Source: Roseivirga sp. 4D4 (GTDB lineage: Bacteria; Bacteroidota; Bacteroidia; Cytophagales; Cyclobacteriaceae). From it: DNA of 64,000 nt. This document shows positions 1-64,000 of this stretch, in pieces. The notes below the pieces were generated by a model. The model saw only the letters and a program-made list of their open reading frames with translations, made no database searches and had not been told where the DNA came from. Position 1 is the stretch's first letter, and each line of letters starts with the position of its first letter. The position numbers were made by a program, and so were the translations under genes. The stretch covers positions 2,773,001 to 2,837,000 of the forward strand of contig NZ_MDGP01000001.1 in NCBI RefSeq assembly GCF_001747095.1, in the 5' to 3' direction.

Positions 1-153
1 TACTTCAACAGTCTTATCTGTTGAAGCATTGTTGACCACCACCACTTCATCTACCCAAGCTTCAGGAATATCATTCACCACATGGGCAATGGACATTTCT
101 TCATTGAAAGCCGGTATAACTACCTTGATATTTGGTCTTTCCTGGATGTTCAA
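1..153 (-). CDS. Glycosyltransferase family 2, 5' end only (partial)
   Basis: Read on the minus strand this gives a protein N-terminus containing VVIPAFNEE, then HVVNDIP and DEVVVVNNASTDKT. These are the nucleotide-sugar-binding beta strands and the first DxD-like region of GT-A family 2 transferases of the dolichol-phosphate-mannose-synthase type. Such enzymes move a sugar from a nucleotide donor to a lipid carrier or glycan at the inner face of the membrane. No ATG lies between the upstream stop (175-177) and the motif; I chose TTG at 153, and TTG at 165 is possible. The 3' part, including any C-terminal membrane helices, lies outside the window, so the acceptor cannot be judged. Confidence 0.75.
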   Translation of the reverse strand, partial: MNIQERPNIKVVIPAFNEEMSIAHVVNDIPEAWVDEVVVVNNASTDKTVEV

Positions 154-323
154 GATTTGGTGCAAAGCTAAAAATTAACGAGCCTACATAATCACTCTTT
201 CAACATCTTAGTTCAAATTATTTCAAGAGGCATGCATTAATGTCAGTTGGATAACCTTTCGCATATGGAATTAGTTGATACTCTTTGACATTATTTCACA
301 AAAACAGGTCTTAAATTTCGGGT

Positions 324-1145
324 ATGATTCGGATGATTTGTACAGTATGGTTCGTGATTGGGTCATGTTATGCGATGGCACAACAGCCTGACATTCTCTC
401 AATAGAGAAAAATCAGCAAGGTTTCATTTTCACCATGATCGAGGTTAATGGTGAAAAGGTAAAAGCTATGATCGACTTTGGCGATCCTCATGTCTTAATG
501 GTTTCTACCCGAGAAGCTAAAAGACAGAACATCACTCTAGAGGACACAGGGGATAAAATGCAGCATATTAATGGCCAGCCAATGACCCTCTACAGTGGTA
601 TAGCGAACAGTCTCAAAGTGAGCAGTCGAAGGCTGGAAAAGGTTGAGTTTTTTAGCGCTGCCAACGAGATAGAGGGTGTAAGCGAACAAGTAGGCACTCC
701 CTTTGACGCTGTATTGGGTTGGGGTTTCTTCAGTCAATCTAACTTCAGCATGGATTATCAAAGCCTGACCATTGAGTTTTTAGAGGAAGAAAATCGTGCC
801 GAGCTTGGAAAACCTATTCAATATGAAAAGAGCTCAAATTACATTGTACTGCCCCTCTATATAGCTGGAAAGGAAGCGAATGTAATTTTGGACACCGGTT
901 CAGGCATATCTTTGGTTGATCAAGATTGGGCCAAGCCATTTAAGAAGACCAGATCTCCACAAGGGTTCCCTATGATTACTGAGAAAATCCGAAAGGGTAG
1001 CTTGACGCTAGAACAGAATTTCGAACTCATGGACCTAAGCATGCTAAGTACTCTGAATGCCATTGGAATATTGGGTAGCGACTTTATCAATAGGTTTAAG
1101 TTGACCTTTATTCCTGACGAAAATTTGATCTACCTTAAAGGATAG
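324..1145 (+). CDS. Secreted double retropepsin-like (aspartyl protease fold) protein
   Basis: 273 residues with an N-terminal signal-like segment (about 1-19). Two halves each resemble a retropepsin-like domain. The second has a canonical VILDTGSG site (D190-T191-G192) and ends with GILGSDFINRF, a usual closing motif of bacterial retropepsin-like proteins. The first has MIDFGD (D51-F52-G53), with Thr replaced by Phe, and a matching FDAVLGWGFF segment near 127-136. Two domains on one chain could form an intramolecular pseudo-dimer like pepsin, with one altered site. It stands alone on the plus strand. Being a peptidase is inferred from the fold; the first site may be inactive. Confidence 0.75.
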   Translation: MIRMICTVWFVIGSCYAMAQQPDILSIEKNQQGFIFTMIEVNGEKVKAMIDFGDPHVLMVSTREAKRQNITLEDTGDKMQHINGQPMTLYSGIANSLKVSSRRLEKVEFFSAANEIEGVSEQVGTPFDAVLGWGFFSQSNFSMDYQSLTIEFLEEENRAELGKPIQYEKSSNYIVLPLYIAGKEANVILDTGSGISLVDQDWAKPFKKTRSPQGFPMITEKIRKGSLTLEQNFELMDLSMLSTLNAIGILGSDFINRFKLTFIPDENLIYLKG

Positions 1146-1223
1146 GATTAGAGGGAACCAAATCAGGAGCAGACAAGTTGTATGTATGTACATGTATTTT
1201 AAACATAAACGAAAGGAATCAAG

Positions 1224-1937
1224 ATGAATACTGTCGTACACAAATCAGATAGTCGAGGCCTTGCCGATCACGGATGGCTAAGAAGTCGACACAGTTTTAG
1301 CTTTGCCGGATACTACAATCCAGATCGCGTGCACTTCGGAGCACTTCGCGTACTAAATGACGATATTGTTGCAGGTGGCCAGGGTTTTGGCACTCACCCG
1401 CATGACAATATGGAAATTGTGTCCATACCGCTTTATGGAGATTTAGAGCATAAGGACAGTACCGGAACTGGGGAAGTGATCAAGACAGGTGACGTGCAAA
1501 TCATGTCGGCCGGTTCAGGTTTAAGACATTCTGAATTTAATCATAGCAAGGATGACGAAGTCCAGTTTTTGCAGATATGGGTATTTCCAAAGGAAAGAGA
1601 CATTAAACCCAGGTATGAACAAAAGTCATTTGACATAGAGTCCAGAATGAACAAGTTTCAAACTGTAGTCTCGCCTGATGATGAAAGCGCACTATGGATA
1701 AACCAGGACGCTTATTTCAGCTTGGCTAACCTTGATGCGGGCACCAACTTGAACTATGAAGTAAAGAAACCCGGCAATGGGGTTTACTTCTTTGTTTTGA
1801 ATGGTGATGTGGCCATTGCAGGAGAAAGTTTGTTGAGCCGTGATGCGGTTGGTGTATCAGAAAGCAACAGCGTAGAGTTGAAGGCAAAATCCTATGCCGA
1901 AGTTTTGGCCATTGAAGTGCCCATGGACATTCAATAG
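1224..1937 (+). CDS. Pirin family protein (YhhW-like bicupin)
   Basis: 237 residues, normal for the short pirins. The N-terminal cupin carries the metal-site motif THPHDNMEI (H58, H60) and RHSEFNH (H102, E104), all four ligands being present. The family consists of cytoplasmic iron-binding bicupins; some members show quercetin 2,3-dioxygenase activity, but the cellular substrate is usually unknown. The C-terminal cupin is weaker, as is typical. It is monocistronic: its own terminator follows at about 1960-1999 and the upstream gene ends 78 bases before it. Confidence 0.92.
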   Translation: MNTVVHKSDSRGLADHGWLRSRHSFSFAGYYNPDRVHFGALRVLNDDIVAGGQGFGTHPHDNMEIVSIPLYGDLEHKDSTGTGEVIKTGDVQIMSAGSGLRHSEFNHSKDDEVQFLQIWVFPKERDIKPRYEQKSFDIESRMNKFQTVVSPDDESALWINQDAYFSLANLDAGTNLNYEVKKPGNGVYFFVLNGDVAIAGESLLSRDAVGVSESNSVELKAKSYAEVLAIEVPMDIQ

Positions 1938-1959
1938 ACTAACAAAAAGTATACATAAG

Positions 1960-1999
1960 GCCATCATGACCTCAGCAGGGTTGTGATGGCTATTTTTTT
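1960..1999 (+). terminator. Rho-independent terminator after the pirin gene
   Basis: GCCATCA (1960-1966) pairs with TGATGGC (1984-1990) across a 17-base loop and is followed by a run of seven T within 1993-1999. Confidence 0.7.
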
Positions 2000-2053
2000 G
2001 ACTTCCCTCCCAATCTTAGTATCTTCTGACTTCTTCAACCTTAAACTTTTCTC

Positions 2054-2725
2054 ATGGTAATTTATGGATGGAACACCAAAGTTCTAAAAGATGCCCCATT
2101 TGCCGGTCATCAGTGTACCAACTGCGGACATGAAAGCGCTCATATTATAGTCAGTGCCTCATATGCACATATTTTCTGGATTCCTGTTTTCCCTTATAAG
2201 AAGGTACTACACCTGGTCTGCGACAACTGCCAACATGCAAACAAACCCAAAGAAGTCTCGCCAGAAGTCCGCGCTCTAGCTAAGGGACTTAAGTCCAGCG
2301 TGCGATTTCCCTTTTATATGTTTTCAGGAGTGGCCATCATCATGGCACTCGTAGCTTACTTCGCAGTGGAGACATATATGGATGAACAACGTTTCGAAAA
2401 GTACCTGACTGAACCAGAAGTAAACGACATTTACTACCTATATGATAAAGACGAACCTACTGAGTATAAATACTCCCTCCTAAAAGTCATTGATATTCGG
2501 GAAGACTCTATTGATGTATCGCCTAATAGTTTTGGCTACAATTATGAACCAGCTGTTCTTATGGAAGATGATGGTTTCTATGATGTGTATTTCACCTACC
2601 ATATAGATCAGCTTAGAGAAATGCACAAAACCGATGAATTAAAATCGGTAGTCCGACTGGGTTCAGAAACTATGGGCATGGATCGTGTGATCACTTATAA
2701 TCCAGAGGACTTCGAGAACAAATAG
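2054..2725 (+). CDS. Zinc-ribbon membrane protein of unknown function
   Basis: 223 residues. Two CxxC knuckles, C21-C24 (CTNC) and C56-C59 (CDNC), make a zinc ribbon at the N-terminus. The segment between them (about 36-50) is aromatic and hydrophobic. One clear transmembrane helix (about 84-106) follows, and then a soluble acidic C-terminal domain of about 115 residues that I do not recognise. The ribbon would lie in the cytoplasm. It is a single gene with strong terminators on both sides, so its neighbours give no hint of its role. Confidence 0.8.
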   Translation: MVIYGWNTKVLKDAPFAGHQCTNCGHESAHIIVSASYAHIFWIPVFPYKKVLHLVCDNCQHANKPKEVSPEVRALAKGLKSSVRFPFYMFSGVAIIMALVAYFAVETYMDEQRFEKYLTEPEVNDIYYLYDKDEPTEYKYSLLKVIDIREDSIDVSPNSFGYNYEPAVLMEDDGFYDVYFTYHIDQLREMHKTDELKSVVRLGSETMGMDRVITYNPEDFENK

Positions 2726-2750
2726 CGTCTAAAGTAGCTCCTCTCATGAA

Positions 2751-2781
2751 GCCACCCCGATGAATCGGGGTGGCTTTTTTT
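2751..2781 (+). terminator. Strong Rho-independent terminator
   Basis: A perfect 10-bp stem, GCCACCCCGA (2751-2760) with TCGGGGTGGC (2765-2774), has a TGAA loop and is followed by seven T. Confidence 0.9.
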
Positions 2782-2809
2782 ATCACCAAACTATCAATTT
2801 CGGGCAAAG

Positions 2810-2838
2810 TATCACGAAAGTGTCACGCACATGTCACT
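2810..2838 (+). promoter_or_regulatory. Three direct repeats TRTCACK at 11-bp spacing
   Basis: TATCACG (2810-2816), TGTCACG (2821-2827) and TGTCACT (2832-2838) are spaced exactly 11 bases apart, about one helical turn, in the 169-base gap before the lipoprotein gene at 2951. Half-sites repeated on one DNA face suggest an operator or activator site for the lipoprotein/DUF547 gene pair. No binding protein can be named. Confidence 0.4.
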
Positions 2839-2950
2839 GAGACCTAACACTTTGATTATTAGGGAGTTTTTTTGAAAAATCTGAGAACTATTCTTCGCAT
2901 CTTCTCATTAATGTCCTGAATCCCGCAAACGGATTCAAAACTTTTAAACT

Positions 2951-3460
2951 ATGAAAACAACAAAACCTACAACAAAACTTATTGCAATGCTGCTCAGCAT
3001 TTTCATGCTCAGTGGCTGTAGCCTTGTAGACTTAGAGTCACCTGCACCTCAGGTGGAAATTGATTCGCCAATCGGACTACCACCATCGGAAGCTGCTTTC
3101 ATGACTGCATTGACCAATGACGATATGCGTGAGTGGGAGGCCATCACCTTTGAACTAGAAGGCTTGAATGGTTTTCAGAACTGTAGACTGGATGATACCT
3201 TCTCCTTCTTTAATGATGGCACCTACCGATATGACGGTGGAGCGGTACTCTGCGGAGGAGCAGATGATCAGCGTATCAAAACCGGAGTTTGGGAGATTGA
3301 CTTTGACAACCTTATGGTCATTTTCGATCGAGAGACTTCACTAGAAACCAGAGCCACTTTATCCGGACTTCAAGACAATAGAATGGAGCTTATCGGACAA
3401 GTAGAAATCTTTGGGCAAATGCTGGATATACAAGGCATTTACGAATACGCATTGCAATAG
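2951..3460 (+). CDS. Lipocalin-like lipoprotein
   Basis: 169 residues. The N-terminus has a positively charged start, a hydrophobic stretch and the lipobox LSGC (lipidated Cys near 23). The mature part has short strands such as TFSFFNDGTYRYDGG and KTGVWEIDFDNLMVIF, the pattern of Bacteroidota lipocalin-like domains, in which a weight-bearing W in the GVWEI strand is usual. Two further Cys (CRL, VLCGG) could form a disulfide. It lies 36 bases upstream of the DUF547 fusion gene and may be co-transcribed with it. The ligand is unknown. Confidence 0.75.
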   Translation: MKTTKPTTKLIAMLLSIFMLSGCSLVDLESPAPQVEIDSPIGLPPSEAAFMTALTNDDMREWEAITFELEGLNGFQNCRLDDTFSFFNDGTYRYDGGAVLCGGADDQRIKTGVWEIDFDNLMVIFDRETSLETRATLSGLQDNRMELIGQVEIFGQMLDIQGIYEYALQ

Positions 3461-3496
3461 CATCAAAACACAATCAGGACATTATCAAAATCAAAA

Positions 3497-5062
3497 ATGA
3501 AAAAGTTAATCATATCAGCATTTGGCCTACTCATCGGAATGGTGGCCAGTGCGCAAAATCTTAACAGCTTTTTAGACGAGGCGGATACCTTCTTCGAAAA
3601 GCACGTATCAAACGGACAAGTAGATTATAAGACTTTGTCAAAAGACGGACAAGACCTCAAAAACCTTGTCAACCAAGTGGGCTCATTTAACACAAGCAGC
3701 CTTAGCGATATCGAGAGAAAAGCATTCTTTATCAATGCATATAACATATCGGTCATCAATGGCATCATCAAAGCATACCCTACCAAATCACCTTTAGAAA
3801 TTGGTGGGTTCTTCGACAGTAAAAAACACCAAATTGCCGGAAGCTCTATCACGCTTAACCAGTTAGAAAAGGACAGCCTTCTTAAAGTAACGGGTGATGA
3901 GAAATTACACTTTGTACTTGTGTGTGCAGCCGTGAGTTGCCCTCCTATTGCCAGTTTTGCTTACAGACCTGAAAAGCTTGAAGCTCAGATATTAGAACGC
4001 ACAAAAATGGCACTTTCTAATAATGACTTCATTCAAGTGGACGATAGCAAAAAATCAGTAGGCATCTCAGAGATTTTCAAATGGTACCCTGGTGATTTCA
4101 ATGACAAGGCTGAAAACATCATCGCCTATATCAATAAGTATAGAACCAACAAAATTCCAGCGAACTATAAAACTACTTACTATACGTATAACTGGAGTCT
4201 AAACGCTCAAAGCCAAAACGCTTCATCGTCAAAAAAGGTAAATGAGCCTACTTCAAACCTTCAAGTGTTCACGCCTTCAGTACTCTTGGCAAAAGGACAA
4301 GTAGAGCTCAGATCTTTTTACAATATCTATACACAAAGAAATATCAGAAACCGTGAAGGCGACAGAGTAGCCATTGATGGGCGTCAAAGCTTCTTCAATG
4401 CACAGTATACATTGAATTATGGGGCATCAAAATCCGCAAGGATTAATGTTGGTTTTGATGTAATCGTGAGTTCCTTTTCCGATGGGAACTCACCTTTTTC
4501 ACCCGTTTTCCAATCAGGCAATGTAAACGAGGTGGCACTTGCCGCCTTTGGGCCAGCTATCCGATTTACACCATTCAAACAGGTGCCTAACCTATCTGTA
4601 AGATCTGCCTTCTGGTTTCCAGGAGCGGCCAATTTGGAAGACAGAAATGGAACCTTCGTAAACCACGATAGATACACGTCATTTACGCAAGTGTTCTACG
4701 ACATGGAAATTAATACCCGTTGGAGACTGTTTGCTGAAGCTGATTTAATCTATCGCTTTTCGCGCAGAGACGATCAGGTGGATTTCTTCAGGACTCCCGT
4801 AACTGGTATTCTGTCTTACTTCTTACCGAGTGGTAAAGCCTCATTATTTGCGCTGTACCAATACTCACCAAGGTTTGAGCGAGTATCAAATGGATTTGAC
4901 GATCAATTTGGTCTTTCGCAGTGGTTTCAGCAGGCAGGTCTCGGCTTTAAGTACCAGTTGAATAGCAAGCTAGAATTAGAATTATCATATAGTAACTTCT
5001 TCGCTTCAAGAAATGACGGAGGAGGACAGACCTTTAACCTTGGCTTTCGCTGGTTAAAGTAA
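3497..5062 (+). CDS. DUF547 domain fused to a C-terminal beta-barrel-like domain
   Basis: 521 residues with a signal peptide (cleavage after about 19, VASAQ). Residues about 25-225 are a DUF547 domain, with FFINAYN (77-83), LVCAAVSCPPI (141-151) and KWYPGDF (195-201). A linker of about 30 residues, rich in Ser, Asn and Gln, leads to about 260-521, an array of amphipathic strands with aromatic ends that finishes in FNLGFRWLK, like an outer-membrane beta-barrel. DUF547 proteins normally consist of the first domain only (about 230-270 residues), so this is a fusion. The function of DUF547 is unknown to me; the barrel would place it facing the periplasm. A terminator follows. Confidence 0.8.
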   Translation: MKKLIISAFGLLIGMVASAQNLNSFLDEADTFFEKHVSNGQVDYKTLSKDGQDLKNLVNQVGSFNTSSLSDIERKAFFINAYNISVINGIIKAYPTKSPLEIGGFFDSKKHQIAGSSITLNQLEKDSLLKVTGDEKLHFVLVCAAVSCPPIASFAYRPEKLEAQILERTKMALSNNDFIQVDDSKKSVGISEIFKWYPGDFNDKAENIIAYINKYRTNKIPANYKTTYYTYNWSLNAQSQNASSSKKVNEPTSNLQVFTPSVLLAKGQVELRSFYNIYTQRNIRNREGDRVAIDGRQSFFNAQYTLNYGASKSARINVGFDVIVSSFSDGNSPFSPVFQSGNVNEVALAAFGPAIRFTPFKQVPNLSVRSAFWFPGAANLEDRNGTFVNHDRYTSFTQVFYDMEINTRWRLFAEADLIYRFSRRDDQVDFFRTPVTGILSYFLPSGKASLFALYQYSPRFERVSNGFDDQFGLSQWFQQAGLGFKYQLNSKLELELSYSNFFASRNDGGGQTFNLGFRWLK

Positions 5063-5094
5063 TCATACAATTAGTTTAGCGTTTAGTTGATGTA

Positions 5095-5126
5095 ATGCCA
5101 TCTCGTAACAGAGATGGCATTTTTTG
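5095..5126 (+). terminator. Rho-independent terminator after the DUF547 fusion gene
   Basis: ATGCCATCTC (5095-5104) pairs perfectly with GAGATGGCAT (5111-5120) over a 6-base loop; a T run begins in the last stem base. Confidence 0.88.
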
Positions 5127-5172
5127 TTTTTGAATTCTTATTTTTAAGCAACCGACCAAAACACTAAATCCG

Positions 5173-5646
5173 ATGATCAGACTATTTTTTATCCTAGTTT
5201 TTCTAGGGTCAGCATCACTGGCTCAGGCCCAGTTTGATGTTCAGGAAAAGCTTGAGAAGAAAATCATCCAAGATAAGTATGTGGCTTTTCTGACTGATAA
5301 AGGTTATTCACCAGAAGTTGATAGTGATGGTGATGTCAAGTTCACTTATAAAGAGAGAAGCTATTACATCACCATTGACATGAAGGACAAAAATTTTTTC
5401 AGACTAGCACGTTTAGCCAATCTTAAGCTGGATTCAGAATCGCAGATCACCAAAGCCAAGGAAATCTGCCATGAAATCACCCAGGACGTAAAGGTGGCTA
5501 AGGTCTATTGGCTGAAAGGTGTAGTATGGACCTCTTCAGAAATTGTACTTGAAAATCCAGATGATTATTCCGCAATCTTCGATCGGGTACTTCGATTGAC
5601 CGAAAGTGCTTATCTCAAATTTGTGAAACGCTGGAAAGACGCATGA
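5173..5646 (+). CDS. Secreted small protein with a YbjN/secretion-chaperone-like pattern
   Basis: 157 residues with a signal peptide (cleavage near ...AQAQF, about 20). The mature protein alternates short strands and helices (YVAFLTDKGY, VKFTYKERSYYITID, then a long helix, then VYWLKGVVWTSSEIVL and a C-terminal helix). That order resembles the YbjN/type III chaperone-like fold. The match rests on pattern only. It is preceded by a terminator and stands 38 bases before the next gene, with which it could be co-transcribed. Confidence 0.6.
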   Translation: MIRLFFILVFLGSASLAQAQFDVQEKLEKKIIQDKYVAFLTDKGYSPEVDSDGDVKFTYKERSYYITIDMKDKNFFRLARLANLKLDSESQITKAKEICHEITQDVKVAKVYWLKGVVWTSSEIVLENPDDYSAIFDRVLRLTESAYLKFVKRWKDA

Positions 5647-5684
5647 TTTGACGAATCTAAATGAATGAGCTATTTTGATATTTC

Positions 5685-6674
5685 ATGAGTAACCAGAGCA
5701 CAAATACACAATACCAAAAACTCACATACTCCGAATCCTTTACACCTATTATCTCCTTTCTGGGATTGGTGCTATTTGGATTTATATTCTACTACCACTC
5801 GGAGTTGCTCAAAATTAGCCTGGTAGATGACACCTACCTTTTAAGCGGAACCGATGTTCATGAATATCGCTGGAGGATTATATGGGGCTTATCCTCAGTA
5901 TTCTTATTTTTCGTCATTGCCGTAAATGTGGCATTATCATGTTATATCATCCATCGAAACCTCTCAAGACCCAATCAAAGCCTCAACTTTTTAGTCCCAC
6001 TGATCATTTTTTCAGTGATCGTTTTAATCTTCATCTTCTCTAAGAGTTTTCGAGAATACGGTATAAGTGGTGGTGCTGGAGTAATGCTTCTAGATGCAGT
6101 CTGTCAACATCTGGGAATAGACTTGGTCGACACTATAGACTGGTCGATGATATTCTCTATCGCCTGCGTCTTAATTACGGTAGCGTCAATGGCTACTATA
6201 CTCTCTAAGCCTAGAAGAAGGCTAAATGTGGAGGATATCTTAGAAAGGTTTCGGCTCTACAAGGCCAGTGTCTATGCTACCACATTATTTTTGGCTGCAG
6301 GTATTCTACAAGTATATTGTCTATATAGCTGGTCAATTCTCAGTTACTTTGAACTCGATGATATAGCAAAACGTTCGTTGGCGGATACTTTAGCCCTAAG
6401 TGGTGGGATAATTTACACCCTGGTCTTTTTGTGTATGTTCATTCCAGTTTCAGTAGTTCTTTCCAACTGGAGTCGGAGGCTTGCAGAAATCCAGACTCAA
6501 CATATTAACCCTGATCCCGAGAAGAATCTTACCAGAGCAGAGATCAGGAATCAATGGCTCAGAGATAATGGACTATACCGTTCACCAAAAAAGATCGCTT
6601 CCAATTTTCTCATTTTATCCGCACCGACTATTATTCCAATTATTATTGAGATAGTCAAACAAAGTATTAGTTGA
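5685..6674 (+). CDS. Multi-pass membrane protein, unknown family
   Basis: 329 residues with about seven hydrophobic segments (roughly 17-37, 66-90, 98-118, 150-172, 196-216, 236-260 and 306-326). No catalytic motif is visible, and I do not recognise the family. A basic/acidic cytoplasmic stretch lies near 265-300. Its stop codon overlaps the ATG of the patatin gene (TGATG), so the two are translationally coupled and probably act together at the membrane. Confidence 0.75.
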   Translation: MSNQSTNTQYQKLTYSESFTPIISFLGLVLFGFIFYYHSELLKISLVDDTYLLSGTDVHEYRWRIIWGLSSVFLFFVIAVNVALSCYIIHRNLSRPNQSLNFLVPLIIFSVIVLIFIFSKSFREYGISGGAGVMLLDAVCQHLGIDLVDTIDWSMIFSIACVLITVASMATILSKPRRRLNVEDILERFRLYKASVYATTLFLAAGILQVYCLYSWSILSYFELDDIAKRSLADTLALSGGIIYTLVFLCMFIPVSVVLSNWSRRLAEIQTQHINPDPEKNLTRAEIRNQWLRDNGLYRSPKKIASNFLILSAPTIIPIIIEIVKQSIS

Positions 6675-7501
6675 TGAAGGCGCTCATTGTGGAAGGAGGC
6701 GCAATGCGCGGAATATTTAGCTCCGGTATATTGGAGGCATTTATGTCCAAAGACTATTACCCTTTTGATTGCTATATAGGCGTATCTGCCGGGGCTTGCA
6801 ACTTAGCATCATATCTTACTAAGACAGTCGGTAGGAATTACAATGGGTACGTTACCCTGATGGCACAACCCAAGTTCATTAGCTGGAGAAGGTTTCTTAA
6901 AGGAGGAGATCTTTTAGACTTGAACTGGCTGTGGGACGAGTTAGACTCAAAATTCCCAATAGACGAAAGACGTTTAGAACAGATCGATAGTAGTTTTTAC
7001 TGCGTAACAACTGAAGTTGCCAGTGGCAGAGCTCGCTACTTAAAGCCTAATAAAGACAATATTCATACGTACTTAATGGCATCAAGCAATATACCATTAG
7101 CATGTAGGAACTTTGTGGATATCGATGGCCAAGATTATTCAGACGGAGGTGCATCTGATCCGATTCCCGTACAATTCGCAATTGACAAAGGAGCCAAAGA
7201 GATATTGGTTCTACGATCACAAAAGGCAGATTATCGCAGTAAGAACACCCTATTCAATCACGTTTGGAATTTCTTTCTTAGAAAATACCCAAAACTAAAA
7301 AAGCAATTAGATCTCCATGATCGCATCTACAATGATGCACTTGACCTCATTGAAAACCCACCTGAGGGAGTTTCTATTCAACAAATAACACCTGATACGC
7401 TTCATACGAGTCGAACTTCCCAAGACAAAACAGGGCTAAACAAAGATTTCGAGCATGGGTTTGCCAAAGGGATTGAATTCATGAAATCAGTTCAACAATA
7501 G
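6674..7501 (+). CDS. Patatin-like phospholipase
   Basis: 275 residues from the ATG at 6674. A TTG three bases earlier would also read through, but the ATG overlaps the upstream stop as TGATG. The glycine-rich oxyanion loop GGAMRG (8-13), the nucleophile elbow GVSAG (S38) and the DGG motif near residue 157 form the complete Ser-Asp dyad of patatins. The GGAMRG start and the length suggest the YjjU-type bacterial subfamily. There is no signal peptide, so it is cytoplasmic or membrane-peripheral. The reaction would be acyl-ester hydrolysis of phospholipids. It is coupled to the membrane protein upstream. Confidence 0.9.
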   Translation: MKALIVEGGAMRGIFSSGILEAFMSKDYYPFDCYIGVSAGACNLASYLTKTVGRNYNGYVTLMAQPKFISWRRFLKGGDLLDLNWLWDELDSKFPIDERRLEQIDSSFYCVTTEVASGRARYLKPNKDNIHTYLMASSNIPLACRNFVDIDGQDYSDGGASDPIPVQFAIDKGAKEILVLRSQKADYRSKNTLFNHVWNFFLRKYPKLKKQLDLHDRIYNDALDLIENPPEGVSIQQITPDTLHTSRTSQDKTGLNKDFEHGFAKGIEFMKSVQQ

Positions 7502-7513
7502 AGTTCAGTCCAT

Positions 7514-7521
7514 TACCTTTG
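7514..7521 (+). promoter_or_regulatory. TAnnTTTG -7 box immediately before the DinB gene
   Basis: TACCTTTG ends four bases before the ATG at 7526. In Bacteroidota the main sigma factor uses TAnnTTTG at about -7. With that geometry the transcript would start at or next to the ATG, giving a leaderless or nearly leaderless mRNA. A clear -33 TTTG is not seen. Confidence 0.5.
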
Positions 7522-7525
7522 CCGC

Positions 7526-8017
7526 ATGACAGGAGATTACAACCTCAAAGAAGTTGTGCTAGCAGCTTTTGAACAACTCATTACAGTGGAAGAAAGTGAT
7601 GCTGAAAAGCGACCAGCGCCTGGAAAATGGTCGGCTAAGGAAATCATTGGTCACCTCATCGATTCGGCTTCTAACAATCATGGACGCTTTGTCAGAGCTC
7701 AAGATTCGGATGATTTGGTGGGTGTAGGCTACGATCAGGACGAGTGGGTTACTTCTCAGAACTATCAGGCAGTCAACTGGCATGATCTACTTATTCTTTG
7801 GAGACAATTGAATCTACACATTGCTCATGTTATGAACCAAACCCCTGACAATGTCAGGAATAAGGAAAGGGTTAAGCATAATCTTCACAAGATTGCCTTC
7901 TACACGGTTCAGGAAAATGAGCCTGCCACACTGGATTACTTTATGCAAGACTATGTGGTACACCTAAAGCATCATTTGGGCCAGGTACGGGAAGCGCTGA
8001 CGATGGAAGCGGAGTAG
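7526..8017 (+). CDS. DinB family protein
   Basis: 163 residues, the usual DinB/YfiT four-helix-bundle length. The N-terminal helix ends in RPAPGKWSAKEIIGHLIDS, with the first metal-ligand His (H43 region), and the C-terminal helix has YVVHLKHHLGQV with the other histidines. Such proteins bind a divalent metal, and some are thiol-dependent transferases (bacillithiol, mycothiol). The substrate here is unknown. No signal peptide; cytoplasmic. Confidence 0.88.
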   Translation: MTGDYNLKEVVLAAFEQLITVEESDAEKRPAPGKWSAKEIIGHLIDSASNNHGRFVRAQDSDDLVGVGYDQDEWVTSQNYQAVNWHDLLILWRQLNLHIAHVMNQTPDNVRNKERVKHNLHKIAFYTVQENEPATLDYFMQDYVVHLKHHLGQVREALTMEAE

Positions 8018-8018
8018 T

Positions 8019-8484
8019 GCGTAGTGAGTACTAAGTATTGGGTAGTTTAGTATCAAGTAACACTGTAGCCTGTAAATGTCAATAATAGAGGACGCTTTGA
8101 TTAAACAGCAAAAAGCAATTTGTAGTAAGTACAATGCTGATTTTCATGCAAGTGCAGATCACTTAAAACTTGGAATCTCCTTAGATGTTAAGAAAGGTGT
8201 TTTCCCTATACATGGTCTTAGGCACCCGCTCGAACAAGGAACTTCTGGCTGGTTTATCTGGGCAGGTGAATATTCTGATGATTCAGGTTTTTTTCTTCCC
8301 GTTCATATCAAACATGCAAAAGTCTGGAGTCCGTTGATTGAAAAATATTTGGGATTAGCTCCCGGATGGAGGTTTCTTATTACCAAGGATTATGAAGATG
8401 TGTGGCAAGATGTATCTCTTTTGGATATCTAAAAATCTTGTTATTCCTCAAATTCTTATTAGAGGCCCTTTATACTCACTACGC
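8019..8484. repeat. 12-bp inverted repeat flanking the Imm33-like gene
   Basis: GCGTAGTGAGTA (8019-8030) and its exact reverse complement TACTCACTACGC (8473-8484) flank the single gene at 8076-8432. A second pair, TTGGGTAGT (8038-8046) and ACTACCCAA (8492-8500), is also inverted but in permuted order, so these are not simple transposon ends. Further ACTA-rich low-complexity sequence lies at about 8551-8585. Confidence 0.55.
8076..8432 (+). CDS. Imm33-like small protein
   Basis: 118 residues, acidic, with no signal peptide. The C-terminal half, GTSGWFIWAGEYS, HIKHAKVW and YLGLAPGWRFLI followed by YEDVWQD, has the tryptophan-rich pattern I associate with Imm33-like/DUF2185-related immunity or housekeeping proteins. 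The name is from memory and not secure. It stands alone between ACTA-rich inverted sequences, with no toxin gene next to it, so if it is an immunity protein it is an orphan. Confidence 0.6.
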   Translation: MSIIEDALIKQQKAICSKYNADFHASADHLKLGISLDVKKGVFPIHGLRHPLEQGTSGWFIWAGEYSDDSGFFLPVHIKHAKVWSPLIEKYLGLAPGWRFLITKDYEDVWQDVSLLDI

Positions 8485-8502
8485 AATACACACTACCCAA
8501 CG

Positions 8503-8532
8503 AAAAGAGGTTACCCTTGAACTGGCAACCTC
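8503..8532 (-). terminator. Terminator of the polyferredoxin operon
   Basis: On the minus strand GAGGTTGCC pairs with GGTAACCTC (one mismatch) over an 8-base loop and is followed by TTTT. It lies 45 bases beyond the stop of the polyferredoxin gene. Confidence 0.55.
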
Positions 8533-8576
8533 CTCTAAAATCTTATATCTAAATACTAGGTACTAAGTACTAACTA

Positions 8577-10001
8577 CTAGTTACTCACCTTAATACTCTC
8601 GTTGCCGATAATGATTGGTGGTAAATCAGTTCTTCCTTCTTCAGGACCGTTCTCTAATTTTAGTACCCCCCTTGGGCAAACTGCAGAACAAATACCACAG
8701 CCCACGCAACTTGCACGTACGATGTTCTGACCCTTCTGAGCATATGCTCTAACGTCAATTCCTTGCTCGCAGTAAGTAGAACAGTTACCGCATGAGATAC
8801 ACTGACCTCCATTGGTCGTAATTCTGAATCTTGATTTGAAGCGTTGAATAATGCCCATATAACCAGCCATTGGACAGCCAAATCGACACCATACACGATT
8901 GCCCAGCATCGGATAGAAACCTACGCCTATTACGCCTGAGAAGGTCGCTCCAATTAAGAAGCCATAAGGCTTTTGGAAGTTGTTATAAATATTCAGCCCG
9001 AAGACCTCTCCGGTATTCCAAAAGTATCCGTAAATGGTCGCGGCAGTCATCACAAATACAAAGACCATTACGCCATGGATCAACCATCTTTCGAGCCTCC
9101 AGGTACTTAATTTTTTAGAAGATAAGTGACGGAAAGGGTCTCCAGCAGTTTCAGCAAGTCCTCCACAACCACAAACCCAAGAGCAATACCACCTTTTCCC
9201 TACATAGTAAGTAATGATCGGTGTTACCACCAGAAACATGGCTATTCCAACGATCAGGTATAGAATTCCCACGGGTTGATATGCTTCTTGTTGAAAGGCA
9301 TTCAATTGCCAATCATAGAAGAAGTCATAATCCAAAGGCCAGGTGTTTTTTAGGTCGGTATTGAAGTATCCTAAATATTCACCACTTGCAGTGGTCACAT
9401 CATTGTAGTTAAGGCCAGCCAAGATTTCAGGGATCAGATAAGCCAGAAACAACTGACTGGCAATGACCACCAAGGTCCTAATAAACTGATAACGATTATG
9501 TCGGTATTTGAAGAGGAACTTGATCCCCAAGGCAGTAATACAGAGGGTATAAAGCGTTCCATAAACGAACCATTGACTCGCAGGGGTTCCCTTGAAAAAC
9601 ATACTCAATGGATCGAATAAGGCAACCATACCTTCATTTCCGGTTGCCTTGAAGCCGATATACTCAGGGTACCAATAGAGCAGCACATAGAAGCCAGTGA
9701 GCACAATGCCTGCCACCCAACCGAGCACCCCTCGGTTCGTTAAGCTTTTGAACCAGACACCATTGTTCTTAATTCCCTCCGGTTGGTTTAAGTATAGTCT
9801 TGCTGAATAAATGACGGTTCCCACCAGAATGCCTAAAAGGGCAACTGGCAAACCAATAGATGCTGGAATGGCAACATTTCCCCAAGCGAGGAACAGCACT
9901 AATACTCCCAAACCAGCAAGTGCCAAACCCGCCTTCTGGATCACATCGGTGTCCTTTGGCTGTGGGTTAGCGATAGATAAACTTGGATCTACTGATGACA
10001 T
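8577..10001 (-). CDS. Membrane polyferredoxin, NapH/NosR/CcoG-like 4Fe-4S protein
   Basis: 474 residues. About eight transmembrane segments (24-42, 47-67, 92-110, 143-163, 175-193, 240-265, 306-328, 346-365) carry the family motifs CSWVCGCGG and VWCRFGCPMAG. The C-terminus has two 4Fe-4S cluster motifs, CISCGNCSTYC and CVGCGICSAVCP. NapH/NosR/CcoG proteins pass electrons through the inner membrane or serve in metal-centre assembly. The CcoG C-terminal Ig-like domain is absent, so ccoG is not assigned. The gene follows the FAD oxidoreductase by 13 bases, which suggests NAD(P)H to FAD to Fe-S electron flow. Confidence 0.88.
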   Translation of the reverse strand: MSSVDPSLSIANPQPKDTDVIQKAGLALAGLGVLVLFLAWGNVAIPASIGLPVALLGILVGTVIYSARLYLNQPEGIKNNGVWFKSLTNRGVLGWVAGIVLTGFYVLLYWYPEYIGFKATGNEGMVALFDPLSMFFKGTPASQWFVYGTLYTLCITALGIKFLFKYRHNRYQFIRTLVVIASQLFLAYLIPEILAGLNYNDVTTASGEYLGYFNTDLKNTWPLDYDFFYDWQLNAFQQEAYQPVGILYLIVGIAMFLVVTPIITYYVGKRWYCSWVCGCGGLAETAGDPFRHLSSKKLSTWRLERWLIHGVMVFVFVMTAATIYGYFWNTGEVFGLNIYNNFQKPYGFLIGATFSGVIGVGFYPMLGNRVWCRFGCPMAGYMGIIQRFKSRFRITTNGGQCISCGNCSTYCEQGIDVRAYAQKGQNIVRASCVGCGICSAVCPRGVLKLENGPEEGRTDLPPIIIGNESIKVSN

Positions 10002-10014
10002 ATTTCTTGATATT

Positions 10015-11352
10015 CTAATTTGAGACTAATTGTAAAATGCGTTGCCAGCTTTTCTTCTTTAAGCTGATGCTAGTACCGTTTTCGGCATTGAATTGATTGA
10101 TGATATCCTGTTCATGTGTCTTATATAGCTCAGGATCGAAATTGGCATCTTTCAAGTGTTCAAGTACATACTGTACTGTTCTGCCTTCTTTAAACCATTT
10201 ATCAAAAGCATGATGCCTTAATCGGAAGCCAAAATTGTTCACTCCTAAAAGCTTATCGTTGCTTTTATCCCAACGCAGCCTCAGGCATATTTTACCTTCC
10301 TCATGTTCCCAGTAAAAGTCGTTCTCGTTTTCTTTCGGCTTGGCCCAAACCCAGCCATAGGTTTGATACTCTATATCGAAGAACTTGGCTGAATTAAACC
10401 AGTAGCCAGGGTTATACTTTGTCGGTTTGTTACAGATCGTTTCTGCCAGGGCCTCTCCCATCATTCTGCCGGTATACCAAACCTGCTCCAGATTTCTACG
10501 CTCTCCATTTGTCTCTCTGAATTCGGCACAATCTCCAGCTGCATAAACATCTTTGATATTGGTTTCCAGATATGGGTCAACCATGATCCCTCGATTGGTT
10601 TCAATACCCGATCCTTCCAGAAAACCAATATTCGGAGAAACTCCCGCTGTAAGACCAACAAACTGACAAGCAATCTCTTCTCCCTCGTCCGTTACTATAG
10701 CTCGGGCCCTTCCATTCTCATCGGAGAGAATCTCCTTCAAATTTGTATTGAGCCTTAGGTCTACATGGTGTTCTCTGATATGGCGATTGATCATTTCTGA
10801 CTCGCCATCGGGAAGTACATTGTTCCAAAAACTACTTTCTCTTACCAGAAAGGTCACTGGGATATCTCGGCTCAACAACATCTCAGCCATTTCAATCCCA
10901 ATCAAACCTCCACCGACAATAACCGCCCTAGAGATGTTCTTGGTATTCTCCTCCATTGACTCGAGATCCTGGTAGTTATAGAGTCCCTGAACAGCTTTTA
11001 AGTCCTGACCCGGCCAACCAAACTTGTTGGACTTAGAACCAGTTGCCAAAACGAGCTTGTCGTAGTCCATGGTAGACCCATCGGCAAAAGTCAAAGCCTT
11101 CTTATTGGTATCCACTTTCTCGACATATGCTCTTTTCAGCTCGATTCTGTTCTTTTCCCAAAACCAATCCTCATAGGGTTTGGTATGTTCATATTTCATG
11201 TGCCCCATATAGATGTACATAAGGGCAGTTCGCGAGTAAAAATGATCAGTTTCAGCGGAGATAACCGTTATTCTATGGTCACTCTTCTTTCTGATATGCC
11301 TCGCGGTAGTGATTCCGGAAATTCCATTTCCTATGATAACAATGTGTTCCAT
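10015..11352 (-). CDS. NAD(P)/FAD-dependent oxidoreductase
   Basis: 445 residues. The N-terminal FAD dinucleotide site is IIGNGISGITTA (about 6-17), the second Rossmann site is VIVGGGLIGIEMAE (about 143-156), and VYAAGDCAE closes the FAD domain. The fold matches rubredoxin-/nitrite-reductase-type flavin reductases. A C-terminal extension of about 120 residues, rich in Trp and charged residues, follows and is not a domain I can name. It is first in a two-gene operon with the membrane polyferredoxin, for which it is the likely electron donor. There is no sign of a redox-active CxxC as in thioredoxin reductase. Confidence 0.88.
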   Translation of the reverse strand: MEHIVIIGNGISGITTARHIRKKSDHRITVISAETDHFYSRTALMYIYMGHMKYEHTKPYEDWFWEKNRIELKRAYVEKVDTNKKALTFADGSTMDYDKLVLATGSKSNKFGWPGQDLKAVQGLYNYQDLESMEENTKNISRAVIVGGGLIGIEMAEMLLSRDIPVTFLVRESSFWNNVLPDGESEMINRHIREHHVDLRLNTNLKEILSDENGRARAIVTDEGEEIACQFVGLTAGVSPNIGFLEGSGIETNRGIMVDPYLETNIKDVYAAGDCAEFRETNGERRNLEQVWYTGRMMGEALAETICNKPTKYNPGYWFNSAKFFDIEYQTYGWVWAKPKENENDFYWEHEEGKICLRLRWDKSNDKLLGVNNFGFRLRHHAFDKWFKEGRTVQYVLEHLKDANFDPELYKTHEQDIINQFNAENGTSISLKKKSWQRILQLVSN

Positions 11353-11545
11353 GACGAGTCTAATAATACATAAAATGTAACTTTTGGTTCTCTGTGGATG
11401 TCGTATCAGAGACAGAAAGAAACAATAGCCTTTTTAATATACCGAAAGGTAGAGTCAATGTGAGTCTGAGAGACAAAAGAATTTGGATCTGACATGCAAC
11501 CTTTACGGATCGACATTATCTTTAAAGCAAATAATCATTAGAGTA

Positions 11546-12253
11546 ATGAAGAATTTAAAAATGAAGTCCTTACGATTGAGCCTTATGGCCGTTGCCATGT
11601 TGATGTTTTCGACATTGGCTTTTGCCCAGGATCGTGAAACAATCAACGTAAGAGACTTTGACGGACTTAGTGTTAGCTCATCTTTTGTTGTTGAAATCAG
11701 CGTAGGCAACGAGGTGTCTTTAGAGATAGAAATAGATGATGAGTATAGAGATGCTTTGATCGCAGAGGTAAGAGGTGGAACATTGGTTATTGGTTTAGAA
11801 AATAACCGTAGAAACCGCAGAATGAGAGAATCTCCTAGAGCTTATATCACCGTAAAGGAATTGAACAAGATTCACTTGAGTGGTGCAGCAAATCTGCGAA
11901 CACGCGATATTATTAAATCAGATGATATGGAGCTTCACTTATCTGGTGCATCTGTAGTAAACATGGAACTAGAGACAGGTGACTTTTCTTTTGAAGCTTC
12001 CGGAGCCAGTGTAGTAACAATTCAGGGTTCTGCCAAAACACAGAAAATTCGTATGAGTGGTTCGTCTATTTACAGTGCATACGATTTTGAAACTACTGAT
12101 GCAGACATCAGAGTGGGTGGTGCATGTTCTATTAAGGTTTATGTTACTGACCAACTTGATGTACGTGCATCTGGAGCTTCTAATGTAAGATACAAAGGTG
12201 GTGCTTCGGTTGACAGTGATACGTCAGGCGCGTCAAGCGTGAGAAAAGGTTAA
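11546..12253 (+). CDS. GIN-domain (DUF2807) secreted protein
   Basis: 235 residues from the ATG at 11546. An in-frame ATG at 11483 would add 21 residues that spoil the signal peptide, so I reject it. The signal peptide ends ...LAFAQ near 28 of the short form. The mature protein is a repetitive right-handed beta structure with the rungs INVRDFDGLSVSSSF, IHLSGAANL, LHLSGASVV and RVGGACSI, typical of the head_GIN domain annotated as a putative autotransporter adhesin in Bacteroidota. Gly/Ser/Ala turns repeat about every 20 residues. It ends convergently with meaB, and no clear terminator lies between them. Confidence 0.88.
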   Translation: MKNLKMKSLRLSLMAVAMLMFSTLAFAQDRETINVRDFDGLSVSSSFVVEISVGNEVSLEIEIDDEYRDALIAEVRGGTLVIGLENNRRNRRMRESPRAYITVKELNKIHLSGAANLRTRDIIKSDDMELHLSGASVVNMELETGDFSFEASGASVVTIQGSAKTQKIRMSGSSIYSAYDFETTDADIRVGGACSIKVYVTDQLDVRASGASNVRYKGGASVDSDTSGASSVRKG

Positions 12254-12346
12254 TCAATTTATCTGAATATAATCATGACCGATTATATCCCTTGCTTCGA
12301 AAGGTCTATACCTGGAAAAGCAGGGGAACTTTATTTTAGGGGCTCC

Positions 12347-13336
12347 CTAATTTTTTAAAAATTGCTGCATGAGGTTGTAGGCTGCACTGTTCGCAGGTAA
12401 AGCTCCACTTTCAACCTGGCTTAAAATTTCTGGAAGTAAGTCAGCAATCTCCTGATTTTGATAGAAGGCTTGACCCAGCATTTCGCTGACATTTTCTCTA
12501 AACCAAGCTACCTGTTGGCGTTTTCTATTCTCCACTAAGAAGCCATTGGAATGCATGGTAGATTGATACTTAGTGATCATTTCCCATACCTCATTTAATC
12601 CAGTATTCTCAAGTGCCGAACATGTCTTTACCTGAGGGATCCAGCCTGACTCATCGACTGGAAACAAGTGAAGCGCACTTTGATATTCAGCCTTTGCCCG
12701 TTTTGCTGCCTTTTGATTCTCACCATCTGCTTTGTTGATGACCACCGCATCGGCCATTTCCATGATACCCTTTTTAATTCCCTGCAACTCATCTCCGGCA
12801 CCGGCCAGCATCAATAGCAAGAAAAAATCGACCATCCCATGTACCAATGTCTCAGACTGACCGACTCCGACTGTTTCAATAAAAATCACATCAAAACCTG
12901 CTGCTTCACAAAGGAGCATCGCCTCTCGCGTTTTACTACTCACGCCTCCCAAAGCACTTCCCGAAGCCGATGGCCTGATAAAAGCTGATGGGTTACGTGC
13001 CAACTCTTCCATCCGAGTTTTATCACCCAAAATACTGCCCTTAGTCTTCTGACTACTCGGGTCAATGGTAAGCACTGCAAGCTTTTTACCCTGCTCTGTC
13101 ACAAGTGTCCCAAATGATTCGATGAAAGTACTTTTCCCAACCCCCGGGACACCGGTAATGCCAATCCGCATGGATTTTCCGGTATGCGGCAAAACAGCTT
13201 TCAAAAGCGCTTCAGATGCACGAATATCATCTGATTTCTGACTTTCGCATAAGGTAATGGCTCGGCTCAGTATCAAACGATCGCCAGCTAGAACACCTTC
13301 TATAAGCTCTTCAGTTGTGAGTTTTCTTCGCTTCAT
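12347..13336 (-). CDS. meaB: Methylmalonyl-CoA mutase-associated GTPase MeaB
   Basis: 329 residues from the ATG at 13336; a TTG ten codons earlier is less likely. The P-loop is GVPGVGKST, the switch/base III region ETVGVGQSE and the guanine-recognition motif NKAD (followed by GEN), as in the ArgK/MeaB G3E-type GTPases. MeaB binds the B12-dependent methylmalonyl-CoA mutase, gates cofactor loading and protects it from inactivation. The mutase subunits are not in this window. The C-terminal helices, usually for dimerisation, are present, so the protein appears full length. Confidence 0.95.
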   Translation of the reverse strand: MKRRKLTTEELIEGVLAGDRLILSRAITLCESQKSDDIRASEALLKAVLPHTGKSMRIGITGVPGVGKSTFIESFGTLVTEQGKKLAVLTIDPSSQKTKGSILGDKTRMEELARNPSAFIRPSASGSALGGVSSKTREAMLLCEAAGFDVIFIETVGVGQSETLVHGMVDFFLLLMLAGAGDELQGIKKGIMEMADAVVINKADGENQKAAKRAKAEYQSALHLFPVDESGWIPQVKTCSALENTGLNEVWEMITKYQSTMHSNGFLVENRKRQQVAWFRENVSEMLGQAFYQNQEIADLLPEILSQVESGALPANSAAYNLMQQFLKN

Positions 13337-13463
13337 CTCGGGTTGGCAAGGTAATAATAAAATCAAATGTCATTTAAGCTTCATTTGACGAGATTTTGGG
13401 GAATTCTAGTACCCTGAAAACAATTGAGTGAAAAAGAAGTAGTTTATTTGAATCCTTAAACTA

Positions 13464-13946
13464 ATGGCATACCTAAAATTCATCCTTCCTGGGGTACTGA
13501 TTGTACTCTCTCTATTATGCTATCAAGTATACAAAAGAGGAGTTTTTACATTTTTCAATAACTCCCAGCTCGAACGTGTAGATGCCTTGGAGGCTTCGGA
13601 ATTACTCACAGAAAGTCCATTTACCATCCTTGATGTAAGAGATGAAAAAGAATTCAAAGTAAGCCACCTCAAAGGAGCCATACGCTACGAAGAAAGCCTT
13701 TTGAAAGACTTGAGATCGGATGAACCAGTGATGGTATACTGTACTGTCGGCCTAAGGAGTAATCAAGTGGCTAAGGCCTTAAGAGAAGAGGGTTTTGACA
13801 GAATCATAGAACTCCAGGATGGCCTAATTGGCTGGTCCAATGCTGAACTACCACTGATCAACTCAAGAAATGAGCTCACTGATAGCGTACACGTATACAG
13901 TCAATACTTTAGTGCATTGCTAAAGGGAGGAACTGCAGTCTACTAA
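13464..13946 (+). CDS. Membrane-anchored rhodanese-like protein
   Basis: 160 residues. An N-terminal hydrophobic helix (about 4-22) acts as signal anchor. The rhodanese domain (about 40-130) has ILDVRDEKEF (CH2A motif) and the active-site loop MVYCTVGLRS, with the catalytic cysteine C93 present. It likely carries persulfide sulfur at the membrane. It is first in a run of three plus-strand genes; the next ATG is one base after its stop. Confidence 0.9.
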   Translation: MAYLKFILPGVLIVLSLLCYQVYKRGVFTFFNNSQLERVDALEASELLTESPFTILDVRDEKEFKVSHLKGAIRYEESLLKDLRSDEPVMVYCTVGLRSNQVAKALREEGFDRIIELQDGLIGWSNAELPLINSRNELTDSVHVYSQYFSALLKGGTAVY

Positions 13947-13947
13947 A

Positions 13948-14556
13948 ATGAAACAAAACCTACTGATTATTTTTGTCAAAAATCCAGTTTTGGGTAAGGC
14001 AAAAACTCGCTTAGCAGCCACTTTAGGAGATGAAAAAGCTTTGGCCATCTACAAATTACTTTTGGAGAAAACCAAGTCGGAGACAATCAACCTCTATACA
14101 GATAAGATCGTTTATTATTCGGATCACATTGATGACTCCGATCTTTGGTATAACTCGGTCTATCAGAAAGCTGTACAGAGTAATGGTGACCTTGGCCAGA
14201 AAATAACCACTGCTTTTAGTCGCGCCTTTCAAGATGGTTATGCAAGAGTCTGCATTATCGGAAGTGATTGTTATGACATGACGCAAGCCCATTTGGAAGA
14301 GGCATTTGAGGCCTTAAAAACCAAGGACACCGTTATTGGGCTCGCAGAAGACGGAGGCTACTATACTATCGGTATGTCGAGGTACATACCAGAACTATTT
14401 GAGCAAAAGGTATGGAGTACTGAAACAGTCGGTTCCGATACGATTGAAGACTTTAAAAGACTTCGTTTAGACTATCATGTTATTGAAACACTTAATGACG
14501 TAGATACAGAAAACGACCTCGGTCCATGGGCCGATGATGCCCTAGAAACCTTATAG
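13948..14556 (+). CDS. TIGR04282 (DUF2064) glycosyltransferase-like protein
   Basis: 202 residues. The start LLIIFVKNPVLGKAKTRLA is the nucleotide-binding loop of this GT-A/nucleotidyltransferase-like family, followed by CIIGSDCYDM (GSDxP-type site) and AEDGGYYTIG, then a TLNDVDTENDL tail. TIGR04282 members are named for arsenosugar biosynthesis, but that role is established for few of them and no arsenic genes are nearby. It is tightly coupled to the rhodanese gene upstream (one-base gap). Confidence 0.88.
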   Translation: MKQNLLIIFVKNPVLGKAKTRLAATLGDEKALAIYKLLLEKTKSETINLYTDKIVYYSDHIDDSDLWYNSVYQKAVQSNGDLGQKITTAFSRAFQDGYARVCIIGSDCYDMTQAHLEEAFEALKTKDTVIGLAEDGGYYTIGMSRYIPELFEQKVWSTETVGSDTIEDFKRLRLDYHVIETLNDVDTENDLGPWADDALETL

Positions 14557-14565
14557 TGTAAGCTT

Positions 14566-15396
14566 ATGAAAAAGCATTTAACAATGGCCATTTTACTAAC
14601 TGTAGCTTTTGGTTGTGAGCAACCCAATTCCTCCTCGATAAGCTATCCTGCAAGTGAAGTCTTCCATCATGATTGGGCCATGAACAAGATTTGGGAAGAT
14701 GGCCAGGCAGAGGTGGCTCATTACGATGCTGAAATGATTGTTTATGGAAAGGTCAGAAAATTTGATAATGCATATATAACCGTCAAGGAAGAGTTCAATA
14801 AGGACTTCAACGTAAAGACCGATGACTACCAGCGCGATGATCTATTCAGCGTAATGAAAGTCAACAAATTTGGTCGTTTTGAAACCGAAAATTATCCCTA
14901 CCATTACCTAACGAGTCTTTTCTTTAAAAGAGAAAAACCAGAGCAACTACACAAAATGACCCATACAGGTCAGGAGTGGTGTGGCAACACCTTCAAGCAA
15001 TTTGAGCTGACCGCAAGTGGCTATGAATACGACTACAACAGTTACTTCGATGGCTATGGAGATGGACGAATGGCCATTGAAGGTACCGATCTCATCTGGG
15101 AAGACCAATTGTCTTATCTGCTCAGAGCAACCAAGTTTAAAGACGGTTTGGAGTTCACCAAGCAAGTGGTCGACAGTCAAATCAATACAAAGACCAGAAA
15201 ACCGAAAATCTACGATGCTAGTTTTAGGGTAAGCGATAGGGACAGTGTTTGGCATGTTGAATTAGCCCTGGAACAAGATAAAGTGAACACCTATACCTTC
15301 AACAAAAAATATCCCAATCTGCTACAAGAACAAACGACATGGTACGGCTATAATCTTAAGCTCAATCGCGTAAGTCGATATCAATATTGGAGATAA
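14566..15396 (+). CDS. Lipoprotein of unknown function (Bacteroidota family)
   Basis: 276 residues. The lipobox AFGC puts the lipidated Cys near 17. The mature part begins after a Ser-rich linker with HDWAMNKIWEDGQAEVAHYDA and is rich in Trp, Tyr and Asp; the C-terminus ends in SRYQYWR. I recall proteins with this start being labelled 'septum formation inhibitor Maf' in some Bacteroidota genomes, but no Maf nucleotide-binding motif is seen here, so I do not use that name. It is the last gene of the three-gene run. Confidence 0.7.
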   Translation: MKKHLTMAILLTVAFGCEQPNSSSISYPASEVFHHDWAMNKIWEDGQAEVAHYDAEMIVYGKVRKFDNAYITVKEEFNKDFNVKTDDYQRDDLFSVMKVNKFGRFETENYPYHYLTSLFFKREKPEQLHKMTHTGQEWCGNTFKQFELTASGYEYDYNSYFDGYGDGRMAIEGTDLIWEDQLSYLLRATKFKDGLEFTKQVVDSQINTKTRKPKIYDASFRVSDRDSVWHVELALEQDKVNTYTFNKKYPNLLQEQTTWYGYNLKLNRVSRYQYWR

Positions 15397-15400
15397 ATGA

Positions 15401-15427
15401 TTAGTACTTCTTATTTTCGAGTACTAA
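15401..15427. repeat. 8-bp inverted repeat around a promoter-like box
   Basis: TTAGTACT (15401-15408) and AGTACTAA (15420-15427) are exact inverted repeats with an 11-base spacer. The spacer contains TATTTTCG, one base away from the TAnnTTTG -7 box, 19 bases before the MOSC ATG. This could be an operator for the MOSC gene or a small hairpin after the upstream lipoprotein gene. Confidence 0.4.
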
Positions 15428-15437
15428 ACCTTCAGGA

Positions 15438-16271
15438 ATGTCAACACTCAAGATTACCGATCTCTGGATATACCCTATCAAGTCTATTGCTGGAATTCAG
15501 CTGAACAAGACAAAAGTTGAAAAACGAGGCCTGCAATATGATCGTAGGTGGGTTCTGGCGGATGAAAATGGGATATTCGTACACCAGCGTGACTACCCTG
15601 AAATGGCACTGCTTCAGCCTGAAATCAGCGGAGATGTCATGACTATCAATCACAACGCAAAAGAGATTCCACCAGTGAGTTTTGACATGTCCGAACCAGA
15701 CACCAAACCCGTTTCTGTTACAGTATGGGATGACACTTGCACTGCGAAACCTGTTGATACAAAAGTCGATCAGTGGTTCAGTGAAATCATAGGAAAGAAT
15801 GTACGCCTGCTTTATATGCATGAAGATAGCATCCGTCAAGCCGATCAGCGCTACGCCATCAAGGAGACCGACAAGGTTAGTTTTGCTGACGGATACCCTG
15901 TGCTTATCATTAGTGAGGAGTCACTAGCTGAGCTGAATAACAAAGCTACTGAACATGTCCCTATGAACAGATTCAGAGCAAATGTTATTGTCTCCGGAGG
16001 TGAGGTACATGATGAAGACAGACTAAGGAAAATTCATATTGGTGATGTTGAAATGCATGGTGTAAAACCATGTGCTCGCTGTGTGATGACCACCATTGAC
16101 GTGGACACCGCCCAAAAGGGCAAAGAGCCACTAAAGACCTTAGCCACTTATCGAAAGTTGGAGCATAAAATCCTGTTCGGAGAGAACTTCATCCCGAGTA
16201 ATGAAGGAGTGATCAAAGTTGGAGATACCTTGAACGTTCTAGAGAAAAAGCAGGGACCTTTTGATGAGTGA
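15438..16271 (+). CDS. MOSC domain protein (YcbX/mARC-like)
   Basis: 277 residues. The N-terminal MOSC_N barrel begins ITDLWIYPIKSIAGIQLN, with the conserved YPIKS and the RGLQYDRRWVL stretch. The C-terminal MOSC domain has KPCARCVMTTID near residues 212-220; the first Cys of this motif is the expected molybdenum ligand in mARC/YcbX proteins, which reduce N-hydroxylated compounds. The C-terminal 2Fe-2S ferredoxin domain of long YcbX proteins is missing, so electrons would come from another protein. Confidence 0.92.
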   Translation: MSTLKITDLWIYPIKSIAGIQLNKTKVEKRGLQYDRRWVLADENGIFVHQRDYPEMALLQPEISGDVMTINHNAKEIPPVSFDMSEPDTKPVSVTVWDDTCTAKPVDTKVDQWFSEIIGKNVRLLYMHEDSIRQADQRYAIKETDKVSFADGYPVLIISEESLAELNNKATEHVPMNRFRANVIVSGGEVHDEDRLRKIHIGDVEMHGVKPCARCVMTTIDVDTAQKGKEPLKTLATYRKLEHKILFGENFIPSNEGVIKVGDTLNVLEKKQGPFDE

Positions 16272-16351
16272 ATCGGTTATCCGTGGATCGGAAATCAGTG
16301 ATCAGTAGCTCTAACAGAAATACTGGTTTCTAGTTAACTGATAACCGATTC
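16270..16351. repeat. 82-bp element bounded by 12-bp perfect inverted repeats
   Basis: GAATCGGTTATC (16270-16281) is the exact reverse complement of GATAACCGATTC (16340-16351). The interior is short and low in complexity (ATCAGTGATCAG-like). The left arm overlaps the MOSC stop codon and the right arm ends six bases before the hemJ -7 box. It could act as a terminator-like hairpin or be a small repeat-derived element. Confidence 0.55.
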
Positions 16352-16356
16352 ATGAC

Positions 16357-16364
16357 TACCTTTG
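16357..16364 (+). promoter_or_regulatory. TAnnTTTG -7 box upstream of hemJ
   Basis: TACCTTTG ends 12 bases before the ATG at 16377, inside the same TACCTTTGCCGCA string found at the DinB gene promoter (7514). It would drive the hemJ-SCO1-cytochrome c run with a very short leader. Confidence 0.5.
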
Positions 16365-16376
16365 CCGCAGCATATT

Positions 16377-16913
16377 ATGGCTGATCTTTATATCAAATCA
16401 CTCCATATCATCTTTATTGTTACCTGGTTTGCAGGGCTATTCTATGGTGCCAGATTATTTATCTATCAACGCGAAGCATTGGATAAGCCTGAGCCTGATA
16501 GGACGATTCTGGGTGATCAGCTAAAAATCATGTCTAAGCGACTATGGTATATTATCGCCTGGCCATCTGCCATTATCACACTGATTTTAGGCAGCACCAT
16601 GATTTATCAGTATCCAGCCATGCTGGAGCTACCCTTTATGCACGTAAAACTGACTTTTGTAGTGGTGTTGTATATATATCATTTTCTCTGCCACAAGCTC
16701 TTTGTCCAGCTCCAAAATGATGTAAAAAGGTTTAGCTCAACACAATTGCGCATTTGGAACGAAATATCTACGCTAATACTCATCTCAGTGGTCTTCATTA
16801 TCGTATTGAAAAATGAGATCAATTGGATCAAAGGAACATTGGGCTTTTTTCTAGTGACGGTTAGTCTAATGATCGGTATTCGTATTTATAAAAGGCTTAG
16901 AACAAAAGCTTAA
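16377..16913 (+). CDS. hemJ: Protoporphyrinogen IX oxidase HemJ-like (UPF0093)
   Basis: 178 residues from the ATG at 16377; a TTG five codons upstream overlaps the -7 box and is rejected. Four or five transmembrane helices are seen. The start YIKSLHIIFIVTWFAGLFY, with its conserved His (H10), and the internal KLTFVVVLYIYHFLCHKLF with further His are characteristic of HemJ, the heme-containing membrane enzyme that oxidises protoporphyrinogen IX in heme synthesis. It is followed after three bases by the SCO1 gene, which links heme supply to cytochrome oxidase assembly. Confidence 0.88.
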   Translation: MADLYIKSLHIIFIVTWFAGLFYGARLFIYQREALDKPEPDRTILGDQLKIMSKRLWYIIAWPSAIITLILGSTMIYQYPAMLELPFMHVKLTFVVVLYIYHFLCHKLFVQLQNDVKRFSSTQLRIWNEISTLILISVVFIIVLKNEINWIKGTLGFFLVTVSLMIGIRIYKRLRTKA

Positions 16914-16916
16914 AAC

Positions 16917-17567
16917 ATGCAGAAGCAAGGATTAATACTACTCATCATCACTGTTTTGCTCGTGACTTGTTGGTCGTGTGACAACAATAATGGACCTCAA
17001 AAACTACCTATTCTAGGAAGGCAAGAATTCAAGGAAGTTGATGGCAAGTTGGATACAATTTATCATACCATTCCCGAGTTCTCCTTTTGGGATCAGGACA
17101 GCCTGGAAGTGACGCTCGCCTCTTTTGAAGGCAAGGTTTATGTAGCAGATTTCTTCTTTGGCACCTGCCCTACTATCTGCCCTATTATGAAGCAACAAAT
17201 GCTTCGAGTATATGACAGATTCAAGGACAACCCTGAATTTGGCATTCTTTCCCATACGATCGACCCAGCTCATGACACGGTAGCTTATTTAAAGGATTTC
17301 TCTATGCGCCTTGGCGTCCCCGACAGCAAAGTTTGGAAATTCGTAACGGGAGATCAGGATGAAATTTATCGTATTGGTAGTGCTGAGGGCTATCTTGTTC
17401 CTGTAGGAGAAGATGCAGATGCACCTGGCGGCTTCATCCATAGCGGAGCCTTTATACTTATTGATAAGGAAAAGAGAATTCGAGGACTTTATGATGGTAC
17501 CAAACCAATTGAAGTTGATGCCTTAATGAATGACATTCCTAAGCTGTTGGCAGAATATGAAGAATAG
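16917..17567 (+). CDS. SCO1/SenC family copper chaperone lipoprotein
   Basis: 216 residues. The lipobox is CWSC (Cys21). The thioredoxin-fold domain has the copper-binding site GTCPTICP (C84, C88) and the third ligand His in GGFIHSGAF (H175). SCO proteins deliver copper to the CuA centre of cytochrome c oxidase and act in the periplasm, here anchored by lipid. The lipid anchor replaces the usual transmembrane helix, as is common in Bacteroidota. It lies between hemJ and a cytochrome c gene that begins inside its 3' end. Confidence 0.94.
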   Translation: MQKQGLILLIITVLLVTCWSCDNNNGPQKLPILGRQEFKEVDGKLDTIYHTIPEFSFWDQDSLEVTLASFEGKVYVADFFFGTCPTICPIMKQQMLRVYDRFKDNPEFGILSHTIDPAHDTVAYLKDFSMRLGVPDSKVWKFVTGDQDEIYRIGSAEGYLVPVGEDADAPGGFIHSGAFILIDKEKRIRGLYDGTKPIEVDALMNDIPKLLAEYEE

Positions 17568-18009
17568 AAGTCTGAAGTATCTAAGCTTGCTGAGCGCATT
17601 ACTAGTTTTAGGTTGTGGCTCAGGGGAGAAAAGTGACAATGAAGATGTTCACTCAAGGTTAGATACCAAAGGCCTACAAATGTTTTCCAACGGAAAGCAG
17701 CTTTACATAAAGTACTGTCAAAACTGCCATATGGAAAACGGAGAAGGCTTGGGTACCTTGATTCCCCCTTTAAAAGCCTCCGATTACCTATTGAATGATA
17801 TTTCAGGTGCGGCCCGCACCATAAAATACGGCTTAAAAGGTCCAATAAAGGTGAATAGCATCGACTATAATCAACCGATGCCGGCAAACCCAGATATGAC
17901 ATCTTTAGAGATTCAGGAGCTTCTGATCTACATCTCAAATGCCTGGGGCAACAAAGCAGAGCTCGTTACTTTAGATGCTGTAGAGAGGTCTATCAATCCT
18001 AACCAATAG
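17557..18009 (+). CDS. c-type cytochrome lipoprotein
   Basis: 150 residues from the ATG at 17557, which overlaps the SCO1 gene by 11 bases. An ATG nine codons earlier would displace the signal sequence. The lipobox is VLGC (Cys20). There is one heme c site, CQNCH (C54, C57, H58), with a likely axial Met in QPMPANP (M108), so it is a monoheme class I cytochrome on the periplasmic face. The overlap with the SCO1 gene implies coupled translation. Confidence 0.92.
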   Translation: MKNRSLKYLSLLSALLVLGCGSGEKSDNEDVHSRLDTKGLQMFSNGKQLYIKYCQNCHMENGEGLGTLIPPLKASDYLLNDISGAARTIKYGLKGPIKVNSIDYNQPMPANPDMTSLEIQELLIYISNAWGNKAELVTLDAVERSINPNQ

Positions 18010-18013
18010 ACGA

Positions 18014-18772
18014 ATGACAATCAGAAACACACATAAATACATCTTATTAACCCTCCTCTTTTTCACGATTGCCCACTACAGCCCGGCACAGAGGTTGAAA
18101 TTAGATACGGTTTACTATAACCAGTCGGGAGAATTAACAGATAAGGAAACGGGCTACTTAACTTTTGAGGTAAGACAACTCGATCGAAAACAAAGAATCC
18201 ACGGAAGCACTGCCAGGTATACCAAGTCAGGCCGTATGACCGAATCTACTTCCTATATCAAAGGAGAGAAAACAGGAACCTACTACAGGTTCAATCCGGC
18301 CGAAGAAGTGATGATGTATGGAGATTATGAAAATGGCATAAAGAAAGGCTTTTGGGTGATCCTTGATAGCAACGGGATTATTCTCACGATGGAGGAATAT
18401 GACAACACTGGAAACTTAATTGGCAGAAGAGATAGACCATACTCTGAGAAAATTGACGGAGATACTTTAAAACTGGATTCGGAGGCGGAATTCATAGGCG
18501 GTCAAGGTGGATGGAACCTTCATTTAAGAAAAAATCTCAAGTACCCAACCGAAGCAAAACGCTATGGATACCAGGGCGATGTCTATATATCTTTTGTGGT
18601 ACTTTCGGACGGAAGAATAGCTGCTCCGAGAATTGTGAAGAGTCCGCATGAAATCTTAAGTAAAGAGTCTTTAAGAATGTTGGAAATCTCACCTGCGTGG
18701 CTGCCAGCAATGATCGGTGACAAGGCAGTAGATTCTCAAATGACCTTACGCATTGTCTTTCGGCTTAAGTGA
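18014..18772 (+). CDS. Secreted protein with MORN-like repeats and TonB-like C-terminal domain
   Basis: 252 residues with a signal peptide (to about 25, SPAQR). The central part has toxin_15/MORN-like strand pairs such as GRMTESTSYIKGEKTGTYYRF and YGDYENGIKKGFWVI. Residues about 170-252, with KYPTEAKRYGYQGDVYISFVV and a late AWLPAMIGDKAV segment, match the TonB C-terminal fold used in Bacteroidota in place of a full energy transducer. No N-terminal TonB helix plus proline spacer is seen. It starts four bases after the cytochrome c stop and ends exactly against the convergent gene at 18773. Confidence 0.8.
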   Translation: MTIRNTHKYILLTLLFFTIAHYSPAQRLKLDTVYYNQSGELTDKETGYLTFEVRQLDRKQRIHGSTARYTKSGRMTESTSYIKGEKTGTYYRFNPAEEVMMYGDYENGIKKGFWVILDSNGIILTMEEYDNTGNLIGRRDRPYSEKIDGDTLKLDSEAEFIGGQGGWNLHLRKNLKYPTEAKRYGYQGDVYISFVVLSDGRIAAPRIVKSPHEILSKESLRMLEISPAWLPAMIGDKAVDSQMTLRIVFRLK

Positions 18773-19192
18773 TTATTTCAAGACAGCTTTTGCAGCAGCA
18801 ATAGAGGAATTGATATCGTCTTTTACTTTGGTCACGCGTTCCATTTCAGCTTGAAAGAAGGCTTTCTGATCTTCCTCAGTTGATTGCCCAGAAACATGAG
18901 GGGTTTTGGTCTTGGCCCAATCGTACATCCAGGTCATCATGCCCTTTCGCGCGTCTTCCAGCTCAGTAGCCAGACTTCTCAGTCCTTCAAGTGCTTCATC
19001 TTCGGGATTACTCTCAGCCAGATCGGTCGCCTTGGCCAGTACTTGCCTTCTCAGGTCCATGACCTCTCCTAGTTTGGGCATCACTTCATCATGTACATCC
19101 AGGATTTTCCCTTCTTCTACTTTTGCATCAAAGCCTCCTCCACATGAGAGTGTAAAAATTGCGACTAGCACAAAGCTCAGAACCTTCTTCAT
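18773..19192 (-). CDS. Small helical lipoprotein, last gene of the ABC operon
   Basis: 139 residues. Lipobox LSCG (Cys17), then an almost wholly helical, charged mature part with heptad-like spacing (VMDLRRQVLAKATDLAES and similar). No family is recognised; similar proteins are sometimes labelled 'viral A-type inclusion protein' because of their coiled coil. It lies 22 bases downstream of the CFFCG-motif gene. Its stop codon abuts the stop of the convergent TonB-like gene with no bases between, which leaves no room for a separate terminator. Confidence 0.75.
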   Translation of the reverse strand: MKKVLSFVLVAIFTLSCGGGFDAKVEEGKILDVHDEVMPKLGEVMDLRRQVLAKATDLAESNPEDEALEGLRSLATELEDARKGMMTWMYDWAKTKTPHVSGQSTEEDQKAFFQAEMERVTKVKDDINSSIAAAKAVLK

Positions 19193-19214
19193 TACGCTTG
19201 AATTTTTGGCAAAT

Positions 19215-19679
19215 CTAATAGCTATCGTCAGCTAAGCCAACGAAAATTCCTTCCACTAACTGATACATCAGCTTGTCAGGGTTTTTAGCATTTAACTTAA
19301 GCTTACCACGGATTTTTACACGCTTGGTTGTGTATTTGATCTTTTCTTTCATAGAGATTTCCATTACCGTTTCAGGTCCACCAGACCCACAAAAGAAACA
19401 CTCACTGATCGGTAATGAGGAAAGAATTAATTCAGTTGGTTTGAACATACCATCAAAGGGAATGATAAAGCCATCGACTTCAACGATTTGGTCAGCAATA
19501 CCTTTAATATCCTTCCCGAAGACAGGGACAAAAACATCACCATACTCATCTTTTTGAATGTCATAGCTAACATCCGCCAGGGTTTTCCAGAGTTCAGAAC
19601 CCTTCATTTTAACATCTTGCGCAAATGTTGAAAAACCAAGTCCAAATAAAACGATCAATACAAATATCTTTCTCATCAT
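19215..19679 (-). CDS. DUF3299-like secreted protein with CFFCG motif (copy 1)
   Basis: 154 residues from the ATG at 19679 (MMRKIF). The longer reading frame to 19730 runs into the permease gene and lacks a proper signal. The signal peptide ends near STFAQ. The core has VEVDGFIIPFDG, ECFFCGSGGPETVMEI and RVKIRGKLKL, with the two cysteines of CFFC placed to bind metal or heme. The arrangement resembles DUF3299, known next to FtsX-type ABC permeases in zinc-responsive loci of gammaproteobacteria (from memory). It is seven bases downstream of the permease. A paralogue lies at 22915-23352. Confidence 0.72.
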   Translation of the reverse strand: MMRKIFVLIVLFGLGFSTFAQDVKMKGSELWKTLADVSYDIQKDEYGDVFVPVFGKDIKGIADQIVEVDGFIIPFDGMFKPTELILSSLPISECFFCGSGGPETVMEISMKEKIKYTTKRVKIRGKLKLNAKNPDKLMYQLVEGIFVGLADDSY

Positions 19680-19686
19680 TTCTAAT

Positions 19687-20937
19687 TTACTCTTCGGCCA
19701 AAACTTTCGATATATCTGTCTTATAAGCATTTAACGCTGGAATCAGAGAAGCGATCAGCCCAACGCCTAAACTAATCAACAATACATAGAACTCTTGGTT
19801 CACAAAAACCAGTCCTGAAACCCCGACTTCCTCTGACTTTTCATAGGATCGTGCCAAAGCTTCCATCAGTCCGTGCCCAAGGATTATACCCAAAATTCCT
19901 CCTAGGGTTGTGATAATCACTCCTTCGATGATGACATGAACAAACAGTTTTCCTCTTGATGCACCAAGTGATCTCATAATTGCCAAGTCGTACTTACGAT
20001 CTTTTAATGCATTATACATAGAAATGAAAATGCTCAAACCAGCAATTATGATAATGATATAGGCAAAACTTCTAAGCATATCCACGCCAATTCCGAGAAG
20101 CGAAAATAGCCTTTGCGTTTCAAACGCAGGGGAAGCGGCCTGCATATTAGTATTGGCATTGATCATTCTGGGCATTTGTACTGCGCCCATAGGTGAACGG
20201 TACTGAATCAGCATCGAAGTGATCTCGTCATCTTCATCTCCTTCGGGGAATCCCGTTTCGAATGCAGAACCTAATTCTTTTTCTTCATGACCTTCTTCAT
20301 GTTCGCCCTCATGCTCTTCTTCATGATCATGCACTGCCCATACACTTTCTATGTTGGTCAATATAAGGTTGTCTAAGACACTACCATTTTGTTCAAGGAC
20401 TCCTATTACGTGATAAGACCTTTCATTATGCTCTAAGTCCGCAACTGAAAGACCATGTGCCCCGAAAAATTCATCACCGACCTTTAACTCGAGTCTTGTT
20501 GCTGCATTAGCACCCAAAACGACATCAAGGTTATACTTCCAAATCTCACCAGACTTGATGGTACCCTCATAGAGCTTGACATAGTCATGATTGGTCCCTA
20601 CAATTCTAAAACCACGATAGTTATCGCCCAAGGCCAGTGGAATCGCGGACTTCACCAGGCGATTTCTGGTAATGGACTTGGCTTCATCTAACTTCACATT
20701 GCCAGTTGGGAAGTCGATATGATAAACATTGGCCAAAATCAATTGTAGTGGACTGCCTTTGGCCCCGACCACCAAGTCTATGCCCCGCTTGTTCTTTGCC
20801 AGATTTTCCTCCAGTTGAGTGCTGAGAAGAATTAATACAAGTATGATAGCCACACCCAAACTCATCAACAGGATATTCAATGCCGTATTGAGGGGCTTAC
20901 TTTTGATGTAATTCCAACTTAAGGATATCAGGTTCAT
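19687..20937 (-). CDS. FtsX/MacB-type ABC transporter permease with His-rich loop
   Basis: 416 residues. One N-terminal helix (about 18-40), a large periplasmic domain (41-275) and three C-terminal helices (about 285-310, 335-360, 382-405) give the MacB/LolC topology. The periplasmic domain contains a His/Glu-rich insert, HDHEEEHEGEHEEGHEE, at 203-219, with five His at mostly four-residue spacing: a probable metal-binding loop. Type VII ABC proteins use ATP to do work in the periplasm rather than to move solutes through the membrane. It overlaps the ATPase gene by four bases (ATGA). Confidence 0.88.
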   Translation of the reverse strand: MNLISLSWNYIKSKPLNTALNILLMSLGVAIILVLILLSTQLEENLAKNKRGIDLVVGAKGSPLQLILANVYHIDFPTGNVKLDEAKSITRNRLVKSAIPLALGDNYRGFRIVGTNHDYVKLYEGTIKSGEIWKYNLDVVLGANAATRLELKVGDEFFGAHGLSVADLEHNERSYHVIGVLEQNGSVLDNLILTNIESVWAVHDHEEEHEGEHEEGHEEKELGSAFETGFPEGDEDDEITSMLIQYRSPMGAVQMPRMINANTNMQAASPAFETQRLFSLLGIGVDMLRSFAYIIIIIAGLSIFISMYNALKDRKYDLAIMRSLGASRGKLFVHVIIEGVIITTLGGILGIILGHGLMEALARSYEKSEEVGVSGLVFVNQEFYVLLISLGVGLIASLIPALNAYKTDISKVLAEE

Positions 20938-21569
20938 GCTGCGCTGAGGTTAAGTTGAAGTTCAAATTGTTCCTTCACGCGCTGATCATGCGTGGCAATA
21001 AGCAAGGAGGCCTGATATTTCTCTGCCTGACTTTTAAGGAGGTTTATCACCTTCATTGCATTATCATCATCAAGACTTGCTGTAGGTTCATCGGCCAGAA
21101 TAAGTCTTGGTCTATTAAGCAATGCCCTTGCGATGGTCACCCTCTGTTGCTCTCCTTGGCTAAGGGCCTTGACCTTTTTTTCTGCTTTATGACCAAGGTT
21201 TAATTCTTCCAATACCTCATAGACCCGGCCCTTATCCTGAGCGGTGCCCGAAAGGTATTGTGCAAGCAATAGATTATCTCCCACCGAAAGTGCACTGATC
21301 AAGTGAGCCTTTTGAAAAACCAACCCAATGTTTTGTCCTCGGTATTTATCTCTTTGATGACCTGAAAGGCTATATAAATCGGTATTGCCGATAACCACCT
21401 TCCCTTCTTTAGGTGCCAATAAACCTCCCAAAATATGGAGTAAGGTAGTTTTCCCACTTCCTGAATTACCTAAAATCAGCAAGTGTTCAGCTTCTTTTAC
21501 TTCCATCTGAGGAATGGAAAGCACTTTTTGATCGGAATACCCGAAACTTAAACCATCAATACTGATCAT
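20934..21569 (-). CDS. ABC transporter ATP-binding protein (LolD/MacB type)
   Basis: 211 residues. Walker A GNSGSGKTT (34-42), Q-loop in VFQKAH, signature LSQGE (137-141), Walker B LILADEP (156-162) and H-loop THD are all present, so it should be active. It is first in a four-gene minus-strand operon: ATPase, permease, CFFCG protein, helical lipoprotein. It has the LolD/MacB ATPase length. It is divergent from lepB, with 182 bases between the starts. Confidence 0.93.
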   Translation of the reverse strand: MISIDGLSFGYSDQKVLSIPQMEVKEAEHLLILGNSGSGKTTLLHILGGLLAPKEGKVVIGNTDLYSLSGHQRDKYRGQNIGLVFQKAHLISALSVGDNLLLAQYLSGTAQDKGRVYEVLEELNLGHKAEKKVKALSQGEQQRVTIARALLNRPRLILADEPTASLDDDNAMKVINLLKSQAEKYQASLLIATHDQRVKEQFELQLNLSAA

Positions 21570-21751
21570 GAGATTTCAATTGAAAATCAAATTAACGGAA
21601 GGTATGCTAATTAATAAAACCAATCATATAGAATTACGAAAACCCCTTAATTGTTTTCTCCGTTATCAAAACATCTATAAAACTTTTACACATCAGTTTT
21701 TGACAAATTAATAATACCTTTACTGCTTACGTAAAGCCTAAAAATCTATTT

Positions 21752-22915
21752 ATGCTCGACTTCTTAAAGCGAAAAAAGAAAGCCGAATCAGAACCTAAGG
21801 TCAAGAGGAGTTTCTTCAGAGAGTTAGCCAACGATATACTGTTTGCACTCATAGCGGTGACTATCATTCGTGGTCTGTTTATTGAAGCTTATGCCATACC
21901 CACGGGTTCGATGGAAAACTCCATGCTCATCGGTGACCACCTTTTTGTGAGCAAAGTGCATTTTGGGCCAAGAACTCCAACGACTTTGATCCAGTTTCCA
22001 CTAGCGCATCAAAAATTCTGGGGTACGAACATCCCTTCATATAGTGACATTATCCAGGCACCAAGTTTCCGACTTCCTGGCTTAAGAGATCCTAGAGTTG
22101 GGGAACCTGTGGTATTCAATTACCCACCTGACTACGACAAGGGATACCCATTAGACATAAAGACCTTCTATGTAAAACGCTGTATGGCAACCCCTGGAGA
22201 TGTTTTCGAGGTAAGAAATAAGCAGGTTTATGTGAATGGTGAGCCTGTTGAAAATCCTCCAGGTATGCTGACAAGTTTCTTTGTTCAAGCAGACAAAGGT
22301 GTTCATCAAAGATATATGAGAGAGATCGGTATTACCGATTACTATGATGATAACCCTGGAGACACTTATGCTACAACAGCTGTCCCTATGTACAACTATC
22401 AAGGCAAAAAGGGATTCTTCATATTTACCACTCAAGAGAAGGCAGACAAACTGGCCGAATATAATTTCATAAGAAGTGTTGAGGAAGTTACCTACCAGCA
22501 GGGTGATGATGCCAGAATCTTTCCACGAGCTGAGGGATTTAACTGGAGTAGGGATTTCTTTGGTCCCTTGCGTATGCCTGAAAAGGGAGAGACTATTGAG
22601 TTAACACCGGAGAATATTGCGCTTTATGGAGAGGCAATCCAACATTACGAACATAATGATGAAGTGGAGATTCGGAATAACGAAGTATTCATCGAAGGTG
22701 AAAAAATTGATACTTACACTTTCAAACAAGGATACTATTTCATGATTGGAGACAATCGGCACAACTCAGAAGACTCAAGAACTTGGGGGCTCGTTCCTTA
22801 CGACCACATTGTGGGTAAGCCATTGTTCATCTTCTGGTCTATGGATAGAACTGATCCAAATGCTGGCTTCTTCCAAAACATCAGATTTAATAGGATTCTG
22901 GACTTAATCAAGTAG
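21752..22915 (+). CDS. lepB: Signal peptidase I
   Basis: 387 residues, the long Bacteroidota form. An N-terminal transmembrane helix (about 25-45) leads to the catalytic serine in IPTGSMENSML (S53) and the general-base lysine in FYVKRCMATPGD (K142). The conserved C-terminal box GDNRHNSEDSR is present near 336-346. A long insertion lies between the Lys region and that box. The enzyme removes signal peptides at the outer face of the cytoplasmic membrane. The next gene begins with GTG overlapping its TAG stop by one base. Confidence 0.96.
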   Translation: MLDFLKRKKKAESEPKVKRSFFRELANDILFALIAVTIIRGLFIEAYAIPTGSMENSMLIGDHLFVSKVHFGPRTPTTLIQFPLAHQKFWGTNIPSYSDIIQAPSFRLPGLRDPRVGEPVVFNYPPDYDKGYPLDIKTFYVKRCMATPGDVFEVRNKQVYVNGEPVENPPGMLTSFFVQADKGVHQRYMREIGITDYYDDNPGDTYATTAVPMYNYQGKKGFFIFTTQEKADKLAEYNFIRSVEEVTYQQGDDARIFPRAEGFNWSRDFFGPLRMPEKGETIELTPENIALYGEAIQHYEHNDEVEIRNNEVFIEGEKIDTYTFKQGYYFMIGDNRHNSEDSRTWGLVPYDHIVGKPLFIFWSMDRTDPNAGFFQNIRFNRILDLIK

Positions 22916-23352
22916 TGCTGAAACAGCTGGTTACCATAGTACTACTTTTCGCGGTCATCACTTCTGGTTATGGTCAGGAAAAGAGTACCTGGAAAGTGTT
23001 GTCCAAAGTTGAAATTGAAAAGCGCTTTGATGAAGTACTCAACTACGAAATCGACTTTCCCACCTTCAGTGATGATGTAAAGGCACTCAATGGCAAAGAA
23101 ATCATCCTGGAAGGTTGGATGATCCCACTGGATGAACTCCGAGGCAAAAACTATTTTGTGTTATCCGCCCTGCCATTTGCCAATTGCTTCTTCTGCGGTG
23201 GTGCCGGTCCTGAAACGGTAGTTGAAGTCTTCTCGGAAAAGAATATTAAGTTCACCGAAAAGAGAATCAAGGTTAAAGGCATTCTGAATATCAATCCAGA
23301 TGACCCAATGAAACTGATGTACATTCTCCAGAAAACGGAATTGATAGATTAG
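22915..23352 (+). CDS. DUF3299-like secreted protein with CFFCG motif (copy 2)
   Basis: 145 residues from a GTG at 22915 that overlaps the lepB stop (TAGTG). The signal peptide ends near GYGQE. It shares with the protein at 19215-19679 the EGWMIPLDE strand, the motif CFFCGGAGPETVVEVF and a KRIKVKGILNIN strand, so the two are paralogues about 3.2 kb apart on opposite strands. The C-terminus is shorter. Placement after lepB suggests export or envelope quality control, but the function is unknown. Confidence 0.72.
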   Translation: MLKQLVTIVLLFAVITSGYGQEKSTWKVLSKVEIEKRFDEVLNYEIDFPTFSDDVKALNGKEIILEGWMIPLDELRGKNYFVLSALPFANCFFCGGAGPETVVEVFSEKNIKFTEKRIKVKGILNINPDDPMKLMYILQKTELID

Positions 23353-23381
23353 TTGGACCAGGCTCCTTAAAACTCAATCTC

Positions 23382-24758
23382 ATGAAGTATTTACTATCTC
23401 TCCTACTTGTTTTTCTCACAGCATTCCCATCCTTTGCTCAGACAAATCAGGATGAAACCCATATTCGCAAAATCTTTGACGAAGCTTTAGAAAGAGGTGA
23501 AAGCTATGAGATGCTAAGGCACCTCACCAAAAACATTGGAGGACGCTTAAGCGGATCACCTCAGGCTGCTGCCGCAGTTGAATGGAGTAGACAGCAAATG
23601 ATGGCCTACGGCTTTGATACTGTCTATTTACAGCCTGTTATGGTTCCACACTGGGTGAGAGGTCAAAAAGAGATTGGACGAATTGTCAACTCAAAAAAAC
23701 TAGGCTCAGTTGACGTAAATGTAGTTGCGCTAGGAAATTCAGTAGGCTCTGGCTCAGAAGGCGTATTGGGGAATGTAATTGAAGTGCAGGACTTCCAGGA
23801 ACTAGCAAAGCTCGGCAAGGACCAGATTCAAGGCAAGATTGTCTTCTTCAATCGCCCAATGGATGCTAAACTGTTGGATACCTTCTCAGCCTATAGTGGA
23901 GCGTCTAATCAACGAGGTGCAGGACCGTCTGAGGCTGCAAAATATGGTGCTATTGGTGTTTTAGTGAGGTCATTGAGTTCATTTAAAGATGATGTTCCCC
24001 ATACTGGAGGCACACGATATGGTCTGAACATTCCTAAAATCCCAGCCGTTGCCATTAGCACCAATGATGCAGATAAACTTAGCGACTTACTAGAGGATGA
24101 TACTGACTTGAAATTCTATTTCGAGACACACTGTGAAATGCTACCCGATGTGCTATCCTACAATGTTGTTGGTGAAATCAGGGGTTCTCAAAAGCCCGAT
24201 GAAATTATAGCCGTAGGTGGACACCTTGACTCATGGGACCTAGCCGAAGGCGCACATGATGATGGTGCCGGCTGCGTACAGTCTATTGAGATTCTTCGGA
24301 TCATGAAAGCGATGGGTTACCAACCTAAAAGAACCATCCGCGCAGTGATGTTTATGAATGAAGAAAATGGTTTAATGGGTGGACGTAAGTATGCTCAACT
24401 AGCAGAAGAAAACAATGAAAATCATATCGCTGCCATGGAATCTGACAGAGGTGGTTTTCTACCGATTGGCTTCGGAATATCAGGCACCAAGGCGCAGCAA
24501 GACAAATTACTCAGCTGGAAATCGCTTTTTGAACCCTATAACATCCATCAGTTCAAAAGAGGGGGCGGTGGAGCCGACATCAGTCCTTTGAGAACACAAG
24601 ATGTCCCAACCATTGGTTACCTACCAGATAGCCAGCGCTATTTCAAATACCACCACACAGGCATCGATAATTTCGAAGTTGTGAACCAACGTGAGCTGGA
24701 ATTAGGGGCTGCAGCCATGGCATCGATTATCTATCTCATCGATCAGTACGGATTGTGA
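23382..24758 (+). CDS. M28 family zinc aminopeptidase/carboxypeptidase with PA domain
   Basis: 458 residues with a signal peptide (cleavage near 19, SFAQ). A PA-type insert spans about 125-235. The M28 core has zinc ligands in GGHLDSWD (H281), GAHDDGAG (D293), MNEENG (E327 general base, E328), ESDRGG (D355) and KYHHTGID (H425), so both metal sites look complete. Secreted M28 enzymes remove N- or C-terminal residues from peptides in the periplasm. It is third in line after lepB, 29 bases from the DUF3299-like gene. Confidence 0.93.
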   Translation: MKYLLSLLLVFLTAFPSFAQTNQDETHIRKIFDEALERGESYEMLRHLTKNIGGRLSGSPQAAAAVEWSRQQMMAYGFDTVYLQPVMVPHWVRGQKEIGRIVNSKKLGSVDVNVVALGNSVGSGSEGVLGNVIEVQDFQELAKLGKDQIQGKIVFFNRPMDAKLLDTFSAYSGASNQRGAGPSEAAKYGAIGVLVRSLSSFKDDVPHTGGTRYGLNIPKIPAVAISTNDADKLSDLLEDDTDLKFYFETHCEMLPDVLSYNVVGEIRGSQKPDEIIAVGGHLDSWDLAEGAHDDGAGCVQSIEILRIMKAMGYQPKRTIRAVMFMNEENGLMGGRKYAQLAEENNENHIAAMESDRGGFLPIGFGISGTKAQQDKLLSWKSLFEPYNIHQFKRGGGGADISPLRTQDVPTIGYLPDSQRYFKYHHTGIDNFEVVNQRELELGAAAMASIIYLIDQYGL

Positions 24759-24928
24759 TTTTCAACACCTATACAGGCAAGTTTAACATCAAAAATCAGT
24801 ACTATGTATAAAAAGGTACTATCCTACACAACATATTGACACATGGTCTCGTTCTACCCTTTACCACAACCTTTGTAACATATTCCTCCGGGCTTCTGTC
24901 ATATGGAGTATTGCCCAAAGGCCTTAAC

Positions 24929-24966
24929 CCGCACAAGGCGGATAAACCTGCCAGAGGCAGATAAAC
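24929..24966. repeat. Two small hairpins each followed by ATAAAC
   Basis: CCGC-ACAAG-GCGG (24929-24941) and CTGCC-AGA-GGCAG (24948-24960) each precede ATAAAC. They lie in the 218-base gap before the DUF4407 gene. The second resembles a shortened form of the CCTGCC...GGCAG palindromes found at 55.6-56.2 kb. Confidence 0.45.
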
Positions 24967-24976
24967 TCGAAACAAC

Positions 24977-25981
24977 ATGCAGTCACTCAAGGAATTTTTC
25001 TGGTTCTGTTCAGGAGCCAATATCTCATTACTCAAGCGATGTCCTACTGATGCCTCAAAATACACTGGCATGGGAGCAGCAGTCTTTTTTACGGGTATAC
25101 TCGCTGCCCTATCGGGAGGCTATGCCTTCTACACAGTATTCGAAAACCCGTATTGGGCAGCTGTTTTTGGCCTGGTGTGGGGTACGGTAATCTTCAACTT
25201 GGATCGATTTATCGTATCAACGATGCGAAAGAAGCAGGGTGGTTGGTTCAAGGAAATTGTAATTGCTTCTCCCAGAATGCTGCTAGCCGTTATGCTTGCG
25301 GTAGTTATCTCCAAGCCTTTAGAGCTACGCATCTTCTCAAAAGAGATTGATCGTAAGCTTGTCGTTCTGGAGGAACAGATATACCAGAATGAGATTTCTG
25401 AAATTGAGCAGCGTTACAGCGATCAGAGCAACGCTCTACAGAACCAAATAAGCACCCTCAAGGGAGAGATTGCTGCCAAGACTATAACACGTGATCAACT
25501 GGCCGCAGCAGCGCGAGCGGAAGCCGATGGTACGGGTGGTTCCATGCAGCGGAGTGCAGGACCTATTTATCAACTCAAGAAGGCAGATGCGGACCAGGCT
25601 CAAAGAGAATTGGACCTAATCTCAAACCAAAATCTGTCCATCATTGCTGATAAAGAAAAGGAGTACAGCGCCTTGATGACGGAAAAGGCGGCAGAGCTAC
25701 AACAAATCAAAAGAAACCCATGGGATGGAATGGCTGCGCAACTCGAAGCACTTCGTGTACTCGGAGAAGAGAATCGTGCGATATATCTGGCTAACATATT
25801 CATACTCCTGCTATTTATCATGCTGGAGTGCACACCGATTATCGTTAAGCTCATTGCACCAAGAGGTCCTTATGATGAGCTTTTAGAAGTTAGGGAGCAC
25901 TTCTTCAAGAATCATAACCTGGAGAAGATTGCCGAGATGAATCATGCCACACATCAGAAGCTCAAATATTTGGTCAGATAA
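24977..25981 (+). CDS. DUF4407 membrane protein with long coiled coil
   Basis: 334 residues. Two helices near 34-80 (VFFTGILAALSGGYAFYTVF and a following segment with NLDRFIVSTMR), a third near 98-116, a charged coiled-coil region (about 120-262) and a last helix (about 270-292, IFILLLFIMLECTPIIVKLI) match DUF4407. The coiled coil probably projects from the inner membrane. DUF4407 has no established function. The signature NLDRF is conserved in the family as I recall it. A palindromic terminator follows at once. Confidence 0.82.
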   Translation: MQSLKEFFWFCSGANISLLKRCPTDASKYTGMGAAVFFTGILAALSGGYAFYTVFENPYWAAVFGLVWGTVIFNLDRFIVSTMRKKQGGWFKEIVIASPRMLLAVMLAVVISKPLELRIFSKEIDRKLVVLEEQIYQNEISEIEQRYSDQSNALQNQISTLKGEIAAKTITRDQLAAAARAEADGTGGSMQRSAGPIYQLKKADADQAQRELDLISNQNLSIIADKEKEYSALMTEKAAELQQIKRNPWDGMAAQLEALRVLGEENRAIYLANIFILLLFIMLECTPIIVKLIAPRGPYDELLEVREHFFKNHNLEKIAEMNHATHQKLKYLVR

Positions 25982-26013
25982 ACAAAAAGCCCCGATCGAT
26001 CGGGGCTTTTTGT
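25982..26013. terminator. Bidirectional terminator, 32-bp perfect palindrome
   Basis: ACAAAAAGCCCCGATC is followed directly by its reverse complement, giving an A-tract, a GC-rich stem and a T-tract readable from both strands. It serves the DUF4407 gene and the convergent gene at 26066. A second hairpin, CCCCGAAACTTCGGGG, follows at 26026-26041. Confidence 0.9.
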
Positions 26014-26065
26014 TTCGTCACTCTGCCCCGAAACTTCGGGGTATTTCAGAGTCTCTAATACGTTT

Positions 26066-26569
26066 TTATCTCCTTTTAAGGTAAACCTCTTGTCTTTCAA
26101 GTCTTCCTCTTCGATCCTTATCGTAAGAGTGCAGTTTGCCATCTTCTAACAGCCATACATCGTTATCGTTGGAGTAACCCATGGAAAAATTACGGCTTCT
26201 TCTGCGTCTATGGTCGTCTTCATCTTCGATGATTAATTCACCATCATCATTGATATACCATTCTGCCCATTCCGTTTCTCTTTCTCCAAAAACCTTGACA
26301 CTAATCTTGACTTCGCCATTGTCTCTAAAGTCGAATCGCACATCAATGCTTTCGACAATATCTAACGCAAAGTTGCTTACACTTTTTGCGAAGCTTCTGG
26401 CTAGCCAGAACTCTTCCTCCTCTAGTTCTTCTTCCACTTCGTCTTTGACATGATCCATATCAATGACAAGTTCCCATTCGCCAAGAATATCTTTTTCTCG
26501 GACTTTTTTCTGTGCTTGCACTGATATGCAGACAGTTACCAATAATAATGCTGTGATGAGTTTTTTCAT
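26066..26569 (-). CDS. Acidic secreted protein, lipocalin-like pattern
   Basis: 167 residues with a signal peptide (to about 19, VQAQ). The mature part starts KDILGEWELVIDMD, as lipocalin-like proteins do, then has a very acidic stretch (VEEELEEEEFW), a strand pattern RFDFRDNGEVKISV and a basic DDHRRRRSRNF block before VWLLEDGKLHSYD. The family is not certain. It is convergent to the DUF4407 gene. Confidence 0.68.
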   Translation of the reverse strand: MKKLITALLLVTVCISVQAQKKVREKDILGEWELVIDMDHVKDEVEEELEEEEFWLARSFAKSVSNFALDIVESIDVRFDFRDNGEVKISVKVFGERETEWAEWYINDDGELIIEDEDDHRRRRSRNFSMGYSNDNDVWLLEDGKLHSYDKDRRGRLERQEVYLKRR

Positions 26570-26683
26570 TTTGACCGTGGTTTGATTTGATAAGTATTCC
26601 TTTTAAAGACTCAAACTGGCAAAAAAAGTTACACCCTAAACCTGAGAGGTTTGGACGAAAGTCTCAATGGAAAATCAAAGGGA

Positions 26684-27118
26684 TTAACGATATCCGACCT
26701 GATCGATCAGCAACTTTTTACTACGAACAAACTGACCTTCTCCTTCGGCAACTACCTTTCCAGCACTGTTCGTAATTACCGATCTAGAAACAATCACGCC
26801 ATTGCCTTCGGAAATCACTTCTCCTGTTGCAGTGAGTTCATCAATTTCCACCGGCCTTTTGAAATGAATCGTATACGTCTTGGTCAAGAGAAAATAGGTG
26901 GGTTCGATGGAAGCAGCAGCGAAGTAAGCAGCATCATCAAGGAGCTTGAAATAGACAGCCCCATGTAAGGCTTTAGCAGCATGAAAATAGTCTTTTGATA
27001 TACTTAAGGAATAGGCCGCTTTCCTTTCCTCGACCTTCATTGCTGCACCACTCAGCATATCCTGAATAGGAGCGGCATAAAACATCCGTTCTAATGAATC
27101 ATAGTGGGCTTTATTCAT
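26684..27118 (-). CDS. PaaI-type hotdog thioesterase
   Basis: 144 residues, standard for single hotdog-fold enzymes. The central helix LHGAVYFKLLDDAAYFAA carries the HGxxxxxxDD pattern with a catalytic Asp, and the strands YTIHFKRPVEIDELTATGEV follow. Such enzymes hydrolyse acyl-CoA thioesters in the cytoplasm; the substrate is not evident. It overlaps the DUF1569 gene by eight bases, so the two are coupled. Confidence 0.85.
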   Translation of the reverse strand: MNKAHYDSLERMFYAAPIQDMLSGAAMKVEERKAAYSLSISKDYFHAAKALHGAVYFKLLDDAAYFAAASIEPTYFLLTKTYTIHFKRPVEIDELTATGEVISEGNGVIVSRSVITNSAGKVVAEGEGQFVRSKKLLIDQVGYR

Positions 27119-27593
27119 AATCGGGAATCAGACCAAACTGGATAAAATGATGCTTGAAATGCTTTCGGTGAAAGTAAATCCATTCATTAGCCGTCATAGG
27201 TCCTCCGAAAGGATGATCAGCAACGGCATCTGGGTTGGCTTTCATATAGCTCAAAAAACTCTCTGTCTCTTTGACCAATTTTGTCTTAGCCTCATCCAAG
27301 TTAGCCGACCTTAAAGGCTGCAATTCATTCTTTCCTGTTGGAGAGGGCACCGACCGTCTCATCGGGCTATCTTTCATTAAGTAAGCCTTAAGTCGAGGAA
27401 AATCCTCTTCTGCGGAAACTACCGGAATCTTTATCCTTCCAATCGACATCTTAAAAGTAACGATAAGATGCTCCAACATATGTTGCGGAGTCATCAGCCC
27501 CCATACAGGTTTAGTTTCTGCAGCTAAATTTTGAAGTAAGTCTGGCACTTCATTATGAAAAAAGTACTCAACGCTCTCTATTTCTTTATTCAT
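27111..27593 (-). CDS. DUF1569 (DinB-like) protein
   Basis: 160 residues. The motif PVWGLMTPQHMLEHLIVTFKMS near 28-50, with two His, and the C-terminal IYFHRKHFKHHFIQFGLIP are the metal-binding histidine clusters of the DinB-like four-helix bundle; the family is DUF1569. Cytoplasmic, substrate unknown. It is upstream partner of the thioesterase gene and divergent from the gene at 27652. Confidence 0.85.
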   Translation of the reverse strand: MNKEIESVEYFFHNEVPDLLQNLAAETKPVWGLMTPQHMLEHLIVTFKMSIGRIKIPVVSAEEDFPRLKAYLMKDSPMRRSVPSPTGKNELQPLRSANLDEAKTKLVKETESFLSYMKANPDAVADHPFGGPMTANEWIYFHRKHFKHHFIQFGLIPDYE

Positions 27594-27651
27594 ACTATGT
27601 TATATCAAAAGTGGTGTCTTAAATTAACAATCTCGAAAGCATGGATATTCA

Positions 27652-28287
27652 ATGACGCGGATTATTTTATTGTTCGGGTGCCTTTTAACGGTCACCATTC
27701 TCACAAAAGCACAAACTAAAACAGCAGATGTAAAATTTGAACGAGTCGGTAATCATGTAATATTGACTGCAGAAAATGTTGGCTCCAAGAATTATAGCTA
27801 CACTTTCAACTTCGCGCTGCAGAACCTTAAAAAAGTCGAGGGATCAGAAAAAGTTGAAATTCCAATTAAGGAAAAGGTAAGCTTTATAAAGTTCGAAATT
27901 GTAGATCCACAACGACCATGGCGCTACGACTATAACTACAATTATACCAGATACTACCCCAATGGGGCCATGGCTGATATAGCACAAAAACTTAATATAG
28001 ATGAGTCTATTGCTGCCAATTCAATTATTGTATTCGACAAAGATGGCTGTAGCCGATGCGATCGGACTCTAGATTATCTGAAAAGAAAGAAAATACCACA
28101 CTATGTCTTGGACATTTCGGAAGATCCCGAAAACAAAGAACTGATGTTTGGTTATGTCAATGATGTTGGTCTGGTTTTGGGCACAATCACAACACCAATG
28201 GTCATCGTTGAAAGCAAAGCTAACTTCAACATACAGAACCTAGATGCTTTCATTTATAGCCTAAAAAAATATCGGGTAAAAAGATAG
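27652..28287 (+). CDS. Secreted two-domain protein with glutaredoxin-like C-terminus
   Basis: 211 residues with a signal-like N-terminus (to about 20). Residues 25-95 are a beta-rich domain, followed by a Tyr/Asn-rich linker (YDYNYNYTRYYPNG). Residues about 120-205 have the glutaredoxin/thioredoxin pattern: strand IIVFDKDGCSRC with C133 and C136, helix DYLKRKKIPHYVLDIS, and the cis-Pro segment TTPMVIV (P182). It is probably a periplasmic thiol-disulfide protein. The N-terminal domain is not recognised. Confidence 0.75.
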   Translation: MTRIILLFGCLLTVTILTKAQTKTADVKFERVGNHVILTAENVGSKNYSYTFNFALQNLKKVEGSEKVEIPIKEKVSFIKFEIVDPQRPWRYDYNYNYTRYYPNGAMADIAQKLNIDESIAANSIIVFDKDGCSRCDRTLDYLKRKKIPHYVLDISEDPENKELMFGYVNDVGLVLGTITTPMVIVESKANFNIQNLDAFIYSLKKYRVKR

Positions 28288-28341
28288 CCCCACCCTGCCC
28301 CGCCCCGAAACTTCGGGGTCGGGACGGGACGGGGCGGGCTT
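28286..28341. terminator. GC-rich hairpin between convergent genes
   Basis: A long imperfect GC-rich stem (GCCCC... to ...GGGGCGGGC) is centred on CCCCGAAACTTCGGGG (28303-28318), the same hairpin core as at 26026. It separates the glutaredoxin-like gene from pruA and may stop transcription from both sides. Confidence 0.6.
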
Positions 28342-28345
28342 TCAA

Positions 28346-29977
28346 TTAGTCTTCGCCTAAGAAAGGATATCTATAGTCTGTTGGTGGAACGAACGTCTCT
28401 TTGATTGTTCTTGGTGATACCCAACGCAATAGGTTGATCATCGATCCTGCCTTATCATTAGTTCCAGATCCTCTGGCACCACCGAACGGCTGTTGACCAA
28501 CAACAGCTCCTGTCGGTTTGTCATTGATGTAGAAGTTACCAGCAGACTGCTCTAACCTCTTAGTAGCCAACTCTACCGCATAACGATCTCTTCCGAAGAT
28601 TGAGCCTGTCAACGCATATGGAGATGTATCGTCTAGCAATGCTAAAGTCGATTCAAACTCATTCTCATCATAAACATAGATCGTAATGACAGGACCGAAG
28701 ATCTCCTCGCACATAGTAGTGTATTTAGGATCTTTTGTCAGCAACACAGTCGGCTCAACGAAATAGCCTTTCGACTTATCATAATTGCCTCCAGCAATTA
28801 CTTCTACATCCGGGCTTGCTTTCGCATCATCAATGTATTTAGCGATGTTGTCAAATGACTTTTCATCAATTACAGCATTGATAAAGTTTGTGAAATCTTC
28901 GGTTGGCCCCATTTTAAAGGTAGCCAAGTCCGCCTGAACGTAAGCTTTTACATCGTCCCAAAGATTGGATGGAATGTAGGCCCTAGAAGCTGCTGAACAT
29001 TTCTGCCCCTGGTATTCAAATGCCCCTCTGGAAATAGCCGTAGCTACTTCTTTTGCGTCAGAAGATTTGTGCACCATGATAAAGTCCTTACCACCTGTTT
29101 CTCCTACAATTCGTGGATAAGATCTGTACTTGAAGATGTTTTCACCTATTGTCTTCCAAATATGTTGGAAAACGCCTGTGCTACCTGTAAAGTGAATACC
29201 TCCAAAATCTTTGTGATTGAAGATCACATCACCCGCAACGGGCCCTGAAACATATACCAAGTTGATTACACCATCAGGAACACCCGCTTCTTTGAAAACC
29301 TGCATCAACACATTGGCAGAATAAATCTGTGTGTTTGATGGTTTCCAAACGATGGTATTACCCATCATAGCTGCAGAAGTAGGCAGGTTACCAGCAATAG
29401 CGGTAAAGTTGAATGGCGTTAAAGCAAAGACGAATCCCTCCAGTGGTCTTTGCTCTACACGGTTCCAGATACCTTTAGCAGAATTAGGTTGCTGAGCATA
29501 GATCTCAGTCATATACTGCACATTGAATCTTAAGAAATCAATGAACTCACAAGCAGCATCAATTTCTGCCTGGTAGGCATTCTTTGATTGGCCCAGCATG
29601 GTTGCAGCATTGATTTTAGCTCTATAGGGACCTGCTAATAATTCAGCAGCCTTCAAAAAGATAGAAGCTCTGTGCTCCCAACTTAGGTCAGCCCATGCCG
29701 CTTTAGCCGCCATAGCAGCATCGATGGCACTTTCAACATGCGAAGCATCTCCTTCACTAAAATGTCCTAAAATATGCTGATGATCATGTGGTGGTGACAT
29801 AGGCTTTTTATTGTCAGTACTCACCTCTTGATCACCGATGTACATCGGTACATCAATTTGCTGTGCTCTGGCTTCAGCCAAGGCAGCTTGTAATTCCTTC
29901 CTCTCTTTAGAACCTGGAGCGTAGTCCAATACGGGTTCATTCGTAGGGGTAGGCACGTTGAAAAATCCGGTTGCCAT
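28346..29977 (-). CDS. pruA: L-glutamate gamma-semialdehyde dehydrogenase (P5C dehydrogenase)
   Basis: 543 residues, the length of stand-alone P5C dehydrogenases. The aldehyde-dehydrogenase core has TPFNFTAIAGNLPTSAA, VWKPSNTQ, FTGSTGVF, the glutamate motif VGETGGKDF and the catalytic cysteine in YQGQKCSAASR. It oxidises glutamate-5-semialdehyde to glutamate with NAD+, the second step of proline degradation. No proline dehydrogenase gene lies in the window. A TATATTTG -7 box is found 38 bases upstream of the start. Confidence 0.95.
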   Translation of the reverse strand: MATGFFNVPTPTNEPVLDYAPGSKERKELQAALAEARAQQIDVPMYIGDQEVSTDNKKPMSPPHDHQHILGHFSEGDASHVESAIDAAMAAKAAWADLSWEHRASIFLKAAELLAGPYRAKINAATMLGQSKNAYQAEIDAACEFIDFLRFNVQYMTEIYAQQPNSAKGIWNRVEQRPLEGFVFALTPFNFTAIAGNLPTSAAMMGNTIVWKPSNTQIYSANVLMQVFKEAGVPDGVINLVYVSGPVAGDVIFNHKDFGGIHFTGSTGVFQHIWKTIGENIFKYRSYPRIVGETGGKDFIMVHKSSDAKEVATAISRGAFEYQGQKCSAASRAYIPSNLWDDVKAYVQADLATFKMGPTEDFTNFINAVIDEKSFDNIAKYIDDAKASPDVEVIAGGNYDKSKGYFVEPTVLLTKDPKYTTMCEEIFGPVITIYVYDENEFESTLALLDDTSPYALTGSIFGRDRYAVELATKRLEQSAGNFYINDKPTGAVVGQQPFGGARGSGTNDKAGSMINLLRWVSPRTIKETFVPPTDYRYPFLGED

Positions 29978-30014
29978 AGTTTACTTTTTTATGGTTTTAT
30001 CAATTGAGTTTGCG

Positions 30015-30022
30015 CAAATATA
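30015..30022 (-). promoter_or_regulatory. TAnnTTTG -7 box of pruA
   Basis: Read on the minus strand this is TATATTTG, a full match to the Bacteroidota -7 element. The leader to the pruA ATG would be about 30 bases. The -33 element is weak. Confidence 0.5.
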
Positions 30023-30052
30023 CAGTTTCAAAACACCGTTATGAAACTGAAC

Positions 30053-30766
30053 TTATAGAATGCTTTTTAGCTCGATTAAGTTCTGTATTTCGTGTTGAAC
30101 TTTACGATCGGTAGAGATTTTTCCAGGATTAAACCAAACATGATCCATTCCTGCATTAATAGCCCCGGCAATGTCTGAATCCAGATTATCACCGATCATA
30201 ATACTCTCTTCTAATATGGCATTACTCTTATCCAAGGCCAATTCAAAGATCCGAGGATCTGGCTTTCGCATTTTGGATGACTCAGAAGTAATTACCACAT
30301 CGAAATAATGATCGAGTCGTGATGAACTTAATTTCGTGGCTTGGATATCGTCAAAACCATTGGTTATAATGTGCAGTGTATATTGTTCACTAAGGTAATC
30401 CAACACCTCATGAGCTGCATCGAAAGTCCTGCTTTTTGTTGGACTCAGTGCTATGTACTCCTCTTCTATCCGATAAGGCATATGCTCTAATGAAGCATCG
30501 AGTTTCTGGAAAATCGCAGGAAACCTTCTTTCGCGAATGTCTCTTCTCTGGATCTTACTTTGATTGTATAAATCCCATAAGCCTTCATTTACTTCAAAGA
30601 AGGTATCGGCAAGAAGCTCCCTTTCAAAAAGACCTAATCGACCAAAGCCGTATCGTTCATAAAGTTCATAAAGCGCTTCACGCGCATTGGCATCATAATC
30701 CCAAAGGGTATGATCCAGATCGAAGAAAATATGTTTATAGTTCCTCAAGGAAATAGTGTTTGTCAA
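30053..30766 (-). CDS. YjjG family noncanonical pyrimidine nucleotidase (HAD)
   Basis: 237 residues. HAD motif I is FFDLDHTLWD (D16, D18), motif II is HIITNGF, the motif III lysine lies in SSKMRKPDPRIF, and motif IV is MIGDNLDSDI. The cap domain between motifs I and II is all-helical, as in YjjG. The family dephosphorylates pyrimidine nucleoside monophosphates, including damaged ones, so it cleans the nucleotide pool. It follows the ArsR-type gene by 24 bases. Confidence 0.92.
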   Translation of the reverse strand: MTNTISLRNYKHIFFDLDHTLWDYDANAREALYELYERYGFGRLGLFERELLADTFFEVNEGLWDLYNQSKIQRRDIRERRFPAIFQKLDASLEHMPYRIEEEYIALSPTKSRTFDAAHEVLDYLSEQYTLHIITNGFDDIQATKLSSSRLDHYFDVVITSESSKMRKPDPRIFELALDKSNAILEESIMIGDNLDSDIAGAINAGMDHVWFNPGKISTDRKVQHEIQNLIELKSIL

Positions 30767-30790
30767 TTAACCGAAAACCTCAAGCTTAGT

Positions 30791-31174
30791 TTAGCGCAGT
30801 AGGTTTTTATTCTGCAGTCTGCTTTTGGCCAATTCGCGATTAGAATTAAGCACCTCATATGTCTCCTGATCCTTTTGAAGAGAAGCATCTTTAACTAAAA
30901 AATCAAAAATACGATTGGTCAATTCCTCCACCTCTTCGCGAATGCTATAAAACACCCACTGATCTACTTTTCGTGCACTGACCATTCCCGAATTCTTCAA
31001 ATACGTTATATGTCTTGAAGTCTTAGTTTGGGTGAATTCAAGGATATGTTCAATGTCGGAGATGGTCAACTCCCCGTTGCGATAAAGCAGATGCAGGATT
31101 CTTACCCTTGACTCATCAGAGACGGATTTAAAGATTTGGCTTCCAAAACTGAGGCTGAAATTCTTGAGACGCAT
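30791..31174 (-). CDS. ArsR family transcriptional regulator
   Basis: 127 residues. The winged-helix domain has SDESRVRILHLLYRNGELTISDIEHIL, with the recognition helix FTQTKTSRHITYLKNSGMV, followed by the wing VDQWVFYSI. There are no clustered Cys or His, so metal sensing is not indicated. It precedes the YjjG gene in the same direction and is divergent from the gene at 31317; either could be its target. Confidence 0.9.
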   Translation of the reverse strand: MRLKNFSLSFGSQIFKSVSDESRVRILHLLYRNGELTISDIEHILEFTQTKTSRHITYLKNSGMVSARKVDQWVFYSIREEVEELTNRIFDFLVKDASLQKDQETYEVLNSNRELAKSRLQNKNLLR

Positions 31175-31316
31175 GGGTTAAGAATTGTTAATTTGAAAAG
31201 AATAAATCTATTTCACCAATCAAAATATGGTTTTTGCATGTTATCATTGTAGCGTAAAGCAAATCGTCAATCTAATCCATTTGATTTCCTTTCCGTAAAA
31301 GATTACTAGAATTCAA

Positions 31317-31970
31317 TTGGTGAAGCCCCTTTGGAAAAAATATTACCTGATTTTACCTCTGGCAACTGCGCTGTTAGCGTGTTTGCCACAAACAGCTAGT
31401 GCTCAGGATAAAGAAGACCTACATATTGTTCAGGTTTCAGGACTGGTAATGAATGCGGATAGTACCCAAACCATCCCTGGAGTTCATGTCTTCAACAAAA
31501 GAAGTGGTAGAGGAGACATCACCGACTACAAAGGATGGATTAGTAAGGCTTTCCTCGCAGGAGAAACACTGATCATTAGTGCAGTGGGTTTCAAAAATCG
31601 AGAAGTTGTGATCCCAGAAGATGTGGGCGATCGATGGACTGTGATTTTCGCTTTAGAAGAGGATTTTGTAGACCTGGGAGAGGTTGAAGTTAACCCTTTC
31701 CCTTCCGAAGAGCTTTTTAAAGAAGCGATTTTGGCAATGAACCTTAATGAGGATCAACAGAACGTCATTAATAGCTTTGCTCCTGAGGTAATTCAAGAAT
31801 TAATTCGTTCCACCCCTTTGCAAGCCAGCCCAAGTGCTAATTACAGGTTTATGCAAAACCAACAGTTTGTAAACCTTCAAAACAGTGCAGGACCTCGCGC
31901 CAACCCTTTACTGAATCCTTTTGCTTGGTCTCAGTTCATCAATTCTTTGAAGCGTAAAAAGAAAAAGTAA
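31317..31970 (+). CDS. Secreted protein with CarboxypepD_reg-like domain
   Basis: 217 residues from TTG at 31317; a GTG in the next codon is equally possible. The signal peptide ends near SAQD. Residues about 38-115 (VSGLVMNADSTQTIPGVHVF to a beta strand end) form the Ig-like CarboxypepD_reg fold usual at the N-terminus of TonB receptors and surface proteins in Bacteroidota. The C-terminus is helical, Asn/Pro-rich and ends in a lysine-rich tail. No barrel follows, so it is a stand-alone form. The role is unknown. Confidence 0.78.
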   Translation: MVKPLWKKYYLILPLATALLACLPQTASAQDKEDLHIVQVSGLVMNADSTQTIPGVHVFNKRSGRGDITDYKGWISKAFLAGETLIISAVGFKNREVVIPEDVGDRWTVIFALEEDFVDLGEVEVNPFPSEELFKEAILAMNLNEDQQNVINSFAPEVIQELIRSTPLQASPSANYRFMQNQQFVNLQNSAGPRANPLLNPFAWSQFINSLKRKKKK

Positions 31971-32013
31971 TCGGTCTTATCCGATAATTGGGTAATCGCC
32001 TTTCTTATTTGAA

Positions 32014-32742
32014 CTACCAGCCTCGATCGACTTTGAACTCTTTCAGGTAATCTGTTCCTAAAAGCTTGTCTTCGGCATTGGTAAACCAACTCCTGTTCTT
32101 AGGAATTCTCATGCCCTTTTCGATGATCATATCTTCGAGCACAATATACTCTCCGTCATTTTTGGCTTCATCATGATAAAATCGATACCCTACCATGGCA
32201 TAAGTATTTGGATTGAAATAGAAGTACCAGATGTCCTTTCCGATCGCTTCGTCATAAGTTACCCTTAAGGACAATACTGGTTTCCCCATAAAGGTGGTTT
32301 CTATCACCTCATCTCCAATGTTGGTCCCTTCATCGGTAAGCTTCATAGGCAAACCATAGAGGTAAGTATAGTAGTCTCTCCACCTTCTGGCACGGTCAGG
32401 CGTCAGGTTCAGGGAGTCAGCCTCAGCAACAGTCGGCTTAGTAAAGTTGACTTTAAAGTCACAAGAGTCCTTGCCGTCCACCATCCATTCCAAGAGTCGA
32501 TCATTACTCAGGACCGAGATATGAAAGCCGCCCTTGATATTATCAACCACAACATTACTCAATCTTGGGGGCCGACCCGGCATTTCCATTTCGATGACCA
32601 TCTCCATTTTAACTCTACTCCACCAGCCATCAGGATCATGGAAAGCAATGGCTCGGTTGACCAATTGATCGGCAGTAACAGACTGACCGGAAACAGTAGC
32701 CGTCAACAGGCAAATCGATAGACTTAAAAATAACTTCTTCAT
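32014..32742 (-). CDS. DUF6503 family secreted protein
   Basis: 242 residues with a signal peptide (to about 20, VSGQ). The start VTADQLVNRAIAFHDPDGWW and the following alternating strands match DUF6503 as I know it from Bacteroidota. The predicted fold is a lipoprotein-carrier-like half-barrel. One Cys (DSCDFKV) is seen. It is convergent with the CarboxypepD_reg gene and divergent from the CPBP protease gene. The ligand is unknown. Confidence 0.75.
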   Translation of the reverse strand: MKKLFLSLSICLLTATVSGQSVTADQLVNRAIAFHDPDGWWSRVKMEMVIEMEMPGRPPRLSNVVVDNIKGGFHISVLSNDRLLEWMVDGKDSCDFKVNFTKPTVAEADSLNLTPDRARRWRDYYTYLYGLPMKLTDEGTNIGDEVIETTFMGKPVLSLRVTYDEAIGKDIWYFYFNPNTYAMVGYRFYHDEAKNDGEYIVLEDMIIEKGMRIPKNRSWFTNAEDKLLGTDYLKEFKVDRGW

Positions 32743-32800
32743 ACCATAGGATTGAACTGTAATTTATAAAGCCTTGCGTCCTAATTCCAGTAGATGTTTT

Positions 32801-32808
32801 TATTTTTG
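32801..32808 (+). promoter_or_regulatory. TAnnTTTG -7 box of the CPBP/SDR operon
   Basis: TATTTTTG lies 24 bases before the ATG at 32833. This supports the ATG at 32833 over one at 32794, which would lie upstream of the box. Confidence 0.45.
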
Positions 32809-32832
32809 CCAACTCATAGCACAATTTCTTGC

Positions 32833-33549
32833 ATGGATATCCCCGTTTGGAAGGCTGAATTCTTAGAACCTGTACTTGCGATAGCACTGGTCACTATTGG
32901 CTTTAGTATTTATCATTTCTATTCCATATCGGAGAGAGTGACGCAAGGTTTCATCGCGAAGTATGGCGAAACCAAAGGCAAGACAAGAGCCATTTGGTCA
33001 CACCGCTATGTGGGTGCAATGACCATAGGTATTATTCCAGCTATAATCATGATTTCGGTCTTGGGGAAAAGTCCTTCAGACTATGGTATTGCCTTTCAGA
33101 ACCACGCGACTTCATTGTATTGGATCATCGGCTTAGCTATGATCATCATTCCTATGAACTTCTTCAACTCCAAAAAGACCAAAAACCTGGCTTTTTACCC
33201 CAATGTGAGAGAAAAGGAATGGACGAAGCCTATGGTAGCCACAAACGCTTTTACCTGGTGCGCCTACCTTTTTGGCTATGAACTTATGTTCCGAGGTCTT
33301 CTGCTTTTTGCAACAGTGCCTCTACTCGGTGAATGGCCGGCAATAATTCTTAATGCGGCATTGTATGCGTTAGTGCATGTGCCGAAAAACTTGGAAGAGA
33401 CGATCGGTGCGGTTCCACTAGGTATAATTTTATGCTTAGTTACCTTGACTACTGGAACCATTTGGGTCGCTTTCTTCGTCCATATTACATTGGCACTCTC
33501 TAACTTCTTTTTCTCTTTGAGACATCACCCTGAAATGAAAGTCATTTAA
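32833..33549 (+). CDS. CPBP family intramembrane metalloprotease
   Basis: 238 residues from the ATG at 32833; the longer frame from 32794 includes the promoter box. About seven or eight transmembrane helices. The ABI/CPBP motifs are YELMFRG (ExxxR, with the usual first Glu replaced by Tyr), ALVHVPK and FFVHITLALSNF, carrying the His ligands. Members cut membrane proteins or modify peptides inside the membrane. The missing first Glu of the common EExxxR motif may lower activity. Its stop overlaps the next ATG (TAATG). Confidence 0.88.
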   Translation: MDIPVWKAEFLEPVLAIALVTIGFSIYHFYSISERVTQGFIAKYGETKGKTRAIWSHRYVGAMTIGIIPAIIMISVLGKSPSDYGIAFQNHATSLYWIIGLAMIIIPMNFFNSKKTKNLAFYPNVREKEWTKPMVATNAFTWCAYLFGYELMFRGLLLFATVPLLGEWPAIILNAALYALVHVPKNLEETIGAVPLGIILCLVTLTTGTIWVAFFVHITLALSNFFFSLRHHPEMKVI

Positions 33550-34538
33550 TGTCGAAACGAATATTCATAACAGGCAGTACCGGTTTTATCGGTAGAAAAT
33601 TGGCCATGAAACTGGCGGATGAAGGTCATGAAGTAGTGGCATTAATTCGTTCGAAGCAGAAAGCTGCAGACTTACAACACGAGAGAATATCCTTTGTAGA
33701 AGGTGATCTCTTTGCTATTGAGTCTTTGGAAAATGGGATGAAGGACTGTCAAGAGGTATATCACTTAGCGGCCTTTGCAAGCGTCTGGGCTAAAGGTGAT
33801 ACTTTCAAAACAGTAAACATTGATGGCACTTTAAATGTCTTAGATGCTGCTAAGAAGCAAGGTGTTGCAAAAGTGGTAGTAACTTCTACAGCAGGTGTGA
33901 TAGGCCCTGCCATTGATGGCCCCGTAAATGAGGATACTCCGAGACAAGTAGACTTTTTTACCGACTACGAAAGCACCAAATACGAATCAGAGCTTCTGAT
34001 CAAAGAATACGTCAGCAAAGGCCAACATGTGGTCATTGTGAACCCTACAAGGGTTTATGGTCCTGGTCCACTGAACGTTAGCAACTCTGTAACCAAGCTT
34101 GTGAAACAGTATATCGAGGGTAAGTGGAAGTTTATTCCAGGCGATGGATTGAGCACGGGTAACTATGTCTACGTGGATGACGTCATCAACGGACACGTGC
34201 TCGCTATGCAAAACGGTCGTGCGGGTGAACGGTACTTATTGGGAGGTGATGATGCGACTTACTTTGAGCTGTTCGACACCATTGCGGAGATTGGCGGTAA
34301 GAAGTACAAGCTTTATAAAATGCCATTAGGTGTATTATTGACTTTCGGAAGACTACAGCTCTTCATGGCCGAAAGGTTCGGAAGACAGCCGATGATTACG
34401 CCAGGATGGGTAAGAAAATATCTGTATAAATGGAGTGTATCCAGTGCCAAAGCTCAAAACGAACTTGGCTATGAGGTTACTTCTTTGAAACAAGGAATTC
34501 AGAACACAGTCGATTGGCTGAAAGAAAATAATGTCTGA
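33549..34538 (+). CDS. NAD-dependent epimerase/dehydratase (extended SDR)
   Basis: 329 residues. The Rossmann motif is FITGSTGFIGRKLA; VYHLAAFA follows; the active-site residues are in TSTAGVIG (Ser) and the YESTKYE motif (Tyr-xxx-Lys). The length fits the dihydroflavonol-reductase-like/3-beta-hydroxysteroid-dehydrogenase-like SDRs. The substrate cannot be told. It sits between the CPBP and classical SDR genes, overlapping both (one and eight bases), so the three form one translation-coupled unit. Confidence 0.9.
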   Translation: MSKRIFITGSTGFIGRKLAMKLADEGHEVVALIRSKQKAADLQHERISFVEGDLFAIESLENGMKDCQEVYHLAAFASVWAKGDTFKTVNIDGTLNVLDAAKKQGVAKVVVTSTAGVIGPAIDGPVNEDTPRQVDFFTDYESTKYESELLIKEYVSKGQHVVIVNPTRVYGPGPLNVSNSVTKLVKQYIEGKWKFIPGDGLSTGNYVYVDDVINGHVLAMQNGRAGERYLLGGDDATYFELFDTIAEIGGKKYKLYKMPLGVLLTFGRLQLFMAERFGRQPMITPGWVRKYLYKWSVSSAKAQNELGYEVTSLKQGIQNTVDWLKENNV

Positions 34539-35328
34539 TCAAAATACTTACACTTTAGTCACTGGAGCCAGCAATGGTATCGGCAAAGCAATCGCTAAAA
34601 ACTGTGCTGCTCGGGGACAAAATGTATTACTCGTAGCATTACCTGAGCCCAAGCTTCAGGAGGTTACAGACGCCTTAAAAGAGCAATATCCTACCCAGTC
34701 GTTTGATGCGCTGGGTACGGATATGATGCAGAAAGATAGTCCACAGGAGATCTATGACTGGTGTAAGCAAAACGGCTATATAGTTGACATATTAGTTAAC
34801 AATGCAGGCTTAGGTAACTCAGGTGCATTTCTAAGTCGCGAGGCCAGTTTCTACTATGGACAGATGCAGTTGAACATGGTCTCGCTGGTAATGCTGACCC
34901 ACTTGTTCTTGGAAGATATGAAAACGCTTCCAAAGGCCTATTTACTCAATGTGGCAAGCATGGCAGCATTCTATGATATTCCGTACAAAGGAATTTATTC
35001 TGCCAGCAAACGATTTGTGCATTCTTTCTCTCAGTCTTTGAGAAAGGAATTAGAGGCAACCAACATTGGGATTACTATTCTTTGTCCTGCGGCTGTTTTG
35101 ACCAATCCTGATGTCATTCAGCGCGATAAGGAAATGGGGAAAGCTTCAAAAATGACCCAGCAGACACCTGAAGAAGTGGCTGAATATGCTTTGGCAAGGA
35201 TGTATCAGGGAAAGGCTGTGGCCATACCAGGCTTTATGCCGAAAGTATACAAGGCTCTGGGTAAAATCATACCATATCGCATACAGCTGCGTATGCTGGC
35301 CAATGCCTTCATCAAGCAATCCAGATAA
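34531..35328 (+). CDS. SDR family oxidoreductase (classical)
   Basis: 265 residues. The cofactor motif is VTGASNGIGKAIA, the structural motif NNAG is in ILVNNAGLGN, and the catalytic residues are Ser in VASMA and YSASK (Tyr-xxx-Lys). The C-terminal 40 residues are hydrophobic and basic, as in dehydrogenases acting on lipids. The exact substrate is unknown. It is the last gene of the CPBP/SDR unit. Confidence 0.92.
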   Translation: MSDQNTYTLVTGASNGIGKAIAKNCAARGQNVLLVALPEPKLQEVTDALKEQYPTQSFDALGTDMMQKDSPQEIYDWCKQNGYIVDILVNNAGLGNSGAFLSREASFYYGQMQLNMVSLVMLTHLFLEDMKTLPKAYLLNVASMAAFYDIPYKGIYSASKRFVHSFSQSLRKELEATNIGITILCPAAVLTNPDVIQRDKEMGKASKMTQQTPEEVAEYALARMYQGKAVAIPGFMPKVYKALGKIIPYRIQLRMLANAFIKQSR

Positions 35329-35340
35329 GCATAAAAAGAA

Positions 35341-35376
35341 AAAGCCCCGTCCCAAAGATTCGGGATCGGAGCTCTC
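35341..35376. terminator. Imperfect hairpin between convergent genes
   Basis: AAAGCCCCGTCCC and GGGATCGGAGCT pair with one bulge over AAAGATTC. The T-tract after it is poor, so termination is likely but weak. Confidence 0.45.
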
Positions 35377-35396
35377 TCGATCTATTTAAAGGTAGT

Positions 35397-36122
35397 TTAA
35401 TTATCCATTAGGTAGCGGGTAAAGCTTCTTCCGTTTACTTCCGCATACTTGGTAATGATGTCCCATCGAACATCCATATCCTTGATGTCCAAGTCTCCTC
35501 TTACCTTGGTGTATTTCATGTCCAATGATCTGTCGAACTTGGCGGCATTAAAATTGGCACCGTCTCTGAATTTAGTGTATTTGAAGATGGCATCCTCATC
35601 GAAAAACGTCTTTGAGAAGTTGGCCTGATCTTCAAATTCCGCATACTTAAAAGTAGTTTCTTCTTCGAAAGAAGATGCTGCGAAACTTGCTGAACGCTCA
35701 AAAACAGAGTACTTGAACATGGCGTTTCTTTGGAACTTACAGTTTTCAAAAGTGACATCTTTTTCAAAATCAGCAGTAAAGGTATACTCCGATCTATCGT
35801 CATGATAGTAAGCCAATACATCGTCTTCGAAAGTCACATTGACAAAAGAGACTTTCGATTCAATGGTCTCATTGACTTCGTTGTCAGAACCATCTCTCCA
35901 CCAACGTCTCCTCGTTGGTAAGTCACGTTTCTTTTCATCCATAAAGGTGAAATCTAAAACACCTGTGACGGTGACATCCTTGTAAGAAACTTCATCCCCT
36001 TTTTTCAAAGCCTCCATAATATCAGATGCTTTGACCTTTTGTTGAGCGAATGCAGAAAGGGTGATTAACATTAAAAATGCGCATGAGATAACTGCGCGGG
36101 TAGTGAGTTTTTGAGTTTTCAT
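35397..36122 (-). CDS. Secreted pentapeptide-repeat protein
   Basis: 241 residues with a signal peptide (to about 26, AFAQ). From about 85 onward a five-residue periodicity with Phe at the centre is plain (VSFVNVTFEDD, VTFENCKFQRNAMFKYSVFERSASF and so on), forming a quadrilateral beta-helix of about 25 repeats. Most bacterial pentapeptide proteins are cytoplasmic or membrane-bound; a signal peptide here makes it periplasmic or outer-membrane-facing. An RRRWWRD cluster near 70 is unusual. The function is unknown. It is a single gene. Confidence 0.82.
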   Translation of the reverse strand: MKTQKLTTRAVISCAFLMLITLSAFAQQKVKASDIMEALKKGDEVSYKDVTVTGVLDFTFMDEKKRDLPTRRRWWRDGSDNEVNETIESKVSFVNVTFEDDVLAYYHDDRSEYTFTADFEKDVTFENCKFQRNAMFKYSVFERSASFAASSFEEETTFKYAEFEDQANFSKTFFDEDAIFKYTKFRDGANFNAAKFDRSLDMKYTKVRGDLDIKDMDVRWDIITKYAEVNGRSFTRYLMDN

Positions 36123-36211
36123 GACCTTATTAGTTTTTTATACAGACTGAAAATTATTGATTTCGTTACAGCCTTATAAAGAGTAGATGTAAAAAAGACT
36201 AAAAGGTTGCA

Positions 36212-36247
36212 TTAAAAAGAAGTGCCCAGACCTTCTGTCTGGGCACT
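36212..36247 (-). terminator. Terminator after the barrel gene
   Basis: AGTGCCCAGAC (36221-36231) and GTCTGGGCACT (36237-36247) form a perfect 11-bp stem; on the minus strand it is followed by a TCTTTTT tract. It ends the transglutaminase/ATP-grasp/barrel operon. Confidence 0.88.
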
Positions 36248-36266
36248 ATAGACCAAAACTTACTAT

Positions 36267-37457
36267 TTAGAAACGAATAGTAATACCTGTTTCAATGCTA
36301 TTATTGAAATATCCTCTGAAGGCAGTGCTCGAAATATCTGTTCGGCTTGACTTTCGATCGATTAAGTTTCCCTTGATGAACCAAGTCTTTCCTTTTGACA
36401 ATGGCACATTGACTCTAAAACTGCTTCTTAAGTAATTATACCTGAGCAATTCATCGTTTTCTCCCACTTCCAGCGTTCTGAATTTTCTCATACTGTATCT
36501 GGTTGAAGCGGTCAGTGAAAACCCCTTAGCTCGATAATTAATACTCACTCCGGGAGAAATTTCACCATAACCAAAGCGTTGTTCCGAGTCACCTCTGCCT
36601 ACATAATAAAGACCCAAAGTATAGTCGAACTTGGTTCCACTATTCTTGACATTATACTCGAGATTAGCACGATAGAAGAACCATTGACGCTCTTCAGCGA
36701 TAAAACCAATGGGGTTGTTAGGTCTTGCCACTACTTCATTTTCCTCTTCACCTTCTACTTCCTCCTCCTCTTCTTCGTCTTCTACTTCCAAATCAGTGTA
36801 GTACCTGTATTCAAGATTTCCTGAGAAAGTCAGTTTGGAAGTGACCTTATCCTTTTCCCACTTTTTGCTGTATCCAAAGCCAGTATAGGCAGCATGATAA
36901 GATACCTTTTCACCCAAGTCATTTTGATCATAGGCTTTGAAAGTGTAACCACTCTCAGTTTTGAACCAGGTTTTGTTACCCAGGTAGTAATCCAGGTGTA
37001 CGGGTAAATTAAATCGTGTATAGGAAAAGGTGGTTCTTAACACGCCATCCGACTCGTTAATACCCTGTTGCGACCTTCGCGCAAATGAAGGGGCTATTTC
37101 AAAGTACTTGCCTTTTGCATAGCGTTTTCTGTAAGACGATTTTAGACTCAGTGTCAACCGATCGGCATCCGGAGTAGTGTGAAAGTTTGCGGCTGATGTT
37201 TGGAAGCCTAGCTTCCATCTACCGCCTTCAAATTTTTTCTCGAAGTCTCCACCGAAAGAAATTCCCTCATAAAACCCGCTGGTAAGTAAATCCTGCCTGA
37301 TCACTTGCTCTCCCTCTCTGATTAAGGTGGATGGACTTAGAAAAATATTATGTTCATAACCCCCAAAGCCACTTACGCTGAACTTCTTTTGCCATTGGCC
37401 TATCAGTCCATTACTGACAAGGAATAGTGAGGCCGTCAATATGAATATCCGTTTCAT
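36267..37457 (-). CDS. Outer-membrane beta-barrel protein with acidic loop
   Basis: 396 residues with a signal peptide (to about 20, LIGQ). The mature part is a row of amphipathic strands with aromatic ends (YFEIAPSFARR, FSYTRFNLPVHLDYYLG) and ends in ITIRF, the terminal Phe expected for BAM-inserted barrels. Near 230-250 there is an extracellular-type loop of almost only Glu/Asp/Val (VEDEEEEEEVEGEEENEV). Its start overlaps the 3' end of the small gene at 37411 by 47 bases. It may be the outer-membrane partner of the ATP-grasp/transglutaminase genes. No family name can be given. Confidence 0.75.
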   Translation of the reverse strand: MKRIFILTASLFLVSNGLIGQWQKKFSVSGFGGYEHNIFLSPSTLIREGEQVIRQDLLTSGFYEGISFGGDFEKKFEGGRWKLGFQTSAANFHTTPDADRLTLSLKSSYRKRYAKGKYFEIAPSFARRSQQGINESDGVLRTTFSYTRFNLPVHLDYYLGNKTWFKTESGYTFKAYDQNDLGEKVSYHAAYTGFGYSKKWEKDKVTSKLTFSGNLEYRYYTDLEVEDEEEEEEVEGEEENEVVARPNNPIGFIAEERQWFFYRANLEYNVKNSGTKFDYTLGLYYVGRGDSEQRFGYGEISPGVSINYRAKGFSLTASTRYSMRKFRTLEVGENDELLRYNYLRSSFRVNVPLSKGKTWFIKGNLIDRKSSRTDISSTAFRGYFNNSIETGITIRF

Positions 37458-37644
37458 CTAGTTTTTGGTTTTGGTTGATGAATTGCGCCTCACTGGCTAC
37501 AAGCACTTCTGCTCCCCTTTGAGGGCCCAGTGAATAAGTCAATTCCATGTTCATGTTTCGTTTATGGTCTATAAATGCCACTGAGATCAGGCTTAATAGC
37601 ACTAAGACATACAGTGACTTTGATTTTTTAAGCTTCATTTTCAT
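37411..37644 (-). CDS. Small single-pass membrane protein (77 residues) in the ATP-grasp cluster
   Basis: 77 residues: basic start MKMKLKKSKSLYVL, hydrophobic helix (about 10-26), then a polar part MELTYSLGPQRGAEV to a C-terminal LTIPCQ. Its 5' end overlaps the ATP-grasp gene by 17 bases and its 3' end overlaps the barrel gene by 47. Such overlaps argue for a real, tightly packed gene but also allow it to be a chance frame. If real, it is a candidate substrate for the neighbouring peptide ligase. Confidence 0.5.
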   Translation of the reverse strand: MKMKLKKSKSLYVLVLLSLISVAFIDHKRNMNMELTYSLGPQRGAEVLVASEAQFINQNQKLDETDIHIDGLTIPCQ

Positions 37645-38518
37645 TCCTCCTTATCGTTTCTAAAATTCTTTTTAGGCCTTGCTTATTGGCCAGTTGTATC
37701 CCAAGCCCTGGCCGTACATTCACTTCCATGATCATCGGGCCTTTGTTTTGGTCAATCACGAGGTCTACCCCTAAATACTTCAGTGGATAAACCTGTGCCA
37801 CGTCTTTCGCCATTTGCAATAGTTCATTCCAGTAAGGGATTTCAAGTCCCTGAATTCTTTGCTGACTGTCTGGGTGATGTGTCAAATAGGCCTTCCCATT
37901 GTAAGCGCTTTTCAAAATGCCTTTGTCTAAATCCAGACCAATGCCCAGGCCTCCCTGATGTAGGTTTGCTTTCCCTCCAGACTCTTCAGTAGGCATTCTC
38001 AGCATGCCCATTAGGGGAATAGCATTCAGCAGGATGATTCTGAAATCTGGAACACCCTGGTCATAGATTTCGCCAAAAAATTGATGAGGTGTCACAAACT
38101 CTTCAAAAATGGCCTTATCACTATCTCCGAAGGAGTAAAGTCCAAATAAGATATTAGCTACATGATGAAAAATATGCTCTTCTGAGATCTGTTTGGATCC
38201 ACTATACCAGAACCCTTCGGCCTTACGCAGTATCATGATTCCTTTGCCCCCAGCTCCTTTTGCAGGCTTGATTACAACGCGTTCCTTATCCTGAATGGCA
38301 CTCCAGACAGGCTGGATTTCAACGAGGTGATGAACTATGCCATAAGTAATCGGACAAGGTATATCGTGCTTGACAAAAATATCTTTGGCCAGGCATTTGT
38401 CATCGGCCAGGATGTAGTCCGATCGCTTATTGAATTGGTAAATGAAATCGATATTTCGCTCATTGATCCCCAATACCTCGGACTCTAACTTTTGAAAACT
38501 GCTTAACCACTTCCTCAT
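37628..38518 (-). CDS. RimK-like alpha-L-glutamate-ligase-related ATP-grasp protein
   Basis: 296 residues. The ATP-grasp core has VVIKPAKGAGGKGIMIL (ATP-lysine and glycine-rich loop), IFEEFV, DFRIILLN and the metal-binding IMEVNVRPGLGIQLAN near the C-terminus. It matches the RimK-related group (TIGR02291) found with 7TM-transglutaminase proteins in predicted amide-ligase loci. The reaction would be ATP-driven joining of an amino acid (often Glu) to an acceptor amine or peptide. It sits three bases downstream of the transglutaminase gene. Confidence 0.88.
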   Translation of the reverse strand: MRKWLSSFQKLESEVLGINERNIDFIYQFNKRSDYILADDKCLAKDIFVKHDIPCPITYGIVHHLVEIQPVWSAIQDKERVVIKPAKGAGGKGIMILRKAEGFWYSGSKQISEEHIFHHVANILFGLYSFGDSDKAIFEEFVTPHQFFGEIYDQGVPDFRIILLNAIPLMGMLRMPTEESGGKANLHQGGLGIGLDLDKGILKSAYNGKAYLTHHPDSQQRIQGLEIPYWNELLQMAKDVAQVYPLKYLGVDLVIDQNKGPMIMEVNVRPGLGIQLANKQGLKRILETIRRNENEA

Positions 38519-38521
38519 ATC

Positions 38522-40048
38522 TTAAGCCTTTACAGTTTTCCAAAATCTGGGGTATTCCAGTACCCTAAAGCCAATCCATTTTCCCAGCATCAGATTAATT
38601 CCAGCAAAGGAGATTAAGATCTCAGGGAAGGTCATCAGGAAGTTCTGAATCACAGTAGCATTCAGGACAAAGAAGATGATGACGGTAACGACCAAGGTTT
38701 GTGCGTACATGTCCAATGCCGTTCGCAAGCCATCCTCATCGATGGTTCTGGCTACTTTCTCAGAAACCAATGTCAAAATGATGAAGGGGAAAAAGAGCGG
38801 TGCCGATGTGTTCGAAGCCGGCAATACTTGAGTAAGTGCCAATACCAACAACACCACTGCCGACATCATTAGGGTCAGTTTTGCCGTATGCTGAACACCC
38901 CATTGCGTAAGTGGGTAGTTCAAGGCAGCAACCAAAAAAACGATTACCGAAAAGAGTATTAATCCTGTACTTATTCCTGTCTCAATAAGTGCGATACTGA
39001 TCAGTACAGGAAGGAATACACCGATGGTTTTAAACCCAACAACATTTTTTAAAATGCCGATCAACAAAGCGCCTAGCGGTAATAATAGCATCACTCTGAG
39101 CATATCTAGCGGCAGGTTCTGCTCTGTGCTCAACGCCCACAGGTCAACGATCCCCCAATTGGAAAACTTGTTATTTCGCTCCTCCTGAATTTTGTATTGA
39201 TAGTCAAAAGTTATTCCCGGACTTCGGGTAATTAGGAAGTTATCTCCTTCATAGAGTTTCAAATAATGGGCTGGTAGTGAAGCAAAGTATCCATTTAATG
39301 GATCGAAGGGCACCCAAGTGTCGTTTACCTGAATTTCTACCCAGGCATGAGACGTTTTCTTTTCGCTTGATTCCATAATAATACCCCCAACCATTCTGGC
39401 AGGTATTCGCTGCGCTCGACATAGCGCAACCAATAAACGACTCTTACCATTGCAAGAGGCCTCTTGATCTTGCAAGGCTGTGACGGCATCTGTCAGCTCA
39501 TTTGTACCGTTAGAAGGAAGCTCATAAACATAATTGTAGAAGCTCTTAAGCATTTGTTTCAAGCCTCTTTGACTTCCGCTTAGTTGATCCGAAACATCTT
39601 TTATTTGCTCGTTGTCAGACTGAATGTATTCGGTAGAAGCTAGTGCCTTCGGCAAGTCAAAAGCAATGTATGGGACGTATTCGATATCATCAGATATCTG
39701 ATACTCGACTGATTTTCCCTTGAAAGAAAAACTAAGATTGATTGTTTCAAGCCCTTCAGATTTCCCTTCCCATCTGGCGATGGTGTTATTCTCTGCATTG
39801 GTGATTTGCTGAGGTACAGTGCCATCCAATACCTCAACCGACTGGCGTGCATCATTTTGTGGTATGAATGTCTTAATCCAATAATCTCTTTCACCTCTTA
39901 CAGTAAAGTCATAGCTGAGTTCATATTGATGATCAAATTCTGACAGGCTCACTGTACTTGTATTGGTAACCACTCTTAGCGCAATCCACATCAGTGGCAG
40001 TACCAATAATGCGATACTGACGAGTTTATATGACTTGTTAGGTTGCAT
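38522..40048 (-). CDS. Transglutaminase-like domain fused to 7TM domain (UUP1 family)
   Basis: 508 residues. An N-terminal helix (about 10-28) is followed by a periplasmic beta domain and a transglutaminase-like domain (about 160-255). The catalytic triad is visible: EASCNGKS (C199), SHAWVEI (H234), FDPLNG (D249). Seven transmembrane helices follow from about 310 to 490. This subfamily is usually described as 'inactive transglutaminase fused to 7TM', yet here the triad looks complete. It would cleave or transfer an amide in the periplasm. It is first gene of the cluster. Confidence 0.85.
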   Translation of the reverse strand: MQPNKSYKLVSIALLVLPLMWIALRVVTNTSTVSLSEFDHQYELSYDFTVRGERDYWIKTFIPQNDARQSVEVLDGTVPQQITNAENNTIARWEGKSEGLETINLSFSFKGKSVEYQISDDIEYVPYIAFDLPKALASTEYIQSDNEQIKDVSDQLSGSQRGLKQMLKSFYNYVYELPSNGTNELTDAVTALQDQEASCNGKSRLLVALCRAQRIPARMVGGIIMESSEKKTSHAWVEIQVNDTWVPFDPLNGYFASLPAHYLKLYEGDNFLITRSPGITFDYQYKIQEERNNKFSNWGIVDLWALSTEQNLPLDMLRVMLLLPLGALLIGILKNVVGFKTIGVFLPVLISIALIETGISTGLILFSVIVFLVAALNYPLTQWGVQHTAKLTLMMSAVVLLVLALTQVLPASNTSAPLFFPFIILTLVSEKVARTIDEDGLRTALDMYAQTLVVTVIIFFVLNATVIQNFLMTFPEILISFAGINLMLGKWIGFRVLEYPRFWKTVKA

Positions 40049-40090
40049 GACTCTAGATACGCCATACAGAATTCTACCCTACCCCATAAA

Positions 40091-40126
40091 AACAAAAAAG
40101 CCACCCCGACTTGTCAGGATGGCTTT
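40091..40126 (-). terminator. Terminator after the DUF4920 gene
   Basis: On the minus strand AGCCATCCTGAC pairs with (G)TCGGGGTGGCT, allowing G-U pairs, and is followed by TTTTTTG. It lies 18 bases beyond the DUF4920 stop. Confidence 0.75.
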
Positions 40127-40143
40127 CATTAGATTCTTCCGAT

Positions 40144-40656
40144 TTATTCTCCAGTCGTTACCTCCTCAGCAACCTGGGTTTTATAGATGATTACGCCACT
40201 GGCTTCAAAAGCTAATTCCTCCTTAGCTTCAGTGATTGCATCAATAATCGATTGTGGCTTTCCGGCATCTTCGGCATAGTGCTTAAGGGTCTCGACATCC
40301 GTAACCGTTCTCGTAACCACACCCTCAATTAGGGCTTCATTACCCTCCATACCTTCTTTTGGAACAAAGAATGCATAGTCTTTGAAAGTAACCCTCATTT
40401 CCTCACCGTTCGGCATTACCAAATTCATCCAGCATCCCTTCATGGCACAAGTAGCAGTGATTTCACCTTTTACCTTCACCATAATTGAATCTGACTTAGA
40501 CAATTTGGCGACCATATCATCTACCGAAATCATACCGTCTTCAGTGATTTCAGCTCCATACTTGCCAACAATTTCGGCCGTCTTTTCTTCAGATTTATTT
40601 TGTGGGCTACAGGCGAAAGCGAATAACACACAACTCAAAAACAATAATTTCTTCAT
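40144..40656 (-). CDS. DUF4920 lipoprotein
   Basis: 170 residues. Lipobox FAFAC (Cys16). Core segments VGKYGAEITEDGMISV, VKGEITATCAMKGCWMNLVM (two Cys and a KGCWM motif) and MRVTFKDYAFFVPKE define DUF4920, an OB-like periplasmic domain in Bacteroidota. The Cys pair plus Met could bind copper or heme, but that is inference. It is a single gene with its own terminator. Confidence 0.88.
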   Translation of the reverse strand: MKKLLFLSCVLFAFACSPQNKSEEKTAEIVGKYGAEITEDGMISVDDMVAKLSKSDSIMVKVKGEITATCAMKGCWMNLVMPNGEEMRVTFKDYAFFVPKEGMEGNEALIEGVVTRTVTDVETLKHYAEDAGKPQSIIDAITEAKEELAFEASGVIIYKTQVAEEVTTGE

Positions 40657-40724
40657 AGCTTTTACTTATTCGACAAAGATATCAAGTATAAACTTGTCGG
40701 CCCAATGACTTTAATCAGTTTCTG

Positions 40725-41048
40725 TTATTTATCTCCTCTTTGTAGCCGGATGAACTCTTGCCTCAAATAGTCTAAGGCCTCCTCTGGGTTAGCAATCTTT
40801 TGATCATTGGTACTTTGGTAGATATCTCCAGCGCCTCGCATCAACCATTCCGCTGATACTTTTTGCCCATTTTTCTCTAAATCAAGAATCTTTTCTAGCA
40901 CCGGCCCGCTGGGATAGCTCTTTCTTCCTTTTGGGTTCACGATGTTAAACATCACTGAACTTGAAACTCCTATCCGCTTGGCGAAGCCACTCTCAGAGTC
41001 CCCTAAATCCTTTATAAGAGATAAAATACGTTCGTTTATGGTTGTCAT
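40725..41048 (-). CDS. HTH-type (phage-repressor-like) regulator at the end of the receptor operon
   Basis: 107 residues. The HTH unit GFAKRIGVSSSVMFNIVNPKGRKSYPS is of the XRE/CI type with a recognition helix SVMFNIV, followed by a variant PSGPVLEKILD and a short C-terminal tail EALDYLRQEFIRL. Its ATG follows directly after the stop of the last DUF4249 gene with no bases between, so it is co-transcribed and probably feeds back on this operon. There is no signal peptide or peptidase domain. Confidence 0.82.
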   Translation of the reverse strand: MTTINERILSLIKDLGDSESGFAKRIGVSSSVMFNIVNPKGRKSYPSGPVLEKILDLEKNGQKVSAEWLMRGAGDIYQSTNDQKIANPEEALDYLRQEFIRLQRGDK

Positions 41049-42194
41049 CTAAAAATAGCTTGGCCTTGGGCCATTGTTAGGCACCGCCTCACAAAAGGCA
41101 CACTGTGGGTCAATAATCTTTCGTTGAAGCAGACATTCAAAACAATCGAAAGGAACTGTAAGCAAAGGAAGCACTAAATCTCCCTGGAAAACACAGGGGT
41201 CTCGAAAAAATACTGGAATATCGTTATTGGTCATTAGTAATCTGGTCGTATCAATGCCTATTACTTCAAAAAAGCCAAATACCTCTTCACCTGGATCATC
41301 ACTTTTTACATTCCCTTTCAGTGGTCCCACCACTTGGTCAAAGATGGATCCATTGGTGATGGTTAAAGTTCTTACCTTCTCCCAGTATTCAAAGTTCTCT
41401 TCACTCACACGTGACTGAATCAGGTTGAAATAGTGCTTGTTCTGAAATGATCGATCGATTACACGCGTAATGAGTTCACGATTTTTCAGGTCGCTTCTTC
41501 TAATATCTCTCCCATCTAATAGAAAAATCTCATCTGCCCCCAATTTATGTGTCACATAACACTGTTTTTGAGGTGGTGCACTTCTTGGAAACCAAAATGT
41601 CGGAAAGAAGCCTGTCAGTACTGAATAGACTTCTTCTATCTCCCACCTCATAAAAAACTGATCCGGCAAGTCATCTGGTAAGTCAGAGTCGACAAACAGC
41701 CTTACAACATCATCGGTAACCGTAGCACCAGAAGAAGTTATATCTCGTTCCACTCCAATTTCATAGCGCATTTCATCCTGAGATAAAACGGGTAGCAATT
41801 CTTGAAAGTCAGTTGTGTAAATACTCCCTTCGATATCCGCTTCCAATCGATAAGATCTTCCAAATTGTCCGGATAGCACATTCCTGCCCAAAGTGTAATG
41901 GCCTGGAGCATCCTCCACAAGAAATTCTTCGAGTCCCGTGTCATCAACTATTTTGACTATGGCTCCTTCAATAGGCAAAGGTGCTGTGCTCGCCTCACCA
42001 GCTCTGGAGATAACTACCTCGTTGGCTTGAGTGCTGTTGCTGATACGACCATAGATAATCACCTGACCACCGACCGTATTATCTTCTAGCTCAATCACCT
42101 CAGAACAACCTACGGCAATGAAAATCCCGACCAAGAGTAAGCCAATTAGAGACTTAACAAAAGAGGCGGGGCGATATGGTATTGGAAATTTCAA
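41049..42194 (-). CDS. DUF4249 lipoprotein, fourth in tandem
   Basis: 381 residues. Lipobox AVGC (Cys30 region), then SEVIELEDNTVGGQVIIYGR, two or three Ig/beta-sandwich parts and a Cys-rich C-terminus ending in RPSYF. Cys pairs CFECLL and CAFCEAV near the end could bind metal or form disulfides. DUF4249 genes sit next to TonB-dependent receptors in Bacteroidota and encode surface or periplasmic lipoproteins of unknown ligand. It is nearly a duplicate of the gene at 42201: the segment from the lipobox to the middle is almost the same. Confidence 0.9.
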   Translation of the reverse strand: MKFPIPYRPASFVKSLIGLLLVGIFIAVGCSEVIELEDNTVGGQVIIYGRISNSTQANEVVISRAGEASTAPLPIEGAIVKIVDDTGLEEFLVEDAPGHYTLGRNVLSGQFGRSYRLEADIEGSIYTTDFQELLPVLSQDEMRYEIGVERDITSSGATVTDDVVRLFVDSDLPDDLPDQFFMRWEIEEVYSVLTGFFPTFWFPRSAPPQKQCYVTHKLGADEIFLLDGRDIRRSDLKNRELITRVIDRSFQNKHYFNLIQSRVSEENFEYWEKVRTLTITNGSIFDQVVGPLKGNVKSDDPGEEVFGFFEVIGIDTTRLLMTNNDIPVFFRDPCVFQGDLVLPLLTVPFDCFECLLQRKIIDPQCAFCEAVPNNGPRPSYF

Positions 42195-42200
42195 ATTACA

Positions 42201-43343
42201 TTAAAAGTAACCAGGTCTTGGCCCGTTATTCGGTACTGCAGCACAGGAGAGGCATCCAGGGTCCACTAGCTTTTGTTGTATCAGGCATTGAACGCATCCA
42301 AAGGGTACTGTTAATAACGGAACTATTTTGTCTCCCTGAAAATTGCAAGGGTCCTCAAAGAAGATTGGGATGTCATTGTTGGTCATTAGCAGCCTAGCCG
42401 TATCAATTCCTATCACTTCAAAAAAACCAAAAACTTCTTCACCGGGATCTTCACTTTTTACATTGCCCTTTAGTGGCCCTACCACAGAGTCGAAAATAGA
42501 CCCATTGGTGATCGTCAGTGTCCTTACACGTTCCCAATAATCAAAATTCTCTTCACTGACACGAGATTGAATCAGGTTGAAATAGTGTTTGTTGGCAAAT
42601 GATCGGTCAATCCTACGTGTAATGAGCTCCCTATTTCTCAAATCACTTCTTCTAATGTCTCTTCCATCCAATAAGAATATTTCCTCTGCTCCCAACTTGT
42701 AAGTAACGTAGCATTGGCTCTGATTTGGCGCACCTGGAAACCAAAACGCTGGAAGAACCCCGGTCAGTACAGAATATACTTCTTCCATTTCCCACCTAAT
42801 GAAGAACTTCTCAGGTAAATCACTAGGCAAGTCAGAATTGACAAATAATCGAACTACATCTTCTTCAACAGCCGCTCCTGTAGAAGTAATATTCCGTTCT
42901 ACACCAATTTCATATCTCATTTCATCCTGGGAAATCACTGGCAGCAGTTCTTGAAAATCAGTAAAATAGACATCTCCATGAATATTTACTTCCAATCGGT
43001 ATGACCTACCGGGTTCTCCTGAAATAATGTTACGTTCTAATACATAATGGCCTGGTTCACCTTCTACTAAAAACTCCTCCAGACCATTATCATCTATAAT
43101 TTTAACGGTTGCCTCTTCAATGGGAGTGGGTGCGGTACTCGCCTGACGTGCTCTTGAGATAATTACTTCATTGGCTTCTGTGCTGTTGCTTATCCGGCCA
43201 TAGATAATCACTTGACCGCCCACTGTATTATCTTCTAGTTCAATAACCTCGGAGCAGGCAAAAGTCACCAAAAGAAGCAGTAGCAATAGCCTATAAGCTG
43301 GCTTTTGAAGAATAGATAAGCGACATGACAGTTTGTTCCTCAT
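42201..43343 (-). CDS. DUF4249 lipoprotein, third in tandem
   Basis: 380 residues. Lipobox TFAC, then the same SEVIELEDNTVGGQVIIYGR start as its downstream neighbour, six bases away. The strands DEMRYEIGVERNITS and QSQCYVTYKLGAEEIFLLDGRD, and a C-terminal CVQCLIQ/CLSCAAV Cys set with a final RPGYF, are shared too. Copies three and four clearly come from a recent duplication, while copies one and two are a more distant pair. Confidence 0.9.
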   Translation of the reverse strand: MRNKLSCRLSILQKPAYRLLLLLLLVTFACSEVIELEDNTVGGQVIIYGRISNSTEANEVIISRARQASTAPTPIEEATVKIIDDNGLEEFLVEGEPGHYVLERNIISGEPGRSYRLEVNIHGDVYFTDFQELLPVISQDEMRYEIGVERNITSTGAAVEEDVVRLFVNSDLPSDLPEKFFIRWEMEEVYSVLTGVLPAFWFPGAPNQSQCYVTYKLGAEEIFLLDGRDIRRSDLRNRELITRRIDRSFANKHYFNLIQSRVSEENFDYWERVRTLTITNGSIFDSVVGPLKGNVKSEDPGEEVFGFFEVIGIDTARLLMTNNDIPIFFEDPCNFQGDKIVPLLTVPFGCVQCLIQQKLVDPGCLSCAAVPNNGPRPGYF

Positions 43344-43353
43344 CCTTCCTCTT

Positions 43354-44484
43354 TTAGTAGTAACTAGGTCGTTCTAAGGTGCTGTTCTCAAATCGGTTAC
43401 AAAAAATACAGGTTTCTGGCACCAATTTTTCGGTAACCAGACAAGGAGCGCATTCAAAAGGAACGGATATAATCTGAAGGAATAAATCTCGATCCACCTG
43501 GCAAGGGTCCAGAAAAAAGAGTGGAATATCATTATTCGTTAAGAGTACCCGCGAAGTATCAACACTTGAAGCTTCGAAAAAACCAAAAACATCTTCTGAT
43601 GGATCTGAACTGGTAATATTACCAGAAACTGCGGCTGGGGGAGTATCAAAAATCGACCCTTGACGCTCGGTCAGAGACTTTAGCTTACTCCAATACTCAT
43701 GTGATTCTTTATTCAATGCAAATTGGATGATATTGAAGTAGTGGCTCACACCAAAACTCCTATCAATTTGTCGAACGGCCACCTCACGGTTATTCAGATT
43801 CACATTCCTAATTTCTGTGCCATCTACCAGAAATATGTCTTGAGCACTAAGTTCATTAATGATATAGCAGACCATGGGTGAGTATCTTGGAAACCAAGAC
43901 CTGGGGAGGTCCATTGCTACGGCTGTATAAGCCTCTTCCATAGCCCAACGGATGTAAAATTCTTCTTGGAGTTCATCAAAACTAGTATTGGCAAATACTC
44001 TTACAACATCACTGCTTGTTGCCACTCCTCGGTTTGAAATACCCTCTTCAATGTCGAGCTCATAGCGCAATTCATCTCTACTGATTATAGGCATCATTTC
44101 CTGTAATTCGGAGGTATATACTTTACCATCGAAATCTACTTGAAGATGATAAATGCCTCCAGGCACTCCTTGAAGCCGATCTCCACAGAGTTCATAGTTA
44201 CCGGGCGTTGTTTCTACCAGCTGCTCCTGTTCCCCATTCTCCCTAAAGATTGTGACTACTGCGCCACTGACGGTCTCTGGACTCTGGCCTTCAGGAAGCG
44301 TTCTGGTAATATTGACCAAGTTGCCCATGCCACCATCGGTAATTCTTCCAAAGATGACCAGTTGCTTACGATCATTGTCATTTTTAAGGTCTATTACCTC
44401 AGAACAGGCAAGGACAGCACATAACCCAAACAGAACAGCGATAACACTTTTGAGAACGCTATGATGACTGGGGTTTAACATCAC
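43354..44484 (-). CDS. DUF4249 lipoprotein, second in tandem
   Basis: 376 residues. Lipobox VLAC near 28, then SEVIDLKNDNDRKQLVIFGR. The middle has YIINELSAQDIFLVDGTEIR and NREVAVRQIDRSF, matching the upstream neighbour at 44491. The C-terminal Cys set CAPCLVTEK and CIFCNRF precedes a final ERPSYY. It is the most diverged copy near the N-terminus (VGGQ replaced by NDRK). The gap to the next copy is ten bases. Confidence 0.9.
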   Translation of the reverse strand: MMLNPSHHSVLKSVIAVLFGLCAVLACSEVIDLKNDNDRKQLVIFGRITDGGMGNLVNITRTLPEGQSPETVSGAVVTIFRENGEQEQLVETTPGNYELCGDRLQGVPGGIYHLQVDFDGKVYTSELQEMMPIISRDELRYELDIEEGISNRGVATSSDVVRVFANTSFDELQEEFYIRWAMEEAYTAVAMDLPRSWFPRYSPMVCYIINELSAQDIFLVDGTEIRNVNLNNREVAVRQIDRSFGVSHYFNIIQFALNKESHEYWSKLKSLTERQGSIFDTPPAAVSGNITSSDPSEDVFGFFEASSVDTSRVLLTNNDIPLFFLDPCQVDRDLFLQIISVPFECAPCLVTEKLVPETCIFCNRFENSTLERPSYY

Positions 44485-44490
44485 ACAAAA

Positions 44491-45612
44491 TTAAAAATAA
44501 CTGGGCCTGACTAAAGTACTGTTAGGCAGTAGCGAACAGAAGATACACTCTGCTTCCACAATCTCTCTGTCGATCAAGCAACTGATGCACTCAAATGGAA
44601 CTCTAATAATCTGAAGAAATGTCTCCTGATCTACTTGACAAGGATCCAGAAAGAAGAGGGGAATATCATTATTTGTCATCAAAAGCCTGGCCGTATCGGC
44701 ACTTGAAGCCTCAAAAAAGCCAAACACTTCTTCAGAAGGATCAGAGCTTACGAAGTTTCCAGGCACTGCAGCAGGAGGCGTATCAAATATTGAACCCTGC
44801 CTCACCGTGAGCGACTGTAGCTTACTCCAATATTCATGTGTCTCGCGATTCAAACCTAACTGAATAATGTTGAAGTAATGTCTATTAGTGAAGCTATTAT
44901 CAACCGTTCTTACGGCCACTTCCCTATTATTTAGGTTAACATTTCTAATTTCTGTTCCATCCACCAAAAATATATCTTGAGCGCTCAGTTCATTGATGAT
45001 ATAGCACTGTTGCTGAGAATATCTAGGAAAGTTCCGATCCGGTAAGTCCATTGCCACTACCGTGTAAGCCTCTTCCATTAACCAACGGATATAGAATTCT
45101 TCAGGCAGACTGTTCAGTGTACTATTCGCAAAAATTCTTACCACATCTGTACTGGTTGCAGTGCCAGAGCCGGAGATGTTATCTTGGATGTCCAGCTCAA
45201 AACGCAATTCGTCTTCGGCCAGTATAGGCATCATTTCCTGTAATGAGGAAGTGTAGGTTTTCCCATCAACTTGCACCTCAAGCTGATACACTCCACCCAC
45301 CTGACCTTGTACAATGTCTCTGCAAAGCTCATACTGACCGGGTTGTGTTTCAACGTAAGCTTCTTCCATTCCATCCTGATCAATCACCTTTACCAATGCA
45401 CCACTGATCAGCTGAGGGGCTTGTTCCTCAGGCAGTGCTCGGGAAATATTGACCACATTACCCATCGTACCATTGGTGATCCGCCCAGCGATCACTAATT
45501 GACCACCACTCGTTTCATTGTTTAATTCTATTACCTCAGCACAGCGCGTGAATAGTAGTGACACGAGTACCATACCCAATAAGTACAGGAATTGTGTTTT
45601 GCGCATCTTCAT
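44491..45612 (-). CDS. DUF4249 lipoprotein, first in tandem
   Basis: 373 residues from the ATG at 45612, which overlaps the receptor stop (TAATG); an ATG two codons on is possible. Lipobox FTRC near 24, then AEVIELNNETSGGQLVIAGR. It has the same YIINELSAQDIFLVDGTEIR segment as copy two, and a C-terminal CISCLID/CIFCSLL Cys set with a final RPSYF. Being next to the TonB receptor, it is the likely primary partner protein of that receptor at the cell surface. Confidence 0.9.
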   Translation of the reverse strand: MKMRKTQFLYLLGMVLVSLLFTRCAEVIELNNETSGGQLVIAGRITNGTMGNVVNISRALPEEQAPQLISGALVKVIDQDGMEEAYVETQPGQYELCRDIVQGQVGGVYQLEVQVDGKTYTSSLQEMMPILAEDELRFELDIQDNISGSGTATSTDVVRIFANSTLNSLPEEFYIRWLMEEAYTVVAMDLPDRNFPRYSQQQCYIINELSAQDIFLVDGTEIRNVNLNNREVAVRTVDNSFTNRHYFNIIQLGLNRETHEYWSKLQSLTVRQGSIFDTPPAAVPGNFVSSDPSEEVFGFFEASSADTARLLMTNNDIPLFFLDPCQVDQETFLQIIRVPFECISCLIDREIVEAECIFCSLLPNSTLVRPSYF

Positions 45613-48065
45613 TAAAATCTAAAATTATAGGTGATGTTAGGAAATGCAGCTCCTAATACTGTCAGTCTGTGAGGTCTAGGAATTAAGCCTAAATCCTCTG
45701 GTCTCTTGAAGAAAACCGAGAATGCATTCTTTCTTGAAAGGATATTGTAGATACCGATGGTCAGCGTACCAAGATAATTACGGCCTTCAAGTCTGTCTCT
45801 GTACTCCTTTTTGAGGATATCTCTTCCGAAGGTAAAGCTCAAGTCTATTCTGAAATAATCAGGAATACGAAACTCATTTCTCTCAGAGAAATGCGGCACC
45901 ACGGTACTACCGATACGATAATTTGTCACAATGCCATTAATCGGTCGGCCAGTGCTATAGACTACATTCCAATTGAAAGAACTTGTACCTCTCAGCTGTA
46001 CAGTAGATACCCAGGAGAAATTATGGGTCCTATCAAAGTTGGCAGGATACCAGTTACCATTGTTGATCACTTCATCCGGATTTCCCCCCTCAATCTGAAC
46101 CTCGGTACGAGAAAGTGTATAAGAAAGCCATCCAGTCATTGGACCTTTGTTCTTCTTGATGTAGAGCTCCATACCATAAGCTCTTCCCTTGCCTGCGATA
46201 AGGTCTGTCTCAAGGTGGTTGTTCAGTAACAAGTCCACAAAGTCCTTATAGTCTAACAAATTGTCTATGTCGCGGATGTAGACTTCTAATGAAGTCTCCC
46301 ACTTATTGTCACTAAAGTTTTTGAAATAGCCTATAGAAGCATTGTTAGAAATCAATGGCTTTAAATAGGTATTACTCAGCTGAAGAATATCAGTAGGTGT
46401 AGCCGCTGTACTGTTAGAAAGCGTATGTATGTACTGCCTTGTACGGTTCAAACTCAACTTCACCGAGGTTCGGTCATCTATCTTGTATCGAAGTCCGATG
46501 CGAGGCTCGAAACCTGAATATTTGGCAATCAGATCTCCATCGGCATAGGAGGTTGTGTCGATAATGTTTTCGACCAAGCGTTGAGCACCATCTGCGTATT
46601 GAAACACATCATACGGTCCTCTATTCTGAAAAATTGAATAGCGCAAACCGAGCGAAACTGCCAGGTCCTTGGTGATGTTAATGTCATCGTTTACGAAAAA
46701 GCCAAACTCATTACCCTGTTCCTTTTCCACTCTCTCTGCTAATATTCCTGAATCAGGGCCGATCGGTGTAGAAATTTCTGGCCTGCTATCATATCGGACA
46801 AAATCGCCACCAAAAGTGATGCTATGTTTATCATTTGGGGTATAAAAGAAGTTTTGCTGCGCCTGATAGTAATTCATACCATTGTCTATCTCGGCAGCAT
46901 CTATGCCCGATGGGTCGAAGAGCTTACTCTTATAAACTCCAGACACTAGGCGTGTGGTAGAAATGAGATTATCTGTGATGCTCGAATTCCAGCTGAAATT
47001 GAGGATATCTGTGTCCCATTCGAATCCGAAGTCTTGGGCGAATCGGAAAAAATCTCCACTTCGATAATAACTTAGGTTCACCTTATTCTTGTTGCCAAAT
47101 CGATGGCTCAACTTTAGGTTAACATCGTGAAAACGTGCGGCACTATTTTGTACATCAATATTTCTAGCCTGGCCCAAAACCCAATCAGAGTATGACGATC
47201 GTCCCGCAACCAAGAATCTTGTTTTGCCTCCATTCAATGGCCCATCAACAACCAATCGGCTAGCGACTAGCCCAAGACCTCCTCTTACTTTTACCTTTTC
47301 GCTGTTGCCTTCTTTCATCCTTACATCCAATACAGAAGAAATACGGCCACCAAATTGCGCAGGCATATTTCCTTTATAAAGGGTAAAAGCCTCAGTGGCA
47401 TCAGGATTAAAAGTTGAGAAAAAGCCTAAAACGTGCGAGGCATTGAATAAGATCGCCCCGTCTTGCAAAATCAGGTTCTGATCTGTCCTACCTCCCCTTA
47501 CGTTAAAACCACTGGCCCCTTCACCCACGGTAGAAACACCAGGCAAGGACTGGAGACTCTTCACAATATCTACCTCACCCATAAAGGCAGGAAGACTCTC
47601 AATTTCTTTGATATTCAATCGGTTTATACCTGCACCAATTCGCTGGATATTCTTGTCTTCTCCCTCGGCTTCAATCAATACCTGATCTAACGATACAACT
47701 TCATCCTCTAGGGAGATATCCAGTCTGCCATTTCCTATGACTCTGATGTCATAAACCTTGGTCACTTTACCCACATATTGCACTACTAATTCAAATTGCC
47801 CTGTACCCGTGGTGAATTCATAATTCCCTTTCTCATCACATACTGCTCCTATATTGGTTCCTCTTATCGCCACTGTGGCGCCAAAGAGTCCTTTTCCATC
47901 TTCTTTTCCTGTGACTTGTCCCTGGATTCTCACCCTGCCAGTGGAAGTTTTGGAGGGATCGCCTATAACGACACGTTCGTTATTCTGAGCATATACGCTT
48001 ACAGACGCGAACAGTATGACCAGCATCAATACACTCCTCAGTGTTCCTTGAAATAATGAATCCAT
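45612..48065 (-). CDS. TonB-dependent receptor with CarboxypepD_reg-like domain
   Basis: 817 residues from the ATG at 48065; an in-frame start at 48098 would precede the signal peptide by 11 residues. The signal peptide ends near VYAQN. Residues about 40-125 are a CarboxypepD_reg domain (VRIQGQVTGKEDGKGLFGATV), then a plug domain with SLPGVSTVGEGASGFNVRGGRTDQNLILQDG, and then a 22-strand barrel ending in TYNFRF (terminal Phe). It takes up an unknown substrate through the outer membrane using TonB energy. The downstream DUF4249 copies form one operon with it. Confidence 0.95.
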   Translation of the reverse strand: MDSLFQGTLRSVLMLVILFASVSVYAQNNERVVIGDPSKTSTGRVRIQGQVTGKEDGKGLFGATVAIRGTNIGAVCDEKGNYEFTTGTGQFELVVQYVGKVTKVYDIRVIGNGRLDISLEDEVVSLDQVLIEAEGEDKNIQRIGAGINRLNIKEIESLPAFMGEVDIVKSLQSLPGVSTVGEGASGFNVRGGRTDQNLILQDGAILFNASHVLGFFSTFNPDATEAFTLYKGNMPAQFGGRISSVLDVRMKEGNSEKVKVRGGLGLVASRLVVDGPLNGGKTRFLVAGRSSYSDWVLGQARNIDVQNSAARFHDVNLKLSHRFGNKNKVNLSYYRSGDFFRFAQDFGFEWDTDILNFSWNSSITDNLISTTRLVSGVYKSKLFDPSGIDAAEIDNGMNYYQAQQNFFYTPNDKHSITFGGDFVRYDSRPEISTPIGPDSGILAERVEKEQGNEFGFFVNDDINITKDLAVSLGLRYSIFQNRGPYDVFQYADGAQRLVENIIDTTSYADGDLIAKYSGFEPRIGLRYKIDDRTSVKLSLNRTRQYIHTLSNSTAATPTDILQLSNTYLKPLISNNASIGYFKNFSDNKWETSLEVYIRDIDNLLDYKDFVDLLLNNHLETDLIAGKGRAYGMELYIKKNKGPMTGWLSYTLSRTEVQIEGGNPDEVINNGNWYPANFDRTHNFSWVSTVQLRGTSSFNWNVVYSTGRPINGIVTNYRIGSTVVPHFSERNEFRIPDYFRIDLSFTFGRDILKKEYRDRLEGRNYLGTLTIGIYNILSRKNAFSVFFKRPEDLGLIPRPHRLTVLGAAFPNITYNFRF

Positions 48066-48256
48066 TAGGTGGTAATTAGGTTTAAAAGTGCAATGCAATA
48101 ATATAAGTCTTTTTTGTACGAATTTAAGTCATGTCTTTTATGCAAACGATTTCTTATTCAGTGAGTGAAGGGTTTTAGAGGATGAACGAATATGTACCTA
48201 ATAAGAAACGTTATAAGCTTATTGTTTCGTAATACAGGTTTTGGCCGGTCGTTTAT

Positions 48257-48264
48257 TATTTTTG
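48257..48264 (+). promoter_or_regulatory. TAnnTTTG -7 box before the WG-repeat gene
   Basis: TATTTTTG ends 21 bases before the TTG start at 48286. A TTTTG lies 13 bases upstream of it, shorter than the usual -33/-7 spacing. Confidence 0.4.
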
Positions 48265-48285
48265 GCCTAATAAACAGTCTATCGA

Positions 48286-50937
48286 TTGGTAAAGAAGATA
48301 TATCTCTTATCGAGTTTGGTCGCTCTACTGACCTTTTGGAATATTGAAATTCCGAAACGTGCTTTTAGGTTCTATCAGCGGGGTGACTTGGTCAAGACCG
48401 TAGAAGCCCTTGACAGATCGATTGGAAAGGACACCCTTAACCCGGCTGCTTATTATCTCTATGCTAACCTATTCATAGATACAGCATTCAATCGGTACGA
48501 TGTCGACACGGCATACCTCTACACCAACCAAGCTTTCGGACAATTGCAATTCATTACCGAACCGAAGGACATTGCAGCTTTGAAAGAGCTGTCTGTAGAT
48601 TCAGTATCACTACAAAACTTGAAAGACAAAGTTGACAGCCTCAAGTTTATCGACATCAAGTCTATTCATACCATTGATGCTTATAACTGGTTTATGCAAA
48701 ATCATCAGGATGCGGACCAGATCGAGGAAGCGATTAGGCTCAGAAATCACATCGCTTTTGAACAGGCTGCATCGATTAACACCTGGCAGCGCTACCAACA
48801 GTTTATGGACGAATATCCTGCTGCCGAAGATTTCGGTGAAGCAGAGCTTAGATACAAAAGATTGATCTATGAAGAGCGCACTGCAGATGGAAGCTATCAA
48901 AGTCTAACCTCCTTCTTAGAGGAATTTCCTAATACACCTTATCGTAAAAATGTAGTAGCTGGAATATTTCAATATACTACCGCGGAAAACACGCTCGAGT
49001 CGTTCCGAAGGTTCCTAGTCGATTATGCGAGTAATGATTTCAATAAAGTCATGGCCGATCGCGCTTATCACATCTACAATACCAAGTATCCTGACGGAGA
49101 CTTCTTTGAAGATTTTGACTTTGGCTTGAATATGGACTCACTTCGAAAAGCCAAGGTACTTGAAGGTGAGTTCTGGATGCCAAAGCTAGAGAACGGGAAG
49201 ATCAAGTATGTCAGCAAAGTGGGAAATGATCGGCTACAGACAAATTTTGAAACCTTGACGGAAGACTGTCTCTGTAACCCATCGTTCGGAGACGTGGTAT
49301 TCGGTACTGTGAATGGGAAAAAGCAGGTTTTGGGAAGAAATGGAGCGCTCATTTACGAGGGCATCTTCGAACAGGTAATTGATGGCGGATACGGCATGTT
49401 AATCATTCGCAATGTGGAAGGCGATCGGCTGATCCATAAGTCTGGCCAGTCCATTATTGATGACCCGAAAGAAGAAATCAAAGTATTGAACAACAGTTTT
49501 ATCCGCACCAAGCAAAATGGTCTTTTTGGACTCACAAGCATCAATGGTCTCAGGTATCTGCCCAATGAGTTTGTGCAAATAGATACCTTCAAAACAAAGC
49601 TTTGGTTGGAAAAAGAGAACGGTATTCAGCTGATCAAACCTGAAGCTCTCTTTCCCATTTTAACAGGCCTTGAGCCTCCCGCTTTTGAACCTCAATTTGA
49701 TGAAATAGAAGAATTACCGAATGGTAGATTATGGGTGATACGGAACGACAAGGAGTCCATTCTGAATCAGAACTTTGAAACCATTATCCCTTTTGGTGAA
49801 TATGAGATTTATGAACGCCCTTATGGTTGGAAGCTGGAAGTACGGCAAAAAGTACAATTGGTTCACGATCGGTATAATGACCTTATCGGTGGAAAACTGT
49901 ACGATAAAATTTTGGAGAACGATCGTTGGTTGGGCCTTTTTCAGGATGGCACCTGGACTTTACTCGATCAAGTCGGCAATACACTTCCACAACGTAACTA
50001 TGACTCGCTTGCCTTCTGGGGAGAAAACATGGTGATGAAGTTTCGCAATGATTCTGCGTGGGCGCAATTCAAAACGGGTAAGGAAATACTCATGAAGGAG
50101 GAATGGAACCCACAATTGTTAATTCCTCAACAGTACATTACCACGGGCGAAAAGGCTTTAAATGACTTCTTTATGCTGAGCAATGCTAAGAAGTACAGAA
50201 AAATCTACAACGACAGCGGACGAGAGATTCTAGCTTCGACCTATAATGATGTGACGGCCTTGAGCCCGAATATGATTAGACTTCAAAAGAGGAATGCTGC
50301 CCTGGCAGATAGCACCGGTCATTTTCTACTGAACTTTATATACGATGGTATCGGCTCAAACAAAGAGGGGTTCGTGAGCATTTTGGATAAGGGCAAAGTG
50401 GGTGTGATCAATCCTGAAAAAGACATTAACATTCCTCCTACCTTTGAAAAACTCATTGAACCCTATGCCGACACCGTGCTGATCGCTTCTGAAGGCAACT
50501 ACAAAGGATTCATCAATGCAAGTGCAGAACCCCTTACCACCTTTGAGTTCGATGAAGTGGTGTATTACAATGACACACTTTCACTAACCCGAATAGAAGA
50601 CGAGTGGTTGATGTATAACATTGCTGCGGATGAGGCTTTGTATGAAGGGATTTTGACCTACGAGTACATTAATGAGGATGATGCCGACAAAACACTCCTG
50701 ATAAGCACTGAAGCGGGTGAGGGCATTTACAGCCTCTCTCAAGGTGAGCTTATTGAACCTACATATACCGAAATCAAAGTTTTAGGAGCTGCTGAAGAAC
50801 CCATCTACTTTGCCATGAAGCTCGTTCCTGAGGCCGATATTTACATTGTTATCTACTTTGACAAAATGGGTAACAAAATTTTTACACAAAGCTTTCCTCA
50901 GGAAGCATATTTTAAGATAGCTTGCCCTTCAAAATGA
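48286..50937 (+). CDS. WG-repeat (KWG-like) protein, large
   Basis: 883 residues from TTG at 48286. There is no ATG before the hydrophobic N-terminal segment (KKIYLLSSLVALLTFWN), so TTG is chosen. The first 300 residues are TPR-like or helical (YYLYANLFIDTAFN, tetratricopeptide-like). From about 320 repeated units with GxYG/GLFG-type strands (KKQVLGRNGALIYEGIFEQV, NGLFGLTSINGLRYLP) match WG repeats that form a beta-propeller-like fold. It likely sits in the periplasm, anchored at its N-terminus. It is eight bases ahead of the PafA-like gene and probably co-transcribed. Confidence 0.8.
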   Translation: MVKKIYLLSSLVALLTFWNIEIPKRAFRFYQRGDLVKTVEALDRSIGKDTLNPAAYYLYANLFIDTAFNRYDVDTAYLYTNQAFGQLQFITEPKDIAALKELSVDSVSLQNLKDKVDSLKFIDIKSIHTIDAYNWFMQNHQDADQIEEAIRLRNHIAFEQAASINTWQRYQQFMDEYPAAEDFGEAELRYKRLIYEERTADGSYQSLTSFLEEFPNTPYRKNVVAGIFQYTTAENTLESFRRFLVDYASNDFNKVMADRAYHIYNTKYPDGDFFEDFDFGLNMDSLRKAKVLEGEFWMPKLENGKIKYVSKVGNDRLQTNFETLTEDCLCNPSFGDVVFGTVNGKKQVLGRNGALIYEGIFEQVIDGGYGMLIIRNVEGDRLIHKSGQSIIDDPKEEIKVLNNSFIRTKQNGLFGLTSINGLRYLPNEFVQIDTFKTKLWLEKENGIQLIKPEALFPILTGLEPPAFEPQFDEIEELPNGRLWVIRNDKESILNQNFETIIPFGEYEIYERPYGWKLEVRQKVQLVHDRYNDLIGGKLYDKILENDRWLGLFQDGTWTLLDQVGNTLPQRNYDSLAFWGENMVMKFRNDSAWAQFKTGKEILMKEEWNPQLLIPQQYITTGEKALNDFFMLSNAKKYRKIYNDSGREILASTYNDVTALSPNMIRLQKRNAALADSTGHFLLNFIYDGIGSNKEGFVSILDKGKVGVINPEKDINIPPTFEKLIEPYADTVLIASEGNYKGFINASAEPLTTFEFDEVVYYNDTLSLTRIEDEWLMYNIAADEALYEGILTYEYINEDDADKTLLISTEAGEGIYSLSQGELIEPTYTEIKVLGAAEEPIYFAMKLVPEADIYIVIYFDKMGNKIFTQSFPQEAYFKIACPSK

Positions 50938-50944
50938 TAGTATC

Positions 50945-52567
50945 ATGAAAAAATCCATCTTCATTCTATTCCTTTTTGTAAGCGTAACTGCCCTAAGGGC
51001 ACAAACTGAACGTCCAAAACTGGTAGTGGGCATAATGGTTGACCAGATGAAACAAGAATATATCTGGCGCTTTGAAAATCACTTTGGAGAAGGTGGAATA
51101 AAGCGCTTAATGAATGATGGTTTTGCCGCCAAAAATGGACATTTCAACTATTCTTCAACAAGTACTGGTCCTGGTCATGCTTCTGTTTATACAGGCGCTA
51201 CTCCCTCCGTTCATGGTATCGTTGACAATACTTGGTACAGTAGGTTATTGAATAGGAACGTCTATTGTGCAGAAGATACAGCCGTTGTGGCTGTCGGTGG
51301 ATCTGCAAGAAGTGGTAAAATCTCTCCGATGAACTTGTACAGTTCAACGATCACAGATGAGCTTAAGATTTCGACCATGCAAAAAGGTAAGGTGATTGCA
51401 ATGTCTATCAAAGACAGAGGTTCTGCGCTACCGGGAGGACACTACTCTGATGGCTCTTATTGGTATGATGCCAGCACGGGAGAGTTTATGACTTCTTCTT
51501 ATTATATGGATGACCTTCCGGATTGGGTCAAGTCTTTTAACAATAGAAAATTGGCTGATAAGTACCTTGGTGGGACTTGGAATACGCTTAAACCGATCAA
51601 TGAATACAATGAAAGTGGTATTGATAACTCTCCATATGAAGGTGGCTTCAGAGGCAAGGACACGCCAACTTTTCCATATGACCTTTCCAAACTTAGGACT
51701 ACTAATGGTGGCTTAGGACTGATAAGAAGCACTCCTTTTGGCAATACACTTCTGAATGATTTAGCACTAGCGGCAATTGACGCTGAAGGCCTTGGTGCCG
51801 ATGCTACCACTGACTTTTTAGCGGTAAGTTTTTCTAGCCCCGATTACATTGGACACAATTTTGGACCTCAGTCCAAGGAGGTCCAAGACACCTACATTCG
51901 ATTAGACAAGGAAATTGAAAGACTACTCGATGCACTAGACAACAAAGTAGGTAAAGGAAATTATGTGGTCTTCTTAACTGCCGATCATGCAGTGGCTGAG
52001 AACTCGCTTCGTATGAAGAATGATAAGTTTAGAGTAGACAATTTCAATAGAGGGGCTTACGCGGAGTCACTCAAGTCAGCAGTCAATGAAAAGTATGGTG
52101 AAGCTGAATGGTTTGAAGGACCAATAGGCTATGATACTTTTTTAGATCACGATGTGGTGGCCGAAAAAGGAGTAGAGCTCTATGAAATACAGCTTTTTGT
52201 TGCACAGCAAGCCATGAAGTTTGAAGGTGTGCATTTGGCACTGACCGCCACTGACATGGCCAGAAACAGCTACAGTGAACAACTGAGATCTCTGATGCAA
52301 AACTCCTATCATGCCAAAGAGTCGGGCGACATTAAGATGATTCTTAATCCTGCATGGCAAGCTGGCAGAGCAAAGGGAACAGGTCATGGCAACGCTTGGA
52401 ATTACGATACGCACGTCCCCATTATCTTTTATGGTTGGGGAGTTCAATCGGGTACTTCGGTAAGGAAGATGCATATCACGGACATTGCTCCTACGGTGAG
52501 TATGTTACTACAGATCAGGCTTCCGAATGGTGCCACCGGGCAACCGATCTTTGAGGCGATAAAGTAA
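50945..52567 (+). CDS. PafA-like alkaline phosphatase (phosphate-irrepressible type)
   Basis: 540 residues with a signal peptide (to about 20, LRAQ). The PafA active site is recognisable: VDQM (D33), nucleophile Thr in STGPGH (T74), DNTW (N95), SIKDR (K156, R158), SSPDYIGH (D300, H304), TADHA (D347, H348) and YDTHVP (H490). The two Zn ligand sets and the phosphate-binding Lys and Arg are complete, so it should be active on phosphomonoesters in the periplasm. It is also the usual Bacteroidota counterpart of PhoA. It is coupled to the WG-repeat gene. Confidence 0.93.
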   Translation: MKKSIFILFLFVSVTALRAQTERPKLVVGIMVDQMKQEYIWRFENHFGEGGIKRLMNDGFAAKNGHFNYSSTSTGPGHASVYTGATPSVHGIVDNTWYSRLLNRNVYCAEDTAVVAVGGSARSGKISPMNLYSSTITDELKISTMQKGKVIAMSIKDRGSALPGGHYSDGSYWYDASTGEFMTSSYYMDDLPDWVKSFNNRKLADKYLGGTWNTLKPINEYNESGIDNSPYEGGFRGKDTPTFPYDLSKLRTTNGGLGLIRSTPFGNTLLNDLALAAIDAEGLGADATTDFLAVSFSSPDYIGHNFGPQSKEVQDTYIRLDKEIERLLDALDNKVGKGNYVVFLTADHAVAENSLRMKNDKFRVDNFNRGAYAESLKSAVNEKYGEAEWFEGPIGYDTFLDHDVVAEKGVELYEIQLFVAQQAMKFEGVHLALTATDMARNSYSEQLRSLMQNSYHAKESGDIKMILNPAWQAGRAKGTGHGNAWNYDTHVPIIFYGWGVQSGTSVRKMHITDIAPTVSMLLQIRLPNGATGQPIFEAIK

Positions 52568-52656
52568 TTAGATCAAGCGCGTCTGTCTTCTATCGTCATT
52601 TCGATCCCGAGACTTCGGGAGAAGGAATCCCCTTATTTTGAATACAAATTATCTCT

Positions 52657-52682
52657 GTCTGATCGCTCTAAGCGATCGGACG
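52657..52682. repeat. CGTC[T/C]GA..TCGGACG hairpin, copy 1
   Basis: GTCTGATCGCT pairs with AGCGATCGGAC (one G-U). The same hairpin, with compensating changes in the stem (GATCGC/GCGATC against GACCGC/GCGGTC), recurs at 52889 and 55861, which shows that the stem pairing has been kept. Confidence 0.7.
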
Positions 52683-52888
52683 GCTCACTAACCGCCCTCT
52701 TTTCTATACTGAGCTTGCCGAAGTATCTTCATCAACATACGCACCTGGTTCGCAATGTAGTGCGGACCCATTTTAACAGTTAGAACACTACTGACTTTCT
52801 GGGTGGTTAAAATTTATCTACCGATGAATAGGGGCGAAATGACGTGATAATACTGAATAATAATACTCCCTCGAATAGAAATTATCTT

Positions 52889-52915
52889 CGTCTGACCGCT
52901 CGAAGCGGTCGGACG
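52889..52915. repeat. CGTCTGACCGCT hairpin, copy 2
   Basis: CGTCTGACCGCT and AGCGGTCGGACG form a 12-bp stem (one T-G pair) with a three-base loop. Confidence 0.7.
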
Positions 52916-52976
52916 GATCAATTTGATGGCCATTCTTCCACTAGACCCTGAAACACGTTCAGGGTGACGCGAGTGG

Positions 52977-54002
52977 CTAGGGGTGCTTCTTTTCAGACTT
53001 CAACGCCTTTATCTCAGCCGATTGCTTTTTGACAGTCTTTTCCAGTTCAATCATATACAAAGTCAACTCCTCAACCTTCTCCAATAATTTTAACTGCATA
53101 TCTCCTACATCCTGACCGTTGGTCTCGACTTCCTTGGCACTGGGAATGTTGGGTAGGTGTGAGTTCTTTTTGATAAAAAGCTCCACTTCCGACAGGCTTC
53201 TTAACTCATAAGAGGGATTGAATACATAATCGGGAACGGAACCTGGCGTAGCGGTAACTTTTACTTTTTTGGATTCGATATCATCCTCCACTATCACCTT
53301 TTGAGTAAAACGACTAGTTCCATTGACATCCAGCTTAAAAGCAGGATCATTCGTGCCAATTCCAACCTGATTGTTATTGTCAACCAAAATGGACGCTCCC
53401 ACCAAATTACCATCCCCAGAGACCAGTGCATTTGACAAATTATTCCCAATAAAGGCATCATCAATTAGATATGTGGCAATCGTGGCATATTCAGCCTGAT
53501 GATCTTCAGATTGCATTACTTCATAAGCTATGTGATTAGGTTCAAGATTAGAGGTTGTCGAAGTTCCTGAACCTCTAAAAATTGCCGCGTAGGGCCGTCT
53601 GGAACCGGCATCCAATCCACCTCCAAGCTTAAAAAGACCCAATCTTCTCGCTGCATTTTTCAAATTCTCAGTGACATTGTTTTCCCAAGCATCATAAGAA
53701 GCGATCATTCCTATTTGACCCCTGGTTAACTTGTTAAGGGCTTCGGCCAGATTGTTAGCGTCAGTCGAACTACCGTATGTATCGTATTTAACAGTTGAAA
53801 TATGGGCGTGTGTTGAAGCATTTAGAACTGTTAGCGTTAGACCTCTACCACCAACGGCATAATTTGTCCCTCCTACCTTTACTACACGTGATTGGCTGTA
53901 ATTATAACCTGTGCCTCTAACGTATACGGAAGAGGTGACCTGTGCCATAGATTCAAAAACCGAGAATAGAAGGATTACTGAAAGAAATACTGATCTAATC
54001 AT
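52977..54002 (-). CDS. Secreted ILEI/FAM3-like domain protein with tail-fibre-like C-terminus
   Basis: 341 residues with a signal peptide (to about 20, SMAQ). Residues about 45-130 ([71 protein letters not shown]) follow the ILEI/FAM3 pattern known from animal interleukin-like proteins and some bacteria. Residues about 215-341 ([43 protein letters not shown], then a coiled coil) are the tail-fibre/S74-like stalk ending found in many Bacteroidota surface proteins, without a clear peptidase dyad. It is the last of the minus-strand genes before the repeats at 52.6 kb. Confidence 0.72.
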
Positions 54003-54027
54003 GTGTTATTTATTTAGTTTAAAGAGA

Positions 54028-54049
54028 GGTTCCTGCATATCCAGGAGCC
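54028..54049 (-). terminator. Short hairpin after the coiled-coil/barrel gene
   Basis: GGTTCCTG and CAGGAGCC pair (one mismatch) over CATATC; on the minus strand it is followed by a TCTCTTT stretch. This is weak evidence of a terminator between the two genes. Confidence 0.35.
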
Positions 54050-54058
54050 AATTGATTC

Positions 54059-55354
54059 CTACTTATCCTTTTTCAAGTCAAAGCCTAATCGCATGACCCA
54101 GGCCTGATCATTCGGGCTTTGGGTAGCATCGAAGAAGAGGTCGTAGAATAGGCCGAAGTTCATTTGAATCTTCTTGGCGATCGTGAACTTCTTGCCAATG
54201 CCCAACAAAGCGGTTTTCACCCATTGTTCTCCCAACTGATTATCATTGAGATCTTCCGTCCGCAGCTTGGTGACTTCGTAGTTGGCTTGTAGGTAAAAGG
54301 ATTTGTAAAGAGTATGTCGATAAAAGGCTCGGAAGCCAGTGGCTTGGTCCCGGGTTCTAACCACTTTGGCTTTCTCCAGAAAAACCCTGGTACCGCCTGA
54401 TACCCCAATGGCTGATTTGAGTCCCAAAGGATAGGTCAAACTCAAAGACAAATCGGCAGAGACGGGTTCTTGGCGATTGACTTGAAGATTGCCTCCAAGA
54501 ATGATCCTCTGCAAAAAGGGTTTGTCTTTATGTGGGTTGTATCGTTTAGGTGCATCTTCCAGACTTTCAAGGCTTGGAAACTTTTGTTTGGCCTCGGTGA
54601 TCTTCGTCTGGGCCTGGTCAAATTTCTCTTGCAAGGTGGTCTCGCCAATCTTCTTGAACTCTTCGGCTTTGGCTTCTAGTTTTTCTTTGACAAAGTCATT
54701 GGTTTGGAATTGACCCATATCATCGCGATAGCCTTCTGGTAAGGGTTTGTAGGCTTTCATCTTTTCGGCCTGTTCTTTCAGTAATTGGGCCTGGGGCAGG
54801 TTGGTCACTTCTTCTAAAAGTTTGTCTTCCCACCCATCGAACTGAGATTTATATTCTTCAAAAGAACCCTTCAGGTCAACCACCTGCTTGTTCAGTTTCT
54901 TGATTTCAGAAACATCCAGCATCTCTACCAATTGATCTTTGTCCTTTAAAAGTCCCTGCATTTGCTTGAGTTCCTCAAGTTTTTCCACACTTTCTCGGAT
55001 CTTATCGGCCACGGGAAGTTTCTCCGGGGTTTCTTTCAGGTCAGCCAGCAGGTCTTGCTTAAGGGTTTGAAGGTAATTGGTTACGCTGTCTTTTGCTTCT
55101 CCTTGAATGGCTTCCTTTTTAGCGGCCATTGCGCTGACCAGCGAATCTACCTTGTCTACCGGCAAATCGGGGTAGAGTTCACTGACACTTTTCCGCAAGC
55201 GCTTTGAGAGTTTGTCTATTTCTTTCTGAACCTTTTTATTGGCCTTTTCCAGTGATTGTGTGCTGATTTCCAGCGATTCGTCCTGTAATGACTCTTGTGC
55301 AAAGGCGGGTGAAGTAAGTAAGCAGCAAATGAAAAAAATCAGGAGGTTTCGCAT
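54059..55354 (-). CDS. Coiled-coil protein with C-terminal outer-membrane barrel-like domain
   Basis: 431 residues with a signal peptide (to about 19, AFAQ). Residues 25-280 are long amphipathic helices full of Lys, Glu and Leu heptads (KKVQKEIDKLSKRLRK, VEKLEELKQMQGLLKDKDQL). Residues about 290-431 are beta strands (IILGGNLQVNRQEP, DLSLSLTYPLGL, FYLQANYEVTKLR) finishing with VMRLGFDL. A periplasmic coiled coil attached to a barrel of about eight strands would bridge to the outer membrane. It lies in the RHS locus, separated from the TPR gene by the repeat region. Confidence 0.7.
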   Translation of the reverse strand: MRNLLIFFICCLLTSPAFAQESLQDESLEISTQSLEKANKKVQKEIDKLSKRLRKSVSELYPDLPVDKVDSLVSAMAAKKEAIQGEAKDSVTNYLQTLKQDLLADLKETPEKLPVADKIRESVEKLEELKQMQGLLKDKDQLVEMLDVSEIKKLNKQVVDLKGSFEEYKSQFDGWEDKLLEEVTNLPQAQLLKEQAEKMKAYKPLPEGYRDDMGQFQTNDFVKEKLEAKAEEFKKIGETTLQEKFDQAQTKITEAKQKFPSLESLEDAPKRYNPHKDKPFLQRIILGGNLQVNRQEPVSADLSLSLTYPLGLKSAIGVSGGTRVFLEKAKVVRTRDQATGFRAFYRHTLYKSFYLQANYEVTKLRTEDLNDNQLGEQWVKTALLGIGKKFTIAKKIQMNFGLFYDLFFDATQSPNDQAWVMRLGFDLKKDK

Positions 55355-55566
55355 TAATTAAATATGGCAGAAAAAGACAGATTTATCAAAGATTATTTAC
55401 AAAAATATATGAATGGTAAAACCATAACGTATCGTCATTCTGGGGTTAGGCCTGAACCTCCTAATCACTAACGTCATTCCGATCCCGATTCATCGGGAGA
55501 AGGAATCTGCCCATTGCCTGACGTGATAATTAGATTTCACCCTGTACCTCTCGACAGGTAGACCCT

Positions 55567-55706
55567 AACTGGTTCGCACTTGCAGTGCGGACCTATTTTA
55601 GGATATACAATTATTACACTTCAAGTGTAACATAAGACCAGTACTCACCACAGGCCTGCCTGTCGGCAGACAGGTGAGCACTAGGCTGTATGTGAGGACC
55701 AGGGGG
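55567..55706. repeat. Direct repeat A (140 bp), copy 1
   Basis: It begins AACTGGTTCGCACTT and ends GTGAGGACCAGGGGG. It matches 56025-56144 almost base for base, apart from a 20-base inverted repeat CCTGCCTGTCGGCAGACAGG that is present only here, and a few changes in a TGCAGTGCG/TATAGTGCG hairpin arm. Confidence 0.85.
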
Positions 55707-55761
55707 CGTATCGTCATTCCGGATTCAGTCCGGAATCTCCTCATTGCTTTATGGGTTAACT

Positions 55762-55816
55762 AGATTTCTCCCTTTGTCTGCCGGCAGGCAGGAACTACAT
55801 CCAGTGCTGTTGTATC
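55762..55816. repeat. Direct repeat B, copy 1
   Basis: AGATTTCTC to GTTGTATC; the shared core is GGAACTACATCCAGTGCTGT. Its partner is at 55932-55985. Confidence 0.8.
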
Positions 55817-55860
55817 CTTCCCTGTCTGTTAGCAAGGAAGAACAATAAGATAAAACAGAT

Positions 55861-55889
55861 CCGTCTGACCGCTTGAAGCGGTCGGACGG
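55861..55889. repeat. CGTCTGACCGCTT hairpin, copy 3
   Basis: CCGTCTGACCGCTT and AAGCGGTCGGACGG form a 14-bp stem including one T-G pair; same family as 52657 and 52889. Confidence 0.7.
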
Positions 55890-55931
55890 CTTTCTCATTT
55901 TTAATGCAAAGTCTGACTTGCTGGGTGGTTA

Positions 55932-55985
55932 AGATTTCTCTCTACGCCTGCCAAAGACAGGAACTACATCCAGTGCTGTTGTATC
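55932..55985. repeat. Direct repeat B, copy 2
   Basis: Matches 55762-55816; differences are clustered in the Cys-rich-looking GCCTGCC/TCTGCCGGC hairpin part. Confidence 0.8.
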
Positions 55986-56024
55986 TACACTCTGCCGACA
56001 GGCAGGAGCTGTGTCCATTAGTCG

Positions 56025-56144
56025 AACTGGTTCGCACTTATAGTGCGGACCTATTTTAGGATATACAATTATTACACTTCAAGTGTAACATAAGACCAGT
56101 ACTCACTGCAAGCGAGCACTAGGCAGTATGTGAGGACCAGGGGG
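56025..56144. repeat. Direct repeat A (120 bp), copy 2
   Basis: See 55567-55706. Here the segment before GAGCACTAGGC is TGCAAGC in place of the longer palindrome, so this copy is 20 bases shorter. Confidence 0.85.
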
Positions 56145-56196
56145 AACTACACTTAGATTCGATTCTGAATTTAAATTATCATACCTGATAATTGAT

Positions 56197-56216
56197 CCTG
56201 CCTGTCGGCAGACAGG
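56197..56216. repeat. 20-base palindrome CCTGCCTGTCGGCAGACAGG
   Basis: Identical to 55655-55674. Related shorter forms are found at about 55777-55792 (TCTGCCGGCAGGCAGG), 55991-56007 (TCTGCCGACAGGCAGGA) and 24947-24960. Confidence 0.7.
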
Positions 56217-56434
56217 CGCACTTAGAATGAAAAAGGGCTTTTAAATACGTTATAATAACTCTTCTCAACAGCTTTGGCACCTATGTACCTACCAAAAACA
56301 AAAGAAGCTGATCCTAAATCAGCCTCTATTATCTCTATTCTAATCTTTTTAGCAAAACCAGATAATTGATCGTACTACCGCTTATTTATTATTTGGCTAA
56401 TGGTTTGTCTAAGCTGGTGAGATGATTAATTGGG

Positions 56435-56974
56435 CTACTCAACTTGACTTTCAATGGAGTCACAATTCTGCTTTATTCTTTCATATTTATCCAAAAAAGC
56501 AGAGTCGTACTCAACTAAATATCTCGCATCCTTCATAGCAAGGTCACAGTCTTTAAATTGCATAAAACAATAGGCACGCCACTCTCTCGCATTAATATGA
56601 TCTTTGTCATACTCATTTAAAACTCTTGAAAAAGTGAGTTGTGCCCTATTAAAATCACCCTGACCATACAGGATTTTTCCCATATTAAATAAGTACTCCT
56701 GAACATGATGAGATGCAGTATCAGCTAGATTTTTAAGAAAGTCAATTGCAACTGACTCTTGATCAATCAATAAAAGTGAGTCTATTTTCCGAACATTAAC
56801 ATAGTACTCAGCCAGTTGTTCTCCTGACTTACTTTGAATTGGTTGTTCTCTCAGCTTCTCAAATTCCTCTAAGATGTTAATAGGTCTTGTTTGCCTAAAA
56901 TAAATGAAAGCCATTATCAGACCACAAGCCCCACCGACTAAAATGATTTTGAACACCTTCTTATCCAAGTTCAT
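56435..56974 (-). CDS. TPR-type membrane-anchored protein paired with the RHS gene
   Basis: 179 residues. A basic start and one hydrophobic helix (about 7-25) anchor the protein; TPR-like helix pairs follow (VQEYLFNMGKILYGQGDFNRAQLTFSRV, AREWRAYCFMQFKDCDLAMK). Its ATG overlaps the RHS stop codon (TGATG), so it is translated after it. This position, right after a variable RHS C-terminus, is where immunity or accessory proteins of polymorphic toxins are found. TPR immunity proteins are rare, so immunity is only a hypothesis. Confidence 0.75.
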   Translation of the reverse strand: MNLDKKVFKIILVGGACGLIMAFIYFRQTRPINILEEFEKLREQPIQSKSGEQLAEYYVNVRKIDSLLLIDQESVAIDFLKNLADTASHHVQEYLFNMGKILYGQGDFNRAQLTFSRVLNEYDKDHINAREWRAYCFMQFKDCDLAMKDARYLVEYDSAFLDKYERIKQNCDSIESQVE

Positions 56975-59900
56975 CAGTTATCATTTTTATCATCATCTTT
57001 CACAGAATTCCATACTTTCTCACCATTCTTACGCACTATTTCATCACCACCATCGTCTCCTCTTAATACATAATTAGCGATTTTATATAAATAATACTCA
57101 ACTATGATAGCCCTTGCATTATCAGGTAAATTATTAACATCCTTACCAAAATCTATCTTTCCTGCTTCAAACGCACTTTGCACATCTGAAATAGCCCTGA
57201 GAGCAAAGTCAGTATCTCCTCTTATACCAGCCAGATCAGTGGCATAGTTATTCCTCTCAACTTCTGAGTAAGCCATCGCAGCAGCTTGCAAAAGGCCAAG
57301 ACCTCTAAAAACATTACGACCACCTCTGGAAGCCCCGGGGTTTAAACTTATTCCTCTTGGCTTATATCTTTGATCAGGAACACCTTGTTTGTTCTTTTCA
57401 ACACCAATCCTTAAAGTAAAATTATTCTCAACTGGCTTCATAGCACCCTCCATGTTGAGATTTACTTCTGGCCTCCTACTCGTGCCTGATGGAACTGGAG
57501 TAATAGCACTTTCAAAGCTTCTGACTCTATTATCTGCACCTATGGAATTACTTCCCCAATTTCTGCTATCTTGATTTACCGAAGCAATAATTCTTTGAGT
57601 AGTATTTGTCAGGTTACTATAATCAATACTCACTGCTTGATTAGTAATAAAAACATGTGCGCTTTTTGAACTTAGGTACTCCAAACCTTCTAGGTCTAGA
57701 CCATCAACTACTCGGTTTTCTGCAAATGCATATGGAGAATTATAGACATAGCTCTCTGCCAATGGATCAACGGAAATGAACCTTCCTAAACTTGGGTCAC
57801 TCCTTCGATACTTGAATTCATACCAACCTAAATCAAAACTAGTCTCCTTTTCCTGTCCTTGGAAAGTATTAAAAGTATTCGGCTTACTTAAAGGCGCAGT
57901 ACTAGAGAGTGCATTAATATTCATCCCAAAAGGATAGTAATGATCTTCTTGCATGATTTTACCCTTGGTATGGGTGATCCTTAGGTCATCGAAAAACACG
58001 TCAAAACTTGTATTGCTCTCGTTAGAGACATACACATAAAGATAGCCTTTTTCACTGATGGTTTTGCTGCTGTTTACAGCCACATGTGTGTTACTTGTAC
58101 CACTTACCTGCGTAAAACCGGCATCTAAGTAGTTAAAGTCCTGATCAAAGAGGATGTAATTCAAGTAAGCCCTTGGGCTGGCTGAACTACCGTCACCTCC
58201 TACAAAGATGGCTGCACTATTGGTATTCACGGCACTTTGGATTACGGTACCATCCACCGTGGTTGGTGCGGCACCTGAGACCATAGAAATAATGCTTGCC
58301 AATACATTGGTGTTTGAAATGGCACCATTGTCTGAGTAGGTACCGGTATGGTAAGCAAAAGCTTCCATGGCTACACTATCGCCTGGCATAACCTGCATTA
58401 ATTTGCCTGGCCCTACCTGTCTATTGGTATCATTACCTCTAAGACGTACCACCTGATCTTCATTGGTAGTATTGTCTTGGGTATAGTTGGCCGTTGCATT
58501 GGTTTCGCGCAGCGTCACATTTAAGAAAGTACTTTCCTCAAATACAGAATGTGCAGTTTCCATGGTAGCCAGATAAACGACCTCCTCATGCTCTGTGGTA
58601 AAGGTGACACGACTATTACCCAAATGGTCTTTGAGGTAATAATCATAGATATAACCTCCACCATCTTTAGGTCTTAGTCTACCTTCGGCATGTGCGATCT
58701 GCTGCAATTCATCATCTTCATAGATAAAGCCACCACTGTAGTCGGTCACCTTTATGGTGCCATTGTCATTGGTGCTCTTCGCCAACTTAATACCTGCTGC
58801 ATCATAGGTATAGGTGATGCTACGACCTCCCGTAAAGGTTACTGTCTCCGGTAGGTTCAAATGATTATAGCTGATATCGGTGATGTCCTTATTGGCATCA
58901 CTGATCATATTGCCATTGTCATCATAGGCATAGTCATTACCGGAGGTATTACCATCTTTGAAACCATCTGTTGAATTACCACTATCCGTAACGGCTTGCA
59001 ACTGGTTGCCCACATAGCTATAGCTCAAGTGATCCATCGCTAGTGTCGTATTGGTAGCATATCTCCTGAGGCTCTCGATATTACCATTCAGGTCATAGGT
59101 CAAATTATTGACATCGAAAGTTGTTTTATCAGACCAGCTGCTTTCCTTTTCATGATAATCTGCACCGGTCAATCGGTTTAGGTTATCATAACTGTAGGCA
59201 TAGCCACTTTGCAACTGTCCTCCACTGGCGATATTGCTCCACTTTGCTGCACTGATATTGCCATTAAACATTGCCGTGCTAGTAATACCCGATAGGGTAT
59301 TGTTATAAGCGAGTTCCATCCCGAAATAATCGTTCTCATTGTCGGAAAGGTCCGCATCATTGATACGTTCTAACCAGCCTCTGATATTGTATCGGTAGTC
59401 TACGGATTGCTCGAAGTTCAAGCCCCCATCAGTTGAGTGAAGCTTTTTGTCGATCAATTCACCCAAGGCGTTGTACTCATTTTTCACCATGGTAATGGCT
59501 GGATCGCTGTCCACTTTATGTGTGGCTTCCAACAATCTACTGGCATGGTCATAAGTGAAGGTTTCAGCGATTACTACATCGGCCGAAACGGTACCATCAT
59601 CATGGGTAGTCTTCGTTTCCAACACGCGACCCACAAAGTCATACTTGCTTGTGCTGCGATCGGTACCTCCTAAGTGACTATCGGCAACGGTTTGTAATAC
59701 ACGATAGCGATCGTCATAGTAAACCTCACTTTTCAACCAGGTATTCGTACCATCCAATACTTTCGTTTTGCTACCCACTACCTGTCCTTTGACAGCGGTA
59801 TTGTTTGTTCCGTTACCCAATTCTGGTGTATAGCTAAAGGTGAAGTCTGACGGCAGGTCATTATAGTCGTCATAATAAGTAGCCGTGAGATAATCATTGA

Positions 59901-62900
59901 CATTGGTTGTACTTGGGAAAGCATTGTTGGTATACCCGAGTACACTTGATCCTATCTCTTCGTATAGGTTGCTATAACCATCAACCACTGCTTGCATGGC
60001 CGCTTGGCTAGAAGCAGGATTGATATAAAAACCTGTTAATACCGGTCGGCTGAATACATCATACTTAGTAAAGGTCCATTGGTTATTGAGTCTTTGCTCT
60101 GCGTCTTGCGTAGCCACTAGTCTGTCTAACTTGTCATAGACCATATAGACCCAGCCACTGCCCGGCACACGTTTCTCGCTCATGCGGTTACGATCGTCAT
60201 ACTTGTACTGGAACGCCCATTGGCTAAGGAAATCTCCACCCATAGTGAATGGAACAATCTCGGCTCCAGGATCAAGCGTAACTCCGGGATCTACTGTCAC
60301 CGATGCGCCATCGGCATACATATATGAGCCTCCAGTATAGTTGGAAGTGGTGACGGTATAGTCCGTTCCAACCAAGGAATATCCTGAAGGAACAAGGTTA
60401 AGGCTATTAGCAGCTATATCCTTATTCGCTTCTGGAGGCAGTACCACGCGCAAGTTGCCATATTCATCATAGACATATTGGGTTTCTGCATATGGATTGT
60501 TGGTATCTCCGGTAGACACTCTTTTGACTATTACTTGACCCTTTTTGTCTGTATACTCTACTGTCTCGTTACCCTCTTCGTCTTGTGCCACCGAAATGGA
60601 CAACTCGCCAGCATCGTAATAACCACTAGGATTAATAGATGCCGGGCTATTGGCGACCATTTCGTAGAACCTTACGTCATTGGCTGGGTTGATCTCGTAA
60701 GCCATGCGCACTACCTTATCTGTACTGGACCCTTCAACGGGTTGCCATGCAGCACCAGGCGCACCTTGTTTTAGGGTCCGGCCCAATGGAGAGTTCTCGA
60801 GAATGGACTCTGCATATGGAGCTACATCCTGGGCTACACTCGATGTCCCCTGATAGAACTGATACTGCGGACTGACTGTATAACCAGAAATCGATGTACC
60901 GGTAGGGTTATGTTGGAATAAGCCTGCATTATCGGTCACCACAAATGGAAGATAGCTTTTGGTTTGTCTTCCGTATTTGTCGTAAGTCATGGACTGAACG
61001 ATGTTGGACTTATCCGGTGCGGCTTCATAGCCGACCACTTGTACGCCTCTACCGAGACCATCTGCATACTGAATGCTAATGCTTCGGTTGTTGCTGGTCA
61101 ATGTGTCTATCTCGCTTTGGCTATCAACCCCCGCAATAAGCACCGAAGTAGACATTACATAGTTTTCGTCTCCCGGATCGAATCCATTTGGAGCCGTTAC
61201 TGTAATCGGAGCTGTGGTATAACTTCCACTGACACCCGATTTGGTAATGGTCAGGGTATAGCTTCCTGTTGAGGTAGCTGTATACGTGCTTCCCGAACCT
61301 ACTGTAGTAGAGCCTTTCTTCCAGGTGTAGGTGGTATAAGTATCATCTGCCGATAGTAAGAGTTCGTCTCCAACATCGATAATGGTGCTTCCTACAACCT
61401 GTATATCTGCTTCTGCAGTAGTCACCGTATGTGTATCAGTGGTGCTATTACAGTTGCCTGATGCGGTCACAGATATGGTGGCATCTCCGATAAAGTCAGC
61501 ATCCCAGGTGACGATACCCGAACTATTGATGGTTCCTGCGCTGACCGGAATGATGGACCATGTATAGGTACTCGCATTGCTTGCCGAGGCATTAAAGTCT
61601 GTAGTATTGCTACCCGGCCAGCGTGCGCTGAGACCTCCCGTAATGGTGACATCACCCACAATTGGATGAACAACTACTGAAATATTATCTGTTGTGGTAT
61701 TACAGTTACCAGCACCTGAGGCTACAACCGTAATCGTAGCGGTGCCATGGAAGCTTGAGTCCCAAACCAGATCGCCATTGGCTGTATCGATAGTACCTGC
61801 GCTGGATGGCGATACTGACCAGGTATAATTACTTGCATTGACAGCAGTAGCATCAAAATTGGTAAAGCCTTCTCCTTGGCATCGATCGGCATTGTCTCCT
61901 GTAATGGTCACTGCCTCAATAGTCGGATTCACCGTAATGGTTGTACTGGCATTGGTAGTATTACAATTCCCCGGACCAGATGCGACTACCGAGATATTGG
62001 CCGTTCCCTGGAAGTTAGCATCCCAGTTGATTAGTCCTGTACTAGAATTGATAGTGGTACTACTGGATGGTGTGGTTGAAATCGTCCAACTATAATTGGT
62101 GGCGTTAGCAGCAGTAGCTCCAAGGTCTGTGGTACCTCCGCCTTCACACCTGTCAGCAGTATTTCCAGTAATAGAAACCGCTCCGATAGTCGGATTCACT
62201 GTCACCGTTACATTATCTGTAGTTGTATTACAGCTGCCTGTTCCTGAAGCTATCACAGTGATGGTTGCCTGGCCGTGGAATCCTGGGTTCCAAGTTACTG
62301 TTCCCGAAGAGTTGATACTTCCTGCTGCTGGCGTAATTGACCAGCTATAACTGGTGGCATTGGCTGCTGTTGCATTATAGTCAACTGGACTATCTCCCTG
62401 ACACTTGTCTGAAGTGTTGCCTGAGATAGATACCGCACCCACTAGTTGATTCACAGTTACTTTCACAATATTGCTGGAAAGTGATGTTCCACAAGTAGTT
62501 GCTATTCTTTTATACCAAGTATCCGCACTAAGCACACCTGGGGTATAGGTTAATCCTGTGCCTACATTAGTCCAGCTGTTATTACCATTAGGAGATGATT
62601 GCCATTGGTAGGTAATGGTATTACCACCAGTCGCACTGGCTGTATTGGTCAGGGTTGCTGGCAGCTGATCGGCACATACGGTTTGGGCTCCTCCGATGGT
62701 TCCCGCTACCAGTGGATCTAATACTGTGACTTTGACTGAAGAGGTATACTTTGTTTGTCCACAAGAGACCACCTCTCTCCTATACCATCTATCGGCCGTC
62801 ATACCTCCTGGCGGATTATAAGTACTGCTGTTAGCACCACTAATGTCTGTCCAGCTACTATTATTGGTTGAGATTTGCCATTGATAGGAGTAACCTCCCT

Positions 62901-64000
62901 GACCATTAGAAGGTGGAGTAGCATTACCCAAAGTTGAAGGATCTCCATTATAACACACCGTTTGTGCATTATTGATGGCACCTGCATTCAGTTGTGGAAG
63001 CACCGTGACTTTCACCGAGGAAGTGTACTTTGTTTGCCCACAAGAAATTACCCTTCTGCGGTACCATCTATCGGCTGTTAAACCTGATGGTGGGTTATAA
63101 GTACTGCTAGTGGCACCACTGATATTGCTCCAGCTACTGTTATTCGTTGAAATTTGCCACTGATAGGAGTAGCCACTCAGTCCATTGGTCGGAGGAGTGG
63201 CTTCACCCAAAGTTGATGGGTCCCCATTATAGCAAACCGTTTGAGCATTGTTGATGGCTCCGGCATTTAACTGTGGAAGCACCGTAATCTTAATATTAGC
63301 TGTGTAAGCTGTCTGTCCACAAGATTGTACTCTTCTTCGGTACCATCTGCTAGCTGTTAAACCTGAAGGCGGGTTGTAAGTGCTGCTCGTTGCACCGCTG
63401 ATGTTAGTCCAACCACTAGAGCCATTGGTAGAATATTGCCACTGGTATGAATAGCCCTCAGTACTGTTAGAAGGAGAGGTGGCGTTCCCTAAAATACCTG
63501 GGTCGCCATTATAGCAGATCGTTTCTGCTCCATTAATGGCACCTGCATTTAGTGGTGCCAAAACAGTTACTTTCACTGCTGATGTCTGCTTGGTTTGTCC
63601 ACAAGACTGTACCTGTCTGCGATACCATCTATCCGATGTTAAACCTGATGGTGGGTTATAAGTACTGCTCACAGCACCACCAATATTAGTCCAACCGCTA
63701 GAACCGTTGTTGGAATACTGCCATTGATATATATAGCCTCCCTGGCCGTTGGTCGGAGGAGTAGCGTTACCCAATGTCGAAGGGTCACCATTGTAACAAA
63801 CTGTTTGAGCATTATTGATAGCTCCGGCTGTTAAAGCTGGGAGTACAGTCACCTTGATACTTGATGTATACTTCGTTTGACCACATGAAATTACCCTTCT
63901 GCGGTACCATCTATTACTTGTCAAACCTGAGGGTGGGTTATAGCTTGTACCTGTGGCACCGCTAATATTAGTCCAGTTATTCGAACCATTGGTCGAGTAT
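56974..64000 (-). CDS. Giant RHS-repeat protein with Ig/PKD-like repeats (5' end outside window)
   Basis: At least 2340 residues; the frame is open to the right edge, and the apparent start at 63924 is only a TTG within a repeat. From N to C: tandem Ig-like units of about 93-94 residues with a CYNGDPSTLG start and SCGQTKYT end (62.66-64 kb); four PKD-like units of about 87 residues (61.4-62.45 kb); one more Ig-like domain; a DUF6443-type start of the RHS part (ISIQYADGLGRGVQVV, about 61.1 kb); YD repeats; the RHS core (YYPFGMN, GRFISVDPLAE, near 57.77-57.94 kb); then a tip of about 240 residues after DGLDLEGLEY. It is secreted, probably by the type IX system, though the signal regions are not visible. 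Confidence 0.9.
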   Translation of the reverse strand, partial: YSTNGSNNWTNISGATGTSYNPPSGLTSNRWYRRRVISCGQTKYTSSIKVTVLPALTAGAINNAQTVCYNGDPSTLGNATPPTNGQGGYIYQWQYSNNGSSGWTNIGGAVSSTYNPPSGLTSDRWYRRQVQSCGQTKQTSAVKVTVLAPLNAGAINGAETICYNGDPGILGNATSPSNSTEGYSYQWQYSTNGSSGWTNISGATSSTYNPPSGLTASRWYRRRVQSCGQTAYTANIKITVLPQLNAGAINNAQTVCYNGDPSTLGEATPPTNGLSGYSYQWQISTNNSSWSNISGATSSTYNPPSGLTADRWYRRRVISCGQTKYTSSVKVTVLPQLNAGAINNAQTVCYNGDPSTLGNATPPSNGQGGYSYQWQISTNNSSWTDISGANSSTYNPPGGMTADRWYRREVVSCGQTKYTSSVKVTVLDPLVAGTIGGAQTVCADQLPATLTNTASATGGNTITYQWQSSPNGNNSWTNVGTGLTYTPGVLSADTWYKRIATTCGTSLSSNIVKVTVNQLVGAVSISGNTSDKCQGDSPVDYNATAANATSYSWSITPAAGSINSSGTVTWNPGFHGQATITVIASGTGSCNTTTDNVTVTVNPTIGAVSITGNTADRCEGGGTTDLGATAANATNYSWTISTTPSSSTTINSSTGLINWDANFQGTANISVVASGPGNCNTTNASTTITVNPTIEAVTITGDNADRCQGEGFTNFDATAVNASNYTWSVSPSSAGTIDTANGDLVWDSSFHGTATITVVASGAGNCNTTTDNISVVVHPIVGDVTITGGLSARWPGSNTTDFNASASNASTYTWSIIPVSAGTINSSGIVTWDADFIGDATISVTASGNCNSTTDTHTVTTAEADIQVVGSTIIDVGDELLLSADDTYTTYTWKKGSTTVGSGSTYTATSTGSYTLTITKSGVSGSYTTAPITVTAPNGFDPGDENYVMSTSVLIAGVDSQSEIDTLTSNNRSISIQYADGLGRGVQVVGYEAAPDKSNIVQSMTYDKYGRQTKSYLPFVVTDNAGLFQHNPTGTSISGYTVSPQYQFYQGTSSVAQDVAPYAESILENSPLGRTLKQGAPGAAWQPVEGSSTDKVVRMAYEINPANDVRFYEMVANSPASINPSGYYDAGELSISVAQDEEGNETVEYTDKKGQVIVKRVSTGDTNNPYAETQYVYDEYGNLRVVLPPEANKDIAANSLNLVPSGYSLVGTDYTVTTSNYTGGSYMYADGASVTVDPGVTLDPGAEIVPFTMGGDFLSQWAFQYKYDDRNRMSEKRVPGSGWVYMVYDKLDRLVATQDAEQRLNNQWTFTKYDVFSRPVLTGFYINPASSQAAMQAVVDGYSNLYEEIGSSVLGYTNNAFPSTTNVNDYLTATYYDDYNDLPSDFTFSYTPELGNGTNNTAVKGQVVGSKTKVLDGTNTWLKSEVYYDDRYRVLQTVADSHLGGTDRSTSKYDFVGRVLETKTTHDDGTVSADVVIAETFTYDHASRLLEATHKVDSDPAITMVKNEYNALGELIDKKLHSTDGGLNFEQSVDYRYNIRGWLERINDADLSDNENDYFGMELAYNNTLSGITSTAMFNGNISAAKWSNIASGGQLQSGYAYSYDNLNRLTGADYHEKESSWSDKTTFDVNNLTYDLNGNIESLRRYATNTTLAMDHLSYSYVGNQLQAVTDSGNSTDGFKDGNTSGNDYAYDDNGNMISDANKDITDISYNHLNLPETVTFTGGRSITYTYDAAGIKLAKSTNDNGTIKVTDYSGGFIYEDDELQQIAHAEGRLRPKDGGGYIYDYYLKDHLGNSRVTFTTEHEEVVYLATMETAHSVFEESTFLNVTLRETNATANYTQDNTTNEDQVVRLRGNDTNRQVGPGKLMQVMPGDSVAMEAFAYHTGTYSDNGAISNTNVLASIISMVSGAAPTTVDGTVIQSAVNTNSAAIFVGGDGSSASPRAYLNYILFDQDFNYLDAGFTQVSGTSNTHVAVNSSKTISEKGYLYVYVSNESNTSFDVFFDDLRITHTKGKIMQEDHYYPFGMNINALSSTAPLSKPNTFNTFQGQEKETSFDLGWYEFKYRRSDPSLGRFISVDPLAESYVYNSPYAFAENRVVDGLDLEGLEYLSSKSAHVFITNQAVSIDYSNLTNTTQRIIASVNQDSRNWGSNSIGADNRVRSFESAITPVPSGTSRRPEVNLNMEGAMKPVENNFTLRIGVEKNKQGVPDQRYKPRGISLNPGASRGGRNVFRGLGLLQAAAMAYSEVERNNYATDLAGIRGDTDFALRAISDVQSAFEAGKIDFGKDVNNLPDNARAIIVEYYLYKIANYVLRGDDGGDEIVRKNGEKVWNSVKDDDKNDN
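61400..62450 (-). repeat. Four PKD-like repeats in the RHS protein
   Basis: Units start with VSISGNTSDKCQG, VSITGNTADRCEG, VTITGDNADRCQG and VTITGGLSARWPG, and end in (S/N)CNTT. Units 1-3 keep the Cys pair; unit 4 has RW in place of the first Cys. At the DNA level units begin at about 62447, 62193, 61922 and 61660. Confidence 0.85.
62660..64000 (-). repeat. Near-identical Ig-like tandem repeats (about 282 bp)
   Basis: Four full units with CYNGDPSTLG- or CYNGDPGILG-type starts (about 62.95, 63.22, 63.51 and 63.80 kb), a diverged unit with CADQLPATLTN at about 62.68 kb, and the end of another at the window edge. Long stretches (GGCGGGTTATAAGTGCTGCT-like boundaries) are shared between copies. 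The array continues to the right. Confidence 0.88.

Follow-up and report, generated by a model that had tools for sequence, protein, structure and literature searches.

A candidate toxin tip and its putative TPR immunity protein at the variable end of a Roseivirga RHS operon

The stretch of Roseivirga sp. 4D4 DNA analysed here (the window, 64,000 nucleotides) carries a large RHS gene that ends in a C-terminal tip of no recognisable kind, and a short TPR gene starts inside its stop codon. What does the tip do, and is the TPR protein its partner? An earlier note, made from the letters alone, had raised the possibility of a new tip/partner pair and had left a toxic or an anchoring role as its inference. 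In this study, the order, overlap and domains that it described were all found, on the minus strand. We consider it probable that the tip is a polymorphic toxin and the TPR protein its immunity protein, and that both lie at the variable end of a Bacteroidota operon for an exported RHS protein. The RHS protein would be exported and would deliver its swappable C-terminal tip to neighbouring bacteria, which the tip would harm. The TPR protein would be made in step with the RHS protein via the overlapping start codon and, as a membrane-anchored solenoid in the periplasm, would neutralise the tip and thereby keep the producer and its kin alive.

The RHS gene (56974..64000, minus strand) is represented in the window by the C-terminal 2,316 or more residues of its product; the window ORF (56974..63924) lies in a frame that stays open to the window end, and the gene extends to about position 2838043 of genome contig C1. 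In the genome, 2,697 codons (stop included) make up the open frame, at C1 2829974-2838064, and the protein has 2,689 aa counted from the first ATG. It is large and probably exported, and is built from a signal-like N-terminus, Ig-like repeats (both judged by eye, the latter with a Pfam match to SCAB-Ig at 6.9e-7), DUF6443 (Pfam, 6.9e-33), a YD/RHS core and the tip. The RHS-associated core model TIGR03696 matched the full protein above its cut-off (6.3e-11) and the window part at 1e-9, and the core end is marked by GRFISVDPLAE (57754-57786) and DGLDLEGLEY (57676-57705), both on the minus strand. Pfam and NCBIfam contain models for T9SS C-terminal sorting domains, and neither library gave such a match on the full RHS protein. 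A PAAR domain was likewise not found in the full 2,689-aa protein with Pfam, and no match named TANFOR was obtained with Pfam or NCBIfam, which may or may not include a TANFOR model.

The gene behind the tip (56435..56974, minus strand) encodes a 179-aa candidate immunity protein with a hydrophobic anchor and TPR-like repeats. Its ATG and the RHS TGA have one base in common (TGATG; junction sequence CTGATGAAC). A single N-terminal hydrophobic segment is preceded by lysines, and from this charge pattern the TPR part would face the periplasm if the N-terminus stays inside. The TPR assignment itself comes from weak matches at about residues 72-158, which stay below the curated cut-offs (TPR_6, 8.8e-5; MamA, 8.6e-6), and from weak TPR matches in a PDB search. 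None of the known immunity families (Imm/SUKH-type) was found for the 179-aa protein, its better matches being of TPR type.

The tip follows DGLDLEG and comprises 236 aa (56977-57684, minus strand); it is the candidate toxin domain. It had been described as rich in Asn, Arg and Gly, an enrichment that is present but mild (Asn 9.9%, Gly 9.1% and Arg 7.4% of the last 243 residues of the RHS protein); the marker ALRAISDVQSAFE lies near its end (57166-57204, minus strand). The earlier statement that the tip cannot be matched to any known toxin was borne out. HMM and structure searches of the tip end, which had been suggested as a check, returned no family and no structure at E<=0.001: there was no NCBIfam and no PDB match, nothing among 5.8 billion proteins in two search designs, and for both the tip and its homologue in genome G327, described below, no Pfam family up to E 10 and no PHROG up to E 1. 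The tip was also absent from the plasmids searched and had no relative in 98 other genomes. A two-row profile found its own genome only among 395 genomes of the phylum and G327 only among the 15 genomes of the G327 genus. In a species-contig collection, the single sequence found nothing (12 stretches) and the two-row alignment gave one match (98 stretches). Judged by its sequence, the tip is close to an orphan. Structure models had a mean pLDDT of 34 from the single sequence and of 44 from two rows; in the two-row model, residues 161-230 include a helical part that reaches about 64-78. In a Foldseek search of the tip model against the PDB the best match had an E-value of 1.2, and therefore no fold is claimed. 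A membrane-active helical C-terminal half was considered, and the models were too poor to judge it; the best 19-residue hydropathy was 1.44 in the G327 relative and 0.73 in the own tip.

A search of 390 family genomes yielded one real relative of the tip, the end of an RHS protein in G327. At E<=0.1 matches were obtained in eight genomes besides the own one and only G327 was retained; of the other seven, five contain internal stops and two are short frames (77 and 158 aa). The G327 match sits in a 3,160-codon open frame and turned out to be itself an RHS tip, whose sequence is also present in JANQLQ010000319.1. End to end, the two tips share about 24% identity, and BLASTP aligned them with 22% identity over 250 columns (5e-6). 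The E-value of G327 in the per-genome search, 0.044, is not significant by itself. We accepted the homology because of the tip position, the full-length alignment, a score reached by none of 1000 shuffles and the gap to other tips (with the first ten residues omitted, a score of 92 for the G327 tip vs 47 for the best of 37 others). The stretch best conserved between both tips, KNxxGVPDQRxK (KNKQGVPDQRYK; 57361..57396, minus strand), is where an active or binding site of the tip would most plausibly lie.

Relatives of the RHS core were detected in 13 of the 19 genus genomes, own included (E<=1e-10). They provided 43 RHS ends together with G327, of which four were dropped because they were truncated at a stretch border or had tips of <=100 aa; the 39 kept comprise G327 and 38 complete genus tips, own included, from 13 genomes. 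RHS ends lacking a collected locus (e.g. G007:C62, G009:C131) were excluded, so that all repertoire numbers are lower bounds. The tips vary on a conserved core: none of the other 37 genus tips is similar to the own tip at E<=1e-3. Seven Pfam families, mostly toxins, have one member each among the 38 tips (Ntox43, Toxin-JAB1, DUF6973, Tox-MPTase2, WHH, Colicin-DNase and Peptidase_M23; two families may fall on the same tip).

The genes behind these tips follow a common layout. For 32 of the 38 tips, own included, a co-directional ORF starts between -60 and +30 nt from the RHS stop; two more (L027 and the main RHS gene of L070) qualify via another start or a shorter ORF, and for four (L020, L054, L073 and L074) neither reading gives a close next gene. 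Since overlapping or abutting next genes are common across the genus, the TGATG overlap is not special to the pair studied here. According to a crude hydropathy rule, which is not a trained predictor, 22 of the 32 next genes carry a signal or transmembrane segment, and several of those scored as soluble resemble lipoproteins by eye. This proportion suggests that many genus tips meet their antidotes in the envelope. GC content is lower than in the core in all 32 next genes and in 30 of the 38 tips; at the own locus it falls from 42.0% in the core to 38.0% in the tip and 35.4% in the TPR gene.

With this repertoire the possibility can be weighed that the tip is not toxic at all but serves adhesion or structure, or is a decayed toxin, with the TPR protein acting as an anchor or chaperone of the RHS protein. 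TPR domains frequently serve as scaffolds, and the tip searches found no toxin family, fold or catalytic motif. However, a general anchor or chaperone should recur, and when the next ORFs of other RHS tips (34 in all) were compared with the TPR protein, not one reached E<=1e-3, which makes the anchoring role raised in the earlier note unlikely as a general role. Moreover, a TPR relative at E<=1e-6 occurs in only three of the 19 genus genomes (G000, G003 and G005), and other tips on related cores do match known toxin families. We regard a non-toxic tip as very improbable.

Short RHS-end ORFs with their own tips and next genes, orphan cassettes, were seen in G013, G016 and G004. Loci L050 and L051 (G016) and L052 (G004) contain rows of short RHS ends whose tips and next genes differ. 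Behind the own pair no orphan cassette was detected; when 55355-56434 was searched by tblastn with the collected tips and next genes, the only match was weak (E 0.079). This intergenic region contains an 89-nt repeat in two copies, 458 nt apart and 94% identical, a 20-nt palindrome four times (<=3 mismatches) and several terminator-like hairpins. Behind RHS genes at L049 (7377-10892), L053 (6587) and L071 (9936) a recurring gene was observed, with an MSKxKLN-like start and LEGLDR, followed at L049 by two ORFs that by eye resemble tyrosine recombinases. It looks like a mobile element occupying the same place.

The sister species G013 allows the same locus to be compared directly. The surrounding genes are conserved to different degrees, namely the 431-aa gene (87.9% identity), the 384-aa gene (79.6%), a flanking gene (71.6%), the 364-aa gene (54.1%), the ILEI gene (51.5%) and the 1,138-aa gene (50.8%), and the RHS proteins are 42.3% identical. 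The tip and next genes of G013 at this locus have no similarity to the own ones. On the far side the block is bordered by a 163-nt stretch (56217..56379, minus strand) that is 79.8% identical in G013 and marks where the swapped segment ends on the right; in either genome it follows the main block of RHS gene, tip and next gene. It contains, behind the TPR gene, an intrinsic-terminator-like hairpin (56303..56327, minus strand) with 11 pairs and a T-rich tail, which has nearly the same sequence in G013. Thus, a differing tip and next gene lie between conserved flanks and a conserved terminator, and the exchanged part, with tip and next gene in it, is delimited by the RHS core and the terminator. 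The 163-nt stretch of G013 is followed by an orphan cassette. A short repeat, GATCAATTATCWGGT, borders the swapped segment in the own genome and in G013 (window 56183-56197 and 56357-56371; L070 5573, 5727 and 5752), and a scan of 19 stretches and the window found exact copies at the window locus (two) and in G013 (three) and none elsewhere. We do not claim it as a recombination site: the segment holds the terminator, and exact copies are confined to these two places.

Does the next gene travel with the tip? Six tip groups recur in the genus, and in four of them the next genes are related as well. In L024, L075 and L070 tips and next genes are related (the tip match of L024 and L075 spans 46 residues only) and the next genes are MORN-like lipoproteins by eye. 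The same holds for tips and next genes of L027 and L033, and related next genes were found for L016 and L052 (1.1e-5) and for L051 and L070 (1.6e-12). In L032 and L054 the tips recur and the search for a relative of the next gene was negative, and in L051 and L071 the next genes are unmatched, the tip match covering only 30 residues. Outside the genus, G327 and the own locus form a further tip pair without a common next gene. As far as these sequences tell, the next gene usually travels with its tip in the genus, in four of six recurring groups. No second case combines this tip with a TPR relative, and the own pairing therefore rests on position, the genus pattern and the differing slot content in G013. 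The comparison of relatives suggested in the earlier note accordingly had two outcomes. Tip and TPR gene are not constant, as both are replaced in G013 while the flanks are kept, and the proposal of a new pair gains from this swapped slot and from the unmatched, variable tip; the pair itself was seen once.

The distribution of the TPR gene bears on another explanation, namely that the tip is toxic and the TPR gene is not its antidote, being a passenger or a general envelope protein, with immunity encoded elsewhere or lost. A large protein search with the TPR protein returned only a near-identical 173-aa entry. Full-length relatives are rare rather than widespread, occurring in the own genome and three others of the 390 family genomes at E<=1e-6 (G003, G005 and G294; 26-30% identity), and among 291 genomes of the order a TPR profile matched 19 at E<=1e-8, full length only in the own genome and G003 and partially in 17. 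No RHS gene was noted near the three relatives in the stretches examined (the ORFs of L047 and L048 being partly covered), and L046-L048 contain no RHS ends. G327, which has a related tip, shows only partial TPR matches (nine, best 6.5e-8), and the ORF behind its tip is convergent. Both points favour a passenger. Against it, the one-base overlap with the RHS gene and the conserved terminator behind make the TPR gene the last gene of the RHS unit, and other short genes occupy the same slot in relatives. Stand-alone immunity genes are moreover a known pattern: the orphan immunity genes called rAID, as far as described in the parts of PMC12247911 used here, contain SUKH domains and are located in arrays associated with recombinases. 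Genes of the rAID kind may account for the three TPR relatives that occur on their own, although no such array was noticed among the ORFs around them, in an inspection that was not a dedicated search. On this evidence an unrelated TPR gene behind a toxic tip seems unlikely to us, and TPR immunity is the reading we retain.

Across the genus, one neighbouring gene is usually found near RHS genes. Its 431-aa product (54059..55354, minus strand) has a signal-like N-terminus, a coiled-coil-like middle and a barrel-like C-terminus, all judged by eye. It has no Pfam family above cut-off, no NCBIfam family and no PDB relative at E<=0.1. Counting the own one, it has 19 matches in 12 of the 19 genus genomes, 16 of them <=10 kb from an RHS core match; the others are in G009:C30 (near the contig end), G011:C70 and G007:C15, where a partial relative of the 1,138-aa YD gene adjoins. 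We regard the protein, with its barrel judged by eye, as a candidate for a role in export or anchoring. Next to it a 341-aa protein (52977..54002, minus strand) combines an ILEI domain (PF15711, 2.3e-10) with a C-terminal domain present at 20 places in the genome; similar genes also lie on the opposite side of the RHS operon.

It is tempting to speculate that the operon as a whole serves as a dedicated apparatus for RHS delivery in Bacteroidota. Shaft or lectin-like proteins would act together with a split YD-repeat cage, made of the 1,138-aa gene product and the RHS protein. The swappable tip/immunity slot would be bounded by the core and the conserved terminator, and the coiled-coil/outer-membrane-barrel-like protein (54059-55354) would export or anchor. 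The cargo would act on the cell envelope, which would account for the resemblance of most antidotes to lipoproteins or membrane proteins, and the tip would found a new class of envelope toxins blocked by a periplasmic TPR solenoid. We hold this extension to be tentative and, taken as a whole, doubtful.

With this study the Bacteroidota RHS repertoire gains a hitherto unrecognised candidate toxin/immunity pair, and TPR proteins emerge as possible antidotes. From the genus comparison come a delimited slot for tip and antidote, four groups in which tip and next gene travel together, and a conserved accessory gene, by which Bacteroidota RHS export without a PAAR adaptor becomes testable by gene removal.

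In general, Rhs effectors of the T6SS carry a PAAR domain and an RHS core with a variable toxin at its end, and the immunity gene lies behind. The protein described here resembles them in RHS core, variable tip and gene behind, known in this case from sequence; in contrast to them, it has no PAAR match and instead has a signal-like N-terminus and Ig-like repeats. Another reference system is provided by polymorphic toxins with RHS repeats and a Sec/T2SS-type route, as covered in the sections of PMC3482391 considered. Shared features are a conserved core, a variable C-terminal domain and a short gene directly behind, and further orphan tip cassettes in relatives and known toxin domains on sister tips (PMC3482391). 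However, the own tip falls outside all families searched, and in those sections TPR repeats are part of toxin proteins or are joined to immunity domains, and do not form a stand-alone anchored immunity protein (PMC3482391). Among the titles and abstracts surveyed, none dealt with a TPR immunity protein behind an RHS tip; subscription journals are mostly outside this coverage, and absence in print is not claimed. TANFOR polymorphic toxins and the Bacteroidetes pair BaCT/BaCTic are a further reference, in which a C-terminal tip was shown to be toxic and the product of the downstream gene to be its immunity protein, according to the part of PMC7073777 consulted. The carrier differs, being RHS/DUF6443 without a match named TANFOR in our case, and BaCT was compared by description and not by sequence (PMC7073777). 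Both nevertheless are large exported Bacteroidota proteins with a tip of no known kind and a gene directly downstream (PMC7073777). In summary, the tip and the TPR protein are most likely a new pair of a well-known type of weapon, in which the TPR protein would serve as the antidote.
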